DNA of 64,000 nt from Methylophilus sp. (GTDB lineage: Bacteria; Pseudomonadota; Gammaproteobacteria; Burkholderiales; Methylophilaceae): the NCBI RefSeq assembly GCF_008015755.1, contig NZ_SSGF01000011.1, forward strand, positions 41,731 through 105,730, read 5' to 3'. The position numbers and the translations under genes were made by a program. Under the pieces are notes generated by a model, which made no database searches, had not been told where the DNA came from, and saw only the letters and a list, made by a program, of their open reading frames with translations. How positions within the stretch are numbered: position 1 is the first letter of the stretch; each line of letters starts with the position of its first letter. Below, one piece after another: positions 1-64,000 of the stretch.

Positions 1-638
1 AAGCCAGCCAGGCCTGACTGCCAGAATAAGACCACAATAGATAAGCCAAAGACGCCTAGCCATACCAGCATGCCTTTGGCTGCCACTGTTAAATGCGTTG
101 AAAAGCGGGTGATGACATTGGTTAAAGAGAATCCGATACCAGCAGATAAGGCCAGCCAGTCCGAGGTCGATTGCGGCCAAGGCCAGATCAGTTGACCGTC
201 AGTCAGCATTAAAACTGCACCCAGCAACGATAATGCAATCGCCAGCAACTGTGGTTTGTGCCAGGGCTCATGCAACCAGACTCTTGCCAGCAACAAGGTC
301 CATAGTGGTGATAGGTAAAATAGCAGCATGACGCGCATGACTTCGCCATCAATCACCGCCAGCACGTAGGCCAGGTTGGTCCAGCCAGCCACTAGGCTCA
401 GCCAATAGGCGGACGCTGGCACTTGCAGTACATACTTAAATCGCCGCCAGAACAGCACGCTGCCTATCAACAGCGCGAGGATATAGCTTAATAAGCTCGA
501 TTGCACGCCAGACAGGCCGATGTCATTGAGCAAACGGTAGGGATACCAGATCACGCCCCAGCATAATGCACCGTAAATCAATGCCACTGAGGCCGTATAT
601 TTTTGCCCAGAAGCTTTTTGTTTATGTGACAGGCTCAC
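1..638 (-). CDS. EamA/DMT-family transporter (partial, 3' end beyond window)
   Basis: Reading the minus strand from a GTG at 638-636 gives one open frame that runs off the left edge of the window. The product is very hydrophobic, with successive membrane segments such as ALIYGALCWGVIWYPYR, LLSYILALLIGSVLFW and LLAIALSLLGAVLML, and the pattern fits the ten-helix EamA drug/metabolite exporter family. The start is fixed fairly well because an in-frame TAA lies directly before the GTG. No clear Shine-Dalgarno is visible. The gene is missing from the ORF track, probably because it has no stop in the window. It is divergent from dapC with only 15 nt between the start codons. Substrate unknown. Confidence 0.8.
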   Translation of the reverse strand, partial: MSLSHKQKASGQKYTASVALIYGALCWGVIWYPYRLLNDIGLSGVQSSLLSYILALLIGSVLFWRRFKYVLQVPASAYWLSLVAGWTNLAYVLAVIDGEVMRVMLLFYLSPLWTLLLARVWLHEPWHKPQLLAIALSLLGAVLMLTDGQLIWPWPQSTSDWLALSAGIGFSLTNVITRFSTHLTVAAKGMLVWLGVFGLSIVVLFWQSGLAG

Positions 639-645
639 TTATAAT
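618..645 (+). promoter_or_regulatory. Candidate sigma-70 promoter of dapC (leaderless)
   Basis: A perfect TATAAT lies at 640-645, with a weak TTGTTT at about -35 and a 16-nt spacer. Transcription would start near 652, one or two bases before the dapC ATG at 654, and no ribosome binding site precedes that ATG. The promoter overlaps the first codons of the divergent EamA gene. Confidence 0.5.
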
Positions 646-653
646 ACACACCT

Positions 654-1844
654 ATGAATCCAAATTTAAATCTACTCCAGCCTTATCCGTTTCAACGCTT
701 GCGTGACTTGTTTCAGGGCCTGACGCCTAACCCGGCGTTTAACCATGTCAACTTGTCGATTGGTGAACCAAAACATGCGACGCCTGACATCATTCGCGAT
801 GCACTGGCAAGCAATCTAGCTGGATTGGCCAGCTATCCTACCACAATCGGCATCCCTGCCCTGCGTGAAGCGATCAATGCGTGGCTGCAACGCCGTTACC
901 AAATACCCGCACTCAATATTGATAAAGCGATTTTACCGGTCAATGGTAGCCGTGAAGCCCTGTTTGCCTTTGCGCAAGCGGTGATAGATACCAGTGTGGC
1001 GCGACAACCGGTGGTGATTTCGCCCAACCCGTTTTACCAGATTTACGAAGGCGCTGCTTTTTTGGCTGGTGCTCAGCCCTACTTTATCAACACCACGACA
1101 GACAATGACTTTAGTATGGATCTGACGCAGGTACCGGTAGATATTCTCAAGCGCACGCAATTGGTGTTTGTGTGCAGCCCGGGCAACCCTTCTGGCAAAG
1201 TCATGGATATTCAGGCTTGGAAAACATTGTTTGAATTATCAGATCAATATGGATTTGTGATCGCATCTGACGAATGTTACTCAGAAATCTATTTTAATGA
1301 AAATAACGCACCGGTTGGCGCATTGCAGGCCGCGCATCAACTCGGACGTGATTTTACGCGCATTGTGATGTTCAGCTCGCTTTCCAAACGCTCCAATGTC
1401 CCTGGTATGCGCTCTGGCTTTGTCGCAGGAGATGCCGATATCGTCGAAAAATTCGCCTTATACCGTACCTACCATGGGTGCGCCATGAACCCGGCAGTAC
1501 AGGCCGCCAGCGTCGTGGCCTGGAATGACGAAGCACATGTAAGACAAAATCGTGCCTTATATAGTGAAAAATTCAGCGCAGTCACACCGCTATTGCAGCA
1601 AGTCTGGCCACACACGCAATTGCCAGATGCGGCTTTTTATTTATGGATTAATACGCAACAAGACGATACCGTTGTTGCAAGTCAGCTATATCAGGAGCTA
1701 AACATTACAGTGTTGCCTGGCTCATTCCTGGCGCGTGAGGCGCATGGCGTCAACCCAGGTAAAGGCTTTATTCGCATGGCGCTGGTAGCTGCGACAGAAG
1801 AAACCATAGCCGCTGCGCAAAGAATCAAAGAGCACCTAAAGTAA
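654..1844 (+). CDS. dapC: Succinyldiaminopimelate transaminase
   Basis: PLP-dependent class I/II aminotransferase of 396 residues. It converts N-succinyl-2-amino-6-ketopimelate to N-succinyl-LL-diaminopimelate in lysine and peptidoglycan precursor synthesis. The opening NPNLNLLQPYPFQRLRDL followed by SIGEPKH is typical of DapC. The SPGNPSGK motif lies near residues 175-182, and SSLSKRS carries the predicted Schiff-base lysine at about K245. The length fits the family. The ATG has no ribosome binding site but sits just after a TATAAT, so the mRNA may be leaderless. A strong hairpin terminator follows the stop. A related aminotransferase of the same fold class cannot be fully excluded, but the N-terminal signature supports DapC. 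Confidence 0.9.
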   Translation: MNPNLNLLQPYPFQRLRDLFQGLTPNPAFNHVNLSIGEPKHATPDIIRDALASNLAGLASYPTTIGIPALREAINAWLQRRYQIPALNIDKAILPVNGSREALFAFAQAVIDTSVARQPVVISPNPFYQIYEGAAFLAGAQPYFINTTTDNDFSMDLTQVPVDILKRTQLVFVCSPGNPSGKVMDIQAWKTLFELSDQYGFVIASDECYSEIYFNENNAPVGALQAAHQLGRDFTRIVMFSSLSKRSNVPGMRSGFVAGDADIVEKFALYRTYHGCAMNPAVQAASVVAWNDEAHVRQNRALYSEKFSAVTPLLQQVWPHTQLPDAAFYLWINTQQDDTVVASQLYQELNITVLPGSFLAREAHGVNPGKGFIRMALVAATEETIAAAQRIKEHLK

Positions 1845-1860
1845 ATCGTGCGTTAATAAC

Positions 1861-1895
1861 AAAAAAGCCGGTTGCAAATGCAAACCGGCTTTTTT
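1861..1895. terminator. Bidirectional intrinsic terminator between dapC and PEP-CTERM gene
   Basis: AAAAAAGCCGGTT, a 9-nt loop, then AACCGGCTTTTTT. The GC-rich stem is flanked by A and T tracts and so can serve both convergent genes. Confidence 0.85.
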
Positions 1896-1909
1896 ATGAC
1901 AAGCAAAAA

Positions 1910-2428
1910 TTAAGCAAATTTTCTGCGAGCGATCAAACCAATAATACCTAAGCCAACCAGCATTAAAGCATTACTTTCTGGCTCTGGTACTGGTACGGTG
2001 GTCTCGTACGCAGTAAAAGTCAATTTATTTGCCAGCGTAACATTAAATGCACCTGGGTTAAATTTGAAAACATAATCATTGCCTGCTGCCAGATCAATAA
2101 ACGTAAAAGTGGTTGTCGAACCTACTGTCAAAAACGGGATATTATACGATGAAATAAACGAATTTGAAGAATCATACAGACTGAATGTTGAACCAACGCC
2201 GATACCAAGCAGCGCTTTAAAATCAACAGTGACTGTAGAGTCAGAACTCAAATCGAATTTGTAAAGGTCTGGTAAAAAGAAAGCGCCAACTTGCAGTAAA
2301 GACTGATCAACCACCGGGCCATTGTTCAAATCACCCAAATCAGTAACGTTAGTGGTCGCAAACGCTTGATGTGAAAAACTGATGGCAGAAATTAATGCCA
2401 TAGATCCTAATACATTAGATACTTTCAT
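1910..2428 (-). CDS. PEP-CTERM sorting-domain protein (small secreted protein)
   Basis: A 172-residue exported protein. It has an N-terminal signal peptide (cleavage probable after HQAFA), a threonine/serine-rich beta-type middle, and a C-terminal sorting signal made of VPEPES, a hydrophobic helix (ALMLVGLGIIGLI) and a basic tail (ARRKFA). Such tails are recognised and cleaved by exosortases, and an exosortase-B gene lies in this window at 28.4-29.3 kb. The ATG has a good ribosome binding site (AGGAGA). The gene is 55 nt downstream of a second PEP-CTERM gene on the same strand and may be co-transcribed. The middle region resembles the small PEP-CTERM proteins often found in Methylophilaceae. 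The specific function is unknown, with a role in the extracellular matrix or biofilm being plausible. Confidence 0.88.
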   Translation of the reverse strand: MKVSNVLGSMALISAISFSHQAFATTNVTDLGDLNNGPVVDQSLLQVGAFFLPDLYKFDLSSDSTVTVDFKALLGIGVGSTFSLYDSSNSFISSYNIPFLTVGSTTTFTFIDLAAGNDYVFKFNPGAFNVTLANKLTFTAYETTVPVPEPESNALMLVGLGIIGLIARRKFA

Positions 2429-2483
2429 ACCTTCTCCTAGATTAAAAAATAATTAACAAAAAAACACTAAAACATAAACTAAA

Positions 2484-2996
2484 TCATACAGAACGAGGTT
2501 TACGCAATGAGATAAGACCCATGATAGTCAGGCCAAACATCAACATCGAACTCAAGTCAGGCTCCGGTACTGGAGTCGTCAGGTTCGTACTCAAGAAATA
2601 TTTCCCACCAAAAAAGCCATCAGCGGTGCCCGTAACTCTTAATTGATAAGAGTTACCAGCAGATAGTAGATAAGGACCGGTTAACAAAGTGTTGGACGCG
2701 TCGTATAGCCCAAATGTCAACGTTTCCTCAGCGAGGTGGTAGCCGGGCTCATTATAAGCAGTCGCTTGAAATGTGAATGGAAGTGTAAAGGTGATATCTG
2801 GATCAATATAGAGATCATAAATATCAGTAAAGTTAAAAGGCTCAGACGGCTCAGAAACACCAGCATCACGCTTGACCACTGCCAATACAGGAGTTTCACC
2901 ATAACTTAAAGTGACGTTAGTAGCTTGTGCATAACCGCTAAAAACAAATGCAGCAGCCGTGACAATTGATAATTTTTTTAACCAATGCATAAACAT
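2484..2996 (-). CDS. PEP-CTERM sorting-domain protein (second copy)
   Basis: A 170-residue secreted protein built like its downstream neighbour. It has a signal peptide (WLKKLSIVTAAAFVFSGYAQA), a beta-rich body with LTFGLYDASNTLL that parallels STFSLYDSSNSFI in the neighbour, and a C-terminal PVPEPDLSSMLMFGLTIMGL helix followed by a basic RKPRSV tail. The shared body pattern suggests the two genes are diverged tandem duplicates. GAGGAG lies about 8 nt before the first ATG; a second ATG two codons later is also possible. It is a likely substrate of the exosortase XrtB encoded in the exopolysaccharide locus. The function beyond sorting is unknown. Confidence 0.88.
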   Translation of the reverse strand: MFMHWLKKLSIVTAAAFVFSGYAQATNVTLSYGETPVLAVVKRDAGVSEPSEPFNFTDIYDLYIDPDITFTLPFTFQATAYNEPGYHLAEETLTFGLYDASNTLLTGPYLLSAGNSYQLRVTGTADGFFGGKYFLSTNLTTPVPEPDLSSMLMFGLTIMGLISLRKPRSV

Positions 2997-3330
2997 GGTA
3001 TTTCTCCTCGGTACAGTTAGGTATCAGCCATCTTATTATGACGTTGGGCTTTGTTATATAGCCCATATTGGCCAATCACTTTTTAATCTTAGTAAGCAAA
3101 AAGCAGACCAAAATTTTAAAAGCAAATAAGACTATGATTTCATTTGATTTTTTATGCGATAAACATTAAGACAGCGTGGTGATTTGTTTACTATGCACCA
3201 CTTTTTAGAACCAGATGTTTGCAATGCACCATTTTAATGCGCGTATTTTACAGCATCTTTGCAAAAGGTAACAAAGGAATTAGTCAGAAATATGACAAAA
3301 ATGTCGATATTGCTGATTAATCAAGCGCAT
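2997..3330. other. AT-rich intergenic region without a gene
   Basis: This stretch separates the PEP-CTERM pair from the sugar-nucleotide operon. It should hold the promoter of the PEP-CTERM genes. I see two copies of ATGCACCA (3193 and 3224) spaced 31 nt apart, about three helical turns, each followed by a T-rich run. No convincing sigma-54 -24/-12 element and no RNA gene was found. Confidence 0.4.
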
Positions 3331-4761
3331 TTAAAGATACGCAAGTTGCTTTAATACCTTGTTAACCAATGCTTGAGATAGAGTGGCTGAGTCACTTTCA
3401 ACATAACAACGTAACTCCGGCGCATTTCCGGATGGGCGTAAATGAATAATGTGACCTGAAATGCACGTCACTCTGAGACCATCTGTTGTATCAACATCCC
3501 TAACCGTCTCATCTAGATTCAGAGCCTGTAGCATTGTCTGCGCTGAACTAGACCAGCTTTCAATCAACGCCTTACTTTTTTTCGTTGCAAAATTTTGCAA
3601 GCGATCACTGGCGGTATACCGTTGTGGTAAGACGGCCACCAAAGCTGAAAGTGGTTGATTTTGGCGTTTGGCTTGTGCTAACAAGCAGACCACAGGCAAT
3701 ACCGCATCGCGGGTCGGCAGTGGTGCCAATGTTGGGTAGGCCGGAACGCTTGATCCTAACAAGAAGCCACCGTTAGCTTCAAAACCAGCCACGCTGCTGG
3801 CGCCGTTTTTTTGCAACGTTTCCATGCCAGCAATCACATAAGGCGAGCCAATGCGTGTACGCATAACGTGCTTAAATGCACCACTGGCCTCGATCGCGGT
3901 ATTACAACTAACAGGCACCGCCAAATGCGTGATGTTAAGTGCTTGTGCAGTCAGCAGGCCAACAATATCCCCACGTAGCCACTGGCCTTTTTCATCGCTC
4001 ATCAAGGGCCGATCACCATCACCATCGGTTGAGATGATCGCATCTACTTGATACTCGCTGGCCCAGTCTAAGCCCTTTTGCATATCCTCTGCAGACACAG
4101 CCTCGGTATCAATCGGAACAAACGTATCCGAGCGTGCCAGGCAAATGACTTCTGCACCTAGCTCGGTGAATAATTGCGGCAACAAATCACGGCCAACGCT
4201 GGAGTGTTGATACACTGCCAGCTTCTGGCCTGCGAGTGCGCCCTCGCCCAGCAGGTCTTTATAGCGCTGCATATACGCATTTCTGGGCGCAGAATTTTCC
4301 GCAGGCAACGCTGACGATACCCCGGCAAATGCCTGCAACTCAGCGGCCAGCATCGCACTTTCGTCAGCCTTGCTGATCTCACCATCAGGCCGGTAGAACT
4401 TGAGGCCGTTGCGGTCAAACGGGATATGGCTGCCAGTGACCATGATGCCGGGTATCTGGCTGGTTTGTGCAAACAACGCCAGCGCTGGGGTTGGAATCGC
4501 CCCACAAAAAATCACCTCTAGGCCCAATTGTTTAAGCATGTTGGCACAAGCGTTAGCAATCTTGGGGCTACTAGGACGCAAGTCAATCGCAACGGCCACC
4601 TGCTTAAAGTTAAAAGACTGCTTGAGTGTCTGGATAAACGCTTGCGTGTACGCGGCACACACGTCATCGGTCATCGCGGTGACCAATCCCCTGGCACCAC
4701 TGGTGCCAAAACCCACGCCACTTTGCTGCATCACGTCTTGTAACATATTGGCATTGTGCAT
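3331..4761 (-). CDS. Phosphomannomutase / phosphoglucomutase family protein
   Basis: Alpha-D-phosphohexomutase of about 476 residues that interconverts hexose 6-phosphate and 1-phosphate to feed GDP-mannose and possibly UDP-glucose synthesis. The family landmarks appear in order: GTSGARG near the N-terminus, the phosphoserine loop VTGSHIP, the metal loop STDGDGDRP, the sugar loop FEANGG, and the phosphate-binding RPSGNAPELR near the C-terminus. The track start (a TTG at 4836) would overlap manC by 74 nt, so I prefer the ATG at 4761, one base after the manC stop. It is the last gene of the operon tagA-like, ugd, galE, manC, mutase. Substrate preference (Man or Glc) cannot be settled here. Adjacency to manC favours mannose. 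Confidence 0.88.
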   Translation of the reverse strand: MHNANMLQDVMQQSGVGFGTSGARGLVTAMTDDVCAAYTQAFIQTLKQSFNFKQVAVAIDLRPSSPKIANACANMLKQLGLEVIFCGAIPTPALALFAQTSQIPGIMVTGSHIPFDRNGLKFYRPDGEISKADESAMLAAELQAFAGVSSALPAENSAPRNAYMQRYKDLLGEGALAGQKLAVYQHSSVGRDLLPQLFTELGAEVICLARSDTFVPIDTEAVSAEDMQKGLDWASEYQVDAIISTDGDGDRPLMSDEKGQWLRGDIVGLLTAQALNITHLAVPVSCNTAIEASGAFKHVMRTRIGSPYVIAGMETLQKNGASSVAGFEANGGFLLGSSVPAYPTLAPLPTRDAVLPVVCLLAQAKRQNQPLSALVAVLPQRYTASDRLQNFATKKSKALIESWSSSAQTMLQALNLDETVRDVDTTDGLRVTCISGHIIHLRPSGNAPELRCYVESDSATLSQALVNKVLKQLAYL

Positions 4762-4762
4762 C

Positions 4763-6175
4763 TTAGTTGCGGCCATAGGTGTCTTCGTAACGGACAATAT
4801 CATCCTCACCCAGATAGCTGCCAGATTGCACTTCAATTAAATGCAAAGGCAATTTACCTGGATTTTCCAGGCGATGCGTTGAACCGATCGGGATATAAGT
4901 CGATTCATTTTCAGTAAATAGTTTGGTCTCACCATCGACGGTAATCATGGCCGACCCACTGACCACCACCCAATGTTCAGCGCGGTGATGATGCATTTGT
5001 AGTGACAGTTTTTCACCAGGTTTCACCATAATGCGCTTGACCTGAAAGCGTTCGCCGACATCGATACCTTCATACCAGCCCCATGGGCGATAGACGCGCG
5101 GATGCACTTGATGCTCGGTACGGCCGCTCGCTTTGAGGTGGTCCACAATGTTTTTTACATCCTGCGCATAGTCTCGATGCGCGACCAGCACCGCATCCCC
5201 GGTTTCTACAATCAGTAAATCTTCCACACCCACTGCGGCGACAAATCGGTGCTCGGCACGGATCAGCGTGTTTTTAACATTTTTCAAAAACACATCACCA
5301 CGCGCAGCATTGCCTGCCTCATCATTTGGCTGCACGTCTTTTAATGCCGTCCATGAGCCGACATCATTCCAGCCCATACTTGCCGGGACAACCGCGGCAA
5401 GCTTGGTTTTTTCCATGACTGCATAGTCGATCGAGTCCGAAGGCGACTCGGCAAATGAAGCCTCATGCAGCCGTACAAAATCGAGATCTTTATAGCTTTG
5501 CTCAACCGCTTTAGTGACAGCATTCACCATGGCTGGCGCATATTGTTGCAACTCGGCCAGGAATAGCGCTGGTTTAAACAGAAACATCCCGCTATTCCAG
5601 TTGAAGTTACCGGCGTCCAGGTATTGTTGAGCGGTAACTGCATCTGGCTTTTCTACAAAACGCGCGACTTCAAAGCAACCATCCGCAGCGCTAAGGGGGC
5701 TGCCAGATTGAATATAACCATAACCAGTCTCTGGGTGGGTTGGCTTGATCCCAAAAGTCACCAGTTTGCCCTGCTCTGCTGCGACACTGGCGCGTCGTAC
5801 CGCAGCCTCAAAGGCCGCGACATCGCTAATCACATGGTCAGCCGGCAACACCAGCATTAATACATTTTTGTCTTTTAAAGCAATCGCTGCGGCAGCAATG
5901 GCTGGCGCCGTGTTACGTGCCACTGGCTCCAGCACAATCGCCTCAGGGTTAAGGCCAACCAGGCGCAACTGTTCTGCGACGAGAAAGCGATGGTCATTGC
6001 CACATACCACAATAGGCGCTTCAACATCTGCCCAGCTAGAAAGTCTGAGCAAGGTTTCCTGCAGCATGGTGTTTTCAGTGACCAGGGGCAACAACTGTTT
6101 GGGCAACACTGCGCGTGACAGTGGCCATAAGCGTGTACCAGAACCACCAGATAGAATCACTGGAACAATTTTCAT
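4763..6175 (-). CDS. manC: Mannose-1-phosphate guanylyltransferase / mannose-6-phosphate isomerase
   Basis: Bifunctional AlgA/CpsB-type enzyme making GDP-mannose. The nucleotidyltransferase domain starts with LSGGSGTRLWPLSR, contains FVEKPD and GWNDVGSW, and fills roughly residues 1-340. A type II phosphomannose isomerase cupin follows, with RPWGWYEG and the metal-binding HHHRAEHW. About 470 residues is the usual length for the fused form. The track start is a TTG. I choose the ATG three codons later because AAGG stands 9 nt before it and the sequence then begins directly with the nucleotide-binding strand. The stop codon is separated by one base from the mutase start, implying translational coupling. 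GDP-mannose is presumably used by the exopolysaccharide glycosyltransferases. Confidence 0.93.
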   Translation of the reverse strand: MKIVPVILSGGSGTRLWPLSRAVLPKQLLPLVTENTMLQETLLRLSSWADVEAPIVVCGNDHRFLVAEQLRLVGLNPEAIVLEPVARNTAPAIAAAAIALKDKNVLMLVLPADHVISDVAAFEAAVRRASVAAEQGKLVTFGIKPTHPETGYGYIQSGSPLSAADGCFEVARFVEKPDAVTAQQYLDAGNFNWNSGMFLFKPALFLAELQQYAPAMVNAVTKAVEQSYKDLDFVRLHEASFAESPSDSIDYAVMEKTKLAAVVPASMGWNDVGSWTALKDVQPNDEAGNAARGDVFLKNVKNTLIRAEHRFVAAVGVEDLLIVETGDAVLVAHRDYAQDVKNIVDHLKASGRTEHQVHPRVYRPWGWYEGIDVGERFQVKRIMVKPGEKLSLQMHHHRAEHWVVVSGSAMITVDGETKLFTENESTYIPIGSTHRLENPGKLPLHLIEVQSGSYLGEDDIVRYEDTYGRN

Positions 6176-6208
6176 CTTTATCAACCTTGTGCTTATATTT
6201 TGAATTCG

Positions 6209-7183
6209 TTAATTTAGCTGTTTGAGTTCCCACTGCCAGGCATGTGAGACGATGGTATCCAGAGCCGTGTATGTCGGTTGCCAAGCCAGTGTGCTTCTAG
6301 CACGCTTGGCATCAGCCACCAATCTCGCTGGGTCGCCTTCCCGTCTGGGGCCGTTAATTACGGTGACTTGCTTGCCTGACACTTTTTGTACGGCATCAAT
6401 GACTTCCTGCACAGAAAAACCGGAGCCATTGCCAAGATTAAAGCAGTCGCTGCTCCCGCCTTTGGTTAAATACTCCAAAGCCGCCAAGTGTGCAGAACAT
6501 AAATCCACAATATGAATATAGTCGCGAATACAAGTCCCATCGGGCGTATCGTAATCACGGCCAAATACCTGGATACTTTCGCGTCTGCCTGAGGCAGCTT
6601 GCAAAATCAGGGGGATTAAATGTGTCTCTGGATCATGGCGCTCACCCAATTGCCCTTCAGGGTCAGCCCCAGCTGCATTAAAGTAACGCAAGCAGACTGA
6701 GCGCAAATCGAACGCTTTACTATAATCAGCCAGCACCTGCTCAATCATCCATTTGGATCGACCATAAGGGTTCAGTGGCCGGTTGGGGTGCGCTTCATCA
6801 ATCGGCACATAGTCAGGCTCGCCAAACACCGCCGCGGTCGATGAAAATATAAACTTTTTCACATCATACTTGAGCATCACATCGAGCAGATTGAGCGTAT
6901 TGGTGACATTGTTCCGGTAGTAGATATCCGGCTTGCGTACCGACTCACCCACCTGAATATAAGAAGCAAAATGCATCACTGCCTCAGGCTGATGCTGTTC
7001 AAATACCTGATTCAGACACTCGGGATCAGCCAAATCGCCTTTAACAAAGGCGCCACCCAGCACCGCATCGCGGTGACCGCTAGATAAATTATCCAGCGTA
7101 ATCACCTCATGGCCTGCACCCAGCAACATTTTTACCATGTGTGAGCCAATATACCCTGCCCCACCTACAACCAACACTCGCAT
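6209..7183 (-). CDS. galE: UDP-glucose 4-epimerase
   Basis: Extended short-chain dehydrogenase of 324 residues that interconverts UDP-glucose and UDP-galactose. The NAD-binding GGAGYIGSH is at residues 7-15, the serine/threonine of FSSTAAVFG is near 114-116, and the catalytic YGRSK has Tyr140 and Lys144. Length and the GalE-type NPYGRSK and RYFNAAGADP segments fit well. It lies in the middle of the sugar-nucleotide operon with short gaps on both sides (18 nt to ugd, 33 nt to manC). It probably provides UDP-galactose for the exopolysaccharide. UDP-GlcNAc could be an additional substrate and cannot be excluded from sequence alone. Confidence 0.93.
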   Translation of the reverse strand: MRVLVVGGAGYIGSHMVKMLLGAGHEVITLDNLSSGHRDAVLGGAFVKGDLADPECLNQVFEQHQPEAVMHFASYIQVGESVRKPDIYYRNNVTNTLNLLDVMLKYDVKKFIFSSTAAVFGEPDYVPIDEAHPNRPLNPYGRSKWMIEQVLADYSKAFDLRSVCLRYFNAAGADPEGQLGERHDPETHLIPLILQAASGRRESIQVFGRDYDTPDGTCIRDYIHIVDLCSAHLAALEYLTKGGSSDCFNLGNGSGFSVQEVIDAVQKVSGKQVTVINGPRREGDPARLVADAKRARSTLAWQPTYTALDTIVSHAWQWELKQLN

Positions 7184-7201
7184 AGCGTCTTCCAGAAAAG
7201 A

Positions 7202-8368
7202 TTAATCGCTGCCGAACAAGTCCCGTGTATAGACTTTGTCTACCACATCAGCCAACTCTTTGGCTTGTCTGTTGGCAATAATAACATCTGACATTTGTTT
7301 GAACTGATTGAGATCTTTAACCACTTTAGAGTTAAAAAACTCAGCTTCCTCCAGCACTGGCTCATACACCACCACTTCGATGCCCTTCCCTTTGATCCGC
7401 TTCATAATTCCCTGGATAGAGGATGCTCTGAAGTTATCTGACCCTGCCTTCATGATCAAACGATAAATACCTACGACCTTGGGTTTCTTTCTGATGATGC
7501 TATCTGCAACAAAGTCTTTACGGGTGGTATTGGCATCAACGATCGCATTAATCAGGTTTTGCGGCACTTGTGAGTAGTTGGCCAGCAACTGCTTGGTATC
7601 TTTAGGCAAACAGTAACCGCCGTAACCAAATGATGGATTGTTGTAATGATTGCCAATCCGTGGATCCATACAGACGCCTTCAATGATCTGACGCGTATTG
7701 AGGCCATGCGTCTCGGCGTAAGTGTCCAGCTCGTTAAAGTAAGCCACGCGCATGGCAAGATACGTGTTTGCAAACAGCTTGATTGCTTCAGCCTCAGAGC
7801 TATTAGTCAATAAAATAGCAGCATCTGGCTTCAGGCAGTTCTCTTTGAGCAGATTAGCAAATTTTTGCGCGCGCTCTGACACCTCGCCCACCACAATGCG
7901 TGATGGATACAGGTTATCGTAAAGGGCTTTGCCCTCACGCAAAAACTCAGGCGAGAACATCAGATTTTTGCAATTGAGTTCGGCGCGGATTTTTTCTGTG
8001 TAACCAACAGGAATAGTTGATTTAATGACCATCACCGCATCAGGGTTGATAGCCATCACATCTTTAATCACGGCTTCAACAGATTTCGTGTTGAAGTAAT
8101 TGGTTTCAGCGTCGTAGTCAGTCGGTGTTGCAATCACGACAAACTCAGCATTTTGATACGCCTCATTTTTGTCAGTGGTCGCTTTAAAATTCAACTGTTT
8201 ATTGGCTAAAAAATCTTCGATTTCGTGGTCAACAATCGGTGATTTTTTCTGATTGAGCAGTGCCACTTTTTCCGGCACGATATCTAGCGCGACCACTTCA
8301 TTTTTTTGAGCCAATAATACGGCCAATGACAATCCGACATATCCAGTACCAGCAATTGCAATCTTCAC
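7202..8368 (-). CDS. ugd: UDP-glucose 6-dehydrogenase
   Basis: NAD-dependent four-electron oxidation of UDP-glucose to UDP-glucuronate, 388 residues. The N-terminal Rossmann motif GTGYVGLS is at residues 7-14, the central FSPEFLREG segment is near 138-146, and the catalytic cysteine (C253) is in [12 protein letters not shown]. The 388-residue length matches the short, Klebsiella/Salmonella-type Ugd. It lies between the TagA-like transferase and galE in one operon. The product indicates that the exopolysaccharide may carry uronic acid, which would make it anionic. This is inference from precursor supply. Confidence 0.94.
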
Positions 8369-8413
8369 AGGGGCTCCTTCATATTTCTAAACTAAAATCT
8401 GTTGTGACGCCGA

Positions 8414-9175
8414 TTACTTTTTCAACCACTCGCGAATAAACAGCTTGGGGAAAGTTACAGCACCGACTAAATATCTTTTTACCAGCCGCTTGGGCTCTGA
8501 GCACATTCTGTGCAACCACTCCAGACCAAACTTGCGCATCCACATCGGCGCCCTTGGTTTGTTGCCAGCTAAAAAATCAATGGTTGCGCCCACACACAAT
8601 GCAACTTTAACGGGCAGTTTATCTGCATATTTATCGACCCAAATTTCCTGCTTGGGAGCACCCAGGCCTATCACCAGCAAATCCGCTTTTGCATCTGCAA
8701 CTGATTGGCAAATGCGATCACAGTAAGCACTGTCTTTTTCAAACCCAAAATCTGGGCTTAAAATCCCCACCACCTCTACCATCGGCCACTGCGCTTTAAT
8801 GTTCGCTGCAGCGACCTCGCCAACGCCAGGCATGGCACCTAGCAAGTACACTCTTAAAGGCAGATTTTTTTGCTGAAAACGCGTGAAAATATTGGGAACC
8901 AAATCACTTCCAGGCACGGTTTCAGGCAAGGCTTTCCCTAAAAGCCGGGAGGCTAATACAACTGGTTTCCCATCTGCCACTACCATAGACGCATGATCAT
9001 AGGCTTGTTTAAAAACAGCATTTTTTTCGAGTTGTACGACATGATCAACATTAGGGGTGACGACATATTTACAGTCATTGCCACCATATTGCAGCCATTC
9101 CTGTAACACATCAATTGCGCCATTCATTGAGAACTTGTGAATGGTGATTCCAAACATTTCTATGGTATTTGACAT
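8414..9175 (-). CDS. WecB/TagA/CpsF family glycosyltransferase
   Basis: Glycosyltransferase family 26 member of about 253 residues that would add a sugar to a lipid-linked intermediate. Family features are TPNVDHVVQLEKN, the VADGKPVVLASRLLG loop with its conserved aspartate, PGSDLVP, and LVIGLGAPKQEIW. The track begins at a GTG (9196). The ATG at 9175 is favoured because AGG lies 6 nt before it. It is the first gene of the five-gene sugar-nucleotide operon, and the 250-nt region upstream should hold the operon promoter. The acceptor and donor sugars are unknown. In related exopolysaccharide loci such enzymes add ManNAc(A)- or Glc-type residues. Confidence 0.88.
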   Translation of the reverse strand: MSNTIEMFGITIHKFSMNGAIDVLQEWLQYGGNDCKYVVTPNVDHVVQLEKNAVFKQAYDHASMVVADGKPVVLASRLLGKALPETVPGSDLVPNIFTRFQQKNLPLRVYLLGAMPGVGEVAAANIKAQWPMVEVVGILSPDFGFEKDSAYCDRICQSVADAKADLLVIGLGAPKQEIWVDKYADKLPVKVALCVGATIDFLAGNKPRAPMWMRKFGLEWLHRMCSEPKRLVKRYLVGAVTFPKLFIREWLKK

Positions 9176-9292
9176 AAACAGCCTGAGACTCAACACGGTT
9201 AATTATGTTTGTGAACAATTACGTAGGATTACGTAAAAATTTATGATTATTTTTTCAGTTGCAAGTGAATAAAAAAAGAACCTGTGTGATAT

Positions 9293-9300
9293 GGTATAAC
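9293..9300 (+). promoter_or_regulatory. Possible extended -10 element ahead of the GMC oxidoreductase gene
   Basis: TGGTATAAC in the divergent intergenic region matches an extended -10 box, but no good -35 is visible. The gene start is about 125 nt downstream. Weak call. Confidence 0.25.
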
Positions 9301-9424
9301 CCATTAGGATTATGCGATATAAGACATTTAACCTATTCCGAAAGCAGCGTCACTGCTTACACCTCATCTACAGTTTCAATAATAACGCTTATTTGTGAAT
9401 TTTTTTAAGTGATTTAACAAAAAT

Positions 9425-11104
9425 ATGATTAGCAATTTAAATAACCTGCCTTCCGGTTCAACGATTGAAGCTGATGTCTGTATTGTTGGGGCAGGTGCAG
9501 CTGGAGTATCGCTCGCATTATCTCTCTCAGGACGCGGTTTAAAAATCTTGTTGCTTGAATCCGGGTTTGAATTTGCAGATGATAAAACCCAAGATTTGTA
9601 TGCAGGCGAAGTGGCCGACGAAAAATTACATAGTCCGCCAGACAAATATCGCCAACGACGGTTTGGTGGGTCAACCACCATCTGGGGTGGCCGCTGTATG
9701 CCTTTTGACCCGATTGATTTCGAGCCGCGTGAGTATATCCCGCAGAGTGGTTGGCCGATTAGCTATCAAGATCTTGCGCCCTACTACCAACAAGCCAATA
9801 AGCTGCTAGAGGCTGGGGTTTATGAGTACGACGCGGACAAAGTATTTGATGAAGAGCAGCAGGCAGCCATTAAAGGCTTTAAAAGTGACATCCTCAAAAC
9901 CAACAATTTAGAGCGCTTTTCGTGTCCCACCAATGTGGGGGACCGTTACAAGCAACGGTTGGTATTAGCAAAAGATGTTGAGGTGTTGCTGGGCGCCAAT
10001 TGCACAGGTATTCGCCTCAACCAGGCTGGCAATCATGTCAATCAATTGGATATTGCCAGTCTTGAAGGTATTAAAGCCTCCGTAGTCGCTAAAAAAGTGA
10101 TCTTGGCAACTGGCGGCATTGAAACAACGCGGCTGCTATTAGCCTCTAATGATATATGTAAAAATGGCATCGGTAACGAACATGATTTAGTCGGCCGCTA
10201 TTACCAGTGTCACATTGCAGGGAACCTAGGCAAGTTGACCGTGTTGGGCGCAACCAGTAATGTACGCCACGGTTATGAAGTTTCCCTTGAGGGCATCTAT
10301 TGTCGTCGCCGCTTTGCATTGACTGCTGACACACAGAAAAAAATTGGTGCTGGCAACATGGTCGCCAGACTGCATTTCCCTAAAATTGTGGATCCCTCAC
10401 ACAAGATTGGTGTGTTGTCGGGGTTGTTTCTGGCTAAAAACTTTATCAGTTATGAGTACGGTAAACGTCTGAAAGACGGCCGATCCAGCTTCGTTATTTA
10501 TTTAAAGCACTTTGCTAATATTATCCTTGATCCCATTGATACAGTTAAGTTTTTGTATCACTGGATTACCAAGCGGACCTTGGCGAAACGTAAGTTTCCT
10601 TCAGTGATTTTAAGCAATAAAAGCAATCAGTTCACCTTTGAAATTCATAGTGAACAATATCCTAATCCTAACAGCAGGATTACACTCATCAGCGACACAG
10701 ACATCTTCGGCATGCCTAAAGTGAAGGTTGACTGGCAATACCTGTCCGAAGACATTGAATCAGTAAGGCGCTCGCTCAAGGTGTTTGTGCAAGAAATTAA
10801 CCAGAGCGGCTTGGCCACCTTTGAATTCAATGATGACCAGCTCGAAGAAGATTTAACCCGCTTTGGTGCCTATGGTGGACACCATATTGGCACCACCAGA
10901 ATGGGCACAAGCCCTGAAAACTCCGTTGTGGATGCAGACTGCAAACTCCACAATATTGATAACTTATATATCGCCAGTGCATCTGTGTTTCCAACCAGCA
11001 GTCAGGCCAACCCTACCCTGACCATTGTCGCCATGAGCTTGCGCCTGGCAGACCATATTGCAGACACCGTACACGCTGGCAAAGCATCGCATTCAATCAT
11101 CTAG
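9425..11104 (+). CDS. GMC-family FAD-dependent oxidoreductase (copy 1)
   Basis: A 559-residue flavoprotein of the glucose-methanol-choline family, oxidising an alcohol or sugar hydroxyl of unknown identity. The FAD-binding CIVGAGAAGVSLAL lies near residues 19-32, the FGGSTTIWGGR flavin loop is near 80-90, and the C-terminal GMC domain has GGHHIGTTRMG with the candidate catalytic histidine plus SSQANPTLTIVA with the conserved asparagine. There is no Tat or Sec signal, so it should be cytoplasmic. It is paralogous to the GMC gene at 18890-20542. It forms a plus-strand pair with the SDR gene 13 nt downstream, inside an otherwise minus-strand exopolysaccharide region. A role in sugar oxidation or epimerisation during polysaccharide synthesis is inference from context. 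Confidence 0.88.
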   Translation: MISNLNNLPSGSTIEADVCIVGAGAAGVSLALSLSGRGLKILLLESGFEFADDKTQDLYAGEVADEKLHSPPDKYRQRRFGGSTTIWGGRCMPFDPIDFEPREYIPQSGWPISYQDLAPYYQQANKLLEAGVYEYDADKVFDEEQQAAIKGFKSDILKTNNLERFSCPTNVGDRYKQRLVLAKDVEVLLGANCTGIRLNQAGNHVNQLDIASLEGIKASVVAKKVILATGGIETTRLLLASNDICKNGIGNEHDLVGRYYQCHIAGNLGKLTVLGATSNVRHGYEVSLEGIYCRRRFALTADTQKKIGAGNMVARLHFPKIVDPSHKIGVLSGLFLAKNFISYEYGKRLKDGRSSFVIYLKHFANIILDPIDTVKFLYHWITKRTLAKRKFPSVILSNKSNQFTFEIHSEQYPNPNSRITLISDTDIFGMPKVKVDWQYLSEDIESVRRSLKVFVQEINQSGLATFEFNDDQLEEDLTRFGAYGGHHIGTTRMGTSPENSVVDADCKLHNIDNLYIASASVFPTSSQANPTLTIVAMSLRLADHIADTVHAGKASHSII

Positions 11105-11117
11105 TTAGGAAGCACGC

Positions 11118-12089
11118 ATGAAAGTTTTAATCCTTGGTGCCACTGGTCACGTAGGCAGTCGCCTGCATACACATTTACAACATGCTAATATTTCATCGAT
11201 TGCTGCATCCAGAGGCAGAATGCGTAGCAATGTTGCCAATCATATCATTCTCGACAGTATGAACCTGGCAGAGCTGACCAAGCAATTGCAAAACGTTGAC
11301 GCAGTGGTCAATTGCGTCGCTGGTAGCAAAGACGCCATCGGGGCGGGCGCTCAAATTCTCACGCAAGCCGCCTTGGCGGTAGGTAAGCCAACCATTGTCC
11401 ATTTAAGTACCATGTCTGTTTACGGGGCTAGCGAGGGCGTGATCACAGAAACATCCCCTTTTGACCCTGATTACAACTGGTATGCCGCCGCCAAATGTGA
11501 GGCTGAAGGCCATATGCAGGCCTATGCACGAGCAGGCGGTAAAGTAGTTGTTTTACGGCCAGGCTGCATCCATGGCCCAGGCAGTGTGCAGTGGGTAGAG
11601 CGCATCGCCAACTTGCTTAAAACTTTCAGATTAGGCGACTTAGGCAGTGCCGGTGACGGCTGGAGTAATTTGGTGCATGTCGATGATGTAGTCAAAGCCA
11701 TTCACTTTGGACTTGAGATACCATTAGCTGCTGGTGAAATTCAGCATTTCAATTTAGCCGCTCCAGACAGCCCGAGATGGAACCAGTATTTTATTGACCT
11801 GGCACAGGCGATTGATGCAACCCCAGTCAAGCGTATTCATCCTTTACAACTCAAGCTGGATTCAAAAGCTTTTAGCCCGGCGATTAAAATCTCTCAAAAG
11901 CTACTTGCTAAAGCAAAGCAAGCCGGTTTAGCCAACCGCCTACCAGAACCACTACCACCCTCTCTAGTCAGGCTATTTAAGCAACACATTTTTCTGGATG
12001 CACAAAAAGCCTCTGCCAATCTTTCATTCATGACATATGAACAAAGCCTGTTAAGCTCTATTGAATGGTTGAAAAATGAGCAACACTAA
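11118..12089 (+). CDS. NAD-dependent epimerase/dehydratase (extended SDR)
   Basis: A 323-residue Rossmann protein with N-terminal LILGATGHVGSRL (GxxGxxG), HLSTMSVYG and the catalytic pair in WYAAAKCEAE (YxxxK). A GGA ribosome binding site precedes the ATG. It follows the GMC oxidoreductase by 13 nt and is probably co-transcribed with it. The family covers nucleotide-sugar epimerases, dehydratases and reductases. The exact reaction cannot be read from the sequence. The pair could act in sequence on a sugar: the GMC enzyme makes a keto-sugar and the SDR reduces or epimerises it. That is inference from operon context only. Confidence 0.85.
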   Translation: MKVLILGATGHVGSRLHTHLQHANISSIAASRGRMRSNVANHIILDSMNLAELTKQLQNVDAVVNCVAGSKDAIGAGAQILTQAALAVGKPTIVHLSTMSVYGASEGVITETSPFDPDYNWYAAAKCEAEGHMQAYARAGGKVVVLRPGCIHGPGSVQWVERIANLLKTFRLGDLGSAGDGWSNLVHVDDVVKAIHFGLEIPLAAGEIQHFNLAAPDSPRWNQYFIDLAQAIDATPVKRIHPLQLKLDSKAFSPAIKISQKLLAKAKQAGLANRLPEPLPPSLVRLFKQHIFLDAQKASANLSFMTYEQSLLSSIEWLKNEQH

Positions 12090-12386
12090 TTATATGCTTT
12101 GCATATCTTGAGTTTGGCAAACTTCATTCTTTTTTATTATTATCATGTGGATTATTTTTAATCAGCTAAAAGCCACTGCAGTCTAGGGCAAGTTCGATCT
12201 CTTTTTGTTTGCAAATATGGCGATAGCCATTTTAAAAAATGACTTTCCTGGTACATTCAAAAGCTACTATTAAGAATAGTAGCAGTTTTGATTGTTAGCA
12301 TGAGCAATTGCTAGATTGAGCAACAAACGAGAGAATATTCGAATTAAAACTGATAGACACTATTCAAATGTAGTTGTTTAAACTCA
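12090..12386. other. Intergenic region between convergent genes
   Basis: No gene was found. It contains the hairpin described at 12263-12283 and otherwise AT-rich sequence. Confidence 0.4.
12263..12289. terminator. Hairpin between convergent SDR and DUF2264 genes
   Basis: GCTACTATT-AAG-AATAGTAGC is a perfect 9-bp stem followed by AGTTTTG. AT-rich stem and short T run, so a moderate terminator candidate for either strand. Confidence 0.5.
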
Positions 12387-13880
12387 TCACAAACAATCGA
12401 CTGATTTTTGACTGCACTTTCTCAGGTAATTGTTATCTGTGGTGTAGATATACTGATGATATCTAATCTCATCGTTGTCTGGGCGGTGTATACGCAACCC
12501 AATGAAATCTTTTAGGCGATCTTTAAAAGAGTAATCTTTAATCTCTATAACTGAGTCTGGATCATTTTTAGTAAGTGTAATAGTTATTTTTTTTGTAGCC
12601 TCATCACCACTAATTTGCCATCCCAGTGATGGCTTGTCGATGCGAAAGTCAGTAATTTCTATCGGCAGTTTTTGGCCTGCATTCACCCAAAAACTCGATG
12701 AAGATGAATGTAAGTTCGCGAGAACAAGAGATCTCAAGCTCCAATGACAACTACCTGGCCCACTGTAAATATCCAGGAACCGTTTGTCGTTATTATAAAA
12801 GCCTTGGGTAATTGTTCCGTCTATCAATACCTTGTGTGAAACAAAGTGATCAAGAACTAAAAAGAAGCCATGTTTTGCCTTCGCTTGTACCTCTGGATTA
12901 TTCGTAATTAATGAGTTTGCTAACAATGGTGCTGGCACTGCCATTCTGTAACATACAGAGCGCCCCATCATTGGAATACCTACCGGACTAATCAAATGCT
13001 CTGTTAAATTAGCTGAGTCGTTGATAGCTTTTGTGATAAATACCTTATCAAAACTATCGTTCACGTAATGAATCCAAAACAAATCATAGGTAATCCCCCA
13101 TGTGTTGTAAAAATCTACACCGTGAGGCGCATCGAAAAACCAACCATCTGAAAGATAAAACTTCTTAAATATGAAGTAGTTTTTCATAGGATCTACAGTA
13201 ATCACAACATTCATCTTACTGAGGATAGTGTTTACTACAACTGGAAACAGTAGCCAATTATTCTGAGGAAGTTTTACGTGATTTACTTGCAGTAGATACT
13301 GGGAAACTTGATCTTTTTCCTGACTAGAAAAAGTGTCCCAGATCAATGGCTTTGTGAGCCATAATATTCTTGCAATGTCTGCTGATTCAACAACACGCTG
13401 ATCATAATCTTCAATGCTACCCCAATAATCCTTTGAGTCTGCTTCTGTGCCATTGAGTATCCCATTTTTTAGACAGTTAATAATTTTTAAGTCGTTATCA
13501 TTTAATGTGTTATCTCTTAATTTTGAGAATACTTCGGACGCAATAAGAACACCTGTTCTAGAGAAACCCTCCATACCTGAAACACGAAAACCCCAGATAC
13601 TTCCATATCCTGGGTAGTTAACATAACTGCATGATTTAGTTTGGTGTTTGACAAATCCTGCTCGAAAATATGAATTTAGTATAGAGAGCCTATTAATTGA
13701 TTCGCTCTTGGCATTCATATACGAGTTAGTCGTGTTTTCATCTGCCTGAGACTGTTCCTCAATTGGTGATTTGTACAGGCTTATGTCAGAGTTTATGTAT
13801 CGGATGACCAATAAAAACAATCCCATCAAAATTAGGATAATCATGATGTTTATAACTTTTTTTAATCTCAATGGGATCAT
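12387..13880 (-). CDS. DUF2264 domain protein, membrane-anchored
   Basis: A 497-residue protein with one N-terminal transmembrane helix (IIILILMGLFLLVIRYI, about residues 12-28) and a large periplasmic part. The body carries the DUF2264 pattern: GMEGFSRTG, NGTEADSKDYWG, DQRVVESADIARILW, NNWLLFPVVVNT, FYLSDGWFFDAPHGVDFYNTWG, and a C-terminal beta-type region. DUF2264 proteins are thought to have an alpha/alpha-toroid fold like unsaturated glucuronyl hydrolases. A role in trimming or degrading the exopolysaccharide is therefore possible but unproven. It is the last gene of the minus-strand locus, 98 nt after an acyltransferase gene. Its base composition is visibly AT-rich compared with the housekeeping genes here, consistent with exchange of polysaccharide modules. 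Confidence 0.8.
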   Translation of the reverse strand: MIPLRLKKVINIMIILILMGLFLLVIRYINSDISLYKSPIEEQSQADENTTNSYMNAKSESINRLSILNSYFRAGFVKHQTKSCSYVNYPGYGSIWGFRVSGMEGFSRTGVLIASEVFSKLRDNTLNDNDLKIINCLKNGILNGTEADSKDYWGSIEDYDQRVVESADIARILWLTKPLIWDTFSSQEKDQVSQYLLQVNHVKLPQNNWLLFPVVVNTILSKMNVVITVDPMKNYFIFKKFYLSDGWFFDAPHGVDFYNTWGITYDLFWIHYVNDSFDKVFITKAINDSANLTEHLISPVGIPMMGRSVCYRMAVPAPLLANSLITNNPEVQAKAKHGFFLVLDHFVSHKVLIDGTITQGFYNNDKRFLDIYSGPGSCHWSLRSLVLANLHSSSSSFWVNAGQKLPIEITDFRIDKPSLGWQISGDEATKKITITLTKNDPDSVIEIKDYSFKDRLKDFIGLRIHRPDNDEIRYHQYIYTTDNNYLRKCSQKSVDCL

Positions 13881-13978
13881 TTTTATACTTCTTTAAACAA
13901 CACTCGATTAATCACGGTAAAAAATAAGTTTTTAATTACTTAGCCAATCATGTACTAATTCGACTACTAATAAATGAA

Positions 13979-15043
13979 TCAGACGTTAGAACCGTATTTT
14001 CTTCTTAAATCAATCGTAGGGCGCTCAATTACATAATAAGAAATTAAAGTAGTGACGAGTGTTAAACCCCAGAACCCCAATTGCCATACAAGAGAGAACT
14101 TATTTACACCAGCTATGTATGAAATAACAGTCATAGAGAACCAATGCTGTAAATACAAAGAGTAGCTGAGTTTCCCAATAAAGGTGAGTGTACTCAGCCC
14201 TAAAAAGCGTCTAATAGCTGCAAAGAGAGTCGCCTGATTGAATAAAATATTCAATAATATTAAAAAAAGACCAACATTTTGCAGGCTATATCTGAATGTC
14301 TCCCTAAAAAAAGGATCTCTAAATAATAGAGATAACAAAATAACGGCCAATCCAATTATAAAATAACCTAATTTAATCAGATGCTTCTCAACCCACTCTT
14401 TATTTGTTGGCTTATGAATTAGGTAAGCCATGAAACATCCGAATGCAATTGAGTCAATTCTAGCCTCCGTAGCTGAGTAGGTGTAACCTCCCTCATGAAG
14501 CATATCTGGGAAAATTAATGCGTATCCCAACCTAATTACAAGTGGTAGCACTAAAAACGCAACAATGATCTGATAATAACGATTTGAACGATAAGTGAAG
14601 GCTAGAAGCGGTGCAAAGAGAATATAAAAGTGTTCCTCGATAGCAAGGCTCCATAAAATATTAAATGGTGAAAGCAAACCATCTACATTAGTGAAATGTA
14701 TAAAAATTTTATAGTAGTTAGCACCATAAAATAAGGCAGCAAAAATTTCTGAAATTTTTATTGAGTGATTAATATAAAAAATTAAAAGGCTTGAAATGAC
14801 TATAAAATATATTGCTGGTGGTAATAGTCGCCAAAAACGTCGTATGTAGAATTTTTTTAAGTCGATGTGCTTGTACTTTTCAGCTTCAGCAATTAACAGT
14901 GATGTAATTAAGTAACCACTAATAAAAAAGAAAATCGTCACTCCAAAACCACCCGGAACAATATGCCCAAATCCAGCATGTGAAATCATGACAAGTAATA
15001 TGGATAGAGCCCGGATACCATCTAGTTCTGGTGTGTATTTCAT
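13979..15043 (-). CDS. Acyltransferase family 3 membrane protein
   Basis: A 354-residue integral membrane acyltransferase (OafA/NodX-like, Acyl_transf_3) that transfers O-acetyl or similar groups to sugars. The N-terminus has ELDGIRALSILLVMISHAGFG with the conserved arginine and histidine, followed by FFFISGYLI and about ten hydrophobic helices. The track ATG is at the family's usual position. It follows another family 3 acyltransferase by 56 nt. The gene is strongly AT-rich. It probably decorates the exopolysaccharide, but the acyl donor and acceptor are unknown. Confidence 0.88.
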   Translation of the reverse strand: MKYTPELDGIRALSILLVMISHAGFGHIVPGGFGVTIFFFISGYLITSLLIAEAEKYKHIDLKKFYIRRFWRLLPPAIYFIVISSLLIFYINHSIKISEIFAALFYGANYYKIFIHFTNVDGLLSPFNILWSLAIEEHFYILFAPLLAFTYRSNRYYQIIVAFLVLPLVIRLGYALIFPDMLHEGGYTYSATEARIDSIAFGCFMAYLIHKPTNKEWVEKHLIKLGYFIIGLAVILLSLLFRDPFFRETFRYSLQNVGLFLILLNILFNQATLFAAIRRFLGLSTLTFIGKLSYSLYLQHWFSMTVISYIAGVNKFSLVWQLGFWGLTLVTTLISYYVIERPTIDLRRKYGSNV

Positions 15044-15099
15044 AAAGTGATTTCTAATTTCTTGGTAAGTTAAATTTTAAGCAGCATAGACTAAGTAAC

Positions 15100-16203
15100 T
15101 TACACTTTGACAAGTTTGCGTGATTTTTCTCTGAACGGGCTCTCTATCAGCTTATAAGTGATGAAACCAATGAGTAAACAAGCAGCCAAAAAACCAATTG
15201 TGAGAAGAAGAGCTAATGGAAATTCGAATTGTGGGATAGATAATCCTTCAACAATCATTTCAGGGCGGTGAAACAATACCCGAATCACTTGCTGGTAAAA
15301 CCACAATACCAGGCCATGCGACATATACAAAGAGAATGAGATTGTTCCCAACCACACCAAGGCCGGATGTGATAAAAAATGCTTCCAAAAATGATCTCGT
15401 GAAAGCAATATTGCGCTGATCAGCAGGCAGGTTAAAGGGTAAATCATTACTTTTAGTGCCTTCGCATCATGCCCAAACACCATGAACGCTCCGATCAATA
15501 AGAAGCAGGCGGGTATCCAATACGGACTTAATATCATTGAATCCTTAGCTTTACTGATACCCAGTGCCAACATACAGCCTATGAAAAAACCAGCGATACA
15601 TCTAAGCATAAAATCATGATGCTCCGGCTGATAGATGAATAGTATCAATGCCGCAGATAGGCCTAATGCAGCAAAAATATAATTTTTGAATTTTGCAAAG
15701 TTGAGCACAATCAACCCAAAAATTAGGTAGGTATAAAACTCAGCGCTTATAGACCAGGCCGGGCTATTAAAGGTTATTGCCTGTTCATTAGGCCAAAAGG
15801 CTTTAATCATAAAGACATCGCGCATAAATGCAGCGAGGTTATTTTGCTCGAAGGGTTGCTTACTCAGGCTGGCAATTCCAAAATGATGCTGCAGCACATA
15901 TTTCAATATCTCAATACCAAGAAACAATATCAAGAATAAAAGGTGAACTGGATACAGCCGCCCAAATCTTAAAAACTGAAACTTTGCCAGCTCATAAAAC
16001 GAGTTGATTCTATTGGCATAAGCGGTGTAAATGACAAAACCTGACAATACAAAAAACAAATCAACCATCATAAACCCACTACGAATAATTGATATGTTAT
16101 GGATCATCGGGTTCCATGCTGGCACATGGTAAAGAACGACCAGTAAAGCAGCAATCCCGCGCAAGCTTTCTAACTGATCAATTTTTTTTATAGATTTATT
16201 CAT
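15100..16203 (-). CDS. Acyltransferase family 3 membrane protein
   Basis: A 367-residue relative of the downstream acyltransferase but clearly distinct in sequence. It starts with QLESLRGIAALLVVLYHVPAW, then DLFFVLSGFVIYTAYANR, and ends with a basic tail after ten or so helices. The conserved LRG and YH residues that define the family are present. It is located between a membrane glycosyltransferase and a second acyltransferase. A role in O-acylation of the polysaccharide at the inner membrane is likely from family and context. Confidence 0.88.
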   Translation of the reverse strand: MNKSIKKIDQLESLRGIAALLVVLYHVPAWNPMIHNISIIRSGFMMVDLFFVLSGFVIYTAYANRINSFYELAKFQFLRFGRLYPVHLLFLILFLGIEILKYVLQHHFGIASLSKQPFEQNNLAAFMRDVFMIKAFWPNEQAITFNSPAWSISAEFYTYLIFGLIVLNFAKFKNYIFAALGLSAALILFIYQPEHHDFMLRCIAGFFIGCMLALGISKAKDSMILSPYWIPACFLLIGAFMVFGHDAKALKVMIYPLTCLLISAILLSRDHFWKHFLSHPALVWLGTISFSLYMSHGLVLWFYQQVIRVLFHRPEMIVEGLSIPQFEFPLALLLTIGFLAACLLIGFITYKLIESPFREKSRKLVKV

Positions 16204-16240
16204 TGATAACTTTTTGAATTAAACAAAAATCGAGACTGAA

Positions 16241-17425
16241 CTAGTCCCTTTTTGATTTAACCCACTCTATTTGACGGTTAACGAAAAATTTGGCGTAAAG
16301 CTGAATTTTACTCAGTGCATATACGGGGGCGTATGTTAACAGCTCAAAGAAAGGCAAGATTTTTCTGCCATGCTTGAACCAGGAAATCATGACAAACAAA
16401 GCTAAAAGTAAAAACTGAATCACGCCATAGCCCCAAGGTAAATATGTCCCTGAAGCAAAAATAAGCCCTGCTGAAACAATCGCAAAAAAACCACTCAAAA
16501 GGAATAACAAAGCCACTGGCGGTACGCACAGATCTAGAGCCATGGAGATCATCTCAACATTACCTGTGCGCAAACCTTTAAATAGCAATGGCAAGCCTTC
16601 TTGAACGATCATGCCGATGTGACCATGCTCCCATCTTTTTCGTTGCGATGCAGCCCCTTCATCATTCATAGGGAACTCGCTCGTAACGTAGGCTTCTGGA
16701 CAAAACTTAGGTGCTACATGCTGCACCGTTAAGTCTATCCCTAACTTCATATCCTCAACGATGTAACCTTTAGCCAGATTTGCACTTTTGACATGTTCCC
16801 ATGGAAAAGCCATACCAGAACCCATTAATTGCATGGGCATGCCCAAACGATGAAAACCCAATGGTCGAGTCCAGCTCTTAACGACATAGGCAAATTCGGC
16901 CAACTTGGTTTTGACTGGTGAATTGGGTTTAGCTTGAATCAGATATAGTGCTTGCACTGAGCGCTTGCCGTTAACAACCGCCTGCACCAGAGCATTAATA
17001 GTATCAGGATAGACTAAACAATCCGCATCAAACACAATCATGACTTCTGGTGGATTATTGCGTAAATACTGAATGCCGAAATCTAATGCATAGCCTTTAC
17101 CACGCAAGGTATCATGCGCTCTTTCAATAACTTCAGCCCCAAGGTCGCGAGCGATCTCTGCTGTGTTATCACTGCAATTGTCCGCAATAACAACAATTCT
17201 GGTGTTTGGAGTAGCTGCTTTTTTGATTGAGGCTAGAGTATCGCTTATACCAGCAGATTCGTTGTGCGCGGGAATCAGCAATGCGACTGATGCTGATTGT
17301 GCCTCGACCTTTTGATTGCGATAACCCGGAAGAACAGCCACCAAAATCTGCAAACAAAAGGTGAGTACGGGTATTGCCAATATAGCAAGCAAAACCAAAA
17401 AAAGTATTTCAGCAACAATCAGCAT
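16241..17425 (-). CDS. Membrane glycosyltransferase family 2 protein
   Basis: A GT-A fold glycosyltransferase of about 394 residues. It has an N-terminal helix (LFLVLLAILAIPVLTFCLQIL), then LLIPAHNESAGI, DNCSDNTAEIA, the metal-binding VFDADC and the QRKRWEHG acceptor-site motif, followed by two or three C-terminal helices. The layout resembles processive or cellulose-synthase-like family 2 transferases (the QxxRW-type motif). The track start is a TTG. The ATG at 17425 is preferred because it begins directly with the first helix. It lies in the exopolysaccharide operon, 12 nt after the unknown secreted protein gene. Sugar specificity unknown. Confidence 0.87.
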   Translation of the reverse strand: MLIVAEILFLVLLAILAIPVLTFCLQILVAVLPGYRNQKVEAQSASVALLIPAHNESAGISDTLASIKKAATPNTRIVVIADNCSDNTAEIARDLGAEVIERAHDTLRGKGYALDFGIQYLRNNPPEVMIVFDADCLVYPDTINALVQAVVNGKRSVQALYLIQAKPNSPVKTKLAEFAYVVKSWTRPLGFHRLGMPMQLMGSGMAFPWEHVKSANLAKGYIVEDMKLGIDLTVQHVAPKFCPEAYVTSEFPMNDEGAASQRKRWEHGHIGMIVQEGLPLLFKGLRTGNVEMISMALDLCVPPVALLFLLSGFFAIVSAGLIFASGTYLPWGYGVIQFLLLALFVMISWFKHGRKILPFFELLTYAPVYALSKIQLYAKFFVNRQIEWVKSKRD

Positions 17426-17470
17426 ACAGTCAATTTCAATAAGATTAATTAGGCCCAAGGGCGAGAAATA

Positions 17471-18889
17471 TTAATTCACACGTACCAATGTTCCGCTCAC
17501 CTTAGAACTCACCCCAACCCCACTGGTAACGACGACATTAGAAATAACATCGTCTGCAGGCCACACAAACGTCTTAGATTGGCCATCAGAAAGGTCGTAA
17601 GTGTCTACCCTCGTACTATACTGTTTATTTTTGATAATCAATCTGAGTTTACCACCGCCAGTCGTGATTGCAGTCAGTTTGTATTTATCACCAGCCTTGG
17701 GCTTAGCCCATGTAACCTTGCTAAGCGAACGACCTGAAGGATTTGATTGAACAATATTCGTCGTGGTTGGACCGAAAACAACAGCCTGTTTCCAAGTATC
17801 AAATTTACCGGCAGATGGATCATTTGGTACACACGCTGCTCTTTGATAAACACACCAAGGCCCTCTTAAGGACAGAATATTTAAATTCTTTTCTGGGGTA
17901 AAAGGATTGCCGGATGCATCTACCCATGCTTTTGTTGAGGTGACCATACGCAACGATTGTCGAATTAGATGCAATTCATTCGCTGCTTTATAGTTATAAC
18001 CATTCTTGTGTAGATTAAGACCTGAGCCATTTTCAACATAGATAATGAAAGGAGTACCGTCATTAGTATCAACGATATAAGCGCCATAAACCTTCAGTGT
18101 ATTCACAATTTTAATAAGTTCTGGAGTCTTAATTTTTGAAACATCAAAGCTTTCTGGCAACATTACTAATGCGCCCTCTGGAATTTGACCTGTATTTTTG
18201 GCGCTGTATTGATCGGCGGATGTGGCTGGAAAAACATACGCAGGATCAGCTCCTGCACCGTTCAAAGCGAGAGACATTGCAAGTGCATGCGGATAAATGG
18301 GATCATTACTTGCAAACTCATTTTTGCGTATGATACCTGCACAAGCTCCAATACCAACCGCTCTAGCACCCTGGTAATAATGTGCTGGATCTGCCCAGCC
18401 AGTTCCGTCAATCGGTGACCATGCATAAAGGTTTGCAGTCCATTCACCATTTGTGTTTTTTAATTTCCAAAACGAATGAATCACTCCGCTTGCAACATCG
18501 TAGATGTCCGCATGCCCATCTCCACCCGATGCTGGAACCAAATCAGCAGGCCAATGCGCAATCTCAATTTTGGGCTGATTTGTCTCAGCATCAGCATCAT
18601 AAACACCTTTTTGACCAGGATTTGGTTTAACTACAACTGGTCCGCTTGTTTCGTCAGCAAAAAAACATCCAGAGGAAAGTATCCCCTCGTGAATATTAGG
18701 GTTATATTTTGACGTTGGAATTACGAAGTCTGAAAAACTTGGGGAAACTGGCCTACTTTTCCATAACGAATTTACAGCAAATGGCTTGATATAACGTTCA
18801 GCATCTCCTGCATTTACATTTGAATTAAAAGCAATTAAAGCAAGCCAAGGCAACGCAATAAAACTAATTTTATTAAAGGCTTTCATCAT
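17471..18889 (-). CDS. Secreted protein of unrecognised family
   Basis: A 472-residue protein with a signal peptide (KISFIALPWLALIAFNSNVNA). I do not recognise a named domain. The mature part has two blocks. Residues about 25-310 are rich in aromatic and glycine turns, including AHWPADLVPASGGDGHADIY, YYQGARAVGIGACAG, IPEGALVMLP and YGAYIVDTNDG. The C-terminal 100 residues look beta-sandwich-like (RLIIKNKQYSTRVDTYDL). Similar IPEGA...YGAY-VD signatures occur in secreted actinobacterial proteins of unknown role, from memory. It directly follows the second GMC oxidoreductase (the ATG abuts its stop, with AAAGGA before it), so the two are translationally linked. A periplasmic polysaccharide-binding or lyase function is a guess. 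Confidence 0.75.
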   Translation of the reverse strand: MMKAFNKISFIALPWLALIAFNSNVNAGDAERYIKPFAVNSLWKSRPVSPSFSDFVIPTSKYNPNIHEGILSSGCFFADETSGPVVVKPNPGQKGVYDADAETNQPKIEIAHWPADLVPASGGDGHADIYDVASGVIHSFWKLKNTNGEWTANLYAWSPIDGTGWADPAHYYQGARAVGIGACAGIIRKNEFASNDPIYPHALAMSLALNGAGADPAYVFPATSADQYSAKNTGQIPEGALVMLPESFDVSKIKTPELIKIVNTLKVYGAYIVDTNDGTPFIIYVENGSGLNLHKNGYNYKAANELHLIRQSLRMVTSTKAWVDASGNPFTPEKNLNILSLRGPWCVYQRAACVPNDPSAGKFDTWKQAVVFGPTTTNIVQSNPSGRSLSKVTWAKPKAGDKYKLTAITTGGGKLRLIIKNKQYSTRVDTYDLSDGQSKTFVWPADDVISNVVVTSGVGVSSKVSGTLVRVN

Positions 18890-20542
18890 TTATTCCTTTG
18901 TAGTAACACTTTGATTTAAATGATCAGCAAGCCGCAAGGCCAAAGCGACAATCGTTAATGTCGGGTTGGCATGGCTATTGGTGGTAAATACTGATGCGCT
19001 GGCTACATACAGGTTTTTAACGCCATGCACTTTGCAATTCACATCAACCACACTGTCATTTGGAGCGGTTCCCATACGGGTTGTTCCCATATGATGGCCG
19101 CCAACTGGTAAAGCGTTCTCCATTGCCTTTTGTAACTCTTCAGGCTTAAATTCAAGCCTGCAAGCTTTTGTTTTCTCAAATTGTATTTTTAGTAAGTTAA
19201 AAGATTTAATACCGGAAGCAATATCCTGTGCAGTCAACTTCCAATGCACTCGCACTCTGCGCATGCCAAAACGGTCGCGCGTATCCAATAGTTCAATTCG
19301 GTTATTAACGTCTGAGACCTGCTCGCTGTTGAACTCTATCGGATAGGTACCGTTGCGGTTAGCAACTAGCGTGTATGGAATACGACGCTTGGCAAGTTTA
19401 ATTTTAAACAGCCAGTTAAAGGCAAAGCCAATGACCGAACCAACATCCAACACTACATTAAGTAGGTGTTTAAATGATTGACCTCTAACAGGCGTTTGGT
19501 TCACGCCATGATTCAGAATCGCCTGATATTCAGCCTTGAGAATCGACTTGGCAAGATAGATAGTTGACATCACGCCACTGCCGTGCGAAGGGTCCGCATA
19601 AGCCGGAAAGTGCAAGCGAAATGCAGAGTTAAGTAAACCATGCTGCGCCTGGAAAGCTGCAGAAAATTGAAGTTTACGCCTGGCGTAGATGCCCTCAACT
19701 GTTTTCTGAAAGTCAAAAACAGGTAGCTCACCGCTAAACCGCAATGCACCAAAAATCAAGTCATAGTGACAAGCGTAGTATTTACCCAGACTATTATCTA
19801 GATAACTCCAGGCGGGGGTGATCTCTCTACTTGCTAACATCAGTCGCGTGGTTTCAATTCCGCCACCAGCTAACACGACTTGCTGCACTTTCACCTGTTG
19901 TGCCTGGTTGCCGTCATGTAGGGTCACAGAAGTAACAGTATCTCCCTCTGTGTTAGTGTTAAGCCCGATACATCGCGTACGCAACAACACATAAACATTA
20001 CTTGAATCAGTCAGCTCACGACGAAACTTTTGACCAAAATCTGTTGGCAGGCTGTAGCGTTCAATATACTCATTAAGGTCAGGCGACAATAGTGGCGCCT
20101 CACTGAAAATAGGTTTCGTATTCGGGCCAAATGATGAAATCGCAAAATCGTTCTCACCTGCATCACAATAATCTAAGGCTTGAGAATAATAGTTTGCAAT
20201 TGTATTGGCGCCCTCTGGCCACCCACTTTCGGGCACATGTGGCCTTTTTTCAAAGTCGTGACGGTCGAGTGGTACACAACGGCCGCCCCATAAATGGGTT
20301 GTACCACCAAAGCGTTGATACCTGAATTCTGTGGTTTTGGGGTGAGGCGCGGTGGCCTCACCAACATAGGCATCAACAACCTCTGGCGTTTCTTGCCAAT
20401 CACCACCTTCAATCAATAATATTCGATGACCACTGCGTGAGAGTTTTACCGCAAGACTAATACCGGCCGCACCGGCGCCAATCACACAAATAGGGAAAGA
20501 CTCTAGCTCAGATAGTTTAGTTTGATGAAGATAACCGATCAT
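18890..20542 (-). CDS. GMC-family FAD-dependent oxidoreductase (copy 2)
   Basis: A 550-residue flavoenzyme paralogous to the gene at 9425-11104. Shared landmarks are CVIGAGAAGISLAVKL, YQRFGGTTHLWGGR against RRFGGSTTIWGGR, the SGWP segment, and the C-terminal VGGHHMGTTRMG and NSHANPTLTIVA with the candidate catalytic His and Asn. There is no export signal. It is tightly packed: one base separates it from the upstream glycosyltransferase start region, and its stop touches the ATG of the secreted protein gene. Its substrate is probably a sugar or sugar-lipid in exopolysaccharide synthesis (inference). Two GMC paralogs in one polysaccharide locus is unusual and suggests two related oxidation steps. 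Confidence 0.88.
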   Translation of the reverse strand: MIGYLHQTKLSELESFPICVIGAGAAGISLAVKLSRSGHRILLIEGGDWQETPEVVDAYVGEATAPHPKTTEFRYQRFGGTTHLWGGRCVPLDRHDFEKRPHVPESGWPEGANTIANYYSQALDYCDAGENDFAISSFGPNTKPIFSEAPLLSPDLNEYIERYSLPTDFGQKFRRELTDSSNVYVLLRTRCIGLNTNTEGDTVTSVTLHDGNQAQQVKVQQVVLAGGGIETTRLMLASREITPAWSYLDNSLGKYYACHYDLIFGALRFSGELPVFDFQKTVEGIYARRKLQFSAAFQAQHGLLNSAFRLHFPAYADPSHGSGVMSTIYLAKSILKAEYQAILNHGVNQTPVRGQSFKHLLNVVLDVGSVIGFAFNWLFKIKLAKRRIPYTLVANRNGTYPIEFNSEQVSDVNNRIELLDTRDRFGMRRVRVHWKLTAQDIASGIKSFNLLKIQFEKTKACRLEFKPEELQKAMENALPVGGHHMGTTRMGTAPNDSVVDVNCKVHGVKNLYVASASVFTTNSHANPTLTIVALALRLADHLNQSVTTKE

Positions 20543-20543
20543 G

Positions 20544-21764
20544 TTAGTTTTGCACTTGTTCCCTGATCAGATGTTCAAGCTTGCCGACTTCAACTTTAAA
20601 GTTAAAGTTTTTCTCAACGGTGTTTCTGGCAGCTGAACGAACATTTTCACGTAATTCAGGATGTTGTATGTAACATAAAATGGCACTTTTTAAGGCCACC
20701 TCGTCTGACGGTGCAACAACCATGCCAGAAATGCCGTGCTCGATTAACTCAGTAACTCCACCTACGTTAGTGCCGATGACAGGCACACCACAAGCCATTG
20801 CCTCCATTAACGATACTGGAACGCCTTCAGCAAAACTTGGCAGAATAAATACATCGCTTTCTAGCAACGTATCGCGCACCGTTTCTTGGCTAGCAAAACC
20901 ACCAAAGTGGACCATTTGTGTCAACCCATGTTGCTTTACCTCAGTTTCTAGAGCAGCACGTTCGGGACCATCGCCCAAAAGGGTCAGGTGAAAACGATGC
21001 CCCTCGTTTTTTAATGTAATCAAACTACGCAATAACACCGGTACCCCTTTTTCGGCAGCAAGCCTACCTACATATAGAAGCTTTACTGGAATCTCAGAGG
21101 TTGAATGCGATTTAAATGGACTATAAGGGTACTGATTCACATCCACCCCGCAATGAACAATCTTTAGTTTATGCCAGTCCTCAGCATCCGAAAAAAGCAT
21201 CATTTGGCTGCGGCAATAATTACTGATGCAGACGATGAATTTTGCATACTTTACTTTTTCGCGTAGCGCCAGCAATGTAGGCTCAAAAAAGATATGCGGC
21301 CCATGAAATGTGATGCTGTAACCTACACCACTCAGTTGACTCGCAAGCATAGTAACCATACCACTGCTATCACCAAAGTGATTATGTAGGTGCTCTACTT
21401 TGTTTGTTTCAAGATAATTGGCAAGCAGTAAAGCCTCTTGAAAATAAAACAGCTGATAAATAGTCCCTTTGATGCCTGGCCGACGTGTTTTAAATGCTAA
21501 TTTAAGTGTTTTTAAATATTTTGATGCTGAGCGTGCCAAGTAACTCAAATTAAGCTTAATAAGCTTTAGTGGGCTGGCAGGCAGAAAGTAAGTGGTTTGT
21601 TTACGCTCGTTTAGAATCAACGGACTGACATTGTTATTTCCTTCAGGTAGTCTGAGAGCACTAGTAAGTACATCAACACCAGATGCTCTTAACCCAATCA
21701 CCTCTCGTTGGATAAAGGTATCTGTGGCGCGAGGGTAACTGCTAGTAAAGTAAGAAATTTGCAT
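20544..21764 (-). CDS. Glycosyltransferase family 4 protein
   Basis: GT-B fold glycosyltransferase of about 406 residues. Features are the N-terminal SYFTSSYPRATDTFIQREV, HLHNHFGDSSGMV, the ITFHGPHIF segment, KLLYVGRLAAEKGVPVLLRS at the start of the C-terminal domain, and PSFAEGVPVSLMEAMACGVPVIGTNVGG with the family E-x7-E motif. The track start at 21821 overlaps the upstream polymerase gene. The ATG at 21764, 10 nt after that gene's stop, gives the usual family N-terminus. It is part of the exopolysaccharide operon and adds an unknown sugar, retaining mechanism expected. Confidence 0.9.
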   Translation of the reverse strand: MQISYFTSSYPRATDTFIQREVIGLRASGVDVLTSALRLPEGNNNVSPLILNERKQTTYFLPASPLKLIKLNLSYLARSASKYLKTLKLAFKTRRPGIKGTIYQLFYFQEALLLANYLETNKVEHLHNHFGDSSGMVTMLASQLSGVGYSITFHGPHIFFEPTLLALREKVKYAKFIVCISNYCRSQMMLFSDAEDWHKLKIVHCGVDVNQYPYSPFKSHSTSEIPVKLLYVGRLAAEKGVPVLLRSLITLKNEGHRFHLTLLGDGPERAALETEVKQHGLTQMVHFGGFASQETVRDTLLESDVFILPSFAEGVPVSLMEAMACGVPVIGTNVGGVTELIEHGISGMVVAPSDEVALKSAILCYIQHPELRENVRSAARNTVEKNFNFKVEVGKLEHLIREQVQN

Positions 21765-21774
21765 ATTCGGGGAC

Positions 21775-23199
21775 TTAAGATTTAATTTTTTGTATATTAT
21801 CGAACTGTTTTCTTTCAGCATTCAGTCCGACAGCAGATATCGCTAAACCTAACGTAAACCAGAGATACCAGTCAAACACCAAATAGTCGAGTAAGTTATC
21901 TGCATATCCCATGAAAACAAATTGAAGCAAGATAATTGTTACAGTAAATATCAAGAATTTATTAAGTTTATAGAGACTCGAAAGTTTTTTAAAAACTTGG
22001 AATATCAAATACAAGAAAGAAAGAAAGCCTAAAATACCAAGTTCGAAAAATAACTGGACATAAATGTTATGTGCGTTGATTTCAAAGTCTTGCATCTGGA
22101 ATGCATTCGCCATTCCGAAGCTAGTAGAAAAATGGGTAAAGCTGTACAACCCATATCCTGTGAGGTAGTGGGAGGATGACATCCAACCAATACTGTCAGA
22201 CCAAATTTTCAGCCTCCATGCATAAGAATTCAAATGTCCATAGCCACTTGCGGCTAGACTATTATCTTTCGTTAGATCGAGGATGCGGTCTTGAACATCT
22301 GGTATTAGTAATGCAAGGAAAGGAGCTACAATTATTAGCAGAAGATACTTTCTGTCATGCAAGAAAGCATAAAGAAAGAAGAATAAATAACAAGTGACCC
22401 AACCCGATCGCGTTTTTGTCAAAATAAGCATACCCAAAAGCAAGAGTATATATATAGGTATTAATCGACTTAGCCCTTTACCGATGTAAGTTATTTTTGA
22501 TTTGTAGATATAAAAGCACACTGTAATAATTAATACTAAGTATGGTGCAAAAGGGTTGGGATGGGGGAAAGTACTACGCATGCGAAAGCCCTCTCCCAGA
22601 TACATTCCGTACCCACGTCCCCCAAAAATCATACACAGAAGACCGTATGTGACTGGAATAACTGACGATAAAGCAACTGCTGTAATCCATCTATCAAAAT
22701 CATGCTGAGTTTTGACAAGTCTCAAGCCGAGTAAAAACATAGAGGCATAAGAGACATATATTAGGAAAACTTTTATGCTTTGAGTAAGGGCTGGTGAATA
22801 TATTAAAGATATTAAGGATAATGTGAGAAATATTATCCATGCTTTCATAATACCCTTAACATCAGGTAAGTTACCGTTTGATTTCTCAAAGATGGTTAAA
22901 ATTGCAATAAATATAACCAGCGCATTCAGAACGCCACCAATACCAAAATTGCCAAGCTTAATGGAGTTAAACACTACATCTAATGATGATCTAGTAATGA
23001 TTACAAGTAAAAAAAAGAAGTATCTATCAAATGTAAAAATCAAACCAATTAGAATAGCCAACGGCAAGCTCAGTAGGTATAGATATTGATCTCCAACTAG
23101 CTGAGTGATGAACAGAGACACTAAACCAAAAAAAATTGCAGAAAATGAAGCCAGCAATAAAAAAATGATTTTAGGTTTAATAACATTAATGTTGGGCAC
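21775..23199 (-). CDS. O-antigen ligase / Wzy-type polymerase family protein
   Basis: A 474-residue polytopic membrane protein with about eleven to twelve hydrophobic helices and a large periplasmic loop. The loop region with LTKTRSGWVTCYLFFFLYAF and the later GYGLYSFTHFS, NAHNIYVQLFFELGILGFL (containing the conserved H-N) matches the Wzy_C/O-antigen ligase family. The start is a GTG with an AGG 7 nt upstream. In this locus it most likely polymerises lipid-linked repeat units in the periplasm (inference from the nearby flippase, EpsE and EpsF). AT-rich composition. Confidence 0.85.
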   Translation of the reverse strand: MPNINVIKPKIIFLLLASFSAIFFGLVSLFITQLVGDQYLYLLSLPLAILIGLIFTFDRYFFFLLVIITRSSLDVVFNSIKLGNFGIGGVLNALVIFIAILTIFEKSNGNLPDVKGIMKAWIIFLTLSLISLIYSPALTQSIKVFLIYVSYASMFLLGLRLVKTQHDFDRWITAVALSSVIPVTYGLLCMIFGGRGYGMYLGEGFRMRSTFPHPNPFAPYLVLIITVCFYIYKSKITYIGKGLSRLIPIYILLLLGMLILTKTRSGWVTCYLFFFLYAFLHDRKYLLLIIVAPFLALLIPDVQDRILDLTKDNSLAASGYGHLNSYAWRLKIWSDSIGWMSSSHYLTGYGLYSFTHFSTSFGMANAFQMQDFEINAHNIYVQLFFELGILGFLSFLYLIFQVFKKLSSLYKLNKFLIFTVTIILLQFVFMGYADNLLDYLVFDWYLWFTLGLAISAVGLNAERKQFDNIQKIKS

Positions 23200-23356
23200 G
23201 TTTTGACCTGAATAAAATTAAGTATGTTAAAGATAATGCTTCTTTTATTAAACTACCTAGTCGCAAGGAGTTTATAAAAAACGATACCTCAAAAAATGCT
23301 TCAATGTGCTGAGATTGAAAGCCAGAATAAACGTGTCTTCAAACAAAATCGTAAGT

Positions 23357-25297
23357 TCAGAGACTATTGAAAATAGCATCACTAACAAAAACAGAGGCTT
23401 TTAAACCTAAATGCCCATAATCAAAAGTTGTTAGCTCTTCACCAGCTCCGTCATCAATAAAAGTCATACACCCCAATAATTCATCACATAAAATATCAAT
23501 TAATGAAATGTAATGAATATTTGTTTGTTTCGAATATTTATGTTTTAAATCTTCATCAACTTTTATCAAGTCACTATTCAAAACTTGTTTATTAAGATAC
23601 TTTGGAATAGATTTTATATCCGGGTATTGCTTCGCTAGGTATCGATAAAGGTATTGATGCCACTGAGGAGCAGGGCCAATAAGGACAACTTTTCGCACAC
23701 CGATATTTTGAAGCCAATTTGCAATTAAATTCCAATCTGTCTGATCATGTAAATCCTTTTGAGCAATAATTACCATTTCTGGTTTAAGGATTTTAATATG
23801 ATTCAAAGCTTTCAAATTTGACAGTTTGCAATTTAGAGTTTCAAGGTTCCCACCATTTTCTAAGAATGGCCGGCAACCAGATGAAGTTAACTGATTCAGC
23901 TGGTATTTATCTCCAAAACTTTTATGCAGTCCATAATAAAGTTGAAATGCGTGAGAGTCACCCCAAAGCAATATCCCTACCTTTTTATTCTTTTCAACAC
24001 ATTCTTCTTTAATTTCATCAACGAGAACACCTTTGTAGTCAATAAAGCCGCAATGTGTCCTATTTTTGACTGTCCATTCGTTCAATGTGACATAGTTCTT
24101 ATGATTTGATACGAATATATCACTAATTGTTTTACTACTCTTTTGTAATTGAAAGTATGAGAAAGCTGAATAAACGCCTAGAAGAAACAATGCAAAAAAG
24201 AGAATTAAGGATTTCTTAGTATTTACAACTTTGTATCGCAAAGGATTTTCAACACAATAATAGGTGGTGATCGCTAAAATGATACTTACAAAAATCAGAC
24301 CTAATTTTATATTTTTGTCCATAAGATAGCCATAATGAATATGACCAAATGCGAGTATAGGCCAATGCCATAAATAAAGTGGGTAACTGATTAGCCCTAT
24401 GAAAACTAAAAATTTATTTCCTAGTAGCCACTTACCGATGTTATTGCTACCACTATATAAAATAATAAGTCCGGATCCTAAAACTGGAAAAATAGCCAGC
24501 CAGCCAGGAAAAGAATCAGTTGACTTGATAAACATACCACTACAAAAAATAACAGTAACACCTAAGAGTGTCATGAGATTGCTGTAAAAAGGAGTGCTAG
24601 TTCGTCCTGTTATTTGCCCCCCAAGATTATTTAAAAATAATGCACACAAAGATCCGAAACCTAACTCCCAAAGCCTAGTGAATGGCATATAGAAAACATT
24701 TGATTGGTATGTAGATACAAAAAATAGATTTAATAAAAAAGACGTGACTAAAAAAAATGAGATCGTCTTTAGAGAGAAATAAAAGCTTTTGGGAGCAATT
24801 AGAATTAATAATAATGGCCAGAAAATGTAAAACTGCTCCTCTACACCTAACGACCATAAATGTAATAAAGGATGATTTTCTGCGCTGTTGTCGAAATAAT
24901 TAAGGGTATTTAAAAAATATATATTAGCCAAAAAGATAGTTGAAAAAAATACTGACAAATTGAAGTCTGCAATTTCTGCCTTAAACAAAACTGCTTTAGA
25001 AATTAAAATACTAACCAATAAGACAAAAATTAATGCCGGATAAATTCGATTAATACGTTTTTTGTAGAAAGCTAGTATTGAAAATTTTCCAGCGGCTATT
25101 TCTTTGAAAATAATGCTTGAAATAAGATAACCAGAAATAACGAAAAAAACATCTACTCCAATAAAGCCTCCAGTAAATTTCTGAGGGAACGCGTGAAAAA
25201 CTACAACAAACAATATTGCAATAGCTCTTAACCCGTCAATTTCGGGTCTGTAAAATCCATTTTTAAATACATTATTATTATTGTCAGGTATTGCCAT
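23357..25297 (-). CDS. Acyltransferase with C-terminal SGNH domain (OafA-like)
   Basis: A 646-residue two-domain O-acetyltransferase. The N-terminal family 3 part (about residues 15-365) begins RPEIDGLRAIAILFVVVFHAF, continues with GVDVFFVISGYLIS and HPLLHLWSLGVEEQFY, and has ten helices. The C-terminal periplasmic SGNH hydrolase-like part has the nucleophile block LLWGDSHAFQ and, near the end, a candidate Asp/His block DYGHLGLKAS. This architecture is known for O-antigen and exopolysaccharide O-acetylases. It is strongly AT-rich and stands between the polymerase and a family 2 glycosyltransferase, with a 157-nt gap downstream. The target sugar is unknown. Confidence 0.9.
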   Translation of the reverse strand: MAIPDNNNNVFKNGFYRPEIDGLRAIAILFVVVFHAFPQKFTGGFIGVDVFFVISGYLISSIIFKEIAAGKFSILAFYKKRINRIYPALIFVLLVSILISKAVLFKAEIADFNLSVFFSTIFLANIYFLNTLNYFDNSAENHPLLHLWSLGVEEQFYIFWPLLLILIAPKSFYFSLKTISFFLVTSFLLNLFFVSTYQSNVFYMPFTRLWELGFGSLCALFLNNLGGQITGRTSTPFYSNLMTLLGVTVIFCSGMFIKSTDSFPGWLAIFPVLGSGLIILYSGSNNIGKWLLGNKFLVFIGLISYPLYLWHWPILAFGHIHYGYLMDKNIKLGLIFVSIILAITTYYCVENPLRYKVVNTKKSLILFFALFLLGVYSAFSYFQLQKSSKTISDIFVSNHKNYVTLNEWTVKNRTHCGFIDYKGVLVDEIKEECVEKNKKVGILLWGDSHAFQLYYGLHKSFGDKYQLNQLTSSGCRPFLENGGNLETLNCKLSNLKALNHIKILKPEMVIIAQKDLHDQTDWNLIANWLQNIGVRKVVLIGPAPQWHQYLYRYLAKQYPDIKSIPKYLNKQVLNSDLIKVDEDLKHKYSKQTNIHYISLIDILCDELLGCMTFIDDGAGEELTTFDYGHLGLKASVFVSDAIFNSL

Positions 25298-25359
25298 AAA
25301 TATATTTGATTGTCTAAAGTTTTTTCAAAATTACATGATTTAAACAGAAAATTAAAATC

Positions 25360-26208
25360 TTATCTTCGAAATGTAGAGATTAGAAGTTGAATAATTCCTT
25401 TGGGCCAAAAACCAAACTTAATAAACTTTAGCCAATCTGAAAAACTTGGCCTGTTATTATAATAACGAGAGAACATTTGCAAAAATAATTGTTGAGCATT
25501 TCGCTTTGAATCCTGACAATGCTTACTCACAAAACGACTATATGCTTGCTGTAGACGTACTCTAGATTTAATAGAGATTCGGTCGCCTCTCGGTGTATCA
25601 TCCATAATCTGTGTTGGAATATCGAGCAGAGATGCTCTGCCGAATTTTTTTAAAACTCGAAAAAAGAATTCCATATCTTGCCAAGCCGGCATAGCTTCAT
25701 CGAACAACCCAGCCTCAATAAAAGTGCTCTTAGGCGCAAAAATCTGATTTCCTAAATGATTAAACTCAAATAGTTGATCATAACTTACGTTGCCCAATTT
25801 CTTCGATTGCGCAACTTGTTTGCCATCTCTATAAATTAAATCAGGCGTGTAAATACATGATGGGTGAATAGAATGTGTCTCTAAAAGTTGCCAATAGTCC
25901 AGCATTAATGCAAGTCGATTCGGCAAAAACTCGTCGTCGTCGTCCAACCCAGTGATGAATTCACCGGTGGCACTCTTAATAGCCAAATTTCGCGCGGCAG
26001 GCGCACCTTCAGACTGGGGTTTGATGAAAAATTTCAAGCGCGGATCAACCGTTGATTTTTGCTTTAGATATTCTTCGGTATCATCGGTTGAGCCATCGCT
26101 AACGACAATCACCTCAACATCCTGATGTGTTTGGTTGAGTACTGAATCAACCGCTTTTTCTAATGCCTGTCTTCTATTTTTGGTTGGAATGTAAACAGAA
26201 ATTCTCAT
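25360..26208 (-). CDS. Glycosyltransferase family 2 protein
   Basis: A 282-residue soluble GT-A glycosyltransferase. It opens with ISVYIPTKNRRQALEKAVDSVL, then VIVVSDGSTDDTEEYL, GAPAARNLAI, and the metal-binding GLDDDDEFLPNRL. The WQDMEFFFRV block is the usual acceptor-side region. The gene starts 7 nt after the flippase stop and is clearly part of the same operon. It adds one sugar of unknown identity to the growing lipid-linked repeat, on the cytoplasmic side. Confidence 0.9.
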   Translation of the reverse strand: MRISVYIPTKNRRQALEKAVDSVLNQTHQDVEVIVVSDGSTDDTEEYLKQKSTVDPRLKFFIKPQSEGAPAARNLAIKSATGEFITGLDDDDEFLPNRLALMLDYWQLLETHSIHPSCIYTPDLIYRDGKQVAQSKKLGNVSYDQLFEFNHLGNQIFAPKSTFIEAGLFDEAMPAWQDMEFFFRVLKKFGRASLLDIPTQIMDDTPRGDRISIKSRVRLQQAYSRFVSKHCQDSKRNAQQLFLQMFSRYYNNRPSFSDWLKFIKFGFWPKGIIQLLISTFRR

Positions 26209-26215
26209 GGTCGAT

Positions 26216-27646
26216 TCAATTCTTTCTACTAAAAACTTTACCCAAATAAGTCTTAATCAATGCCGGAAACAATAAGTAAGAAACTAGCAAATAGACGATT
26301 ACGCCAAACAAAGTCGCCAGCATAAAGCTTGTCAATAAATCTAGAGTGCTATTCATCTTTATAAAGCTATAACGCGTTGACACGCACATAATCAATGCCA
26401 CTAGTGCTGGTTTCCAAACGGACTTTAATAAATCAAGTGGGGTGCATCTCACCAGTTGTCCAGCACAAACGAGTAAAGGGATACCGGTTAACACGCTGGC
26501 ATAAAAATACCACTCTGCCACGCTATTTACGCCTTTTGCCGCGCCTATGTAGTAAGCCACAACATGCACCAAGGCACTTGCAAGTGAAAGCCACATGAGT
26601 TGACGGGTTTTTCCTTGGGCCATAAAGACGGTACCTGTGGTGCTAGAGATGGATTGCATGAACCCGACGGGCGTAAGCCATGCCAATACACTTGCTACTT
26701 GTATCCATTGATGACCGAAAGCGATTTCTACAAATGGCTCTCGTAATGCAAAAATACCAGCCATAAGAGGCGCAGTTAAAAACGCTATAAATCCTATGGT
26801 TTTGAGGTAAAGCTTGCCCATTTCGTCGAGCGCATTTTGTTGGCGACTCATCACGGGAAACAGCGCACGCGATGAGGCCCAAGTGATATTTTGTACTGGT
26901 AGCAGCATGACTTTATAGGCCATTGAGTAGATACCCAGCGATGCTGCGCCAAGTACACGCCCGATGACCATGCTGTCAGCATTTCTAAAAAAATAAGTAA
27001 TCAGTTGAAATGCTGTCATATGCCCTGTAAACGGTAACAGTGATTTCAGCTCGTCCCAACTTGGCTTCCCTTTGGGCCTCCAATTAGATACTAGCCATAG
27101 CTGTATTGAGGAGAGTAATGCCATCAATATGGCCTGTAGCACCAAGCTGTAAACACCTGCGCCGTAGAGTGCTGCAATGACTGCAACAATCATGGCTATT
27201 AAGGAAGAGATTACCTCAATAAAAGCAAGTTTTTTAAACTTGGACTCTCTTTCAAGCAACGCCTGGTGCGATATTGATGAACTTGAAATCGGAAATATTA
27301 GTGCGAGGATCACTAGAATAGTTATCAGCTCATCATGCTTGAAGTAATCTGCGATGAGTGGCGAACCGACTGCAATCCCTAAGGCGATCGTTATTCCGAC
27401 GATCAAGTTAAACCAAAACACAGTGTTGACTGTGTGATGTGTTAGTTCTTCTTTTTGAATGATAGCCGCAGATGTTCCCTGATCCCTTATTAAGAGTGCC
27501 AGGTTAGTCACAACGGTGGCCATTGCCATCAGGCCATAGTCACTGGGTGGCAGTATTCTTGCTAATACAAATATATTAGCAAGTTGCGAAGTAATTCTAG
27601 CTATCTGGGAAACTGCAACCCATTTAGCGTTTGAAACAGCAGACAT
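26216..27646 (-). CDS. Polysaccharide flippase (Wzx/MOP family)
   Basis: A 476-residue membrane protein with about fourteen helices. It starts with AKWVAVSQIARITSQLANIFVLARILPPSDYGLMA, the typical N-terminus of oligosaccharide flippases of the MATE/MOP superfamily. It should move undecaprenyl-linked repeat units across the inner membrane before polymerisation. It follows epsI by 18 nt and precedes a family 2 glycosyltransferase by 7 nt, so it links the export core with the transferase section of the operon. Confidence 0.9.
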   Translation of the reverse strand: MSAVSNAKWVAVSQIARITSQLANIFVLARILPPSDYGLMAMATVVTNLALLIRDQGTSAAIIQKEELTHHTVNTVFWFNLIVGITIALGIAVGSPLIADYFKHDELITILVILALIFPISSSSISHQALLERESKFKKLAFIEVISSLIAMIVAVIAALYGAGVYSLVLQAILMALLSSIQLWLVSNWRPKGKPSWDELKSLLPFTGHMTAFQLITYFFRNADSMVIGRVLGAASLGIYSMAYKVMLLPVQNITWASSRALFPVMSRQQNALDEMGKLYLKTIGFIAFLTAPLMAGIFALREPFVEIAFGHQWIQVASVLAWLTPVGFMQSISSTTGTVFMAQGKTRQLMWLSLASALVHVVAYYIGAAKGVNSVAEWYFYASVLTGIPLLVCAGQLVRCTPLDLLKSVWKPALVALIMCVSTRYSFIKMNSTLDLLTSFMLATLFGVIVYLLVSYLLFPALIKTYLGKVFSRKN

Positions 27647-27664
27647 TGAGTACCAGTCTTGTAT

Positions 27665-28384
27665 CTAATTTGGTAAGAGTAGACCTGGCGCATTGACTTC
27701 TACCACGCTGGCAAACTCTGAAAGAAACTTTTCATGTAACTCATAAGCGTCTTTGGCTTTGGACTCGTCTGGAATCACGGTTGATACGCGCACTAATATA
27801 CCGTCGTCTAAGCGTCCTTTGAGCAGGCCATCTTCAATAATTTTTAAACGCATTTGCACGCCTGAGGTCATGGTGCGGTCACCGACACGAATCCAGTAGC
27901 TGACCGCTTCAAGATGATTCTGGCCATAATACAACTGACGTTTACCTATCACAGGTGCTGTGCTGTTTAGTGTCTCAAAAGTGACAGTTTGCGTTTTTTG
28001 TAGCTGATAGCCTTGGGCTGGATAGCAAATATCAGGCTGGTGCATTTTCACATCTTGCCGCTGCTCTCTCGCGTAAGCCAGCGCAACCATGACTTGATGG
28101 CCCTCAGCGTCAGCGTATGTACGCATTAAAGTATCGTCGTATAACTGATTAACCAGACTTTTTTCATCACTCACCATGCTGACTTGTGGAGTTGATTGCT
28201 GCACTTCTACCCACCCATTGATCACACGCGGGATGGTTTGCTCGAAGTTACTCTCATTTTTAGCATAGTGTGCCCGTGGCTTAAGTGCTGTCGCCAACCC
28301 CAAAAACATAATGCTCACGAGTAACAGCTGTAAGCCGGTAGAGAGTTTCACGTGAGGCAGTTTGAGGTATAAGTCTTTCATCAT
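27665..28384 (-). CDS. epsI: EpsI family protein (exosortase B-associated)
   Basis: Protein of about 239 residues of the EpsI family, which is found next to or fused to exosortases. It has an N-terminal transmembrane helix (LLLVSIMFLGLATAL) and a periplasmic domain with VALAYAREQRQDVKMHQPDIC-type sequence, the CYPAQGY cysteine region and YWIRVGDRTM. EpsI is thought to assist exosortase or polysaccharide production; the mechanism is not established. The track start is a GTG overlapping the xrtB stop by one base. I prefer the ATG at 28384, though the GTG is possible. It lies directly downstream of xrtB. Confidence 0.9.
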   Translation of the reverse strand: MMKDLYLKLPHVKLSTGLQLLLVSIMFLGLATALKPRAHYAKNESNFEQTIPRVINGWVEVQQSTPQVSMVSDEKSLVNQLYDDTLMRTYADAEGHQVMVALAYAREQRQDVKMHQPDICYPAQGYQLQKTQTVTFETLNSTAPVIGKRQLYYGQNHLEAVSYWIRVGDRTMTSGVQMRLKIIEDGLLKGRLDDGILVRVSTVIPDESKAKDAYELHEKFLSEFASVVEVNAPGLLLPN

Positions 28385-28389
28385 GGACA

Positions 28390-29298
28390 CTAATCTTGGC
28401 TGAGTAAGCTTTTAATATTAAATTTTTCGGCAACTTTTTGAATCACTGAGTCAATGACGATAATCAAAATGAGTGCTGTCAGAAAAAGCACCATCCCCGA
28501 GAAATTATGTAAGAAACCCTGCCCTGCTTCATCACCCATATGGTAAGTAATCAATGCCAGCGTGCACACTCTCAGCACATTAGAAATAAAAGAAACTGGC
28601 ACAATCAGCACTGCTAGTAACACATTACGCCAGAAGGCCTGGTGATTAATGACATTGATATATAACAAGCCAATGGCTTCTAGTGTAAATAGAGAGTTCA
28701 ACCCAGCACAGGCATCAGCCACCAGTAATTTATATTGTCCAATTTGCAGGATTACGCCTGACCGAGCGATTGGGTAATCCAATGCGTATAACAAGTGGTC
28801 GGCTGCAAAGGAGACGGCAATTTTCATTGGCTGTGTCAGCGTATCAATGACAGACGCTGGCCAAGGAATCAAAAAGATGAAAAAGAACAAGGCAAACCAA
28901 TATTTAAGCGCTATTTTAGCGCCGAACAAGATACATATCAGGCCGCATAGTATAAACACCAGCGACAGAATAGAGATGATGTATACGCTTTGCGAATAAC
29001 CAACCAGGTATAAAGTGGCGCCAATTAAAATGAGTGGCCAACCAAGCGCCGGAACAGGCTTGAATATTTGTGGTTTTTCTAGAATTTGCTTGGTTTTAAA
29101 ATAAAAAAACCAGATACCAATACCCAGTACGATTGGGCCATGCGATTGAGTGTCGGTATTCCAGACAGTCACAAACAAGTCATGGAACACCGGGGTAAAC
29201 AGGATCAGAATCGATAGCAATATAGCGATGTAGCCATAAAGCTTTTGAGTCGACCCTGGCATCTTTATGACTGGTGACGCAACCATGCTAGCCAGCAT
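28390..29298 (-). CDS. xrtB: Exosortase B
   Basis: A 302-residue polytopic membrane cysteine protease/transpeptidase that processes PEP-CTERM tails. The catalytic triad typical of exosortases is present: Cys197 in VADACAGLNSL, Arg243 in ISNVLRVCTL and His264 in GFLHNFSG. About eight helices surround it. The neighbours EpsG, EpsF, EpsE, EpsD and EpsL define the exosortase-B type of exopolysaccharide locus first named in Methylobacillus. The ORF overlaps the end of epsG by 11 nt from the first ATG. An alternative ATG at 29286 starts one base after the epsG stop. The likely substrates in this window are the two PEP-CTERM proteins at 1.9-3.0 kb, 25 kb away. Confidence 0.93.
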   Translation of the reverse strand: MLASMVASPVIKMPGSTQKLYGYIAILLSILILFTPVFHDLFVTVWNTDTQSHGPIVLGIGIWFFYFKTKQILEKPQIFKPVPALGWPLILIGATLYLVGYSQSVYIISILSLVFILCGLICILFGAKIALKYWFALFFFIFLIPWPASVIDTLTQPMKIAVSFAADHLLYALDYPIARSGVILQIGQYKLLVADACAGLNSLFTLEAIGLLYINVINHQAFWRNVLLAVLIVPVSFISNVLRVCTLALITYHMGDEAGQGFLHNFSGMVLFLTALILIIVIDSVIQKVAEKFNIKSLLSQD

Positions 29299-30154
29299 TC
29301 AACGCAATTTGAACATCAATGCCTAAGCTACGACAAGCTTCGTAAGCTTCTTGGGTATCTTTTAGAGTCGTTTTGTTTTGTAGTGTTGAAATCAGAACGC
29401 CACCAACTTTTTTGGCGACAATCTGCGCATCGGATGACTGTAGGAGCGGAGATGTATCAACAATGATGGCATCGTAGTGTTCGGCAAAAGTGTTCAGCAG
29501 TTCGTTTAAAGCCTCTTTATTGAGTAACTCTTGCGGGTTTGGTGGCGTGGCGCCTGCAGTCAAAATGCTCAAGTTTAATAATGAAGGAATTCTAACTACA
29601 ACGTCTGTCGAGGCTCTACCAACCAGAATATCCGAGAGGCCATGGTGGTTATTGAGCTTAAAAAGCTTATGTTGCGATGGATCGCGCAAATTTGCATCGA
29701 TTAACAACGTACGCTCGCCTAATTGAGAGAATACCACTGCCAAATTGGATGCTAACAAACTAGCGCCATCAGCTTCTCTTGCCGATGACACAGCGATCGT
29801 TTTAAATCCGCGCTCAAACCAACGCAAAATCAACTGTGTCCGTAATGAACGTAGCGATTCAACCTGTTTTGAAAATGGATCAAATGCGGCAATGAGTCCA
29901 GTATTAAACGATGCTTTATCTGGTGTGATGTAAGGATAATCAAACTGATAAGACAAGGCCTGATTAATATCCTCCATGGTAACAAAGCCAAGTGCTAATG
30001 CCGCCTCACCGAACCGCATAGACTTTTCTTTTTGAAACTTAAGAATTCGCTCAGCATCTTTATCTGTAATTTTGCCCATATCAAGCAACAGGTGACCGAT
30101 GCTGGAAGAAACCGTTTTCAAGGGCGTTTTGTTATCTGTTTCAATAATATTCAT
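29288..30154 (-). CDS. epsG: Chain length determinant protein tyrosine kinase-like EpsG (degenerate P-loop)
   Basis: Homolog of the bacterial tyrosine kinase half of the polysaccharide co-polymerase, about 288 residues. Residues 20-75 form a small MshEN/GspE_N-like helical domain (LLDMGKITDKDAERIL, LGFVTMEDINQAL). Residues 100-280 are the kinase domain with RSLRTQLILRW, TLLIDANLRDPS (Walker A'-like) and IIVDTSPLL (Walker B). The Walker A loop reads SSAREADGASLL, so the usual GKS/T lysine is absent, and there is no C-terminal tyrosine cluster. EpsG proteins commonly diverge here, so it may be an assembly factor rather than an active kinase. The track TTG start is replaced by the ATG at 30154. 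It partners with EpsF, upstream. Confidence 0.9.
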   Translation of the reverse strand: MNIIETDNKTPLKTVSSSIGHLLLDMGKITDKDAERILKFQKEKSMRFGEAALALGFVTMEDINQALSYQFDYPYITPDKASFNTGLIAAFDPFSKQVESLRSLRTQLILRWFERGFKTIAVSSAREADGASLLASNLAVVFSQLGERTLLIDANLRDPSQHKLFKLNNHHGLSDILVGRASTDVVVRIPSLLNLSILTAGATPPNPQELLNKEALNELLNTFAEHYDAIIVDTSPLLQSSDAQIVAKKVGGVLISTLQNKTTLKDTQEAYEACRSLGIDVQIALNAG

Positions 30155-30207
30155 ACGCAATCACTTTTTGCCTGATAAATTGTTTTCTAAAGAGGGCCGC
30201 TGCAACA

Positions 30208-31557
30208 CTAGACAGATTTGAGGCTATATTCAAATACTGGAATTTCAGCCAATGCAAGAATGTCGTCTTTGCTACGAATTCGACGGTCAAGCATCTCTGC
30301 AAGCAAGGCGAACAAACAACCAAGCAAAGCACCAATAAACAGCGAAAATGGAGCAATGAGCAATAAACTTGGATTGCTTGGCTCCAATGGCGGTACAGCC
30401 GTTTCAAGGATTGAAATATCACCTTGAGTAGATTGACCTTCCAATGCAGTCTGGCTAAAACGATTGTTGACTGATTCAAGTGCATTTTGGGCAATCTGCA
30501 CTTCTTTTTCTAAAATAGAAAAATCTGATCTGAATCTATTAAGATCAAGTACCTTTTGCTTTTGCTTTTCAAGTTGAAACTTAAGGTCGCTCAATCGTTG
30601 TGAGTTAATATTGGCGCTATTACCCAAACTCACTACGGTACGATCAATTTCTGTATTCAGCTGACTTTTGATTTTATTGACTTCGGCTTCGGCTGCAATG
30701 TACATAGGGTGATTCTTACTATATCTCTGCCCCATTTCGGCCAGTTTGGATTCGGCAGTAATCAGGCTCATACGCATGTTTTGAATCACCGGATTTTGCG
30801 CCACGTCGGGTGAGTCACTCATGTTTTTTGAAGCATCATTACGACGAGAATTCGCATCAATAGATTGAGACTGTGCCATGCTGTACTGCGTTGACAAATC
30901 TCTTAACTTCGAGCTTTCAACATCAAATGAATCTTGAATACTGGTTAACCCGTGCTTTTGCTGATATTCAGCAAGTCTGTCTTGTGCTTTTTGGACGTTT
31001 TCACGTAATACTTTAGTTTGCTCTGCAAGGTATTGCGATGCCTTGATAGCAGGGTCAATTTTGAGTTTCAGACTCAAATTAATGTAAGACTCGGCAAAGG
31101 CATTGGCCATCGTCGCAGCAAATACAGGATCAACACCTTTGTAACCAATAGTGATTACACTACTTTCTTTGGATGGCAAGATTGATAGCTTTTGTTGCAA
31201 CAAATCCGCCAGCCATTCATTAATATCCGCCTGCTTACCTGCTGTAGCATGTTCAAACTGCTCCTGCAGCGACTTCACTTCAGCCAAATGTAATCTTTTA
31301 ATGACATCCAAAGTCACATTTTTACTCTGAATAATATCGACCTGAGTTGCCATGTAGCCAGGCATTAACTGCGCTGGCATGGCCATGCCCGTCACAGGAT
31401 CAACACCTTTGTAATTCAAGATAACTCTAGTTGCTGCTTTGTAGCTTTTGGGAAATAACAAACTGACAACACTTGCAGTCAGCAATGTGATGACCGATAC
31501 CAGCAAAATCATTTTATAACGTGCCTTTAAGATCAGCACTAACTGAGTAAAATTCAT
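30208..31557 (-). CDS. epsF: Chain length determinant protein EpsF
   Basis: Polysaccharide co-polymerase (Wzz family), about 449 residues. An N-terminal helix (KMILLVSVITLLTASVVSLLF) precedes the Wzz domain. A long coiled coil follows at about residues 170-390 (KVLRENVQKAQDRLAEYQQ, SDLKFQLEKQKQKVLDLN), then a C-terminal helix after PLEPSNPSLLLIAPFSLFIGALLG with the proline-rich Wzz motif. It controls chain length and bridges to the EpsE outer-membrane channel. The track TTG start is replaced by the ATG at 31557, which has AGGG 8 nt upstream. Gaps are 15 nt to epsE and 53 nt to epsG. Confidence 0.93.
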   Translation of the reverse strand: MNFTQLVLILKARYKMILLVSVITLLTASVVSLLFPKSYKAATRVILNYKGVDPVTGMAMPAQLMPGYMATQVDIIQSKNVTLDVIKRLHLAEVKSLQEQFEHATAGKQADINEWLADLLQQKLSILPSKESSVITIGYKGVDPVFAATMANAFAESYINLSLKLKIDPAIKASQYLAEQTKVLRENVQKAQDRLAEYQQKHGLTSIQDSFDVESSKLRDLSTQYSMAQSQSIDANSRRNDASKNMSDSPDVAQNPVIQNMRMSLITAESKLAEMGQRYSKNHPMYIAAEAEVNKIKSQLNTEIDRTVVSLGNSANINSQRLSDLKFQLEKQKQKVLDLNRFRSDFSILEKEVQIAQNALESVNNRFSQTALEGQSTQGDISILETAVPPLEPSNPSLLLIAPFSLFIGALLGCLFALLAEMLDRRIRSKDDILALAEIPVFEYSLKSV

Positions 31558-31572
31558 GGTCAACCCTTTAAA

Positions 31573-32601
31573 TTACAGCAAACTTTCTTCAATAAACAGC
31601 ACATCTTCGTCTTGCAGAATAGCGGTCAGATCTGGCGTTTGCTTCACAACCATGCCTTCAGCATTCTTTCTATGCAACTTGACTGAGCGCTGTGTGCCGC
31701 GGATAGTCAAGCCACCCGCTTTAGCAATGGCCTGCATCACTGTCATATTTTTATCGATTTTATACATGCTGGGGCGCTGAACCTCACCGTACACATAAAC
31801 CTGTGGTGCTTTTGGCACATAGATAACATCACCTGGTAACAAGTCTTTATTGAGGGCGCTTGCAGGTGATCTAAACAATTCGTCAATATTCACTTCTTGA
31901 GTCACGGCTGTGCCTGAACGTTGGGTTGTAAAAAAAAGTGTTTCGGCAGCTAACTCTGTAGAGCCGCCAGCCAAAGCAACAAAATCGCTGATTTTACGCA
32001 AACCACCTTGAATACCATATTTGCCCGGGCGTAACACTTGACCAGTGACAGCAACATCACGTGTGCTGACATAAATCGTTTCACCACCCAAAAGACGAAT
32101 ATCCTGATCATTTAAGTTACGACGCTCAATCACTTCATTTAAGTCATATTCACTGCGCTTATCACCTCTCACAACGGTAATAATTTCTGAAGCCTCAGAG
32201 GTTAAGCCCCCTGCTTCAGCCAACATGTCCTTGATATCGCTTGGTCTCGTAATTGGATAACGACCAGGTTTTAGTACTCCGCCTAGCACTGAAACTGTTT
32301 TACTCATAAACTCAAGGACTAACAAAGACACTTGAGGATTTGCAATAAAGCCGCCCCGCTTGAGTTGCTCCGCAATCCGCTTTTCACTCTCTATTGTTGT
32401 CAGGCCGCCTACTTTAACCTCCCCAATCAGCGGCATTGTCAGCACACCATCTTCTGACACACGCGTTTCTCGTGTTAAATCAGCATCACCATAGACAATC
32501 ACTCTGACATAATCACCGGCACCCAGGGTGTAGTCAGCATGCGCTAGTGAACTTAATGTAAACATAAGTCCGACGACTAAATACTTTAAAAACTGTGTCA
32601 T
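31573..32601 (-). CDS. epsE: Polysaccharide export protein EpsE (Wza-like)
   Basis: Periplasmic/outer-membrane polysaccharide export protein of about 342 residues. A signal peptide (FLKYLVVGLMFTLSSLAHA) is followed by the Poly_export domain (YTLGAGDYVRVIVYGDADLT) and then by SLBB domains with VSVLGGVLKPGRYPI, VAVTGQVLRPGKYGI and VYVYGEVQRPSMYKI, each the VxGxVxxPGxY pattern. There is no lipobox cysteine. The ORF track begins 12 codons upstream at 32637. The ATG at 32601 starts the signal peptide cleanly. It forms the export channel with EpsF and possibly EpsL. Confidence 0.93.
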   Translation of the reverse strand: MTQFLKYLVVGLMFTLSSLAHADYTLGAGDYVRVIVYGDADLTRETRVSEDGVLTMPLIGEVKVGGLTTIESEKRIAEQLKRGGFIANPQVSLLVLEFMSKTVSVLGGVLKPGRYPITRPSDIKDMLAEAGGLTSEASEIITVVRGDKRSEYDLNEVIERRNLNDQDIRLLGGETIYVSTRDVAVTGQVLRPGKYGIQGGLRKISDFVALAGGSTELAAETLFFTTQRSGTAVTQEVNIDELFRSPASALNKDLLPGDVIYVPKAPQVYVYGEVQRPSMYKIDKNMTVMQAIAKAGGLTIRGTQRSVKLHRKNAEGMVVKQTPDLTAILQDEDVLFIEESLL

Positions 32602-32691
32602 AAACGATGAACTCTTTTCGTGATTTGAATTTAACAATTTATTTATTACGGCAATTTTTACGCAAGGTTAATTGAGCGTTAAAAATTTAGT

Positions 32692-33513
32692 TTAATGAAA
32701 CTGCATATCTACTTTGTCATTAAATACTTTAATCGTGGACAACTTCTGCAAGCGATTGATTTCTTTGTTAATAAACGCTTGTTTTTTTTGCTGACTTAAC
32801 AATTTTCTAGCAACAGAAATTGACATCGTATTTGATGATGGCATATCTAATATAGTGTCGATTGATTTAACAACAACATTATGATCGTTATGCACAAACA
32901 ATAAATCACCTTGTTTTAATTGACTCACTTTAGGCAGGATGTCTAGTGGCAGTCTGTCGGTTAAAAACTGGCTATTACTTTTATCATACACAATATTTTT
33001 TATACGAAGCTCTGTTTCAAGAGACTCAAGCGTTCTGATATTACGCTCCATTAATTTTACATCAAGTCGCAAATCATCATTCACAAACGCAATATCAACG
33101 GTTTTAAATAACTTGCGTTGTTTAAACATACCTGGATGGTTAGCAACAAACTCCTCAACCTCATCGTCAGAAACCGCTTCTAATTTCGCCAGTTTTTTTG
33201 CCAGATACGCCTCTGCATAAATCTGAGCTTTGGAGGACTCTATCGCCCGAATTACCTCAGGGGCTCGTTCCAAATTAAATTTTAACGCCTCTTGTACCAA
33301 AAGCTGCCTATCAACAAGACTTGCCAACATCTTCTTAGCGGCTTCAGCACCCTCTAAATTCGGTGAAACTTTTAACATCTCAATTTGCAACTGATCAACG
33401 GTGATCTCATCACCATTCACTTCGGCTAACACTTTAGATTCTAAATTGTCATTACCCATATGGCAGGCATTGAGCATTAACAGAACGAAAACCAACTTAG
33501 AAATCCGCAACAT
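32692..33513 (-). CDS. epsD: EpsD family peptidyl-prolyl cis-trans isomerase (lipoprotein)
   Basis: A 273-residue SurA/PpiC-like chaperone. The N-terminus LVFVLLMLNAC is a lipoprotein signal with Cys17 as the lipidated residue. The SurA_N-like region VLAEVNGDEITVDQLQIEM and the later helical arm (KKMLASLVDRQLLVQEALK) match EpsD proteins of exosortase-B exopolysaccharide loci. The isomerase domain (residues about 130-230) is short and divergent, so activity is uncertain. It presumably helps fold the EpsE or EpsL outer-membrane components. It lies 28 nt downstream of epsL. Confidence 0.88.
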   Translation of the reverse strand: MLRISKLVFVLLMLNACHMGNDNLESKVLAEVNGDEITVDQLQIEMLKVSPNLEGAEAAKKMLASLVDRQLLVQEALKFNLERAPEVIRAIESSKAQIYAEAYLAKKLAKLEAVSDDEVEEFVANHPGMFKQRKLFKTVDIAFVNDDLRLDVKLMERNIRTLESLETELRIKNIVYDKSNSQFLTDRLPLDILPKVSQLKQGDLLFVHNDHNVVVKSIDTILDMPSSNTMSISVARKLLSQQKKQAFINKEINRLQKLSTIKVFNDKVDMQFH

Positions 33514-33541
33514 TCAATTACTCAAATAAAAGTCAGTATCA

Positions 33542-34747
33542 TCAAATTTTCAAATCAACCATGAGACTGGTGGTGACATCATCGTAATCAAAAGGGTTGT
33601 AGGTAGCACCGCTTGCATTTCTTTTTGACTTGATGGAGCTCAAAGTAAAGCCAATGCTTGGCATAGGCCGCCAGGAAGCAGAAGCAGAAATACTTTGTTC
33701 ATCATCGCTTCTGGCTGGTTCACCGGCCTTGACGGCTAGCTTGAAGTCTCGTTGAGCTACTCTCCCGTTTAATAGAAAGGTGAGCTTATCCGAATACAAA
33801 TAACTTAATCCCAAACTGGCAGAGTCAGTGAGGCTATATGTACTGTAATTTGTCTCAAACGGGCTTGCAGTCCGAGCTAAATCTAGGTTCGCTCTGATTT
33901 TACCAGTCAAAAGCAGCTCGTACTTAATGTAACCAATCCAGGCATCATAATTTCTAATAGTGAAATTATCGTACTCACGAGACAAGTATGCCATCTTGGT
34001 ACTCAGTTTACTTTTACCGGTCGGTTTTAAAACAAAATCAAACTCGTACTCATCTTCACTAAACCCATTATCGAAAACAGCACCGGGGTTTAGCGCACGT
34101 TGAAACTGACCATTACGTTTATGCCCTAAAAAAGTCAGATTACTGCCTGAAGAGAAATTATAACGAGCACCATAATCGAAGGCGGTAGAATTGTATTCGG
34201 CAACCGCATTAAAGGTTTGACTGTTTTTTACAGCTGTTTCGGTCAAGCCTGCAATAAGTGCCCATACTTTATAGGGTGAATACTCTGCTCTAAATTGATT
34301 AACATCTATGGTTCTGATGTTTTGTGTCGCTAGCCGAAAGTCGCTAAACCCATTTAACGTTTTATTTTGACTGGAAGACAATGTGCCCGTTAGTGACGGT
34401 GTCAGCGACCATAACCACTTAGCGTCATAATTAAGCGCCTCAAAATTTAAAAAATCATTAGTCTGATATTTATAGTCTACGTATGAAACATCCACAATAA
34501 ACCGTTGAAGTGAGTATGTTTTATCAAGCTTTACGCCTGCAGTTGAAGTTGTAATCTGGTCAGACGTTTGATTATTTTTGACTCTAAATAAGTTGTCATC
34601 ATAGGCGCGATTGATTGAAGCGCTAAATTGAACAGTATCGTACTCATCTGCAATCACACCAAACGGTAAAGCACTGAGGGTGATCGCAAGCCAACAGCGG
34701 ATAGGTCGGTGAATGTTTATTTTTGGGGATTGCTTGCGAGATGACAT
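33542..34747 (-). CDS. epsL: Exopolysaccharide outer membrane protein EpsL
   Basis: A 401-residue protein with a signal region (CWLAITLSALPFGVIADEYDT) followed by repeated amphipathic beta-strands with alternating aromatic residues, for example YSLQRFIVDVSYVDYKYQ and SNLTFLGHKRNGQFQRAL. The pattern is that of an outer-membrane beta-barrel of the putative-porin/EpsL type associated with exosortase-B loci. The last residues DLKI end without the classic terminal Phe. It is the first gene of the long minus-strand operon and diverges from the epsB-like gene across a 239-nt gap. Confidence 0.87.
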   Translation of the reverse strand: MSSRKQSPKINIHRPIRCWLAITLSALPFGVIADEYDTVQFSASINRAYDDNLFRVKNNQTSDQITTSTAGVKLDKTYSLQRFIVDVSYVDYKYQTNDFLNFEALNYDAKWLWSLTPSLTGTLSSSQNKTLNGFSDFRLATQNIRTIDVNQFRAEYSPYKVWALIAGLTETAVKNSQTFNAVAEYNSTAFDYGARYNFSSGSNLTFLGHKRNGQFQRALNPGAVFDNGFSEDEYEFDFVLKPTGKSKLSTKMAYLSREYDNFTIRNYDAWIGYIKYELLLTGKIRANLDLARTASPFETNYSTYSLTDSASLGLSYLYSDKLTFLLNGRVAQRDFKLAVKAGEPARSDDEQSISASASWRPMPSIGFTLSSIKSKRNASGATYNPFDYDDVTTSLMVDLKI

Positions 34748-34778
34748 GTATTTTAAGCAATAAAAATATGATGTTTGA

Positions 34779-34798
34779 TTTACATTCTAACCTGTAAA
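34779..34798. promoter_or_regulatory. Inverted repeat upstream of epsL (possible operator)
   Basis: TTTACA-ttctaacc-TGTAAA, 32 nt before the epsL ATG, with further partial symmetry (ATGTTT before, AACAT after). Size and position suit a dimeric repressor or activator, but no protein can be assigned. Confidence 0.35.
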
Positions 34799-34986
34799 CA
34801 TGGATTTATTACTACCAAAATTTAACTTTTTACTGGATGTAATCATAATTATTTAACCAGCGCCGCAGTTTACGCTAACTTAAAGATGCTTTTGTGACAG
34901 ATCGACTCTCTGCAGACTGCCACGCGCTGATTGCTGTTGAGCATTAATTTGGTTAAACTCGACACGTATGTAGAAATAAGTCATCT

Positions 34987-36396
34987 ATGAAAAAAACTAT
35001 CAAACCGCCCATCAGAACCATCTCCGGATTATCTTCCGGGCCGAGAAGCCCGCTTTATTTCATAGAGTCCATTGTTGAGCCCCTCGTTTTAGTGTTTTTT
35101 ATGTGGGGCATTTTCATTTATTTCGAAGATAGAATTCCTATCTCCATCTTTTTTACCTCTATCCTTTTATTTTCAGTCACGTTTCCTAGTGGTGCCAAGA
35201 TTCGTTTAGGTTTTTGGAAAATGGCGCGTGATGTTATTTTTCAGTGGATATTACTGGCTGGTATGGTGCTGATTTTTGCCCGCATTACTGGCTACATTAC
35301 GCTGTATACACCAGAAATCATTTATGCCTGGCTCATTGGTACGCCGATTGCGCAAATTTTAGCGTTAACCGCGCTCAAAGAACTGTCACCTGTTTTTATC
35401 AACTTGCAAGGGCCGATTAAAAACGCAGTGATTATCGGCCTGAATGAACAAGGCCTTGCTGTGGCAAATAACTTGCTCGCCGATGAGTACAGCCGAGTTT
35501 CAGTATTGGGTTTCTTTGAAGATCGTGCACCGGAGCGCGCACCACAAGATCACGGTTTTGAAATTTTAGGCGCATTAACAGATATTCCGGCTTACTGCAA
35601 AGACCATCAAATTCATACTATTTATATTGCGTTGCCAATGTCCAGCCATCCCCGCATTTTAAAATTACTGGATGACTTGAAAGACACGACAGCCTCTATC
35701 TACTTTGTGCCGGATATCTTTGTCACTGACTTGATTCAAGGCCGCGTCTCTGATGTGAACGGTATTCCAGTAGTGTCAGTGTGTGAAACGCCTTTTACTG
35801 GCGTTGATGGTCTGATTAAGCGCACTGCCGATGTTTTGTTCTCATTGTTTGTGCTAATTTTGATTTCGCCAATTTTACTGGGTATCGCTGCTGCGGTGAA
35901 ACTCACCTCCCCTGGCCCCATTATTTTCAAACAGCGTCGCTACGGCCTGGATGGTCAGCAGATTCTGGTTTATAAATTCCGCTCGATGACGGTGACTGAA
36001 GATGGCGGCACGGTGACGCAAGCGACCAGAAATGATCAGCGCATTACGCCTTTGGGTGCTTTCTTACGCAAATCGTCATTGGATGAACTGCCGCAGTTTA
36101 TTAATGTGCTGCAAGGCCGCATGAGCGTGGTTGGCCCACGTCCGCACGCTGTGGCCCACAACGAGGAATACCGCAAGTTGATTAAAGGCTATATGGTACG
36201 TCACAAGGTGAAGCCTGGTATTACCGGCTGGGCGCAGGTCAATGGCTTCCGTGGTGAAACTGACACGCTGGAAAAAATGGAACAACGCGTGCATTACGAC
36301 CTGGAGTATTTGCGCAACTGGAGCCCACGCTTGGATATGTTGATTGTGGCCAAAACGGCCTGGTTAACAATTGTTGGTCAGGATGGCGCTTATTAA
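34987..36396 (+). CDS. Undecaprenyl-phosphate glucose (hexose) phosphotransferase, EpsB-like
   Basis: A 469-residue polyisoprenyl-phosphate hexose-1-phosphate transferase (WcaJ/WbaP type) that starts the exopolysaccharide repeat unit. There are four N-terminal helices (about 20-140), a CoA-binding-like Rossmann middle (AVIIGLNEQGLAVANNLL), and the catalytic C-terminal domain: a helix LFSLFVLILISPILLGIAAAVKL, then TSPGPIIFKQRRYG, YKFRSM, LRKSSLDELPQFINVLQG, MSVVGPRPH and VKPGITGWAQVNGFRGE. The full-length form matches the undecaprenyl-phosphate glucose phosphotransferase subfamily. It is transcribed away from epsL, so the initiating step can be controlled separately from the main operon. A strong hairpin terminator follows. 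Confidence 0.92.
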   Translation: MKKTIKPPIRTISGLSSGPRSPLYFIESIVEPLVLVFFMWGIFIYFEDRIPISIFFTSILLFSVTFPSGAKIRLGFWKMARDVIFQWILLAGMVLIFARITGYITLYTPEIIYAWLIGTPIAQILALTALKELSPVFINLQGPIKNAVIIGLNEQGLAVANNLLADEYSRVSVLGFFEDRAPERAPQDHGFEILGALTDIPAYCKDHQIHTIYIALPMSSHPRILKLLDDLKDTTASIYFVPDIFVTDLIQGRVSDVNGIPVVSVCETPFTGVDGLIKRTADVLFSLFVLILISPILLGIAAAVKLTSPGPIIFKQRRYGLDGQQILVYKFRSMTVTEDGGTVTQATRNDQRITPLGAFLRKSSLDELPQFINVLQGRMSVVGPRPHAVAHNEEYRKLIKGYMVRHKVKPGITGWAQVNGFRGETDTLEKMEQRVHYDLEYLRNWSPRLDMLIVAKTAWLTIVGQDGAY

Positions 36397-36415
36397 TAGC
36401 AGCGCACATGAGCAT

Positions 36416-36460
36416 GCAGTTATAAAAAAACCGGACCATGTCCGGTTTTTTTATAACTGC
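36416..36460. terminator. Bidirectional terminator between epsB-like gene and miaA
   Basis: A 21-bp perfect inverted repeat around CAT. The core is ACCGGAC-CAT-GTCCGGT with seven A on one side and seven T on the other. The outer arms (GCAGTTAT / ATAACTGC) extend into the last miaA codons. Confidence 0.9.
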
Positions 36461-37407
36461 GCGTGGTGTTGAATGAGGTGGACTGCCTCACCCACCCAAT
36501 CCGTGCGTAAGCAATCCAACGCATGCACATCGTCCATGCCGCGCAGCCAGGTGAGCTGGCGTTTGGCGAGCTGACGCGTCGCGTAGACACCATGTTCGCC
36601 CAGGGTGGGCAAATCGATCTCGCCATGCAGATGTTGCAGGGCCTGGCGGTAACCAACGCAGCGCATGCTGGGGCTATCGGCGGTCAACTGCGGATACTCA
36701 ATCAATAACCTTTTCACCTCATCAATAAAACCGTGTTGGAGCATGAGTTTAAAGCGCTCGGCTATGCGTTGATGCAAGACGCTGCGGTCGCTTGGCATGA
36801 GGGCGAGTTTAAGAATACTGAACGGTAGTGAGACTTTTTGCGATTGTGCGCGTAACTCGCTCATGGGTTTGCCGCTGATGCGGTAGACCTCTAATGCGCG
36901 CTCAATGCGCTGGGAGTCGGTGGTGTGTATCTTGGCGGCCACGGTGGGGTCTATGCTGGCTAATTGCGCATGTATGGCAGGCCAGCCGAATGTATTCGCC
37001 TCGGCTTCAATTTGGGCGCGGATGGCGGTATCGGCTTCTGGTAGATCACTCAGGCCATGCTGCAAAGCATTGAAGTACAGCATGGTGCCACCGACCAGCA
37101 CCGGGATGCGGCCATTGGCGGTTGCTGTATGCATTAATGCCAGGGCATCTTTGGCAAATTGTGCCGCGGAATATTGCTCTAGCGGTGAAATCAGGTCTAT
37201 TAAGTGATGGGGTGCCTGACGTAAGGTGTCGGCATCAGGCTTGGCGGTGCCGATGTCCATGCCACGATAGACCAGCGCTGAGTCGACGCTGATAATGTCG
37301 ACCGGAAAGCGCTGGGCTAAGGCAATGGTAGCCGCCGTTTTGCCGCTGGCCGTGGGACCCATTAAAAAGATCGCTGGCGGCAAGCCAGCACCACTACTGA
37401 TACTCAT
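36451..37407 (-). CDS. miaA: tRNA dimethylallyltransferase
   Basis: Transfers dimethylallyl to A37 of tRNAs reading UNN codons. A 318-residue protein with the P-loop GPTASGKT near residue 17, the substrate motif SVDSALVYRGMDIGTAKP, and QRIERALEVYRISGKPMSEL with the DSQR-type tRNA-contact motif (TTDSQRIERAL). The downstream CVGYRQ and RQLAKRQLTWLRG segments are also typical. It is separate in function from the exopolysaccharide genes. The H4MPT island lies upstream, with 33 nt between the pcd-like stop and the miaA start. Confidence 0.95.
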   Translation of the reverse strand: MSISSGAGLPPAIFLMGPTASGKTAATIALAQRFPVDIISVDSALVYRGMDIGTAKPDADTLRQAPHHLIDLISPLEQYSAAQFAKDALALMHTATANGRIPVLVGGTMLYFNALQHGLSDLPEADTAIRAQIEAEANTFGWPAIHAQLASIDPTVAAKIHTTDSQRIERALEVYRISGKPMSELRAQSQKVSLPFSILKLALMPSDRSVLHQRIAERFKLMLQHGFIDEVKRLLIEYPQLTADSPSMRCVGYRQALQHLHGEIDLPTLGEHGVYATRQLAKRQLTWLRGMDDVHALDCLRTDWVGEAVHLIQHHAQL

Positions 37408-37440
37408 ACTATTGCAGCTAAACTAACTCAGAATCATTTA

Positions 37441-37827
37441 TCAGGCAGGCTTTGTTGCGTCGTACTTGACGTAGCTAAAGCGCAAATCATCCTGCGGTGT
37501 ACCCTCTAATGCCGAGCCAGCTTGTAACTGTGGCTGCCATTGCACGACTTCTTCAATTTTGCGTGCAAGCTCGATGTCTTTCATGGTGATGCCTTTGGCG
37601 CTATGCGTGCACAATTTGACGATCACAAAGGCATAAGAGACGGTGAGGTCAGGATGATGCCAAGCTGCCTCGGCCAGATGACCAACGGTGTTGACGACCA
37701 TCAGCGTGCCTTTCCAGCTATTGGTTTTATATTTACGGCGGATCCAGCCGTCCTCATACACCCAATGCGGTAAAGACTCGGAAAAGTGCTGTTGAATTTG
37801 CTGTTCGGTAAGTACCTGGTCGGTCAT
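37441..37827 (-). CDS. Pterin-4a-carbinolamine dehydratase-like protein
   Basis: A 128-residue protein of the PCD/DCoH family. The motif EAAWHHPDLTVSYAFV with its paired histidines and the later CTHSAKGITMKDIELA fit the family active-site pattern (E-x3-HHP, then H and D). A strong AGGAGGG ribosome binding site precedes the ATG. In this position, at the end of a tetrahydromethanopterin (H4MPT) gene island, it more likely acts on an H4MPT-type pterin or in its biosynthesis than in phenylalanine hydroxylation, and no phhA is seen here. It is longer at the C-terminus than typical 100-residue PCDs by an acidic tail (ALEGTPQDDLRF). Confidence 0.85.
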   Translation of the reverse strand: MTDQVLTEQQIQQHFSESLPHWVYEDGWIRRKYKTNSWKGTLMVVNTVGHLAEAAWHHPDLTVSYAFVIVKLCTHSAKGITMKDIELARKIEEVVQWQPQLQAGSALEGTPQDDLRFSYVKYDATKPA

Positions 37828-37889
37828 GATGCCCTCCTGACGATATAGGCTGCTAAAGCGTGACAGTATACCTCAGCTAAACAGTGTGC

Positions 37890-38750
37890 TTAAGCAAATG
37901 CTGCAGGAAGGCTGTTGCTCAACGATGTCAGCATGGCGGTCATCACCGTGAGGTCGGCACTGGTGCCTGGGTTAATCCCTGCCTGCTTGAGTGACTGATC
38001 CCATTTGAGCAACTCGGGCAGGTAGTGCTTGGGATTTTCTTGGGCGATAAACGCCTGAAAATGTACGCTGGCGGCCTGCTGTATCTCTGCCGCCTTGGCC
38101 TCGCCGTATTTTCTGGCAATGTGACTGTCAGGTACAGTCGATAGCCAGTGCAAATACACAGCCGTTAGTGCCCAGGCGGGCCGTTGCCAGCGCTGATCAC
38201 AAGCTTGGTAGAGCGGCATGGCGACCGAAAAAATATTGGCATAACCATCTACATACTGGCGCGCGACCATATCATGCGTGCTTGCTATTTGCATCGCAGC
38301 TAGCAAGGTAATTTGTGGCACCTGTGTCACATCATGCTCGTCACGCTGCCCCATGCCTGCCGGGCTGACCAGGCGGATGCCCGCATATACTTGCGCAGCA
38401 TCGTCCACTGTGGTGTGTTGCAACACTTGCTGCAAACCCGCTTTAAGTGACTGCTCAGGATATTGCAGGCAGGCTTGCACGACGGGCGCAGCCAGCAGAA
38501 TCATGCCTAAATTGGTATTGCAACCCACCTTGGCATGCGTGGCTTGCAAGGCCTGCAAAATGCGTTGGCCTAGTGTGCGGCTGCCGAATAGCTGATCGTC
38601 ACACAATGCAGGCGCCGAAACTTCTGCACTATGGATAAAGTCTTGCACAACCATGCCATGGCCATCCGCGAACACATGCACATTGCCTGGCTTAAGTGCT
38701 TCCAGCTCTGCCAGGCAGGCTTGTAAATACGCTGTTTGCAGCGCACTCAT
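37890..38750 (-). CDS. CitG/MdcB-like (triphosphoribosyl-dephospho-CoA synthase family) protein
   Basis: A 286-residue helical protein of the CitG family. It opens with LQACLAELEALKPGNVHVF and contains SAEVSAPAL, GSRTLGQRILQAL, VGCNTNLGMILLAAP and RLVSPAGMG, all family landmarks (the KPGNVH and NTNLG motifs). CitG normally makes the prosthetic-group precursor of citrate or malonate lyase, but no lyase genes are near. Methylotrophs carry this family inside H4MPT islands, so a role in methanopterin-type cofactor synthesis is more likely. Its start overlaps the RimK-like gene by 4 nt. Confidence 0.85.
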   Translation of the reverse strand: MSALQTAYLQACLAELEALKPGNVHVFADGHGMVVQDFIHSAEVSAPALCDDQLFGSRTLGQRILQALQATHAKVGCNTNLGMILLAAPVVQACLQYPEQSLKAGLQQVLQHTTVDDAAQVYAGIRLVSPAGMGQRDEHDVTQVPQITLLAAMQIASTHDMVARQYVDGYANIFSVAMPLYQACDQRWQRPAWALTAVYLHWLSTVPDSHIARKYGEAKAAEIQQAASVHFQAFIAQENPKHYLPELLKWDQSLKQAGINPGTSADLTVMTAMLTSLSNSLPAAFA

Positions 38751-39658
38751 GCGTTTCCTTTCGCGTGATTCGCTAATTGCAGCAAGTCATCCACCAACAC
38801 ATCAGCAACTTCAAACTGGGTGATGCTTTGCAGGCCGCGCCAGGCCGGAATACTGTTCACCTCAATCACCCATAATTGGCCATGTTTATCGCGCATCACA
38901 TCTACGCCGGCATAATCAATACCAATGGCTTGTGCGGCTTTAACGCCAATCTCTGCTACATCCACTTCATCACAGGCGCTGCAGCGTGCACCACGCGCCA
39001 CGTTATGCAACCAGCTATCGCCTTGGCGCTTCATGACGGCAATCGGCTCACCGCGCACAACAAACACGCGGTAATCATGCTGATAAGGGCCGCAGTCTAT
39101 TTTTTCTTGCAGATAATAGACGCCATCCACAAACGGATCATGCGGTAGTGCAAATTGTTCGCGCTGCTCAATTAAACGCACGCCTTTGCCTTGCGATCCA
39201 AACAGTGGCTTGATCACCAGTATTGTTCCAGCATCCAGCGCCTGCTGCATCAGTTCGTGCGCCACGCCACGATGCTCGCACACCCAGGTATCCGGCGTCG
39301 CCACGCCCTGCTCGGCCAGCAACTGGCTGGTGAGGCCTTTATCTACCGTGGTTTCAATTGCTCGCGCATGGTTATAAATGGTCATGCCCTGGCGTTGCAA
39401 GGTATGCAACAGATTCATACGAGTGATGATTTGCTGTGTCGTCCCCGCCGCCACACCGCGCACAAAAGCCATGGGAGCGGCTTGCGATAATCCGGGAATA
39501 TGGACTTGTACTGATTGCTGGACGATGCTGACGTAGCAACTATCGAGTGACACCATTAAAGCTTGCCAGCCACGTCGCGCAAAAGCTTGCGCCAGACTTT
39601 GGCCGTGCCAGCCACCGGCCTGAGCAACTTCATCAGTAAAAATGGGAATCACTTGCAT
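38747..39658 (-). CDS. RimK-like ATP-grasp ligase of the H4MPT island
   Basis: A 303-residue ATP-grasp enzyme. The ATP-binding region has TILVIKPLFGSQGKGVRL, the later YYLQEKIDCG and DYRVFVVRG, and the metal-binding DYAGVDVMRD and VIEVNSIPAWRG. This layout is that of RimK/MptN-type alpha-L-glutamate ligases. In Methylorubrum extorquens a RimK-like gene of the mch region is required for C1 metabolism, and archaeal MptN adds glutamate to H4MPT. Here it probably modifies the side chain of dephospho-H4MPT. The overlap with the CitG-like gene points to coupled translation. It is separated from mch by a terminator. Confidence 0.86.
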   Translation of the reverse strand: MQVIPIFTDEVAQAGGWHGQSLAQAFARRGWQALMVSLDSCYVSIVQQSVQVHIPGLSQAAPMAFVRGVAAGTTQQIITRMNLLHTLQRQGMTIYNHARAIETTVDKGLTSQLLAEQGVATPDTWVCEHRGVAHELMQQALDAGTILVIKPLFGSQGKGVRLIEQREQFALPHDPFVDGVYYLQEKIDCGPYQHDYRVFVVRGEPIAVMKRQGDSWLHNVARGARCSACDEVDVAEIGVKAAQAIGIDYAGVDVMRDKHGQLWVIEVNSIPAWRGLQSITQFEVADVLVDDLLQLANHAKGNA

Positions 39659-39677
39659 AAGACAATTTCTAAAAAAT

Positions 39678-39717
39678 AACGCGGGAACATGGCATTGTAT
39701 GCATGTAATCCCGCGTT
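39678..39717 (-). terminator. Intrinsic terminator after mch
   Basis: AACGCGGGA ... TCCCGCGTT is a 9-bp stem with a 22-nt loop, followed on the minus strand by TATTTTTTAG. Confidence 0.75.
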
Positions 39718-39743
39718 TTAATTATTACAGTGAAGCTTTAAAT

Positions 39744-40718
39744 TTATCCACCAAAGGATTGATTTAAAAGCTCTTCATTAAATTTTCCGGCAAAGAATGT
39801 TTTACCGGATTTAAGATTGGTCACGCTGACTTTAGCAGGCGAGAACAACATAGGATCAATCTGGTAAAAGTCCATATTCACTGCTTTAAACACTTCGGCA
39901 AATGGGCGGCCATAGTCTTTAGAGGCAGAAGAAGGTAATTGTGTTGCTAATTGTTCCGCAGCCGCGTCGTCCGCATTGACAAACAACTGCACAAAACCGC
40001 CAAATAAAATTGCATCATTGGTGCGGCCCATGCCCACAATAAAATCTGGCGAAGGTGCAGGCACTGGCGCAACACCATAGCCATCCACAATCGCATTTAA
40101 ATCAAAGTGCAAGGTATGGCACTTGTGCAAAGCAACTTCCAGCACGCGCGCAGTCACCTGCAGTGAACCTGCCACGCTACGCGTCGGCGTTAAAATAAAG
40201 GTCAGCTTATTTGCGGGCAAACCGGTGTCTCTGGCGACTTTCTCAATCACTTGCACTGGCGGCACTTTATCAGTTTCCAGCACTAATACGGTTTGCTCAC
40301 CTTTGTCGCTGTAGTTGATGTCTTTAAACACCTCTTCACGCTGGGCAATGGCGCGCGCCGGGCCACTACCGAGTGAAAAGAACTTTTCGTGTGACAAGGC
40401 CCAACCTGCATATTGGCTGCCCAAACAGGCGATCACCGGCTGTTTAGCGGTCACCACTACGCTCAGAGGCCAGTTGGCAAATTGTGGCACATGGCGCAAG
40501 GCCACGCTACCGAGTCCACCCATACAAATCTCAGAGATAATCCGGCCAGCTTCCAGGCCGCCTGGCACTTGAATCCCGGCATCAACAATGGTCGCGCCAC
40601 TTTCGTGCGTAGACACGGCACAGCCCAACGCTGGTGCATTGGCAATCAGCTCAGCCACCAGTGGTGCGCTATATTGTTGTACGCTAATAGATGTTGAATT
40701 CGATGCTGTTACAGACAT
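39744..40718 (-). CDS. mch: Methenyltetrahydromethanopterin cyclohydrolase
   Basis: Hydrolyses methenyl-H4MPT to formyl-H4MPT in formaldehyde oxidation. The 324-residue sequence has the Mch landmarks DAGIQVPGGLEAGR, EICMGGLG, CLGSQYAGW, LGSGPARA, HKCHTLHFDLNAIVDGYG and PAPSPDFIVGMGRTNDAILFGG. It is full length for the bacterial form. The ATG lies 35 nt inside the end of the upstream ATP-grasp gene. A hairpin terminator downstream separates mch from the RimK-like gene. The extra serine/threonine-rich N-terminal dozen residues are a little longer than usual, so a later start cannot be excluded. Confidence 0.94.
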   Translation of the reverse strand: MSVTASNSTSISVQQYSAPLVAELIANAPALGCAVSTHESGATIVDAGIQVPGGLEAGRIISEICMGGLGSVALRHVPQFANWPLSVVVTAKQPVIACLGSQYAGWALSHEKFFSLGSGPARAIAQREEVFKDINYSDKGEQTVLVLETDKVPPVQVIEKVARDTGLPANKLTFILTPTRSVAGSLQVTARVLEVALHKCHTLHFDLNAIVDGYGVAPVPAPSPDFIVGMGRTNDAILFGGFVQLFVNADDAAAEQLATQLPSSASKDYGRPFAEVFKAVNMDFYQIDPMLFSPAKVSVTNLKSGKTFFAGKFNEELLNQSFGG

Positions 40719-41781
40719 AAGTCCCCCATAATGTTTCTAATCGTGTTTTTTTATCCCGCAAAGCTAACAGCACTTCTTGGTCTGAATCCCCTTCTGCATA
40801 CAAACTGCAGATGGGTTGCCCGGCGGCAATCGTGCCGCCACTAGGCCGATCTTCCAGCCAGTCTGGAAAAGTTAACTGACTGACCTCTATTTCTTGCCTT
40901 GCATACACAATGCAATGGCTGGCATAACCGCTTGGCGGCGACAACAAAGGCATCCTCTCATGCTGACAGTAGGCAATATGCGCTTGTATCAACGGCAAAT
41001 CCGCATACAAACGCATGCTGGCACTGAGTCTGGGGTTCACCTCAATCACATGTAAGACATGCGCATGCCAAATGGCATCGATGCTGTTTATCCCAACCAG
41101 CCCTAATGCAGGCACTAGCGTCTGTAGCAGGTTGCTTGCGGCGCGATAAAGCGCATCATCATGCAATCGCGTGGCGCCGGCATAAGCATAGCCATCTGCA
41201 TGTTGCCTGAGCGCATGCACGCCAATCAGGGTGACGGTCTGGCCATGTGCCAAAAACAGCAGGCCCACCGCTTGCCCAGGCTGGAATGCTTGCCAATAAC
41301 CATCTGCCACGGTGTCGGTTACCAATTCCCAGTGTTGCACATGATGGCCACCGCACTGCCCTGCCTGCTTATACAGCCACGGCCCTGTCGATGGCCTGGT
41401 TTCAGCAATCGGCGGCGATGGCACTTGATGTGCATCGCAACAGGCTTTTAACCAGGGCGGGTGTTTAACGCGACTAACCGTTTCAGGCGTATTGCCAAGC
41501 AGCGTATAACGCGCAAACAAGGCGGCATAGCCAGCTTGATTCGCCTCAAAGCCAGAACCAACTAATACGGCATCTGGCGCAAACGCATCCAATACTTCAA
41601 ACAGCGCGTCCAGGTGGTCGTCAGCATCCTGTTCGCAGAGGCCTGACCATCGATAAACCTGTTGTGCCGCTCGCCGTGTATCGGCATCAGCAAACGCATC
41701 TACCGCTAATACACTAAATCCCTCTTGTTGCGCGATCTGGCTGTAGATGCGCGCACTCTGTGACAACATCGCCAGCCGCAA
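40684..41781 (-). CDS. ATP-grasp domain protein of the H4MPT island
   Basis: A 365-residue ATP-grasp enzyme, the family usually found beside mch and mtdB in methylotrophs and called orf5-type (numbering from memory). An N-terminal Rossmann-like part (LAMLSQSARIYSQIAQ, FAPDAVLVGSGFEAN) precedes a shortened ATP-grasp core (PWLYKQAGQCGGHHV, GINSIDAIW, VIEVNPRLSASM). The start is TTG. AAGGTG stands 4 nt before it, and the next ATG would remove the first beta-strand. It follows mtdB by 8 nt and overlaps mch by 35 nt. The function is probably in cofactor synthesis for H4MPT; the substrate is unknown. Confidence 0.82.
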   Translation of the reverse strand: MRLAMLSQSARIYSQIAQQEGFSVLAVDAFADADTRRAAQQVYRWSGLCEQDADDHLDALFEVLDAFAPDAVLVGSGFEANQAGYAALFARYTLLGNTPETVSRVKHPPWLKACCDAHQVPSPPIAETRPSTGPWLYKQAGQCGGHHVQHWELVTDTVADGYWQAFQPGQAVGLLFLAHGQTVTLIGVHALRQHADGYAYAGATRLHDDALYRAASNLLQTLVPALGLVGINSIDAIWHAHVLHVIEVNPRLSASMRLYADLPLIQAHIAYCQHERMPLLSPPSGYASHCIVYARQEIEVSQLTFPDWLEDRPSGGTIAAGQPICSLYAEGDSDQEVLLALRDKKTRLETLWGTYVCNSIEFNIY

Positions 41782-41789
41782 GAATCACC

Positions 41790-42683
41790 TTATTCGACAT
41801 GCGCACAGGCATATTCATACGCCTGGTGGTAATCAATATGCATCGGGCTTTCGCTTTGCAGCATTTGCTCCAGCAATTTGTTCTGTGTCACATATTTCAA
41901 TTGACCAATCGCCAATGCACCAAACCCAGCCACTTGCGTACCTTCAATCAAGCCGCCATTAGAAAACGTATCTACGCCTTCAATGCCTGACGGCGGCACA
42001 GCGTTCACATCTGCCACAACTTTGAGTGTTTTGGAGTGGGCAAATTGAGCGACTTCGAGCACACGAATGCCGGCCGGTGTAGCACACAAGGCAACCGTTG
42101 CCTCATTTAAGACGGCAATTTTGGCCGCTTCAGTGCTGCCATCCACTACCTGCAAATTGACATCATAGCTAGAAGATAATTTATCAACATAAGCCTGCAT
42201 GCTCTCTACCCCGGCATGCGCGACCATAAGCACCGTAGAGCCCTGACGAGCCGCAATTAAAGCTGCTGTGGAGCCTACCGTGCCACTGGCGCCAAAAATA
42301 GCGACTTTTTCCTTACCCAGGCCGCTGCCAGATTTTTGCAGATAAAAATCCACCTTGGCCAGCATAGCTGCAGCAGTAGTAAATGCGCCTGAAGGGTCAG
42401 AAAACGTATGGCATTCAAAAGGCTTAAACATGGCGCTACGCGCCTGTTTTTGCATTTCCAGTGCCACTTGAATATCGCGACCGCCAAAAAACAAGGCTTG
42501 TTGTTTCAGGCCGCTAGGGCTGCGGGAGAAGATCGCATCTTGTGTCAGCGCTACGATTTCGTTTAAGGTCACATCGGTATAAGAAATAATTTTTTCGTAG
42601 CCTGCATCAAAGGCCATATTCACATCAAATGGACTGGCATTCTTTGCGGCTGTAAACAAATGCATAATACTGGTTTTTTTCAT
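41790..42683 (-). CDS. mtdB: NAD(P)-dependent methylene-H4MPT dehydrogenase
   Basis: Oxidises methylene-H4MPT to methenyl-H4MPT, the step before Mch. A 297-residue protein with an N-terminal MtdA/B-type substrate domain (FDVNMAFDAGYEKI, DAIFSRSPSG, FGGRDIQVA) and a Rossmann domain with VAIFGASGTVGSTAALIA at about residues 126-143. The DVNAVPPSGIEGVD segment is typical. The length of almost 300 residues and the immediate neighbourhood of mch favour MtdB over the folate-active MtdA. The ATG is preceded by a run of G residues acting as ribosome binding site, and the 141-nt gap upstream may hold its own promoter. Confidence 0.92.
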   Translation of the reverse strand: MKKTSIMHLFTAAKNASPFDVNMAFDAGYEKIISYTDVTLNEIVALTQDAIFSRSPSGLKQQALFFGGRDIQVALEMQKQARSAMFKPFECHTFSDPSGAFTTAAAMLAKVDFYLQKSGSGLGKEKVAIFGASGTVGSTAALIAARQGSTVLMVAHAGVESMQAYVDKLSSSYDVNLQVVDGSTEAAKIAVLNEATVALCATPAGIRVLEVAQFAHSKTLKVVADVNAVPPSGIEGVDTFSNGGLIEGTQVAGFGALAIGQLKYVTQNKLLEQMLQSESPMHIDYHQAYEYACAHVE

Positions 42684-42824
42684 TATTCCCCCCGGAACCG
42701 TTCGTTAATCAAACCTTTCATCAATATACACACTTCCAACGCAGTTCAAAATAAAGAGTAGACCGTGAAAATCATAACTTTTCAAAATTAACTTAAAAAG
42801 TTTTAATTTGCCACAGCATCTATC

Positions 42825-43790
42825 TTATCCCTCTATACTAATCTGCGCAGGCTGGTTGACCGCAGCCGTAACCACAAAACCCAGCGTCGGCTGCGAAGCA
42901 TGGGTTTTAAGTAATTGCGTTTGTATAGCGACGGCCTCCGCCCGTGATGGGCACAACACGAACCCGGTCGGCCCCCACGAGGTTTGTCCAACACCGGTAT
43001 ACCCCTGCTGCTTTAACGCCTGCAAAATCCCAGCCACCGCCTTGCTGGCGTAAGGGCCGCCCTGCGCTGGCGCAAAATAATCTGCGTTATAGGTTTGCAA
43101 ATCACCCATAAACAGGCTGAATGCGGTGAAGTCTTGCTCAATGAGGGCTGGCAGGCCGTGGCTGAGCAATTTTTGCTGTATAGACTGGGTCGCCGCTAAC
43201 GATTGTGGCGCCAGTTGCTTAAATGCATTCTTTTCACCCTGACCATGCAAGCCAGCGCGACTATTATCAATGATAAGCAAAAAATACCAATCAGATGGAA
43301 AAGCATGACGCGCCAACATCGGCGGCACGACTGTGCGTACACCACGACCGCCATCTACCACCAAGCCGCCATGTTCAAAAGTAGCGATACCGATGCCTGA
43401 GCGAGCGCCACGTTGGTGAATGGCAGCGATGTCGCTGGCGCTAGTTGGCTGATCCAGCAGGTAATTTACGGCTGTGCCCAAAGCCAGGGCCATTTGCGTG
43501 CCAGAACCCAAGCCGCCGTGGCGTGGAATGGCTTGCTGTATAGAGACATTGAGCGCCATTGGCGCCTGGCTGGCAAGCAAGTGGCGCTGCAGAATGGCTG
43601 CTGCCCAAGGATCAAATGCCGACTGTTGCGTCCCTGCAGAAATACTCAGTGAAGTTTGAAATGCATCGATAGCGACACCGATACTTCCAAATTGGCGTTG
43701 AGTTTGTTGACTTAAATTAAAAAAACCGAGATGTAGACGACCATAAGTCGTTACACTGACTGTACGTGCTGCGGGAATTGCTGCATTCAT
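42825..43790 (-). CDS. mptG: Beta-ribofuranosylaminobenzene 5'-phosphate synthase
   Basis: Catalyses the first committed step of methanopterin-type cofactor synthesis, joining p-aminobenzoate (or a derivative) and PRPP with loss of CO2. The 321-residue sequence has a GHMP-kinase-like fold: RLHLGFFNLS near the N-terminus, the PRHGGLGSGTQMALALG loop near residues 90-106, and GRSGIGIATFEHGGLVVDGG-type sequence (ARSGIGIATF). These are typical of beta-RFAP synthases. It is the first gene of the minus-strand H4MPT island and diverges from ppsA. Confidence 0.92.
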   Translation of the reverse strand: MNAAIPAARTVSVTTYGRLHLGFFNLSQQTQRQFGSIGVAIDAFQTSLSISAGTQQSAFDPWAAAILQRHLLASQAPMALNVSIQQAIPRHGGLGSGTQMALALGTAVNYLLDQPTSASDIAAIHQRGARSGIGIATFEHGGLVVDGGRGVRTVVPPMLARHAFPSDWYFLLIIDNSRAGLHGQGEKNAFKQLAPQSLAATQSIQQKLLSHGLPALIEQDFTAFSLFMGDLQTYNADYFAPAQGGPYASKAVAGILQALKQQGYTGVGQTSWGPTGFVLCPSRAEAVAIQTQLLKTHASQPTLGFVVTAAVNQPAQISIEG

Positions 43791-43869
43791 GGCGTATTAT
43801 TATATGGATGCTAAAAAAAATGAATTGCCACCCTCACGGCGACGTGACATTAAAACATGATTTTGGCAT

Positions 43870-43898
43870 AATGACTGATATAAAAGTCATTCTATAAT
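43870..43898 (+). promoter_or_regulatory. ppsA promoter with overlapping inverted repeat
   Basis: A perfect TATAAT (43893-43898) stands about 97 nt before the ppsA ATG. The -35 zone is occupied by AATGACT-gatataaa-AGTCATT, a 7-bp inverted repeat that could be an operator. Confidence 0.45.
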
Positions 43899-43994
43899 CA
43901 AACGATGTTGGGCAAGCAGCCTCTATTTATCGAATTCAATCCGTTGCATTCCGCGATAGATTATCACCAGTTTTAAAATAATTAAGGGTTTTAT

Positions 43995-46367
43995 ATGGTA
44001 AGTCATGTTATTCCATTTGAGAATCTACGAAACACTGATGTGCCGTCCGTAGGGGGTAAAAACGCTTCCCTGGGCGAAATGATTTCTCAACTGACCGCAA
44101 AAGGTGTGCGCGTACCTACCGGTTTTGCGACCACCGCTGATGCATATCGTGAGTTTTTGGCGCAAGGCGGATTGAACAATAAAATCAATGACTTGCTAGA
44201 TAAATTGAATGCTGATGATACGCAGGAACTGGCGCGCGTGGGTTCACAGATTCGCCAGTGGATCATGGAAGCAGAGTTTCCACCTGCACTGCAAACAGCG
44301 ATTGCTGAAAACTATGCCAAACTGATTGAAAGATCAGCCCATGGCACGACTTTTGCCGTGCGCTCCTCGGCTACGGCAGAAGACTTGCCGGATGCCTCTT
44401 TTGCGGGACAGCAAGAGTCTTTTCTCAATATTCATGGCCTCGAAAACATTAACCACGCCATTAAAGAAGTGTTTGCTTCTCTGTATAACGATCGTGCGAT
44501 TTCTTACCGCGTACACAAAGGCTTTGTGCACGCGGACGTGGCCTTGTCTGCCGGTGTACAACAAATGGTGCGTTCAGACATTGGCTGTGCAGGTGTGATG
44601 TTTACGATTGATACCGAATCTGGCCATCGTGATGTTGCCTTTATCACATCGTCTTACGGCTTGGGTGAAACCGTAGTGCAAGGTGCGGTGAACCCAGATG
44701 AGTTCTATGTGCACAAGCCTTTGCTTGCTCAAGGTAAACCGGCGATCGTTCGCCGCACCATGGGCTCCAAGCTGATTAAAATGGTATTTTCTGATGCCAC
44801 ACAAGCGGGTAAATCTACGCACACCGTGGAAGTGGATGCCGCAGAAAGCAACCGTTACTCACTGACAGACGCAGACATTCTTGAGTTGGCTGGCTACGCC
44901 ATGACGATTGAGCAACATTACGGTTGTCCAATGGATATCGAGTGGGGTAAAAACGGTCTGGATAACAAGCTGTACATATTACAAGCGCGCCCTGAGACTG
45001 TGAAATCTCAAGAAGCGGCTAAAAACGTCACGGAAACGTTCAAACTGCAGAAACACTCTTCAGTGCCTGTGGTCGCTGGCCGTGCTGTGACACAAAAAGT
45101 TGGCGTGGGCCCGGTGCGTATCGTGCTGGATCCGGCTGAGATGCACGAAGTACAACCTGGTGACGTATTGGTTGCAGACATGACTGACCCGAACTGGGAA
45201 CCAGTGATGAAACGCGCCAGTGCTTTGGTGACTAACCGTGGCGGCCGTACTTGTCACGCGGCGATTATTGCGCGTGAATTGGGTATTCCGGCGATTGTGG
45301 GTTCTGTGAATGCGACGGACTTGTTGCGTGACGGCGAAATGGTGACGGTTTCTTGCGCAGAGGGTGAAACAGGCTTTGTTTACCATGGTGCATTAGACTT
45401 CGAAGTCTCTACGCAATCAAACAGCGCCCTGGCAAAACCACCTTGCAAGATCATGATGAACGTGGGCAATCCTGACATGGCGTTTACCTTTGCACAAACA
45501 CCGAATGACGGTGTTGGTCTGGCACGTCTGGAGTTTGTGATTAATAACATGGTCGGTATTCACCCGAAAGCGATCCTGAACGTGGATGCTATGCCAGCGG
45601 CGATTCAGGCTACGATTAAAAACCGTGCACGCGGCTATGCCAGCCCAAAACAGTTCTACATTGATAAAGTAGCCGAAGGCGTCGCGACAATTGCGGCAGC
45701 ATTCTATCCAAAACCAGTGATCGTACGTACTTCAGACTTCAAGTCTAACGAATACAAAAAACTGGTTGGCGGTGATATTTACGAGCCAGACGAAGAAAAC
45801 CCGATGATCGGTTTCCGCGGTGCGGCACGCTATATGGCAGAAGACTTTAAAGAGTGTTTTGCGATGGAATGCCAGGCCATGAAAAAAGTGCGTGATGAGC
45901 TTGGCCTGACCAACGTTGAGTTGATGATTCCATTCGTACGTACGCTGGAAGAAGCACGTGCCGTTACAGAAATCATGGCAGCCAACGGTCTTAAACGTGG
46001 TGAAAATGGTCTGCGTTTGATCATGATGTGCGAAATCCCGGCCAATGCCCTGCTGGCTGAACAGTTTCTGGAATATTTCGATGGTTTCTCTATCGGTTCT
46101 AACGACCTGACACAGCTGACATTGGGCATGGACCGTGACTCCGGCATTTTGGCCGACGGTTTTGACGAGCGTAATGACGCCGTGAAAGTATTGCTGAAAA
46201 TGGCCATCAACACTTGTAATCGCCTGGGCAAATACGTGGGTATTTGTGGTCAGGGTCCTTCTGACCATGAAGACTTTGCGGAGTGGCTGGTGGCCGAGGG
46301 TATTCAGTCTGTGTCACTCAACCCGGACACAGTGGTTGCTACCTGGCAGCGTCTGACCAAAAAGTAA
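43995..46367 (+). CDS. ppsA: Phosphoenolpyruvate synthase
   Basis: Converts pyruvate and ATP to PEP, AMP and phosphate. The 790-residue protein has the three expected parts. The N-terminal nucleotide-binding domain contains [12 protein letters not shown]-type sequence ([11 protein letters not shown]) and [20 protein letters not shown]. The phosphohistidine domain has [15 protein letters not shown] with His421. The C-terminal PEP-binding TIM barrel has [24 protein letters not shown] and [11 protein letters not shown]. Length and motif positions match the E. coli enzyme. It is followed 41 nt later by its regulatory protein gene. In a C1-assimilating organism it supplies PEP from pyruvate for gluconeogenesis. 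Confidence 0.96.
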
Positions 46368-46408
46368 GCGCAAAAAATCACTTTTAGCAACTCACTCAAG
46401 GCGTTAGC

Positions 46409-47212
46409 ATGAATCACCGTTCTGTTTTTATTATTTCTGATGGCACGGGGATTACAGCTGGCGCCTTGAGCAAACTGCTGGAACATTTCCCAAACACCAA
46501 ATTTACCACCACTCGCCTGCCGTTTACGGACAATGACGAGAAGGTACAAGCCGCCTTTGAGCACATCCAGAAAGTGGCTGATCAGGATGGGATTCGCCCG
46601 ATTGTCATTATGTCTGTCGGCAACGGCGAGCATCGTAATCACCTTAAGCAGGCCAATGCCTACTTTATTGATTTGTTCCACCGCTTTATTTATCCGCTGG
46701 GCTCAGAGCTTAATCAGGAACCTCTTACTGGCGCCAGCATTGCTTATAGCGCCATGGGCAACAGTTACTCCGAGCGTATGGAAGCCATTAATTTCACGCT
46801 GAATCATGATGATGGCATGACCAATACCGGCCTAGATGAAGCTGAAGTGATTCTGATTGGCGTCTCCCGTTGTGGCAAGACACCGACCAGCATTTACCTG
46901 GCTATGCAATTTGGCATTAAAGCCGCCAACTACCCACTGATCCCAGAAGACTTTGAGCGCGGCGCTTTACCTGCTGCCCTGCAAAAAAACATCGATAAGA
47001 TTTTTGGCTTGACCATCAAGCCTGAACGTTTGCACTCCGTGCGCAATGAACGCCGCCCGGATAGTTTTTATGCCTCACTGGATAACTGCCGCAAGGAAAT
47101 TGAAATTGCTGAAGGCATGATGCGCAGCGCAGGTATCCCTTGGGCAGACTCCACTAGTCGCTCAATTGAGGAATTGTCTGCCTTGATCCTGCAAAAAATT
47201 CGCCAGCGCTAA
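46409..47212 (+). CDS. ppsR: PEP synthase regulatory protein (kinase/pyrophosphorylase)
   Basis: DUF299 family protein, 267 residues, that inactivates PEP synthase by ADP-dependent phosphorylation and reactivates it by phosphate-dependent dephosphorylation. The N-terminal VFIISDGTGITAGAL and the P-loop GVSRCGKTPTSIYLA (about residues 151-165) followed by YPLIPEDFERGALP and RLHSVRNERRPDS are the family landmarks. It is the second gene of a ppsA-ppsR operon. Its last codons form the left arm of a terminator. Confidence 0.94.
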   Translation: MNHRSVFIISDGTGITAGALSKLLEHFPNTKFTTTRLPFTDNDEKVQAAFEHIQKVADQDGIRPIVIMSVGNGEHRNHLKQANAYFIDLFHRFIYPLGSELNQEPLTGASIAYSAMGNSYSERMEAINFTLNHDDGMTNTGLDEAEVILIGVSRCGKTPTSIYLAMQFGIKAANYPLIPEDFERGALPAALQKNIDKIFGLTIKPERLHSVRNERRPDSFYASLDNCRKEIEIAEGMMRSAGIPWADSTSRSIEELSALILQKIRQR

Positions 47213-47226
47213 GGCTGGCGTTTTTT
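47201..47226 (+). terminator. Intrinsic terminator of ppsA-ppsR
   Basis: CGCCAGC-gctaag-GCTGGCG followed by TTTTTT. The stop codon of ppsR lies in the loop. Confidence 0.9.
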
Positions 47227-47261
47227 GTCTGCTGCGGCGGGCTGCCGCCTAGCTAAACGCC

Positions 47262-47948
47262 TTAAGCGGCCATCGCCATTTCACGCACAGGTGCAATCTG
47301 TGTTTTTTGTGCTTGTGGTTTCAGCATGTCACCACGCCAAAAATAATAAAACTCACGAGAGACACTGAGGAAGGTGTGCTGCGAACCAAGCGCATTAAAC
47401 AATGGTAGGTTTCTATCGACCATTTGGCGGTAACTGTGCGATTGTTTGTATGAGATAGGTCGCAAGGTCAGCAGCAAGCACTTAGCCATGCGCATCCGCT
47501 CTTTAAATACGGCAGGCTCAAAACCGCGCACCAGCGTGACTTGTTGAAAAGCATCCATCACTTGTGTTTCATGGCTGGTCATCGCTGTTTTATCCAAATC
47601 ATACCAATGCTTGAATAACTCATCTTGCGTGACCATGGTGACAGGCGTAGTCCCACTAAAGACCTTGGCCTGACTCATGGCAGCAATCGCTTTGATATCT
47701 CGCACCCAAAACGAAAAGAACTCGCGAATCACAGGCAAAATGCTGGGGATTTCTGCCGGATCAATACTGGCAATAAATCGGTCAACGGCATGTCGGTAAT
47801 GACTGCCATCACAGGGGATATCTTTCAGGAATGCACTGACGCGTATAATAATGAATTCTCGCTGTACCAGCATACGCTCACTTACGCCCTGCCCGGTCAG
47901 CAACTTCACGTAAGCTTTGCGTGCTTCTTCTTCTCTGGTCATTTCCAT
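47262..47948 (-). CDS. Uncharacterised protein with an internal duplication
   Basis: A 228-residue soluble, probably helical protein that I do not recognise. The ORF track starts at 47999, but the ATG at 47948 has a strong AAGGGAG 8 nt upstream and is preferred. Two related segments are visible. Residues about 30-86 hold SHYRHAVDRF and VIREFFSFWVRDI; residues about 152-208 hold HSYRQMVDRN and VSREFYYFWRGDM. Between them is a variable linker. There is no signal peptide or membrane helix. It is a single gene flanked by a terminator on one side and by 133 nt before an efflux-pump gene on the other. The function is unknown. Confidence 0.75.
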   Translation of the reverse strand: MEMTREEEARKAYVKLLTGQGVSERMLVQREFIIIRVSAFLKDIPCDGSHYRHAVDRFIASIDPAEIPSILPVIREFFSFWVRDIKAIAAMSQAKVFSGTTPVTMVTQDELFKHWYDLDKTAMTSHETQVMDAFQQVTLVRGFEPAVFKERMRMAKCLLLTLRPISYKQSHSYRQMVDRNLPLFNALGSQHTFLSVSREFYYFWRGDMLKPQAQKTQIAPVREMAMAA

Positions 47949-48081
47949 GATGAACTCCCTTGGTCGATTCTGAATAATGTCCTGCCTCTTGGCGAACATT
48001 CACAGATTCATCTTAAAATAGGTGTGTGATGTTCAAACATCTAATGAAGCTGGTAAATGCCCCATATTTCGGGGCTTGTGT

Positions 48082-49296
48082 TTAATCGTTAGCGACCACA
48101 ACAGCTGGTTTTGGCTGGCGTGCTAACAGCAGTAACAGGCTGCTAAATAAGGTCATGATCAGCATGGCACCCGCGAGTGTGATCGTAGAATGCCAAACCA
48201 ATGGCACAATCAAGGCCGAGCTAATGGTGGAACAAAGCATTTGCATAAAGGCCTGGGCAGAGGCCGCTGTGCCACGCAGGCTAGGATAGCAATCCAGCGC
48301 AGCAATCGACAACACCGGCATCGCTGCTGCCATACCGATGTTAAATAAGGCAATCGGCAAGATCGCTAGCCACCAGGCGTTATGCATGGTGCTGCCAGCC
48401 CACCATTGCAAGCCAACATTACAGCTTGCGATTAGTAGCATCCAGGCAAATGCCCAATGCAGAATACGCGCCGGCGCCACTTTACCCGCGGTATGGCGCG
48501 AGATCCAGGAGCCCAGCATCATGCCAGTCACCGTAGGAATAAACAGGTAGCCGAACTGCTGGCTGTTTAAATGCAAATGTTTGACCAGAAACACCGGGCT
48601 GGCCAGCACGTAAATGAAAAACGCAGAAAAGTTTAGGCCCAAACAGGCAATCAGGCCCAGAAACACTTTGTGCTTAAGCATCTTACCGTAGGTGAAGGCG
48701 ATCCCTTTCACAGAAAAAACAATACGGTTTTCCGGTGTCATCGTTTCTGGCAGATAGCGCACAGCCATCCACAACGCAATCGCCGCATAAACAGATAAAA
48801 AGATAAAAATGGCTTGCCAGTGTATGCCCAACAATACACCGCCTAGAATCGGTGCCACGGCGGGTGCAATACCGAATAATAACTGTACGGTGGCCATCAC
48901 ACGCTGCGCCTGCGCACCAGAAAACAGGTCACGCACCATGGCACGTGCCACCGTATTGCCTGCGCCGCCACTCATGCCCTGCAAAGCGCGAAATAGCCAT
49001 AAGGTCTGCACATTGGGTGCAAATACACAGCCTATGCTCGCCAGCGCAAAGATAGCCAAGCCCCATTTAATGGTGGTGATGCGACCGATGGCATCTGAAA
49101 TGGCGCCATGACACAAAGTCATCACGGCATAGGGCAGCAAATAAAAAGTCAGGCTCTGCTGGATAGCCAGTTCATCGGTACCAAACTCAGCGGCCATCAC
49201 ATGAAATGCAGGCAGATAGGTGTCAATTGCAAATGGCGCTAATGCCGCCAGCCCTGCCAATACGAGTACCAGAATAGAAGACCGAGATATCAACAT
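48082..49296 (-). CDS. Bcr/CflA family drug efflux transporter (MFS)
   Basis: A twelve-helix major facilitator of about 404 residues. It starts with ILVLVLAGLAALAPFAIDTYLPAF, characteristic of the Bcr/CflA multidrug family, and has GAISDAIGRITTIKWG as the loop 2-3 signature and LFRALQGMSGGAGNTVARAMVRD in helix 4-5. The track start is a TTG. The ATG at 49296 has AAAGG 6 nt before it. The gene lies downstream of pqqE but behind a hairpin terminator, so it is probably not part of the pqq operon. Substrate unknown. Confidence 0.9.
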   Translation of the reverse strand: MLISRSSILVLVLAGLAALAPFAIDTYLPAFHVMAAEFGTDELAIQQSLTFYLLPYAVMTLCHGAISDAIGRITTIKWGLAIFALASIGCVFAPNVQTLWLFRALQGMSGGAGNTVARAMVRDLFSGAQAQRVMATVQLLFGIAPAVAPILGGVLLGIHWQAIFIFLSVYAAIALWMAVRYLPETMTPENRIVFSVKGIAFTYGKMLKHKVFLGLIACLGLNFSAFFIYVLASPVFLVKHLHLNSQQFGYLFIPTVTGMMLGSWISRHTAGKVAPARILHWAFAWMLLIASCNVGLQWWAGSTMHNAWWLAILPIALFNIGMAAAMPVLSIAALDCYPSLRGTAASAQAFMQMLCSTISSALIVPLVWHSTITLAGAMLIMTLFSSLLLLLARQPKPAVVVAND

Positions 49297-49315
49297 GCAC
49301 AACCTTTAAAAAACG

Positions 49316-49339
49316 CAAAGGTGCCCTCGGGCACCTTTA
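49316..49339 (-). terminator. Intrinsic terminator of the pqq operon
   Basis: AAAGGTGCCC-TC-GGGCACCTTT, followed on the minus strand after GCG by TTTTTT. It lies between pqqE and the efflux gene. Confidence 0.75.
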
Positions 49340-49372
49340 AGATTATAAGCCACAACGCGGCCATCGGCAGAT

Positions 49373-50554
49373 TTAAGGTAAGGCGTGAAACTGCGCGATT
49401 CTTTCTTTATCGCCTTCAACATACTTTTTAGAGTTTTTGTCTGTTCTAAAAATAATCGGTTGTTCACGAACTAACGGATTTTGTGAATTCACCAATGCTT
49501 CATCAATTAAATGACGATTGGGGGACTTGGTACACACAGGATCCGCCATTTCAGCGTCGCCACTCAACAAATAGGATTGGCATCTACAACCACCCAGATC
49601 GTTTTCTTTTTCATCGCAGCTGCGGCACGGTTCTTTCATCCAATCCATGCCACGATATTTAGTAAACGCGGGTGATTCCTTCCAGGCCCATTCCAGCCCA
49701 TTTTCACGCACATTTGGGAAGGTCATCCCAGGCAATACGCGGGCAGAATGGCACGGCAAGACATCGCCGTTTGCTGTGACGATCATAAACACCTCGCCCC
49801 AGCCATTCATACACTTTTTAGGCCGATCAGCAAAGTAATCTGGGACCACAAAAAACACCTTCATTTTATTGCCAACACGCTCTCTAAAGGCATTGGTTGC
49901 CGCTTCCGCTCGATCTAATTGCTCGCGGGTAGGCATCAGTTGATCACGGTTGACCAGACTCCAGCCGTAGTATTGTGTATTAGCCAGTTCCACATAATCT
50001 GCGCCCAATGCTTCAGCCATTTCGAGGATTTTGCCGACTTGGTCGATGTTGTAACGGTGAATCACCACATTCAGCACCATGGGATAACCATGAGATTTGA
50101 TCATGGCTGCGACTTTTTTCTTAAGCTCAAAAGTTCGCGTGTCAGTAATAAAGTTACTTATATCCTCGGTAACATCGTGCATGGAGAGCTGGATATGATC
50201 AAGACCACCTTCTTTGAATGCCTGAATACGTTTTTCTGTCAGGCCTACACCTGAGGTAATTAGGTTGCTGTAATAACCCAATTTGTGTGCCTCAGACACA
50301 ATTTCTTCAATGTCGTCGCGCAATAACGGCTCGCCACCAGAAATGCCTAGTTGAATAGCACCCAACTTACGAGCATCACGCAAAGCACTAATCCACTGCG
50401 CGGTTGTTAATTCATTTTTAGTGTGCTTATCATAATCGGTTGGGTTATAACAAAACGCGCAATGCAGCGGGCAACGATAAGTAACCTCTGCTAGCAACCA
50501 TAAGGGCTGCTTTTGTGTCACGCTTGCTGCCACTCCATTATTCAACTGTGCCAT
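49373..50554 (-). CDS. pqqE: PQQ biosynthesis radical SAM protein
   Basis: Forms the carbon-carbon bond between the conserved Glu and Tyr of the PqqA peptide. A 393-residue protein with the radical SAM cluster CPLHCAFC at about residues 28-35, the GISGGEPLLR motif, and a C-terminal SPASM region with CHSARVLPG, PCRSCDEKENDLGGCRCQ and a final cysteine before TKSPNRH that bind the auxiliary clusters. AGGAG stands 6 nt before the ATG. It is the last gene of pqqBCDE, 17 nt after pqqD. PqqE requires PqqD to present the peptide. Confidence 0.96.
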   Translation of the reverse strand: MAQLNNGVAASVTQKQPLWLLAEVTYRCPLHCAFCYNPTDYDKHTKNELTTAQWISALRDARKLGAIQLGISGGEPLLRDDIEEIVSEAHKLGYYSNLITSGVGLTEKRIQAFKEGGLDHIQLSMHDVTEDISNFITDTRTFELKKKVAAMIKSHGYPMVLNVVIHRYNIDQVGKILEMAEALGADYVELANTQYYGWSLVNRDQLMPTREQLDRAEAATNAFRERVGNKMKVFFVVPDYFADRPKKCMNGWGEVFMIVTANGDVLPCHSARVLPGMTFPNVRENGLEWAWKESPAFTKYRGMDWMKEPCRSCDEKENDLGGCRCQSYLLSGDAEMADPVCTKSPNRHLIDEALVNSQNPLVREQPIIFRTDKNSKKYVEGDKERIAQFHALP

Positions 50555-50571
50555 ATTGCTCTCCTGATGGG

Positions 50572-50856
50572 TTAATTGACCTTGCGTAACCAGGCTTTAC
50601 CAACAGCAAGGTCAAACATACCTACAATATCGCTCTCAATATCTTCAACATCGGGAAAAGCGGCTTGAAGCTCAGCCACAATATCCCCCACACTTGCTTT
50701 GCCATCAACGCGCTTCAAAATTTCGCCAGCACCGCCATGTAACTTCACCATGCCTTCTGGAAACAAAATGACGTAACTTTGCTGTGCCTCTTCCCATTGA
50801 AAGCGATGGTGTAGAGCAATCGCGAAAATATCTGAGTGTTGAATATTGTTTTCCAT
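50572..50856 (-). CDS. pqqD: PQQ biosynthesis peptide chaperone
   Basis: A small 94-residue protein that binds the PqqA precursor peptide and delivers it to PqqE. The central sequence SYVILFPEGMVKLHGGAGEILKRVDGK is the PqqD signature, followed by the winged-helix-like VGDIVAELQAAFP and a final helix. The length is typical. The genes on both sides are pqqC (26 nt upstream) and pqqE (17 nt downstream). It is a separate gene here, not fused to pqqC as in some methylotrophs. Confidence 0.95.
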   Translation of the reverse strand: MENNIQHSDIFAIALHHRFQWEEAQQSYVILFPEGMVKLHGGAGEILKRVDGKASVGDIVAELQAAFPDVEDIESDIVGMFDLAVGKAWLRKVN

Positions 50857-50882
50857 GCGCTTACTTTCAAATAATTCTGAGG

Positions 50883-51647
50883 CTAGTTTTCTATACGAAT
50901 AACCGGCTGACGTAAATAATCACGGCCTTCTGTTTTGATCTCTGTGCTTGCGAGCATGATCGAATCTGCAATCACCCACAGCACATTCAATTTAAATTGC
51001 AGAATGTCTAAAGCTTTCATCTGCATTTCGCGTGAAGTACTGAAGTATTCCAAGGTTACACCGAGACCCTGCTCAACATCGCGACGGGCTTCGGTCAGAC
51101 GTTTTTTGAAGTACATCAGGCCTTCTTCTTTTACCCAGGGATACATGCTGGGCCAGGAGCTGATGCGTTGCTGATGGATATGTGGGGCAAATAACTCTGT
51201 CAGGCTTGAACATACGCTTTCTTGCCAAGGACGTTGTTTGGCGAAATTGATATAGGCATCCACCGCAAAACGCACGCCCGGTGAAACCAGTTCCAAGCTA
51301 GTCACTTGTTCACGGGTCAGGCCTACGGCTTCACCCAGTTTAATCCAAGCCTCAATGCCGCCAATTTGATCATCTACGCCATCATGGTCGGTAATGCGAA
51401 CGATCCATTGCTTACGCACCTCTTTATCCGGGCAATTAGATAAAATCGCTGCATCTTTCATTGGAATCGCGATTTGATAATAAAAACGATTGGCAACCCA
51501 GCATTGCAGCTGTTCTTTAGTCAATTTACCTTCATACATCATCACATGAAATGGATGATAAATATGGTAACCCTGCCCTTTTTCGCGAAGTTTCGCTTCA
51601 AATTCTTCACGGGTCCATGGCAATGCTGCCTGAGTCACTGCGTTCAT
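50883..51647 (-). CDS. pqqC: Pyrroloquinoline-quinone synthase
   Basis: Cofactor-less oxidase that performs the final ring closure and eight-electron oxidation to PQQ. A 254-residue all-helical protein with the family sequences [60 protein letters not shown] and YWV-type core residues ([16 protein letters not shown]). The histidine- and arginine-rich active-site segments are intact. It sits in the order B-C-D-E, 9 nt after pqqB. Confidence 0.96.
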
Positions 51648-51656
51648 TTTTTTCTC

Positions 51657-52598
51657 CTATAGAATGATGTCCATGCCGTCGTACGCTACCTCGATCTTAT
51701 GATCGTTGAGGGTAGCACGCTCGGCGGAATCTTCCCTTAAAATCGGGTTGGTGTTGTTGATATGAATCAGCACTTTGCGTACTGGTTTCTCCTTACCAAA
51801 CTTGTCCAACTCTTCTATCATGCCGCCCGGGCCAGATTGTGGATTGTGGCCAATACTGCGAGCTGTCTTGGTCATCAACCCCATATCCAACATTTCAGTA
51901 TTGGTCCAGAACGTGCCATCCACCATAATGCAATCTGCTTGATGCATCAGTGGTGGCAAATGTGGTTCAATTTCTGCTAGACCAGGTGAATACCAGCATT
52001 TTTTGCCGGTAGAAATCTCTTCAATCAGTACGCCAATAGTGTCGCCTGGGTGCGGGTCATTGCGGTGTGGGGAGTATGGTGGCGCCGCACTTTTCAATGC
52101 CACTGCAGTAAATCGCAGGTTAGGCACACCGGGAATTTCAAAGCTGTGCGCATTGCTGACATCGTTGGCATCAATCCCGATTTCATGGTGATTGACGCCG
52201 CAGTAATGGCCGAGAATATTCAGAATTTGATTGCCGGTGGTCAGGTCTTCATAGACCATTTTTGTACAGTAAATCTCACGTTTGACTTGGCCTTCACGTA
52301 GCATGAATAGGCCAGTGGTATGGTCAATTTGCGCATCTATGAGCACAATGCCTTGGATGCCACTGTCACGTACAGCGCGACCTGGTTGCAAAGGGGCGAA
52401 CTCCTGAATTTGTTGCAAGACATCAGGGGATGCATTAAACAGCACCCAGTCTATGCCATTGCTGGAGACACAAATCGATGATTGTGTGCGGCGCTTGGCC
52501 TTGATGGTGCCTTTACGCAAGCCATCACAATTTGGACAATTACAGTTCCACTGTGGAAAGCCACCGCCAGCCCCAGCCCCTAATACGTGTATATGCAT
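51657..52598 (-). CDS. pqqB: PQQ biosynthesis protein PqqB
   Basis: Metallo-beta-lactamase-fold protein of 313 residues, proposed to hydroxylate the tyrosine of the PqqA-derived intermediate. It begins with HVLGAGAGGGFPQWNC and the zinc-site cysteines NCPNCDG, then has SSICVSS, DAQIDHTTGLFMLREG, MVDGTFW and HINNTNPIL near the C-terminus. The usual HxHxDH motif is modified as in other PqqB proteins (AQIDHT). It is the first gene of the operon here. No pqqA was found in the 280 nt upstream. Confidence 0.96.
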   Translation of the reverse strand: MHIHVLGAGAGGGFPQWNCNCPNCDGLRKGTIKAKRRTQSSICVSSNGIDWVLFNASPDVLQQIQEFAPLQPGRAVRDSGIQGIVLIDAQIDHTTGLFMLREGQVKREIYCTKMVYEDLTTGNQILNILGHYCGVNHHEIGIDANDVSNAHSFEIPGVPNLRFTAVALKSAAPPYSPHRNDPHPGDTIGVLIEEISTGKKCWYSPGLAEIEPHLPPLMHQADCIMVDGTFWTNTEMLDMGLMTKTARSIGHNPQSGPGGMIEELDKFGKEKPVRKVLIHINNTNPILREDSAERATLNDHKIEVAYDGMDIIL

Positions 52599-52788
52599 AA
52601 TCGCTCGTTATTCAATTCAGTTAATTCGTGGTTGCAGGAGAGTTTTAAGACCCATCATACAACAATTGTTTGTGACTACTGCATCCATCGCAAGCCTTGG
52701 CACAACGCAGGTTTGCAATGTCTGGGAAGTAAGACTGGCATCATACGCATGCGTTGCATCAACAGCCTGCTACTGACAATGATTCCCT

Positions 52789-52807
52789 GCTCATGATTTT
52801 CATGAGC
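52789..52807. promoter_or_regulatory. Perfect inverted repeat upstream of pqqB
   Basis: GCTCATGA-TTT-TCATGAGC, an 8-bp perfect palindrome with a 3-nt centre, about 190 nt before the pqqB ATG and just after the DAHP synthase terminator. It could be an operator or an RNA hairpin. Confidence 0.4.
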
Positions 52808-52834
52808 GCATGCTTATTTGTAGCTAACACCCAT

Positions 52835-52863
52835 AAAAAAGCCGCGCTCACTGGCGCGGCTTT
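52835..52863. terminator. Intrinsic terminator after the DAHP synthase gene
   Basis: On the minus strand AAAGCCGCGC-cagtga-GCGCGGCTTTTTT, a GC-rich stem plus T tract 16 nt after the stop codon. Confidence 0.9.
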
Positions 52864-52878
52864 GATTAAAAGTGTTCG

Positions 52879-53961
52879 TTACTCTTCTGCGGCATGTTTC
52901 TCACGACGCGCTTTCACTGCTGCAGCTAGCGTTTCGAGCACAGCCACAGAGTCATCCCAACCCAGGCATGCATCGGTAATCGACTGGCCATAATTCAGGC
53001 TGCAGCCTGGCGAGTGGTCCTGACGTCCCTCGTTCAGATGAGATTCCAGCATCACGCCGATAATACGCGCATCGCCTGCAGTTAGTTGCTTGGCGACATC
53101 ATCCACCACGAGCATCTGGTTTTTATATTGTTTTTGGCTATTTCCATGACTGCAATCAACCATTAGCACTGGCGCTAAGCCAGCCTCGGCCAACTGGTCG
53201 CACACGGCTGATACACTTTGTGCATCATAATTAGGGGCTTTTCCACCACGTAAAATCACATGGCAATCTTCATTGCCTTTGGTGGCAAAAATGGCAGACT
53301 CACCTTCTTTTGTCATCGACAAAAAGTGATGTGGGCTGGCTGCTGTTTTAATGGCATCGATCGCAACCTTGGCGCCGCCATCGGTACCATTTTTAAACCC
53401 TACCGGGCATGATAATCCAGACGCTAATTCGCGGTGGATTTGCGACTCGGTGGTGCGTGCGCCAATCGCACCCCAGCTGACTAAATCAGCGGTATATTGT
53501 GGTGACACCACATCCAAGAACTCAGTCGCGGCAGGCATGCCAATTTCGTTGACGTCTAGCAAAAAACGGCGGGCTTTTTCGAGACCAGCATTAATATCAT
53601 AAGTGCCATCGAGGTGCGGATCATTGATCAGCCCTTTCCAGCCTACCGTGGTGCGTGGCTTTTCAAAATACACACGCATCACGATCAACAACTCACCGGC
53701 CAAGCGTGTACGTACCTCCAGCAAACGTTTGGCATACTCCATCCCCGCTTCGGTATCGTGAATCGAACATGGACCCACAATCACTAATAAACGGTCATCG
53801 CCTTGATGCAAAATATGGTGGATCGCCGTGCGGGTTTTAAGGATGTTTTGTGTGCTGACCGTACTTTCTTGCAGGCGCGACAACAACTCGGCCGGTTTTA
53901 CCAGCGGTTTAATCTCCAGCACGCGTACATCATCGGTAGCAAATTTTTCGTATACAGTCAT
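52879..53961 (-). CDS. 3-deoxy-7-phosphoheptulonate (DAHP) synthase, class I
   Basis: Condenses PEP and erythrose 4-phosphate in the first shikimate step. A 360-residue AroFGH-type protein with LLVIVGPCSIHD, VYFEKPRTTVGWKGLINDP, GARTTESQIHRELASGL, GFKNGTDG, HVILRGGK and VDCSHGNSQK, all active-site segments of class I enzymes. The N-terminal 45 residues are the short regulatory arm of amino-acid-controlled isozymes. Which amino acid inhibits it cannot be told. The ATG at 53961 overlaps the hisC stop by one base, so translation is coupled. The gene ends the gyrA-serC-pheA-hisC operon, where tyrA-aroA would often follow. Confidence 0.94.
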   Translation of the reverse strand: MTVYEKFATDDVRVLEIKPLVKPAELLSRLQESTVSTQNILKTRTAIHHILHQGDDRLLVIVGPCSIHDTEAGMEYAKRLLEVRTRLAGELLIVMRVYFEKPRTTVGWKGLINDPHLDGTYDINAGLEKARRFLLDVNEIGMPAATEFLDVVSPQYTADLVSWGAIGARTTESQIHRELASGLSCPVGFKNGTDGGAKVAIDAIKTAASPHHFLSMTKEGESAIFATKGNEDCHVILRGGKAPNYDAQSVSAVCDQLAEAGLAPVLMVDCSHGNSQKQYKNQMLVVDDVAKQLTAGDARIIGVMLESHLNEGRQDHSPGCSLNYGQSITDACLGWDDSVAVLETLAAAVKARREKHAAEE

Positions 53962-55070
53962 CACTTCAAAATCTTTTCCAGCACTTCTAAAAAGCGTGCA
54001 TTTTCACTAAACAATCCAATGCTGACGCGCAAATAATCTGGCATCTCATAATTTGCCACCGGGCGCACAATCACGCCCTGCTTAAGCAAGGCCTGGTTGA
54101 CGGCACTGGCGTTCGTCACTTTAAAGCTGACAAAGTTACCATAAGACGGAATATAGCTCAGACCCAGTTGCTCCAGTCCCTGCGTAATCTGCGTCATACC
54201 AGCTTGATTAGCAGCATAACTGCGTGCCACAAAATCCTCATCTTGCAATGAGACAGTCGCGGCCACTTGCGCTAGGCTATTGACGTTAAATGGCTGGCGC
54301 ACGCGGTTCATCAAGTCAGCTAGTGTGGCATGCATCACACCAAAGCCCACACGCAACCCTGCCAGGCCATAAGCCTTGGAAAAAGTGCGTGAAATAATCA
54401 GGTTTTCAAACTCGGCCAGCCAGCCTATAGCCTCAGACTTATCGACCGAAGACAAATATTCATCGTAAGCTTCATCTAGCACGACCAGAATATGCCTGGG
54501 CACTTGCTGTAAAAAAGCTTTTAAATCAGTTTTGCTAATAAGAGTGCCTGTTGGGTTATTGGGGTTTGCCACAAAAATCAATTTGGTTTTTGGCGTGATC
54601 GCCTTTAGAAAACCAGGTAAATCATGGCCAAATTCAACCGCTGGAACGACCACGCCCTTAGCGCCGACCGCCTTTGTCACCAATTGATACACGGCAAATG
54701 CATGCTGGGAGTAAATGGTCTCATCGCCCGCCGTCAAGAAAGCACGTGCTGCCAACTCCAGAATGTCATTTGAACCGTTACCAAATACGATCTGTGCCGG
54801 TTGTACGCCAAACTTGTGGCTTACGGCATCACGCAAGGCAAAGCTATTGCCATCCGGATAACGGGCAATTTCATAAATGGCTTCTTCAAGCGCCATTTGG
54901 GCCTTGGGACTCATGCCAAGTGGATTCTCATTAGAAGCTAGTTTAACGATATCGGCTTCATTGAGCCCCATTTCACGGGCTAATTCACTGATCGGTTTGC
55001 CACCCTGGTATGGCGCAATGGCACGAATATTGGCAGGGGCTAATGCTGATAAAGGCTCGGATGACGACAT
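53961..55070 (-). CDS. hisC: Histidinol-phosphate / aromatic aminotransferase
   Basis: PLP-dependent aminotransferase of 369 residues. Landmarks are KLASNENPLGMSPKA, YPDGNSFALRDAVS, FGNGSNDILELAARAF, FVANPNNPTGTLI, VLDEAYDEYL and the lysine motif SRTFSKAYGLAGLRVGF. This is the HisC2-type protein common in the betaproteobacterial pheA operon. It can act on histidinol phosphate or on prephenate/phenylpyruvate-type aromatic substrates, and the context favours an aromatic role. It is between pheA (8 nt) and the DAHP synthase gene (1-nt overlap). Confidence 0.93.
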   Translation of the reverse strand: MSSSEPLSALAPANIRAIAPYQGGKPISELAREMGLNEADIVKLASNENPLGMSPKAQMALEEAIYEIARYPDGNSFALRDAVSHKFGVQPAQIVFGNGSNDILELAARAFLTAGDETIYSQHAFAVYQLVTKAVGAKGVVVPAVEFGHDLPGFLKAITPKTKLIFVANPNNPTGTLISKTDLKAFLQQVPRHILVVLDEAYDEYLSSVDKSEAIGWLAEFENLIISRTFSKAYGLAGLRVGFGVMHATLADLMNRVRQPFNVNSLAQVAATVSLQDEDFVARSYAANQAGMTQITQGLEQLGLSYIPSYGNFVSFKVTNASAVNQALLKQGVIVRPVANYEMPDYLRVSIGLFSENARFLEVLEKILK

Positions 55071-55078
55071 AGAATGAT

Positions 55079-56161
55079 TTAAATAATAGCGGTTGGGTAA
55101 GAGCCCAACACTTTGAGTAAAGTTGCACGTTCGGCAAGATCTTTAAGTGCCGCCTGGACTGCTGGCTGTTGTTGATGACCTTCAATATCCACAAAAAACA
55201 CGTAATTCCATAAGTTTTGACGCGAAGGCCGTGATTCCAGCTTGGTCATGCTCACGTCATGGCGTGAAAACGGCTCTAGTAGTTGCAAAACGGCGCCTGG
55301 TTTATTGTGCGCACTCATGACAAGCGAGGTTTTATCTTGACCAGAAGGTGCAACACCATGATTGCCAATTACCAGAAAACGCGTGGTATTCTTCGGGTCA
55401 TCCTCTATATTTTCAGCCAAAACATGCAAATCAAATAACTCAGCAGCACGCTTGCTGGCGATGGCCGCTGCAAAGGTACCTTCACTTGCGACGAGCTCGT
55501 GGATCATTTGTGCAGCACGCGCATTACTTGTGACCGCCTCACGTGCCGCATTTGGCAAGTGTTTGTTTAACCACTCGTGGCATTGCGACAACGATTGCGC
55601 ATGAGAAAAAACATGGCTGATCTGACGTATATCTTGCTGAGCAGACAATAAGCAATGATGGACTGGCAACGTCACTTCACCAATCACCTGCAACGGGCTC
55701 GACAATAGTAAGTCTAGAGTAATGCCAACCGCGCCTTCGGTCGAGTTTTCTACTGGCACCACTCCGTAATCTGCCTGACCTGCTTCCACCGTGCGGAAGA
55801 CTTCATCGATACTTGCGCACACCACGGCCTGGCGCCCCTCGCCAAACTGCTTGAGCGCGGCCTCTTCACTATAGGTACCCAAAGGTCCCAGAAAAGCAAT
55901 CGACAACTCTTTCTCTAGTGCACGACAATTGGACATAACTGCGCGAAAAATGTGACTCACAGCCTCAGGTGCTAACGGACCTTGATTCTCAGCCTGCAAG
56001 CGTCGAATAATTTGCGCTTCACGCTCTGGACGATAAATAACACCGTCATCTTTCAAATGCCCGATCTCACGAGCCAGCGCTGCCCGCTGATTGACCAGCG
56101 ACAGCATCTGCGCATCTATCGCATCAATTTTGTCTCTAAATTGTTTTAATAAATCAGACAT
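55079..56161 (-). CDS. pheA: Bifunctional chorismate mutase / prephenate dehydratase (P-protein)
   Basis: Makes phenylpyruvate from chorismate. The 360-residue protein has the chorismate mutase domain at residues 1-90 (LKQFRDKIDAIDAQMLSLVNQRAALAREIG), the dehydratase domain at about 92-270 (AFLGPLGTYSEEAA, VPVENSTEGAVG, NTTRFLVIG), and an ACT domain at about 280-355 (SAHNKPGAVLQLLEPF, MTKLESRPSR) that should bind phenylalanine for feedback inhibition. Gaps are 22 nt to serC and 8 nt to hisC. Confidence 0.95.
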   Translation of the reverse strand: MSDLLKQFRDKIDAIDAQMLSLVNQRAALAREIGHLKDDGVIYRPEREAQIIRRLQAENQGPLAPEAVSHIFRAVMSNCRALEKELSIAFLGPLGTYSEEAALKQFGEGRQAVVCASIDEVFRTVEAGQADYGVVPVENSTEGAVGITLDLLLSSPLQVIGEVTLPVHHCLLSAQQDIRQISHVFSHAQSLSQCHEWLNKHLPNAAREAVTSNARAAQMIHELVASEGTFAAAIASKRAAELFDLHVLAENIEDDPKNTTRFLVIGNHGVAPSGQDKTSLVMSAHNKPGAVLQLLEPFSRHDVSMTKLESRPSRQNLWNYVFFVDIEGHQQQPAVQAALKDLAERATLLKVLGSYPTAII

Positions 56162-56183
56162 TTAAAATATATAATTAAGTTTT

Positions 56184-57263
56184 TTATGAGTGAGCTTGTT
56201 CAAATGCCTGCATAAATTCGACCAGCGCTTTCACACCTTCAATCGGCATGGCGTTGTAAATGCTGGCACGCATGCCACCGACTGAGCGATGGCCCTTCAG
56301 TTGCAGCAAGCCGTGTGTCTCTGCCGCTTTTAAAAAGGCATCGTTGAGGCTTTCATCACGCAAGCGGAACGGAATATTCATCCGTGAACGATAAGCCGGT
56401 GCAATGTCATTGGCGTAAAACTCAGTTTGATCCAAGAAGTCATACAACAAATTGGCTTTGGCGATATTGATTTTCTCAATGGCCTCCACGCCGCCTTGTG
56501 CCAGTAACCACTCGAACACCAAGCCCGCGATATAAATGCTGTAGGTGGGCGGCGTATTAATCATGCTCTGATTATCCGCCTGCGTTTTCCAATGAAAAAC
56601 AGCGGGCGTTAAAGGTGATGCCTGCGTCAATAAATCTTCACGCACAATCACCAGACACAAGCCAGCCGGTCCGATATTTTTTTGCGCACCACCGTAAATG
56701 ACACCATATTTTGAAACGTCAATTGGCCGCGAGAGAATATGTGAAGACATATCAGCCACAATCGGCACACCATGGGTCTCAGGTACGTCTAAGAACTCGA
56801 CACCGTTAATGGTTTCATTGGTGCAGTAATGCACATAAGCCGCGTCTTTATTGAGCTTCCAATCAGCAAAAGCTGGCACCGTGGTAAAACCACTGGCCTC
56901 AGCATTCGCAGCAATATTAATCTCACCATAGACTTTGGCATCATCAACACTTCGCTTACTCCAGGCGCCTGTAACCACGTAATCCGCAGACTTCCCGTTG
57001 AGCAAATTCATTGGGATGATAGCATTTTCGCCAATGGCGCCTCCTTGCAAAAACAATACTTTGTAATTGGACGGGATGGCCAACAATTTGCGAAAATCAG
57101 CTTCTGTTTTCTCCAGGATGCTAGTGAACTCTTTACCACGGTGTGACATCTCCATCACGCTCATGCCAGAGCCGTGCCAGTCAAGCATTTCAGCTTGTGC
57201 ACGCTCAAGTACTGGTTTAGGGAGCACGGCAGGACCGGCAGAAAAATTAAAAATCTGTTTCAT
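56184..57263 (-). CDS. serC: Phosphoserine aminotransferase
   Basis: Converts 3-phosphohydroxypyruvate to phosphoserine, and also serves pyridoxal phosphate synthesis. The 359-residue PLP enzyme starts with [20 protein letters not shown], has the LLFLQGG-type segment ([20 protein letters not shown]), [31 protein letters not shown] with the Schiff-base lysine, and [13 protein letters not shown] at the end. It is 24 nt downstream of gyrA in the conserved gyrA-serC-pheA-hisC order. Confidence 0.96.
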
Positions 57264-57287
57264 GCGTGTGTGTATTCTTTACTCTAC

Positions 57288-59861
57288 TTATTCTTCAGAC
57301 TCGTCACCATCATCGTCGGTCTCAACAATCTTCTCCAGACCTGACAATTTTTCACCTTCACCCAGGTTAATCAGGGTGACGCCTTGTGCTGCACGACCCA
57401 TATCGCGGATTTCTTTTACGCGTGTACGGATCAAAACGCCACCGGTCGTAATCAGCATGATTTCATCGTCTGCTGTCACCAACCTTGCCGCCACAGCCAA
57501 ACCGTTACGCTCACTGATGGCAATTGCTTTCACACCTTGCGTACCACGGCCAGAATGACGGAACTCAGACAACACGGTACGTTTACCGTAGCCATTCTCA
57601 GTAGCAACTAACACCGACTGCTGGTCATTCTCAGCAATCAGCAAGGACAGAACCTGTTGTTTAGAGGCTAGTTTCATGCCGCGTACGCCACGCGTTGCAC
57701 GACCCATAGGACGAACATCATCCTCAGTAAACCACACGGCTTTACCGCCATTAGATACCAGCACAATGTCGTTCTTGCCATTAGTCACTTCGGCACCAAT
57801 CAGGTAGTCACCTTCATCCAAGTTAATGGCGATAATGCCTGACTTACGTGGATTGGCAAACTCGGTCAGCGCAGTCTTCTTCACAGTGCCTTTGGCTGTT
57901 GCCATAAATACAAAGTGACTTTCATCGAACTCTTTCACCGGCAAAATGGCGTTGATTTTCTCGCCCTCTTCCAACGGGAAAAGGTTCACAATCGGCTTGC
58001 CACGGCTGACACGGCTACCTTGCGGCACCTCGTAAACCTTCAGCCAATAGACACGGCCACGGCTGCTGAAGCACAGAATGTAATCATGCGTATTCGCCAC
58101 AAACATCTTGTCGATGAAGTCATCTTCTTTGGTCGCTGCGGCTTGTTTGCCACGGCCACCACGGCGCTGGGCGCGGTACTCATCCAAAGGCTGAGATTTC
58201 ACATAACCGGTGTGTGATAAAGTCACCACCACATCTTGCGGCGTAATTAGGTCTTCGAGCGACAAATCTTGTGTATTTTGCTCGATTTCAGAACGTCGTT
58301 TGTCGCCAAACATCTTCTGAATTTCATTTAATTCTTCAACAATAATCGCAGTCACACGCTCGGGTTTTGCCAAAATATCCAGCAAGTCTGCAATCACATC
58401 CATGACTTCTTTGTACTCGTTGACGATCTTATCTTGCTCAAGGCCGGTCAGGCGTTGCAAGCGCATTTGCAGAATTTCCTGCGCCTGCACATCAGACAGT
58501 TTATAGCCATTTGGCGTCATGCCAAAATCAACCGACAAACCTTCAGGACGTGAGGCTTCCATGGCCGCACGTTTAAGCATTTCCTCTACCACTGGTGAGT
58601 TCCAGCTACGCGCCATCAACTCTTTTTTGGCTTCTGGCGGCGTTGGTGCCGCTTTGATGATTGCAATCATGTCATCTACGTTGGCCAGCGCAACCGCAAG
58701 GCCTTCGAGCACATGTCCGCGATCACGCGCTTTGCGCAACTCGAATACAGTACGACGCGTCACTACTTCGCGGCGATGGCGCAAGAAGGCTTCCAGCATT
58801 TGCTTGAGGTTGAGCAAACGTGGCTGGCCATCCATCAAGGCCACCATGTTCATGCCAAACGTATCTTGCAGTTGTGTTTGCTTGTAGAGGTTATTTAAAA
58901 TCACCTCTGGCACTTCACCACGCTTGAGTTCAATGACCACACGCATACCAGACTTGTCAGACTCGTCACGCAGATCGGAGATACCCTCGATCTTTTTCTC
59001 GTTAACCAGCTCGGCGATTTTTTCAATCAGTGTTTTCTTGTTAACTTGGTAAGGCAGCTCATCAATGATAATGGATTGACGACCACCGGCTTTGTCCAAG
59101 TCTTCAAAATGGGTACGGCCACGCATCACCACCCGGCCGCGGCCAGTGCGATAACCTTCTTTGACACCTACGGTGCCATAAATAATGCCAGCCGTTGGGA
59201 AGTCAGGCGCTGGAATCAACTCAATCAGCTCATCAATGGTGATCTCAGGATTCTCTAACAGCGCAAAACAGGCGTTGAGCACTTCATTGAGGTTATGTGG
59301 CGGAATGTTGGTCGCCATGCCCACCGCAATCCCCGAGCTGCCGTTAATCAGCAAGTTAGGGATGCGCGCTGGCATAATCAGTGGCTCATGCTCGCTGCCA
59401 TCGTAGTTGGGGCCAAAGTCTACAGTTTCTTTGTCTATGTCTGCCAGCAACTCGTGTGCAATCTTAGACATGCGGATTTCGGTGTACCGCATTGCGGCCG
59501 CATTGTCACCATCGACAGAACCAAAGTTACCTTGGCCATCGACCAGCATATAGCGCAATGAAAAATCTTGCGCCATACGCACGATGGTGTCATACACCGC
59601 CGTGTCACCGTGAGGGTGGTATTTACCGATGACGTCACCAACAATACGGGCAGATTTTTTATAAGGCTTGTTATAGTCGTTAGATAGCTCGTGCATGGCG
59701 AACAACACGCGTCTGTGCACAGGCTTTAAACCATCGCGAACATCGGGAAGCGCACGGCCAACAATCACGCTCATGGCGTAATCAAGGTAGCTGCGACGCA
59801 TCTCGTCTTCTAAGCTGATAGGCAGGGTTTCTTTAGCAAATTGATCTGGAGACTGACTCAT
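57288..59861 (-). CDS. gyrA: DNA gyrase subunit A
   Basis: Breakage-reunion subunit of DNA gyrase, 857 residues. The N-terminal [28 protein letters not shown], the quinolone-region [14 protein letters not shown], and the catalytic Tyr126 in [10 protein letters not shown] are clear. The C-terminal beta-pinwheel begins near 520 and carries the GyrA box QRRGGRG, which identifies gyrase rather than ParC. The position equal to E. coli Ser83 is Thr87 and the Asp87 equivalent is Asp91; Thr is the natural residue in several species. An acidic tail ([11 protein letters not shown]) closes the protein. It is the first gene of the serC-pheA-hisC operon. Confidence 0.97.
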
Positions 59862-59990
59862 TCTTGACCCAATTTATAGTTAAAAGTTATCACGCGATTT
59901 TAGCATATTTAGCGCGATCCGGCTCGCCTAATCACGGCTGCCAAGCCAATTAACCATAGGGCACTGACATCAAACTCGGCAGAAAAAACA

Positions 59991-60014
59991 ATGGGGAGCA
60001 AATTTGCTCCCCAT
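59991..60014 (-). terminator. Intrinsic terminator of metZ
   Basis: ATGGGGAGCAAATTTGCTCCCCAT is a perfect 24-nt palindrome followed on the minus strand by TGTTTTTTC. It starts 31 nt after the metZ stop. Confidence 0.88.
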
Positions 60015-60044
60015 GAAGTGATGCTTGGCGTCAGCGATATGGCA

Positions 60045-61232
60045 TTAAGCGTGTGTCAACAACTTCAAATCAGCTTTCAGGTCATCTACATGCTCTAAAC
60101 CAACGGCAATCCTGACCAAGTTATCTTTAATGCCCGCCTCTGCACGAGCTTCAGCGCTCACACGGCTATGCGTGGTCGTTGCCGGATGCGTGATGGTAGA
60201 TTTGGCATCTCCCAGATTAGCCGTGATCGAGATCAGTCGTGTCGCATCAATTAAGGCCCACGCGGCTTCTTGCGCTGTCTGACCCGCTTTTGGTTTCACC
60301 TCAAAAGTCACAATGCCACCACCCAAGCGCTGCTGTTTTTGTGCCAGCCCATACTGCGGATGTGATGGTAAACCCGGGTAATAGACGCGATCAACGCCAG
60401 GCTGTTGTTCTAGCCACTGCGCTAATGCCAGCGCACGTGCTGCATGGGCTTCCATACGCACTTGCAAGGTTTCCAGCCCTTTGACGAATACCCAGGCATT
60501 AAAGGCACTCATGGTGACGCCTGCCGTACGCAAGAAGCCATAGACTGGCTCCATCAAGGCCTTGTTACCAAGTACCGCGCCGCCCAAGACCCGGCCTTGG
60601 CCATCGATATACTTTGTCGCAGAGTGAATCACAATATCTGCACCCAGTTTGAGTGGCTGTTGCAATGCTGGCGTACAAAAGCAATTATCCACCGCCAGGT
60701 AGGCACCTGCGGCATGTGCCACTTCAGCCAATTTGGCGATGTCGCCGACTTCAGTCAGCGGGTTAGACGGGGTTTCTGCAAAAAACAATTTTGTATTGGG
60801 TTTGGCAGCAGCTTTCCATGCTTCCACGTCAGTGAGTGACACCAGGGTCACTTCCAGGCCCCAGCGCTTGAGAATATTGGTAAACAATTGCACGGTGGTG
60901 CCAAAAATACTGCGCGAAGCAACGATATGGTCACCCGCACTACAAAGCCCCATGATGCAGGCTAGAATGGCGGACATGCCGCTCGACGTAGCCACACACT
61001 GCTCGGCGCCTTCCAGCGCTGCCAGCTTATCCTGGAACATGGTCACAGTTGGGTTGGTAAAACGCGAGTAAATATTCCCCGGCTCAGTACCGCCAAAACG
61101 GGCCGCCGCCTGCGCGGCACTGTTAAAGCGAAAGCTGGAATTTAAAAATAAGGCTTCTGAGTTCTCGCCGAATTCGGTAGTTAATGTGCCGGCACGCACC
61201 GCCAGCGTTTCTAAATGATATTGATCGTTCAT
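60045..61232 (-). CDS. metZ: O-succinylhomoserine sulfhydrylase
   Basis: Makes homocysteine directly from O-succinylhomoserine and sulfide. A 395-residue PLP enzyme of the Cys/Met metabolism family. Features are LETLAVRAGTL, YSRFTNPTV, the ATSSGMSAILA loop, AETPSNPLTEVGDI, VDNCFCTPALQQPL and the lysine motif IHSATKYIDGQGRVLGG. The FNSAAQAAARFGG opening is typical of MetZ, as is its place behind purF in betaproteobacteria. GAGG stands 4 nt before the ATG. The 256-nt leader holds a promoter, a SAM-II-like aptamer and a terminator, so expression should fall when S-adenosylmethionine is high. Homology alone could fit a cystathionine gamma-synthase, but the residues and context favour MetZ. Confidence 0.93.
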   Translation of the reverse strand: MNDQYHLETLAVRAGTLTTEFGENSEALFLNSSFRFNSAAQAAARFGGTEPGNIYSRFTNPTVTMFQDKLAALEGAEQCVATSSGMSAILACIMGLCSAGDHIVASRSIFGTTVQLFTNILKRWGLEVTLVSLTDVEAWKAAAKPNTKLFFAETPSNPLTEVGDIAKLAEVAHAAGAYLAVDNCFCTPALQQPLKLGADIVIHSATKYIDGQGRVLGGAVLGNKALMEPVYGFLRTAGVTMSAFNAWVFVKGLETLQVRMEAHAARALALAQWLEQQPGVDRVYYPGLPSHPQYGLAQKQQRLGGGIVTFEVKPKAGQTAQEAAWALIDATRLISITANLGDAKSTITHPATTTHSRVSAEARAEAGIKDNLVRIAVGLEHVDDLKADLKLLTHA

Positions 61233-61308
61233 GATTCCTCAAACTTCCGTCCGCTGCGGACATTCCAGTACAAGCTTCGTGGCTTGCGCTCACCTAGGCT
61301 TGCGCCTT

Positions 61309-61341
61309 GGACAATAAAAACCCGGGACAATAAAAAACCCG
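61309..61341. repeat. Short tandem duplication in the metZ leader
   Basis: GGACAATAAAAACCCG (61309-61324) is directly followed by GGACAATAAAAAACCCG (61325-61341), identical but for one A. The second copy supplies the T tract of the leader terminator. Confidence 0.85.
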
Positions 61342-61365
61342 TTTCAGCATTGCGCTAAAACGGGT
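61332..61365 (-). terminator. Leader terminator (attenuator) of metZ
   Basis: On the minus strand ACCCGTTTTAGC-gcaat-GCTGAAACGGGT with one T-G pair, followed by TTTTTT. It lies 6-10 nt after the SAM-II-like aptamer and 100 nt before the metZ ATG. The TTTAGCG in its 5' arm and loop edge can pair with CGCTAAA of the aptamer, giving a plausible antiterminator. Confidence 0.85.
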
Positions 61366-61370
61366 CTTTG

Positions 61371-61451
61371 GGCTCTCGCTTTAGCGGTATTTATAATGCG
61401 CTCGCAAGCTGAGTTTGGCTTCGTTTAAAGTTCGCCACTCAAATCAGCGCA
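61371..61451 (-). promoter_or_regulatory. SAM-II-type riboswitch aptamer upstream of metZ
   Basis: Minus-strand RNA: P1 UGCGCU pairs with AGCGCA. P1 is followed by GAUUUG and, after a loop, by GCUUGC-G-AGCGCA. Next comes UUAUAAA and, 4 nt on, GCUAAAG. These blocks, in this order and spacing, match the SAM-II pseudoknot consensus as I remember it (GAUUU, CUUGC, UAUAAA-like A/U triplex strand, GCUAAA). The L1 loop is longer than usual and contains an extra possible hairpin (GAGUGGC / GCCaaACUC). The gene behind it, metZ, is a classic SAM-II target. The transcript would start right at P1. Assignment to the related SAM-V class is possible. Confidence 0.82.
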
Positions 61452-61456
61452 ACTTC

Positions 61457-61485
61457 ATTAAACGCCTTTTACAGGCGGCTGTCAA
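61457..61485 (-). promoter_or_regulatory. Sigma-70 promoter of metZ
   Basis: TTGACA (61485-61480), a 17-nt spacer, and TTTAAT (61462-61457). The predicted start is near 61450, the first base pair of the aptamer. The -35 box begins 3 nt after the purF stop codon. Confidence 0.8.
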
Positions 61486-61488
61486 CCT

Positions 61489-63024
61489 TTACTCGGCACC
61501 AACCAAGTCGGTAGACAACAGGTTTAAATCCAACTGTGTGGTAGAGTTTGGCGGTAATTGTTTTTTATTCATATCACTGCGCGCAGACTCAATGCGGTTT
61601 AAGTAAGCCGCATCAATATCCCCGGTGACATACTTGCCATCAAAACAACTGCAATCAAACTCGGTCATGTGCGGATTAGACTTGGTGATACTTTCACGCA
61701 AGGCATCCAGATCTTGGTAAATCAACGCATCCGCGCCAATCTCGGCACAAATTTCCTCATCGGTACGATTGGTCGCCAATAACTCATGGCGGCTAGGCAT
61801 ATCAATGCCATACACATTCGGGTAACGCACTGGCGGCGCTGCAGAGGCAAAATAAACCTTGTTAGCGCCTGCATCACGCGCCATTTGCACAATTTGCTGC
61901 GAAGTCGTGCCCCGCACAATCGAATCATCGACCAGCAGCACGTTTTTACCTTTAAACTCAATCCCAATTGGGTTGAGTTTCTGGCGCACAGATTTTTTAC
62001 GCAAGGCTTGACCGGGCATAATAAATGTGCGGCCAATATAACGGTTTTTGATAAAGCCTTCGCGGTAATCTAGGCCTAACGCAATACCCAACTGCAATGC
62101 GCTCGGACGGCTGGTATCCGGGATAGGGATGACCACATCAATCTGTTTATCAGCCCACTCGCGCTTGATTTTTTCAGCCAGCAAGGTGCCCATGTCCAGA
62201 CGGGTTTGGTACACAGACACGCCGTCGATCACTGAGTCAGGGCGTGCGAGGTAAACATATTCAAAAATACAGGAAGTCAGTTTGGCATTGGTGGCGCATT
62301 GACGGCTGAACAGATTGCCATCCATATCGATAAACACGGCCTCGCCTGGCTCGACATCACGCAACATGGTGAACCCTAGCACATCCAGTGCTACACTCTC
62401 AGAGGCCACAATATACTCGGTGCCTTTGTCAGTCTCTTGCTTACCGATGACCAACGGCCGGATGCCATGTGGATCACGGAAAGCCAGCAGGCCAAAGTTA
62501 GCAATCATTGCCACCACCGCATAAGCACCTTTACAACGTCTGTGCACTGCAGCCACGGCGTCAAACACCATATCACTATTAAGCAAGGCGTTTTTAGACG
62601 TGCTCTCGATTTCGTGCGCCAGCACATTTAACAACACTTCAGAATCGGAGTTGGTGTTGATGTGACGCAAATCTTGCCTGAACATTTCGGACTTGAGTTG
62701 TTCAGAATTGGTCAGATTCCCGTTGTGGCCTAACACAATACCAAACGGTGAATTCACATAAAACGGTTGCGCTTCAGCCGCGCTTGAAGAGCCTGCGGTC
62801 GGATAACGCACATGGGCGATACCAACATTGCCAACCAGGTTACGCATATGACGGGTGTGAAAGACATCTTTCACCAGGCCATTGTTTTTATGCATGTGAA
62901 AAGTGTTGCCATCACAAGTGACGATACCAGCGGCATCCTGACCACGGTGCTGTAATACCAGCAATCCGTCATACAACAACTGATTCACCGGGTTTTTGCC
63001 TACAATACCGATAATTCCACACAT
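61489..63024 (-). CDS. purF: Amidophosphoribosyltransferase
   Basis: First committed step of purine synthesis: PRPP plus glutamine to phosphoribosylamine. The 511-residue protein begins MCGIIGIVG, where Cys2 becomes the N-terminal nucleophile. It has [27 protein letters not shown] and SDSEVLLN in the glutaminase half, and [28 protein letters not shown] and the PRPP motif [14 protein letters not shown] in the transferase half. Cysteines such as those in [10 protein letters not shown] near the C-terminus resemble the iron-sulfur or structural cysteines of some PurF proteins. It lies between cvpA and metZ, a betaproteobacterial order. No terminator of its own is seen before the metZ promoter. 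Confidence 0.96.
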
Positions 63025-63055
63025 AGTGACATCCTATCAAACACTTGATTACAAA

Positions 63056-63574
63056 TTAAATGGCAGACTCATCTACCGGCTGATGATCCAAATGCACGTG
63101 CCTAGCAATACTAGATGGCATCCACGGCAGCAATTTCAAGACCAGCACTTCAACGGGCGCACTGAATGTAGCATTTATCCAGCGCGGGTCCTTGGGTAAA
63201 TCCGTCATGGCAGCCAGCATCACCAAGATGCAAACCACCAAAACACCTTTAATCGCACCCGCCAGACCACCCAAGACCCGGTTGAGGCCACCCAGACCAA
63301 CTGCCTTCATCAGACTGGTGAGCAATAAAGCCAACAAGGTAGAGACAAACAGCACCAGTAAAAATACCACCAAAAATGACGCCATGGCCTTTACCGCTTC
63401 ACCAGGAATTTGCTCTGGCATATAGGCTATCACCTCGGCATTAAAGCGATTAGCCAGGTAAAAAGCCAACACCCACCCCAGTACCGAAAACAGCTCGCGT
63501 ATGGCACCGCGCATCAGCCCCACCAAAATGGAGAAGCCAATCATGCCTAGCACCACATAATCAAAAATGGTCAT
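63056..63574 (-). CDS. cvpA: CvpA family membrane protein
   Basis: A 172-residue inner-membrane protein with four hydrophobic segments. It starts TIFDYVVLGMIGFSILVGLMRGAIRELFSVLGWVLAFY, the CvpA signature (the D-x3-L...RG-x3-E pattern). The family was named for colicin V production and is linked to envelope and bile or stress tolerance; its exact function is not known. It is located 31 nt before purF, as in many proteobacteria, and 8 nt after the SPOR-domain gene. Confidence 0.92.
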   Translation of the reverse strand: MTIFDYVVLGMIGFSILVGLMRGAIRELFSVLGWVLAFYLANRFNAEVIAYMPEQIPGEAVKAMASFLVVFLLVLFVSTLLALLLTSLMKAVGLGGLNRVLGGLAGAIKGVLVVCILVMLAAMTDLPKDPRWINATFSAPVEVLVLKLLPWMPSSIARHVHLDHQPVDESAI

Positions 63575-63582
63575 GCGTTGCC

Positions 63583-64000
63583 TCAGGATTTACTGGCCAC
63601 AATGCCACTAAATCCTGCAGTTTCCAGCTTTTTCAGTGCCGCGGCAGCTTCATTGCGCGTCGCATAGGTGCGCGTGCGCAAGCGTAATTTTTGGCCGGCC
63701 GCATCTACCTTTTCTGTCGCAGTATCAAATCCAGCCTGTTTAAGCTTTCCTTGCAGGTTTTCCAGGTTTTTAGGGTCGGAAAACACGCCAAACTGCACAA
63801 AGAACTTACCAGCTTTTTTATCGGATGCAGCAGGCTGTTCTTTAGCCTCAGGCTTGGCTGCCGCAACTTTGGGTTCAACTTTGGGTTCAACTTTGGGTTC
63901 AACTTTGGGTTCAACTTTGGGTTCAACTTTGGGTTCAACTTTGGGTTCAACTTTGGGTTCAACTTTGGGTTCAACTTTGGGTTCAACTTTGGGTTCAATT
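63583..64000 (-). CDS. SPOR-domain protein, DedD-like (partial, 5' end beyond window)
   Basis: The minus-strand frame is open from the window edge to a stop at 63583. The C-terminus is a SPOR domain (FFVQFGVFSDPKNLENL, RLRTRTYATRNEAAAAL, GIVASKS), which binds denuded peptidoglycan at division septa. Before it is a linker (AAAKPEAKEQPAASDKKAGK) and at least ten KVEP repeats encoded by identical 12-nt units. In related bacteria the gene between folC and cvpA encodes a DedD-like protein with an N-terminal membrane helix, which would lie beyond this window. The ORF at 63705-63998 in another frame is only a shadow of the repeats. Confidence 0.88.
   Translation of the reverse strand, partial: IEPKVEPKVEPKVEPKVEPKVEPKVEPKVEPKVEPKVEPKVEPKVAAAKPEAKEQPAASDKKAGKFFVQFGVFSDPKNLENLQGKLKQAGFDTATEKVDAAGQKLRLRTRTYATRNEAAAALKKLETAGFSGIVASKS
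63871..64000. repeat. Tandem 12-bp repeat encoding KVEP
   Basis: The unit GGGTTCAACTTT occurs ten times without a mismatch from 63871 to 63990. An eleventh, partly visible copy (gggttcaatt) differs at one base and is cut by the window end. In the SPOR-domain frame each unit reads Lys-Val-Glu-Pro. A unit change would keep the frame. Confidence 0.95.

Follow-up and report, generated by a model that had tools for sequence, protein, structure and literature searches.

How is metZ controlled in Methylophilus, a methanol-using bacterium, and what kind of RNA does its leader encode? In the window (the whole 64,000-nt stretch of DNA analyzed), purF and metZ both lie on the minus strand with the leader between them and the metZ start at 61232, as read directly from the sequence and with curated protein models. 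The earlier note had proposed that a compact unit of promoter, SAM-II aptamer, and terminator controls metZ, and its choice of target gene is borne out by two protein model matches; MetZ shares 95-97% identity with several Methylophilus proteins in our metZ search, which yielded 80 loci, and this identity places the window in Methylophilus or a near relative. The interpretation as a SAM-II riboswitch of metZ is very probably correct, and we hold with high confidence that the leader is a transcriptional OFF switch of a beta/gamma type with an inserted hairpin. The features are as follows.

60045..61232, minus strand: metZ, O-succinylhomoserine sulfhydrylase (NCBIfam NF006003, 689.9 bits, cut-off 522; TIGR01325, 588.2 bits, cut-off 510)
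61235..61240, minus strand: Shine-Dalgarno-like GAGGAA of metZ, seen in the sequence about 90 nt 3' of the terminator
61332..61365, minus strand: 12-bp intrinsic terminator with a U6 tract (fold, -22.6 kcal/mol)
61353..61362, minus strand: putative antiterminator partner CGUUUUAGCG, mostly within the terminator 5' arm (arm near-invariant; forms first in prefix folding)
61377..61386, minus strand: putative switching strand CGCUAAAGCG, with GC(U)AA in P2b (SAM state) or the whole strand paired with the terminator 5' arm
61375..61450, minus strand: SAM-II-type aptamer with P1, GAUUUG third strand, inserted hairpin, P2b/P2a pseudoknot, and AUAAAU (model R2, 42.1 bits; model R1, 75.1 bits, circular; RF00521, 19.6 bits)
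61411..61440, minus strand: inserted hairpin GAGU-GGC...GCC-AA-ACUC, typical of Methylophilaceae (a hairpin is still predicted although inserts differ in sequence, length, and stem)
61457..61485, minus strand: sigma-70-like promoter TTGACA-17-TTTAAT, seen in the sequence, 6 nt from the -10 box to P1
61489..63024, minus strand: purF, the gene upstream of the leader (TIGR01134, 544.4 bits, cut-off 350)

The promoter boxes on the minus strand (TTGACA at 61485-61480, a 17-nt spacer, and TTTAAT at 61462-61457) stand near P1 as the earlier note described, and a like promoter recurs in relatives with nearly constant spacing to P1 (mostly 6-9 nt) and scores above those of shuffles. A generic promoter and terminator scan of the window flagged neither the promoter nor the terminator of the metZ leader, the promoter being missed because the scan requires an A at position 2, which TTTAAT does not have. 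The SAM-II sequence blocks named in the earlier note are likewise present on this strand: P1 is formed by GCGCU (61450-61446) and AGCGC (61402-61398); the core blocks are GAUUUG (61445-61440), AGCUUGC (61410-61404), and AUAAAU (61394-61389); and the aptamer ends in the 3' segment GCUAAAGCGAG (61385-61375), so that GAUUUG, UUGC, an A-rich L3, and GCUAAA are all found in the leader. Because promoter, aptamer, and terminator are kept as a whole unit in relatives and an independent model matches it, a chance origin of the unit is excluded. Elsewhere in the window, an ORF at its end carries a run of EPKV repeats (about 63860-64000, minus strand).

An Rfam scan of the window at gathering thresholds reported no RNA family. 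At permissive settings RF00521 (SAM_alpha) gave 19.6 bits on the leader against a gathering score of 36, which is a model threshold and not a structural feature; RF01726 gave 14.9 bits against 44, and the SAM-V model RF01826 gave no match at E<=10. Genome-wide, the leader was the second-best RF00521 match (E 0.054); the best, C5:38861-38938 with 20.2 bits, falls within an ORF and was judged a chance match. By itself the RF00521 result is not significant. The Rfam search that the earlier note had suggested would thus have appeared negative on the leader itself; SAM-II membership is supported through relatives and R2. We built R2 because the score of R1, a covariance model from beta/gamma leaders that include the window, is circular for this locus. 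R2 is based on an alignment (A2) of 22 leaders, 12 compact ones of the same class and 10 out-of-class ones (presumed alphaproteobacterial), all above the RF00521 gathering score and none from Methylophilaceae. On the 2.75-Mb genome the metZ leader was the only significant R2 match (E 6e-7; next place, 16 bits); R2 also matched the leaders of other Methylophilaceae tested, and the window aligns to the same model. Reciprocally, R1 matched 10 of 10 same-order loci that RF00521 recognizes (47-74 bits) and 30 of 30 high-scoring out-of-class loci, presumed alphaproteobacterial (16-37 bits).

Covariation, which the earlier note had also suggested examining in relatives, was found in P1 and P2a of the 22 Rfam-positive leaders (28 double-change cells versus 12.8 in shuffles), with compensatory pairs CG/UA and CG/GC in P1 and CG/UA and AU/GC in P2a. 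In the same alignment 92.2% of cells were paired and four pairs had double changes, far above slid controls; GAUUUG, UUGC, and GCUAAA were invariant, as was P2b, which is therefore uninformative for covariation. Among 33 viral contigs preselected for the core DNA pattern, R2 matched none, and that scan gave no hint of phage-borne copies; since none scores with R2, these pattern matches are attributed to chance and double as a specificity control.

The low RF00521 score is explained by the inserted hairpin, which lies inside the P1 loop between the GAUUUG third strand and the P2 5' strand: compact relatives, in which it is absent and only 6-9 nt separate GAUUU from GCUUGC, score about 29-52 bits with RF00521, versus about 20 bits for the Methylophilaceae forms listed in that scan. 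The Methylophilaceae form has GAG...CUC spanning 15 to about 45 nt, which usually folds as a hairpin, with stems that differ among relatives (for example, GGC/GCC, GAUC/GGUC, and GCC/GGC). Pair counting restricted to the hairpin-form alignment (A1) is weak, since most of its columns, including an invariant GCUAAAG, never vary; inserts were then folded singly, giving folding z-scores that were strongly negative for some and weak for others. The CUC at 61413-61411 can pair either with GAG at 61440-61438, closing the hairpin, or with GAG at 61377-61375, forming P2a, and because CUC is shared in this way, the hairpin would compete with the SAM-bound fold. We raise as a tentative suggestion from these predicted folds that the Methylophilaceae form may be a tuned SAM-II subtype in which such competition shifts SAM affinity or folding speed.

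The 12-bp terminator and T tract reported in the earlier note are confirmed (minus-strand arms ACCCGUUUUAGC at 61365-61354 and GCUGAAACGGGU at 61348-61337; U6 tract at 61337-61332), and a terminator lies 3' of the aptamer in nearly all relatives. As a separate observation, the terminator tail is doubled at 61341-61309 (minus strand), where CGGGTTTTTTATTGTCC is directly followed by CGGGTTTTTATTGTCC, an arrangement not seen in the relatives displayed for comparison. The aptamer strand GCUAAAGCG is complementary to CGUUUUAGC in the terminator 5' arm; this complementarity, already noted as CGCUAAA/UUUAGCG, is real and longer than described, with CGCUAAAGCG (61386-61377) and CGUUUUAGCG (61362-61353) forming 10 pairs, one of them G.U. 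Among 37 distinct Methylophilaceae terminators, the summed pairwise difference was 0.26 for the seven 5'-arm bases that follow CCCG and 2.90 for the seven 3'-arm bases that precede CGGG, and none of 2000 arm-swap permutations reached such a difference, in a test that ignores phylogeny. Where A-to-G changes occur in the 5' arm, its pairing with GCUAAA is kept through G.U. An invariant 5' arm with a drifting 3' arm supports an antiterminator, since a terminator alone would favor neither arm, whereas a need to pair with GCUAAA, itself invariant, would favor one. The mean energy of the antiterminator duplex was -6.4 kcal/mol, compared with -2.9 kcal/mol for shuffled arms.

In prefix folding, P1 and the hairpin formed first, the CGCUAAAGCG/CGUUUUAGCG helix appeared at 104-116 nt (-29.5 kcal/mol), and the terminator took over from 120 nt; when the switching strand was blocked, as a stand-in for SAM-bound P2, the antiterminator was lost and the terminator remained. 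The terminator/antiterminator logic of the earlier note thus survives on the constraint of the 5' arm and on both kinds of folding. At full length the terminator was 9.5 kcal/mol better than the antiterminator, in nested folding that cannot score the pseudoknot, and read-through must therefore be kinetic. In some metX leaders of the order, UUUAGC is missing from the terminator arms, so an antiterminator of the CGCUAAAGCG/CGUUUUAGCG type does not extend to every member of the class.

One criterion of the SAM-II class is binding of SAM with more than 1000-fold discrimination against SAH. The class relationship of the leader, its conserved promoter and terminator, its gene context, and the antiterminator complementarity with its constraint are established here by computation; SAM as the ligand, the direction and size of the response, and its kinetics we infer. 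Transcription would start at P1 or immediately before it. In the SAM-bound fold, GCUAAA would be tied up with UUGC as P2b, and GAG with CUC as P2a; this would leave the terminator 5' arm available to its 3' arm, and RNA polymerase would stop about 100 nt before metZ. At low SAM, CGCUAAAGCG would pair with CGUUUUAGCG once the latter emerges, delaying the terminator and allowing read-through.

Two other readings appear about equally improbable to us. The leader could be a SAM-II relative that kept the fold with a changed ligand (e.g., SAH or methionine) or lost its ligand dependence, in line with its low Rfam score and with the cataloguing of the beta element apart from SAM_alpha by Leyn et al. 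2014 (PMC4239095); however, the score follows the insert, and GAUUUG, UUGC, and GCUAAA are identical to those of high-scoring SAM-II loci. Alternatively, the hairpin before metZ could be a plain terminator, serving as the end of purF transcription or as constitutive attenuation with an inoperative antiterminator. The purF end just upstream and the much greater stability of the terminator at full length would suit this, but the 5' arm is constrained far more than its own partner requires, and in relatives a promoter lies between purF and the terminator.

Readings that replace the class or the strand fare worse still. It is very improbable that the element is a small RNA of the RF02424 (Bp2_287) type from the opposite strand: although RF02424 matches that strand, weakly here (13.8 bits) and better in relatives, the promoter, the order of the aptamer, and the U tract are all as expected for the metZ strand, and the source paper of RF02424 itself suggests that a cis-acting element lies ahead of methionine genes (PMC3521395). 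Least credible of all is SAM-V in place of SAM-II. The cores of the two superimpose (PMC6061858), but RF01826 found nothing at E<=10, L3 with only about 11 nt cannot accommodate the P3 stem that SAM-V has after P1, and a terminator platform is present where that of SAM-V is translational. The assignment of the earlier note, SAM-II with SAM-V as its alternative, accordingly holds, and the transcriptional SAM-II riboswitch remains our preferred reading.

SAM-II was defined in 2005 (Corbino et al., PMC1273637) as an element that has a promoter immediately ahead of P1, is frequently followed by a terminator, and occurs mostly in alphaproteobacteria with a few others; a 2007 paper (PMC2258182) noted that regulatory terminators accompany SAM-II in both alpha- and beta-proteobacteria. 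The Methylophilus leader resembles that RF00521/metA element (PMC1273637) in its P1 and P2 pseudoknot, its GAUUUG/UUGC/GCUAAA core, the promoter just before P1, and the terminator between P2 and the methionine gene; it differs in the hairpin in the P1 loop, a short P2a, a score below gathering, and a host that is not alphaproteobacterial. By description it shares gene name and class with the metZ riboswitch of Sinorhizobium meliloti, an alphaproteobacterium unlike Methylophilus, in which SAM is predicted to cause termination and a metZ leader RNA of about 100 nt is more abundant at high SAM (PMC9373788). It shares a SAM-II core and an enlarged loop with SAM-II long loops (RF01726), which unlike it are of Bacteroidetes/marine origin (PMC2864571). 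RF02424 (Bp2_Cand287_SIPHT), from Burkholderia near purF, metZ, or metX, is apparently the same genomic element, although modeled as an sRNA of the opposite strand (PMC3521395). Its matches opposite the leader (61332-61452, plus strand, in the window, and at L017, L020, L026, L041, L059, and L191-L193) all score below gathering, and the family has the look of the beta SAM-II leader read from its reverse strand.

The element itself is not new. In Leyn et al. 2014 (PMC4239095), SAM_alpha is placed only in Rhizobiales and Rhodobacterales, and a metXZ RNA element of unassigned class is described in beta-proteobacteria upstream of metX or metZ, preceding metZ in three Methylophilales; six conserved regions are listed, with 1/4 and 2/6 pairing as a pseudoknot, and a terminator/antiterminator is proposed. 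We equate the metZ-leader element with metXZ because position, taxa, and description, which are the basis of the identification, agree: both are beta-proteobacterial, upstream of metX/metZ, and followed by a terminator, and regions 1/4 and 2/6 are compatible with P1 and P2. Whereas that study treats metXZ as distinct from SAM_alpha, without ligand or class, our results indicate, within the limits of its description, that metXZ is SAM-II, and they define the antiterminator strands. A full-text literature search for metXZ with riboswitch returned nothing beyond Leyn et al. 2014. What is added here is the SAM-II assignment, the hairpin variant, and an estimate of how many copies Rfam misses; the metXZ element, without a ligand in 2014, gains a probable one, and a mode of metZ control in methylotrophs is suggested. 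The riboswitch is ordinary in mechanism, and its value lies in the assignment.

The unit lies upstream of metZ in Methylophilaceae and many Gallionellaceae-type genomes. R1 matched in 135 of 150 Methylophilaceae genomes, usually once per genome. Across 274 genomes of the class, R1 matched in 135, RF00521 at E<=0.001 in 88, and RF00521 at its gathering score in 24; the Rfam model thus leaves most beta/gamma copies under its cut-off, and the statement in the earlier note that SAM-II is mostly alphaproteobacterial does not hold for this common beta/gamma form. At the best 30 loci the downstream gene, where its sequence was present, was metZ; elsewhere metX, metK, and metF occur besides mostly metZ, in both cases by inspection of translations.

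Some copies depart from this pattern. In g106, a small-genome genus of Methylophilaceae, the metZ leader of one genome (L157:657-728) has no terminator, and a Shine-Dalgarno-like site (GCUAAACUGAGGAA) abuts the aptamer directly on its 3' side, about 20 nt before the ATG; for these reasons control there is probably translational. Another g106 genome (L160) keeps the terminator. An orphan copy before a small ORF (L161:721-810) lacks AUAAAU, keeps GCUAAAGCG and the terminator arm CUGCUUUAGC, and is possibly decayed. At L088:1501-2994, a metK-like gene is preceded by a SAM-II leader, and about 1.4 kb further downstream comes an SAH riboswitch (RF01057, 61.2 bits), which would place sensors for both methyl-cycle metabolites within one locus. 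Tandem SAM-II is already known from 44 cases (PMC9481103), and we saw SAM-II-like pairs at L159:2328-2483, L162, L166:665-900, L186, L187, and L189-L193, the first copy having a terminator and the second lying about 50-110 nt further on; at L159 and L166 the second copy runs into the ribosome-binding site. The nearest ORFs of these pairs, so far as identified, encode an HD_4 domain, a MoxR-type AAA ATPase, or a histone-deacetylase-like protein and are not methionine genes. One genome, G816, has 10 R1 matches.
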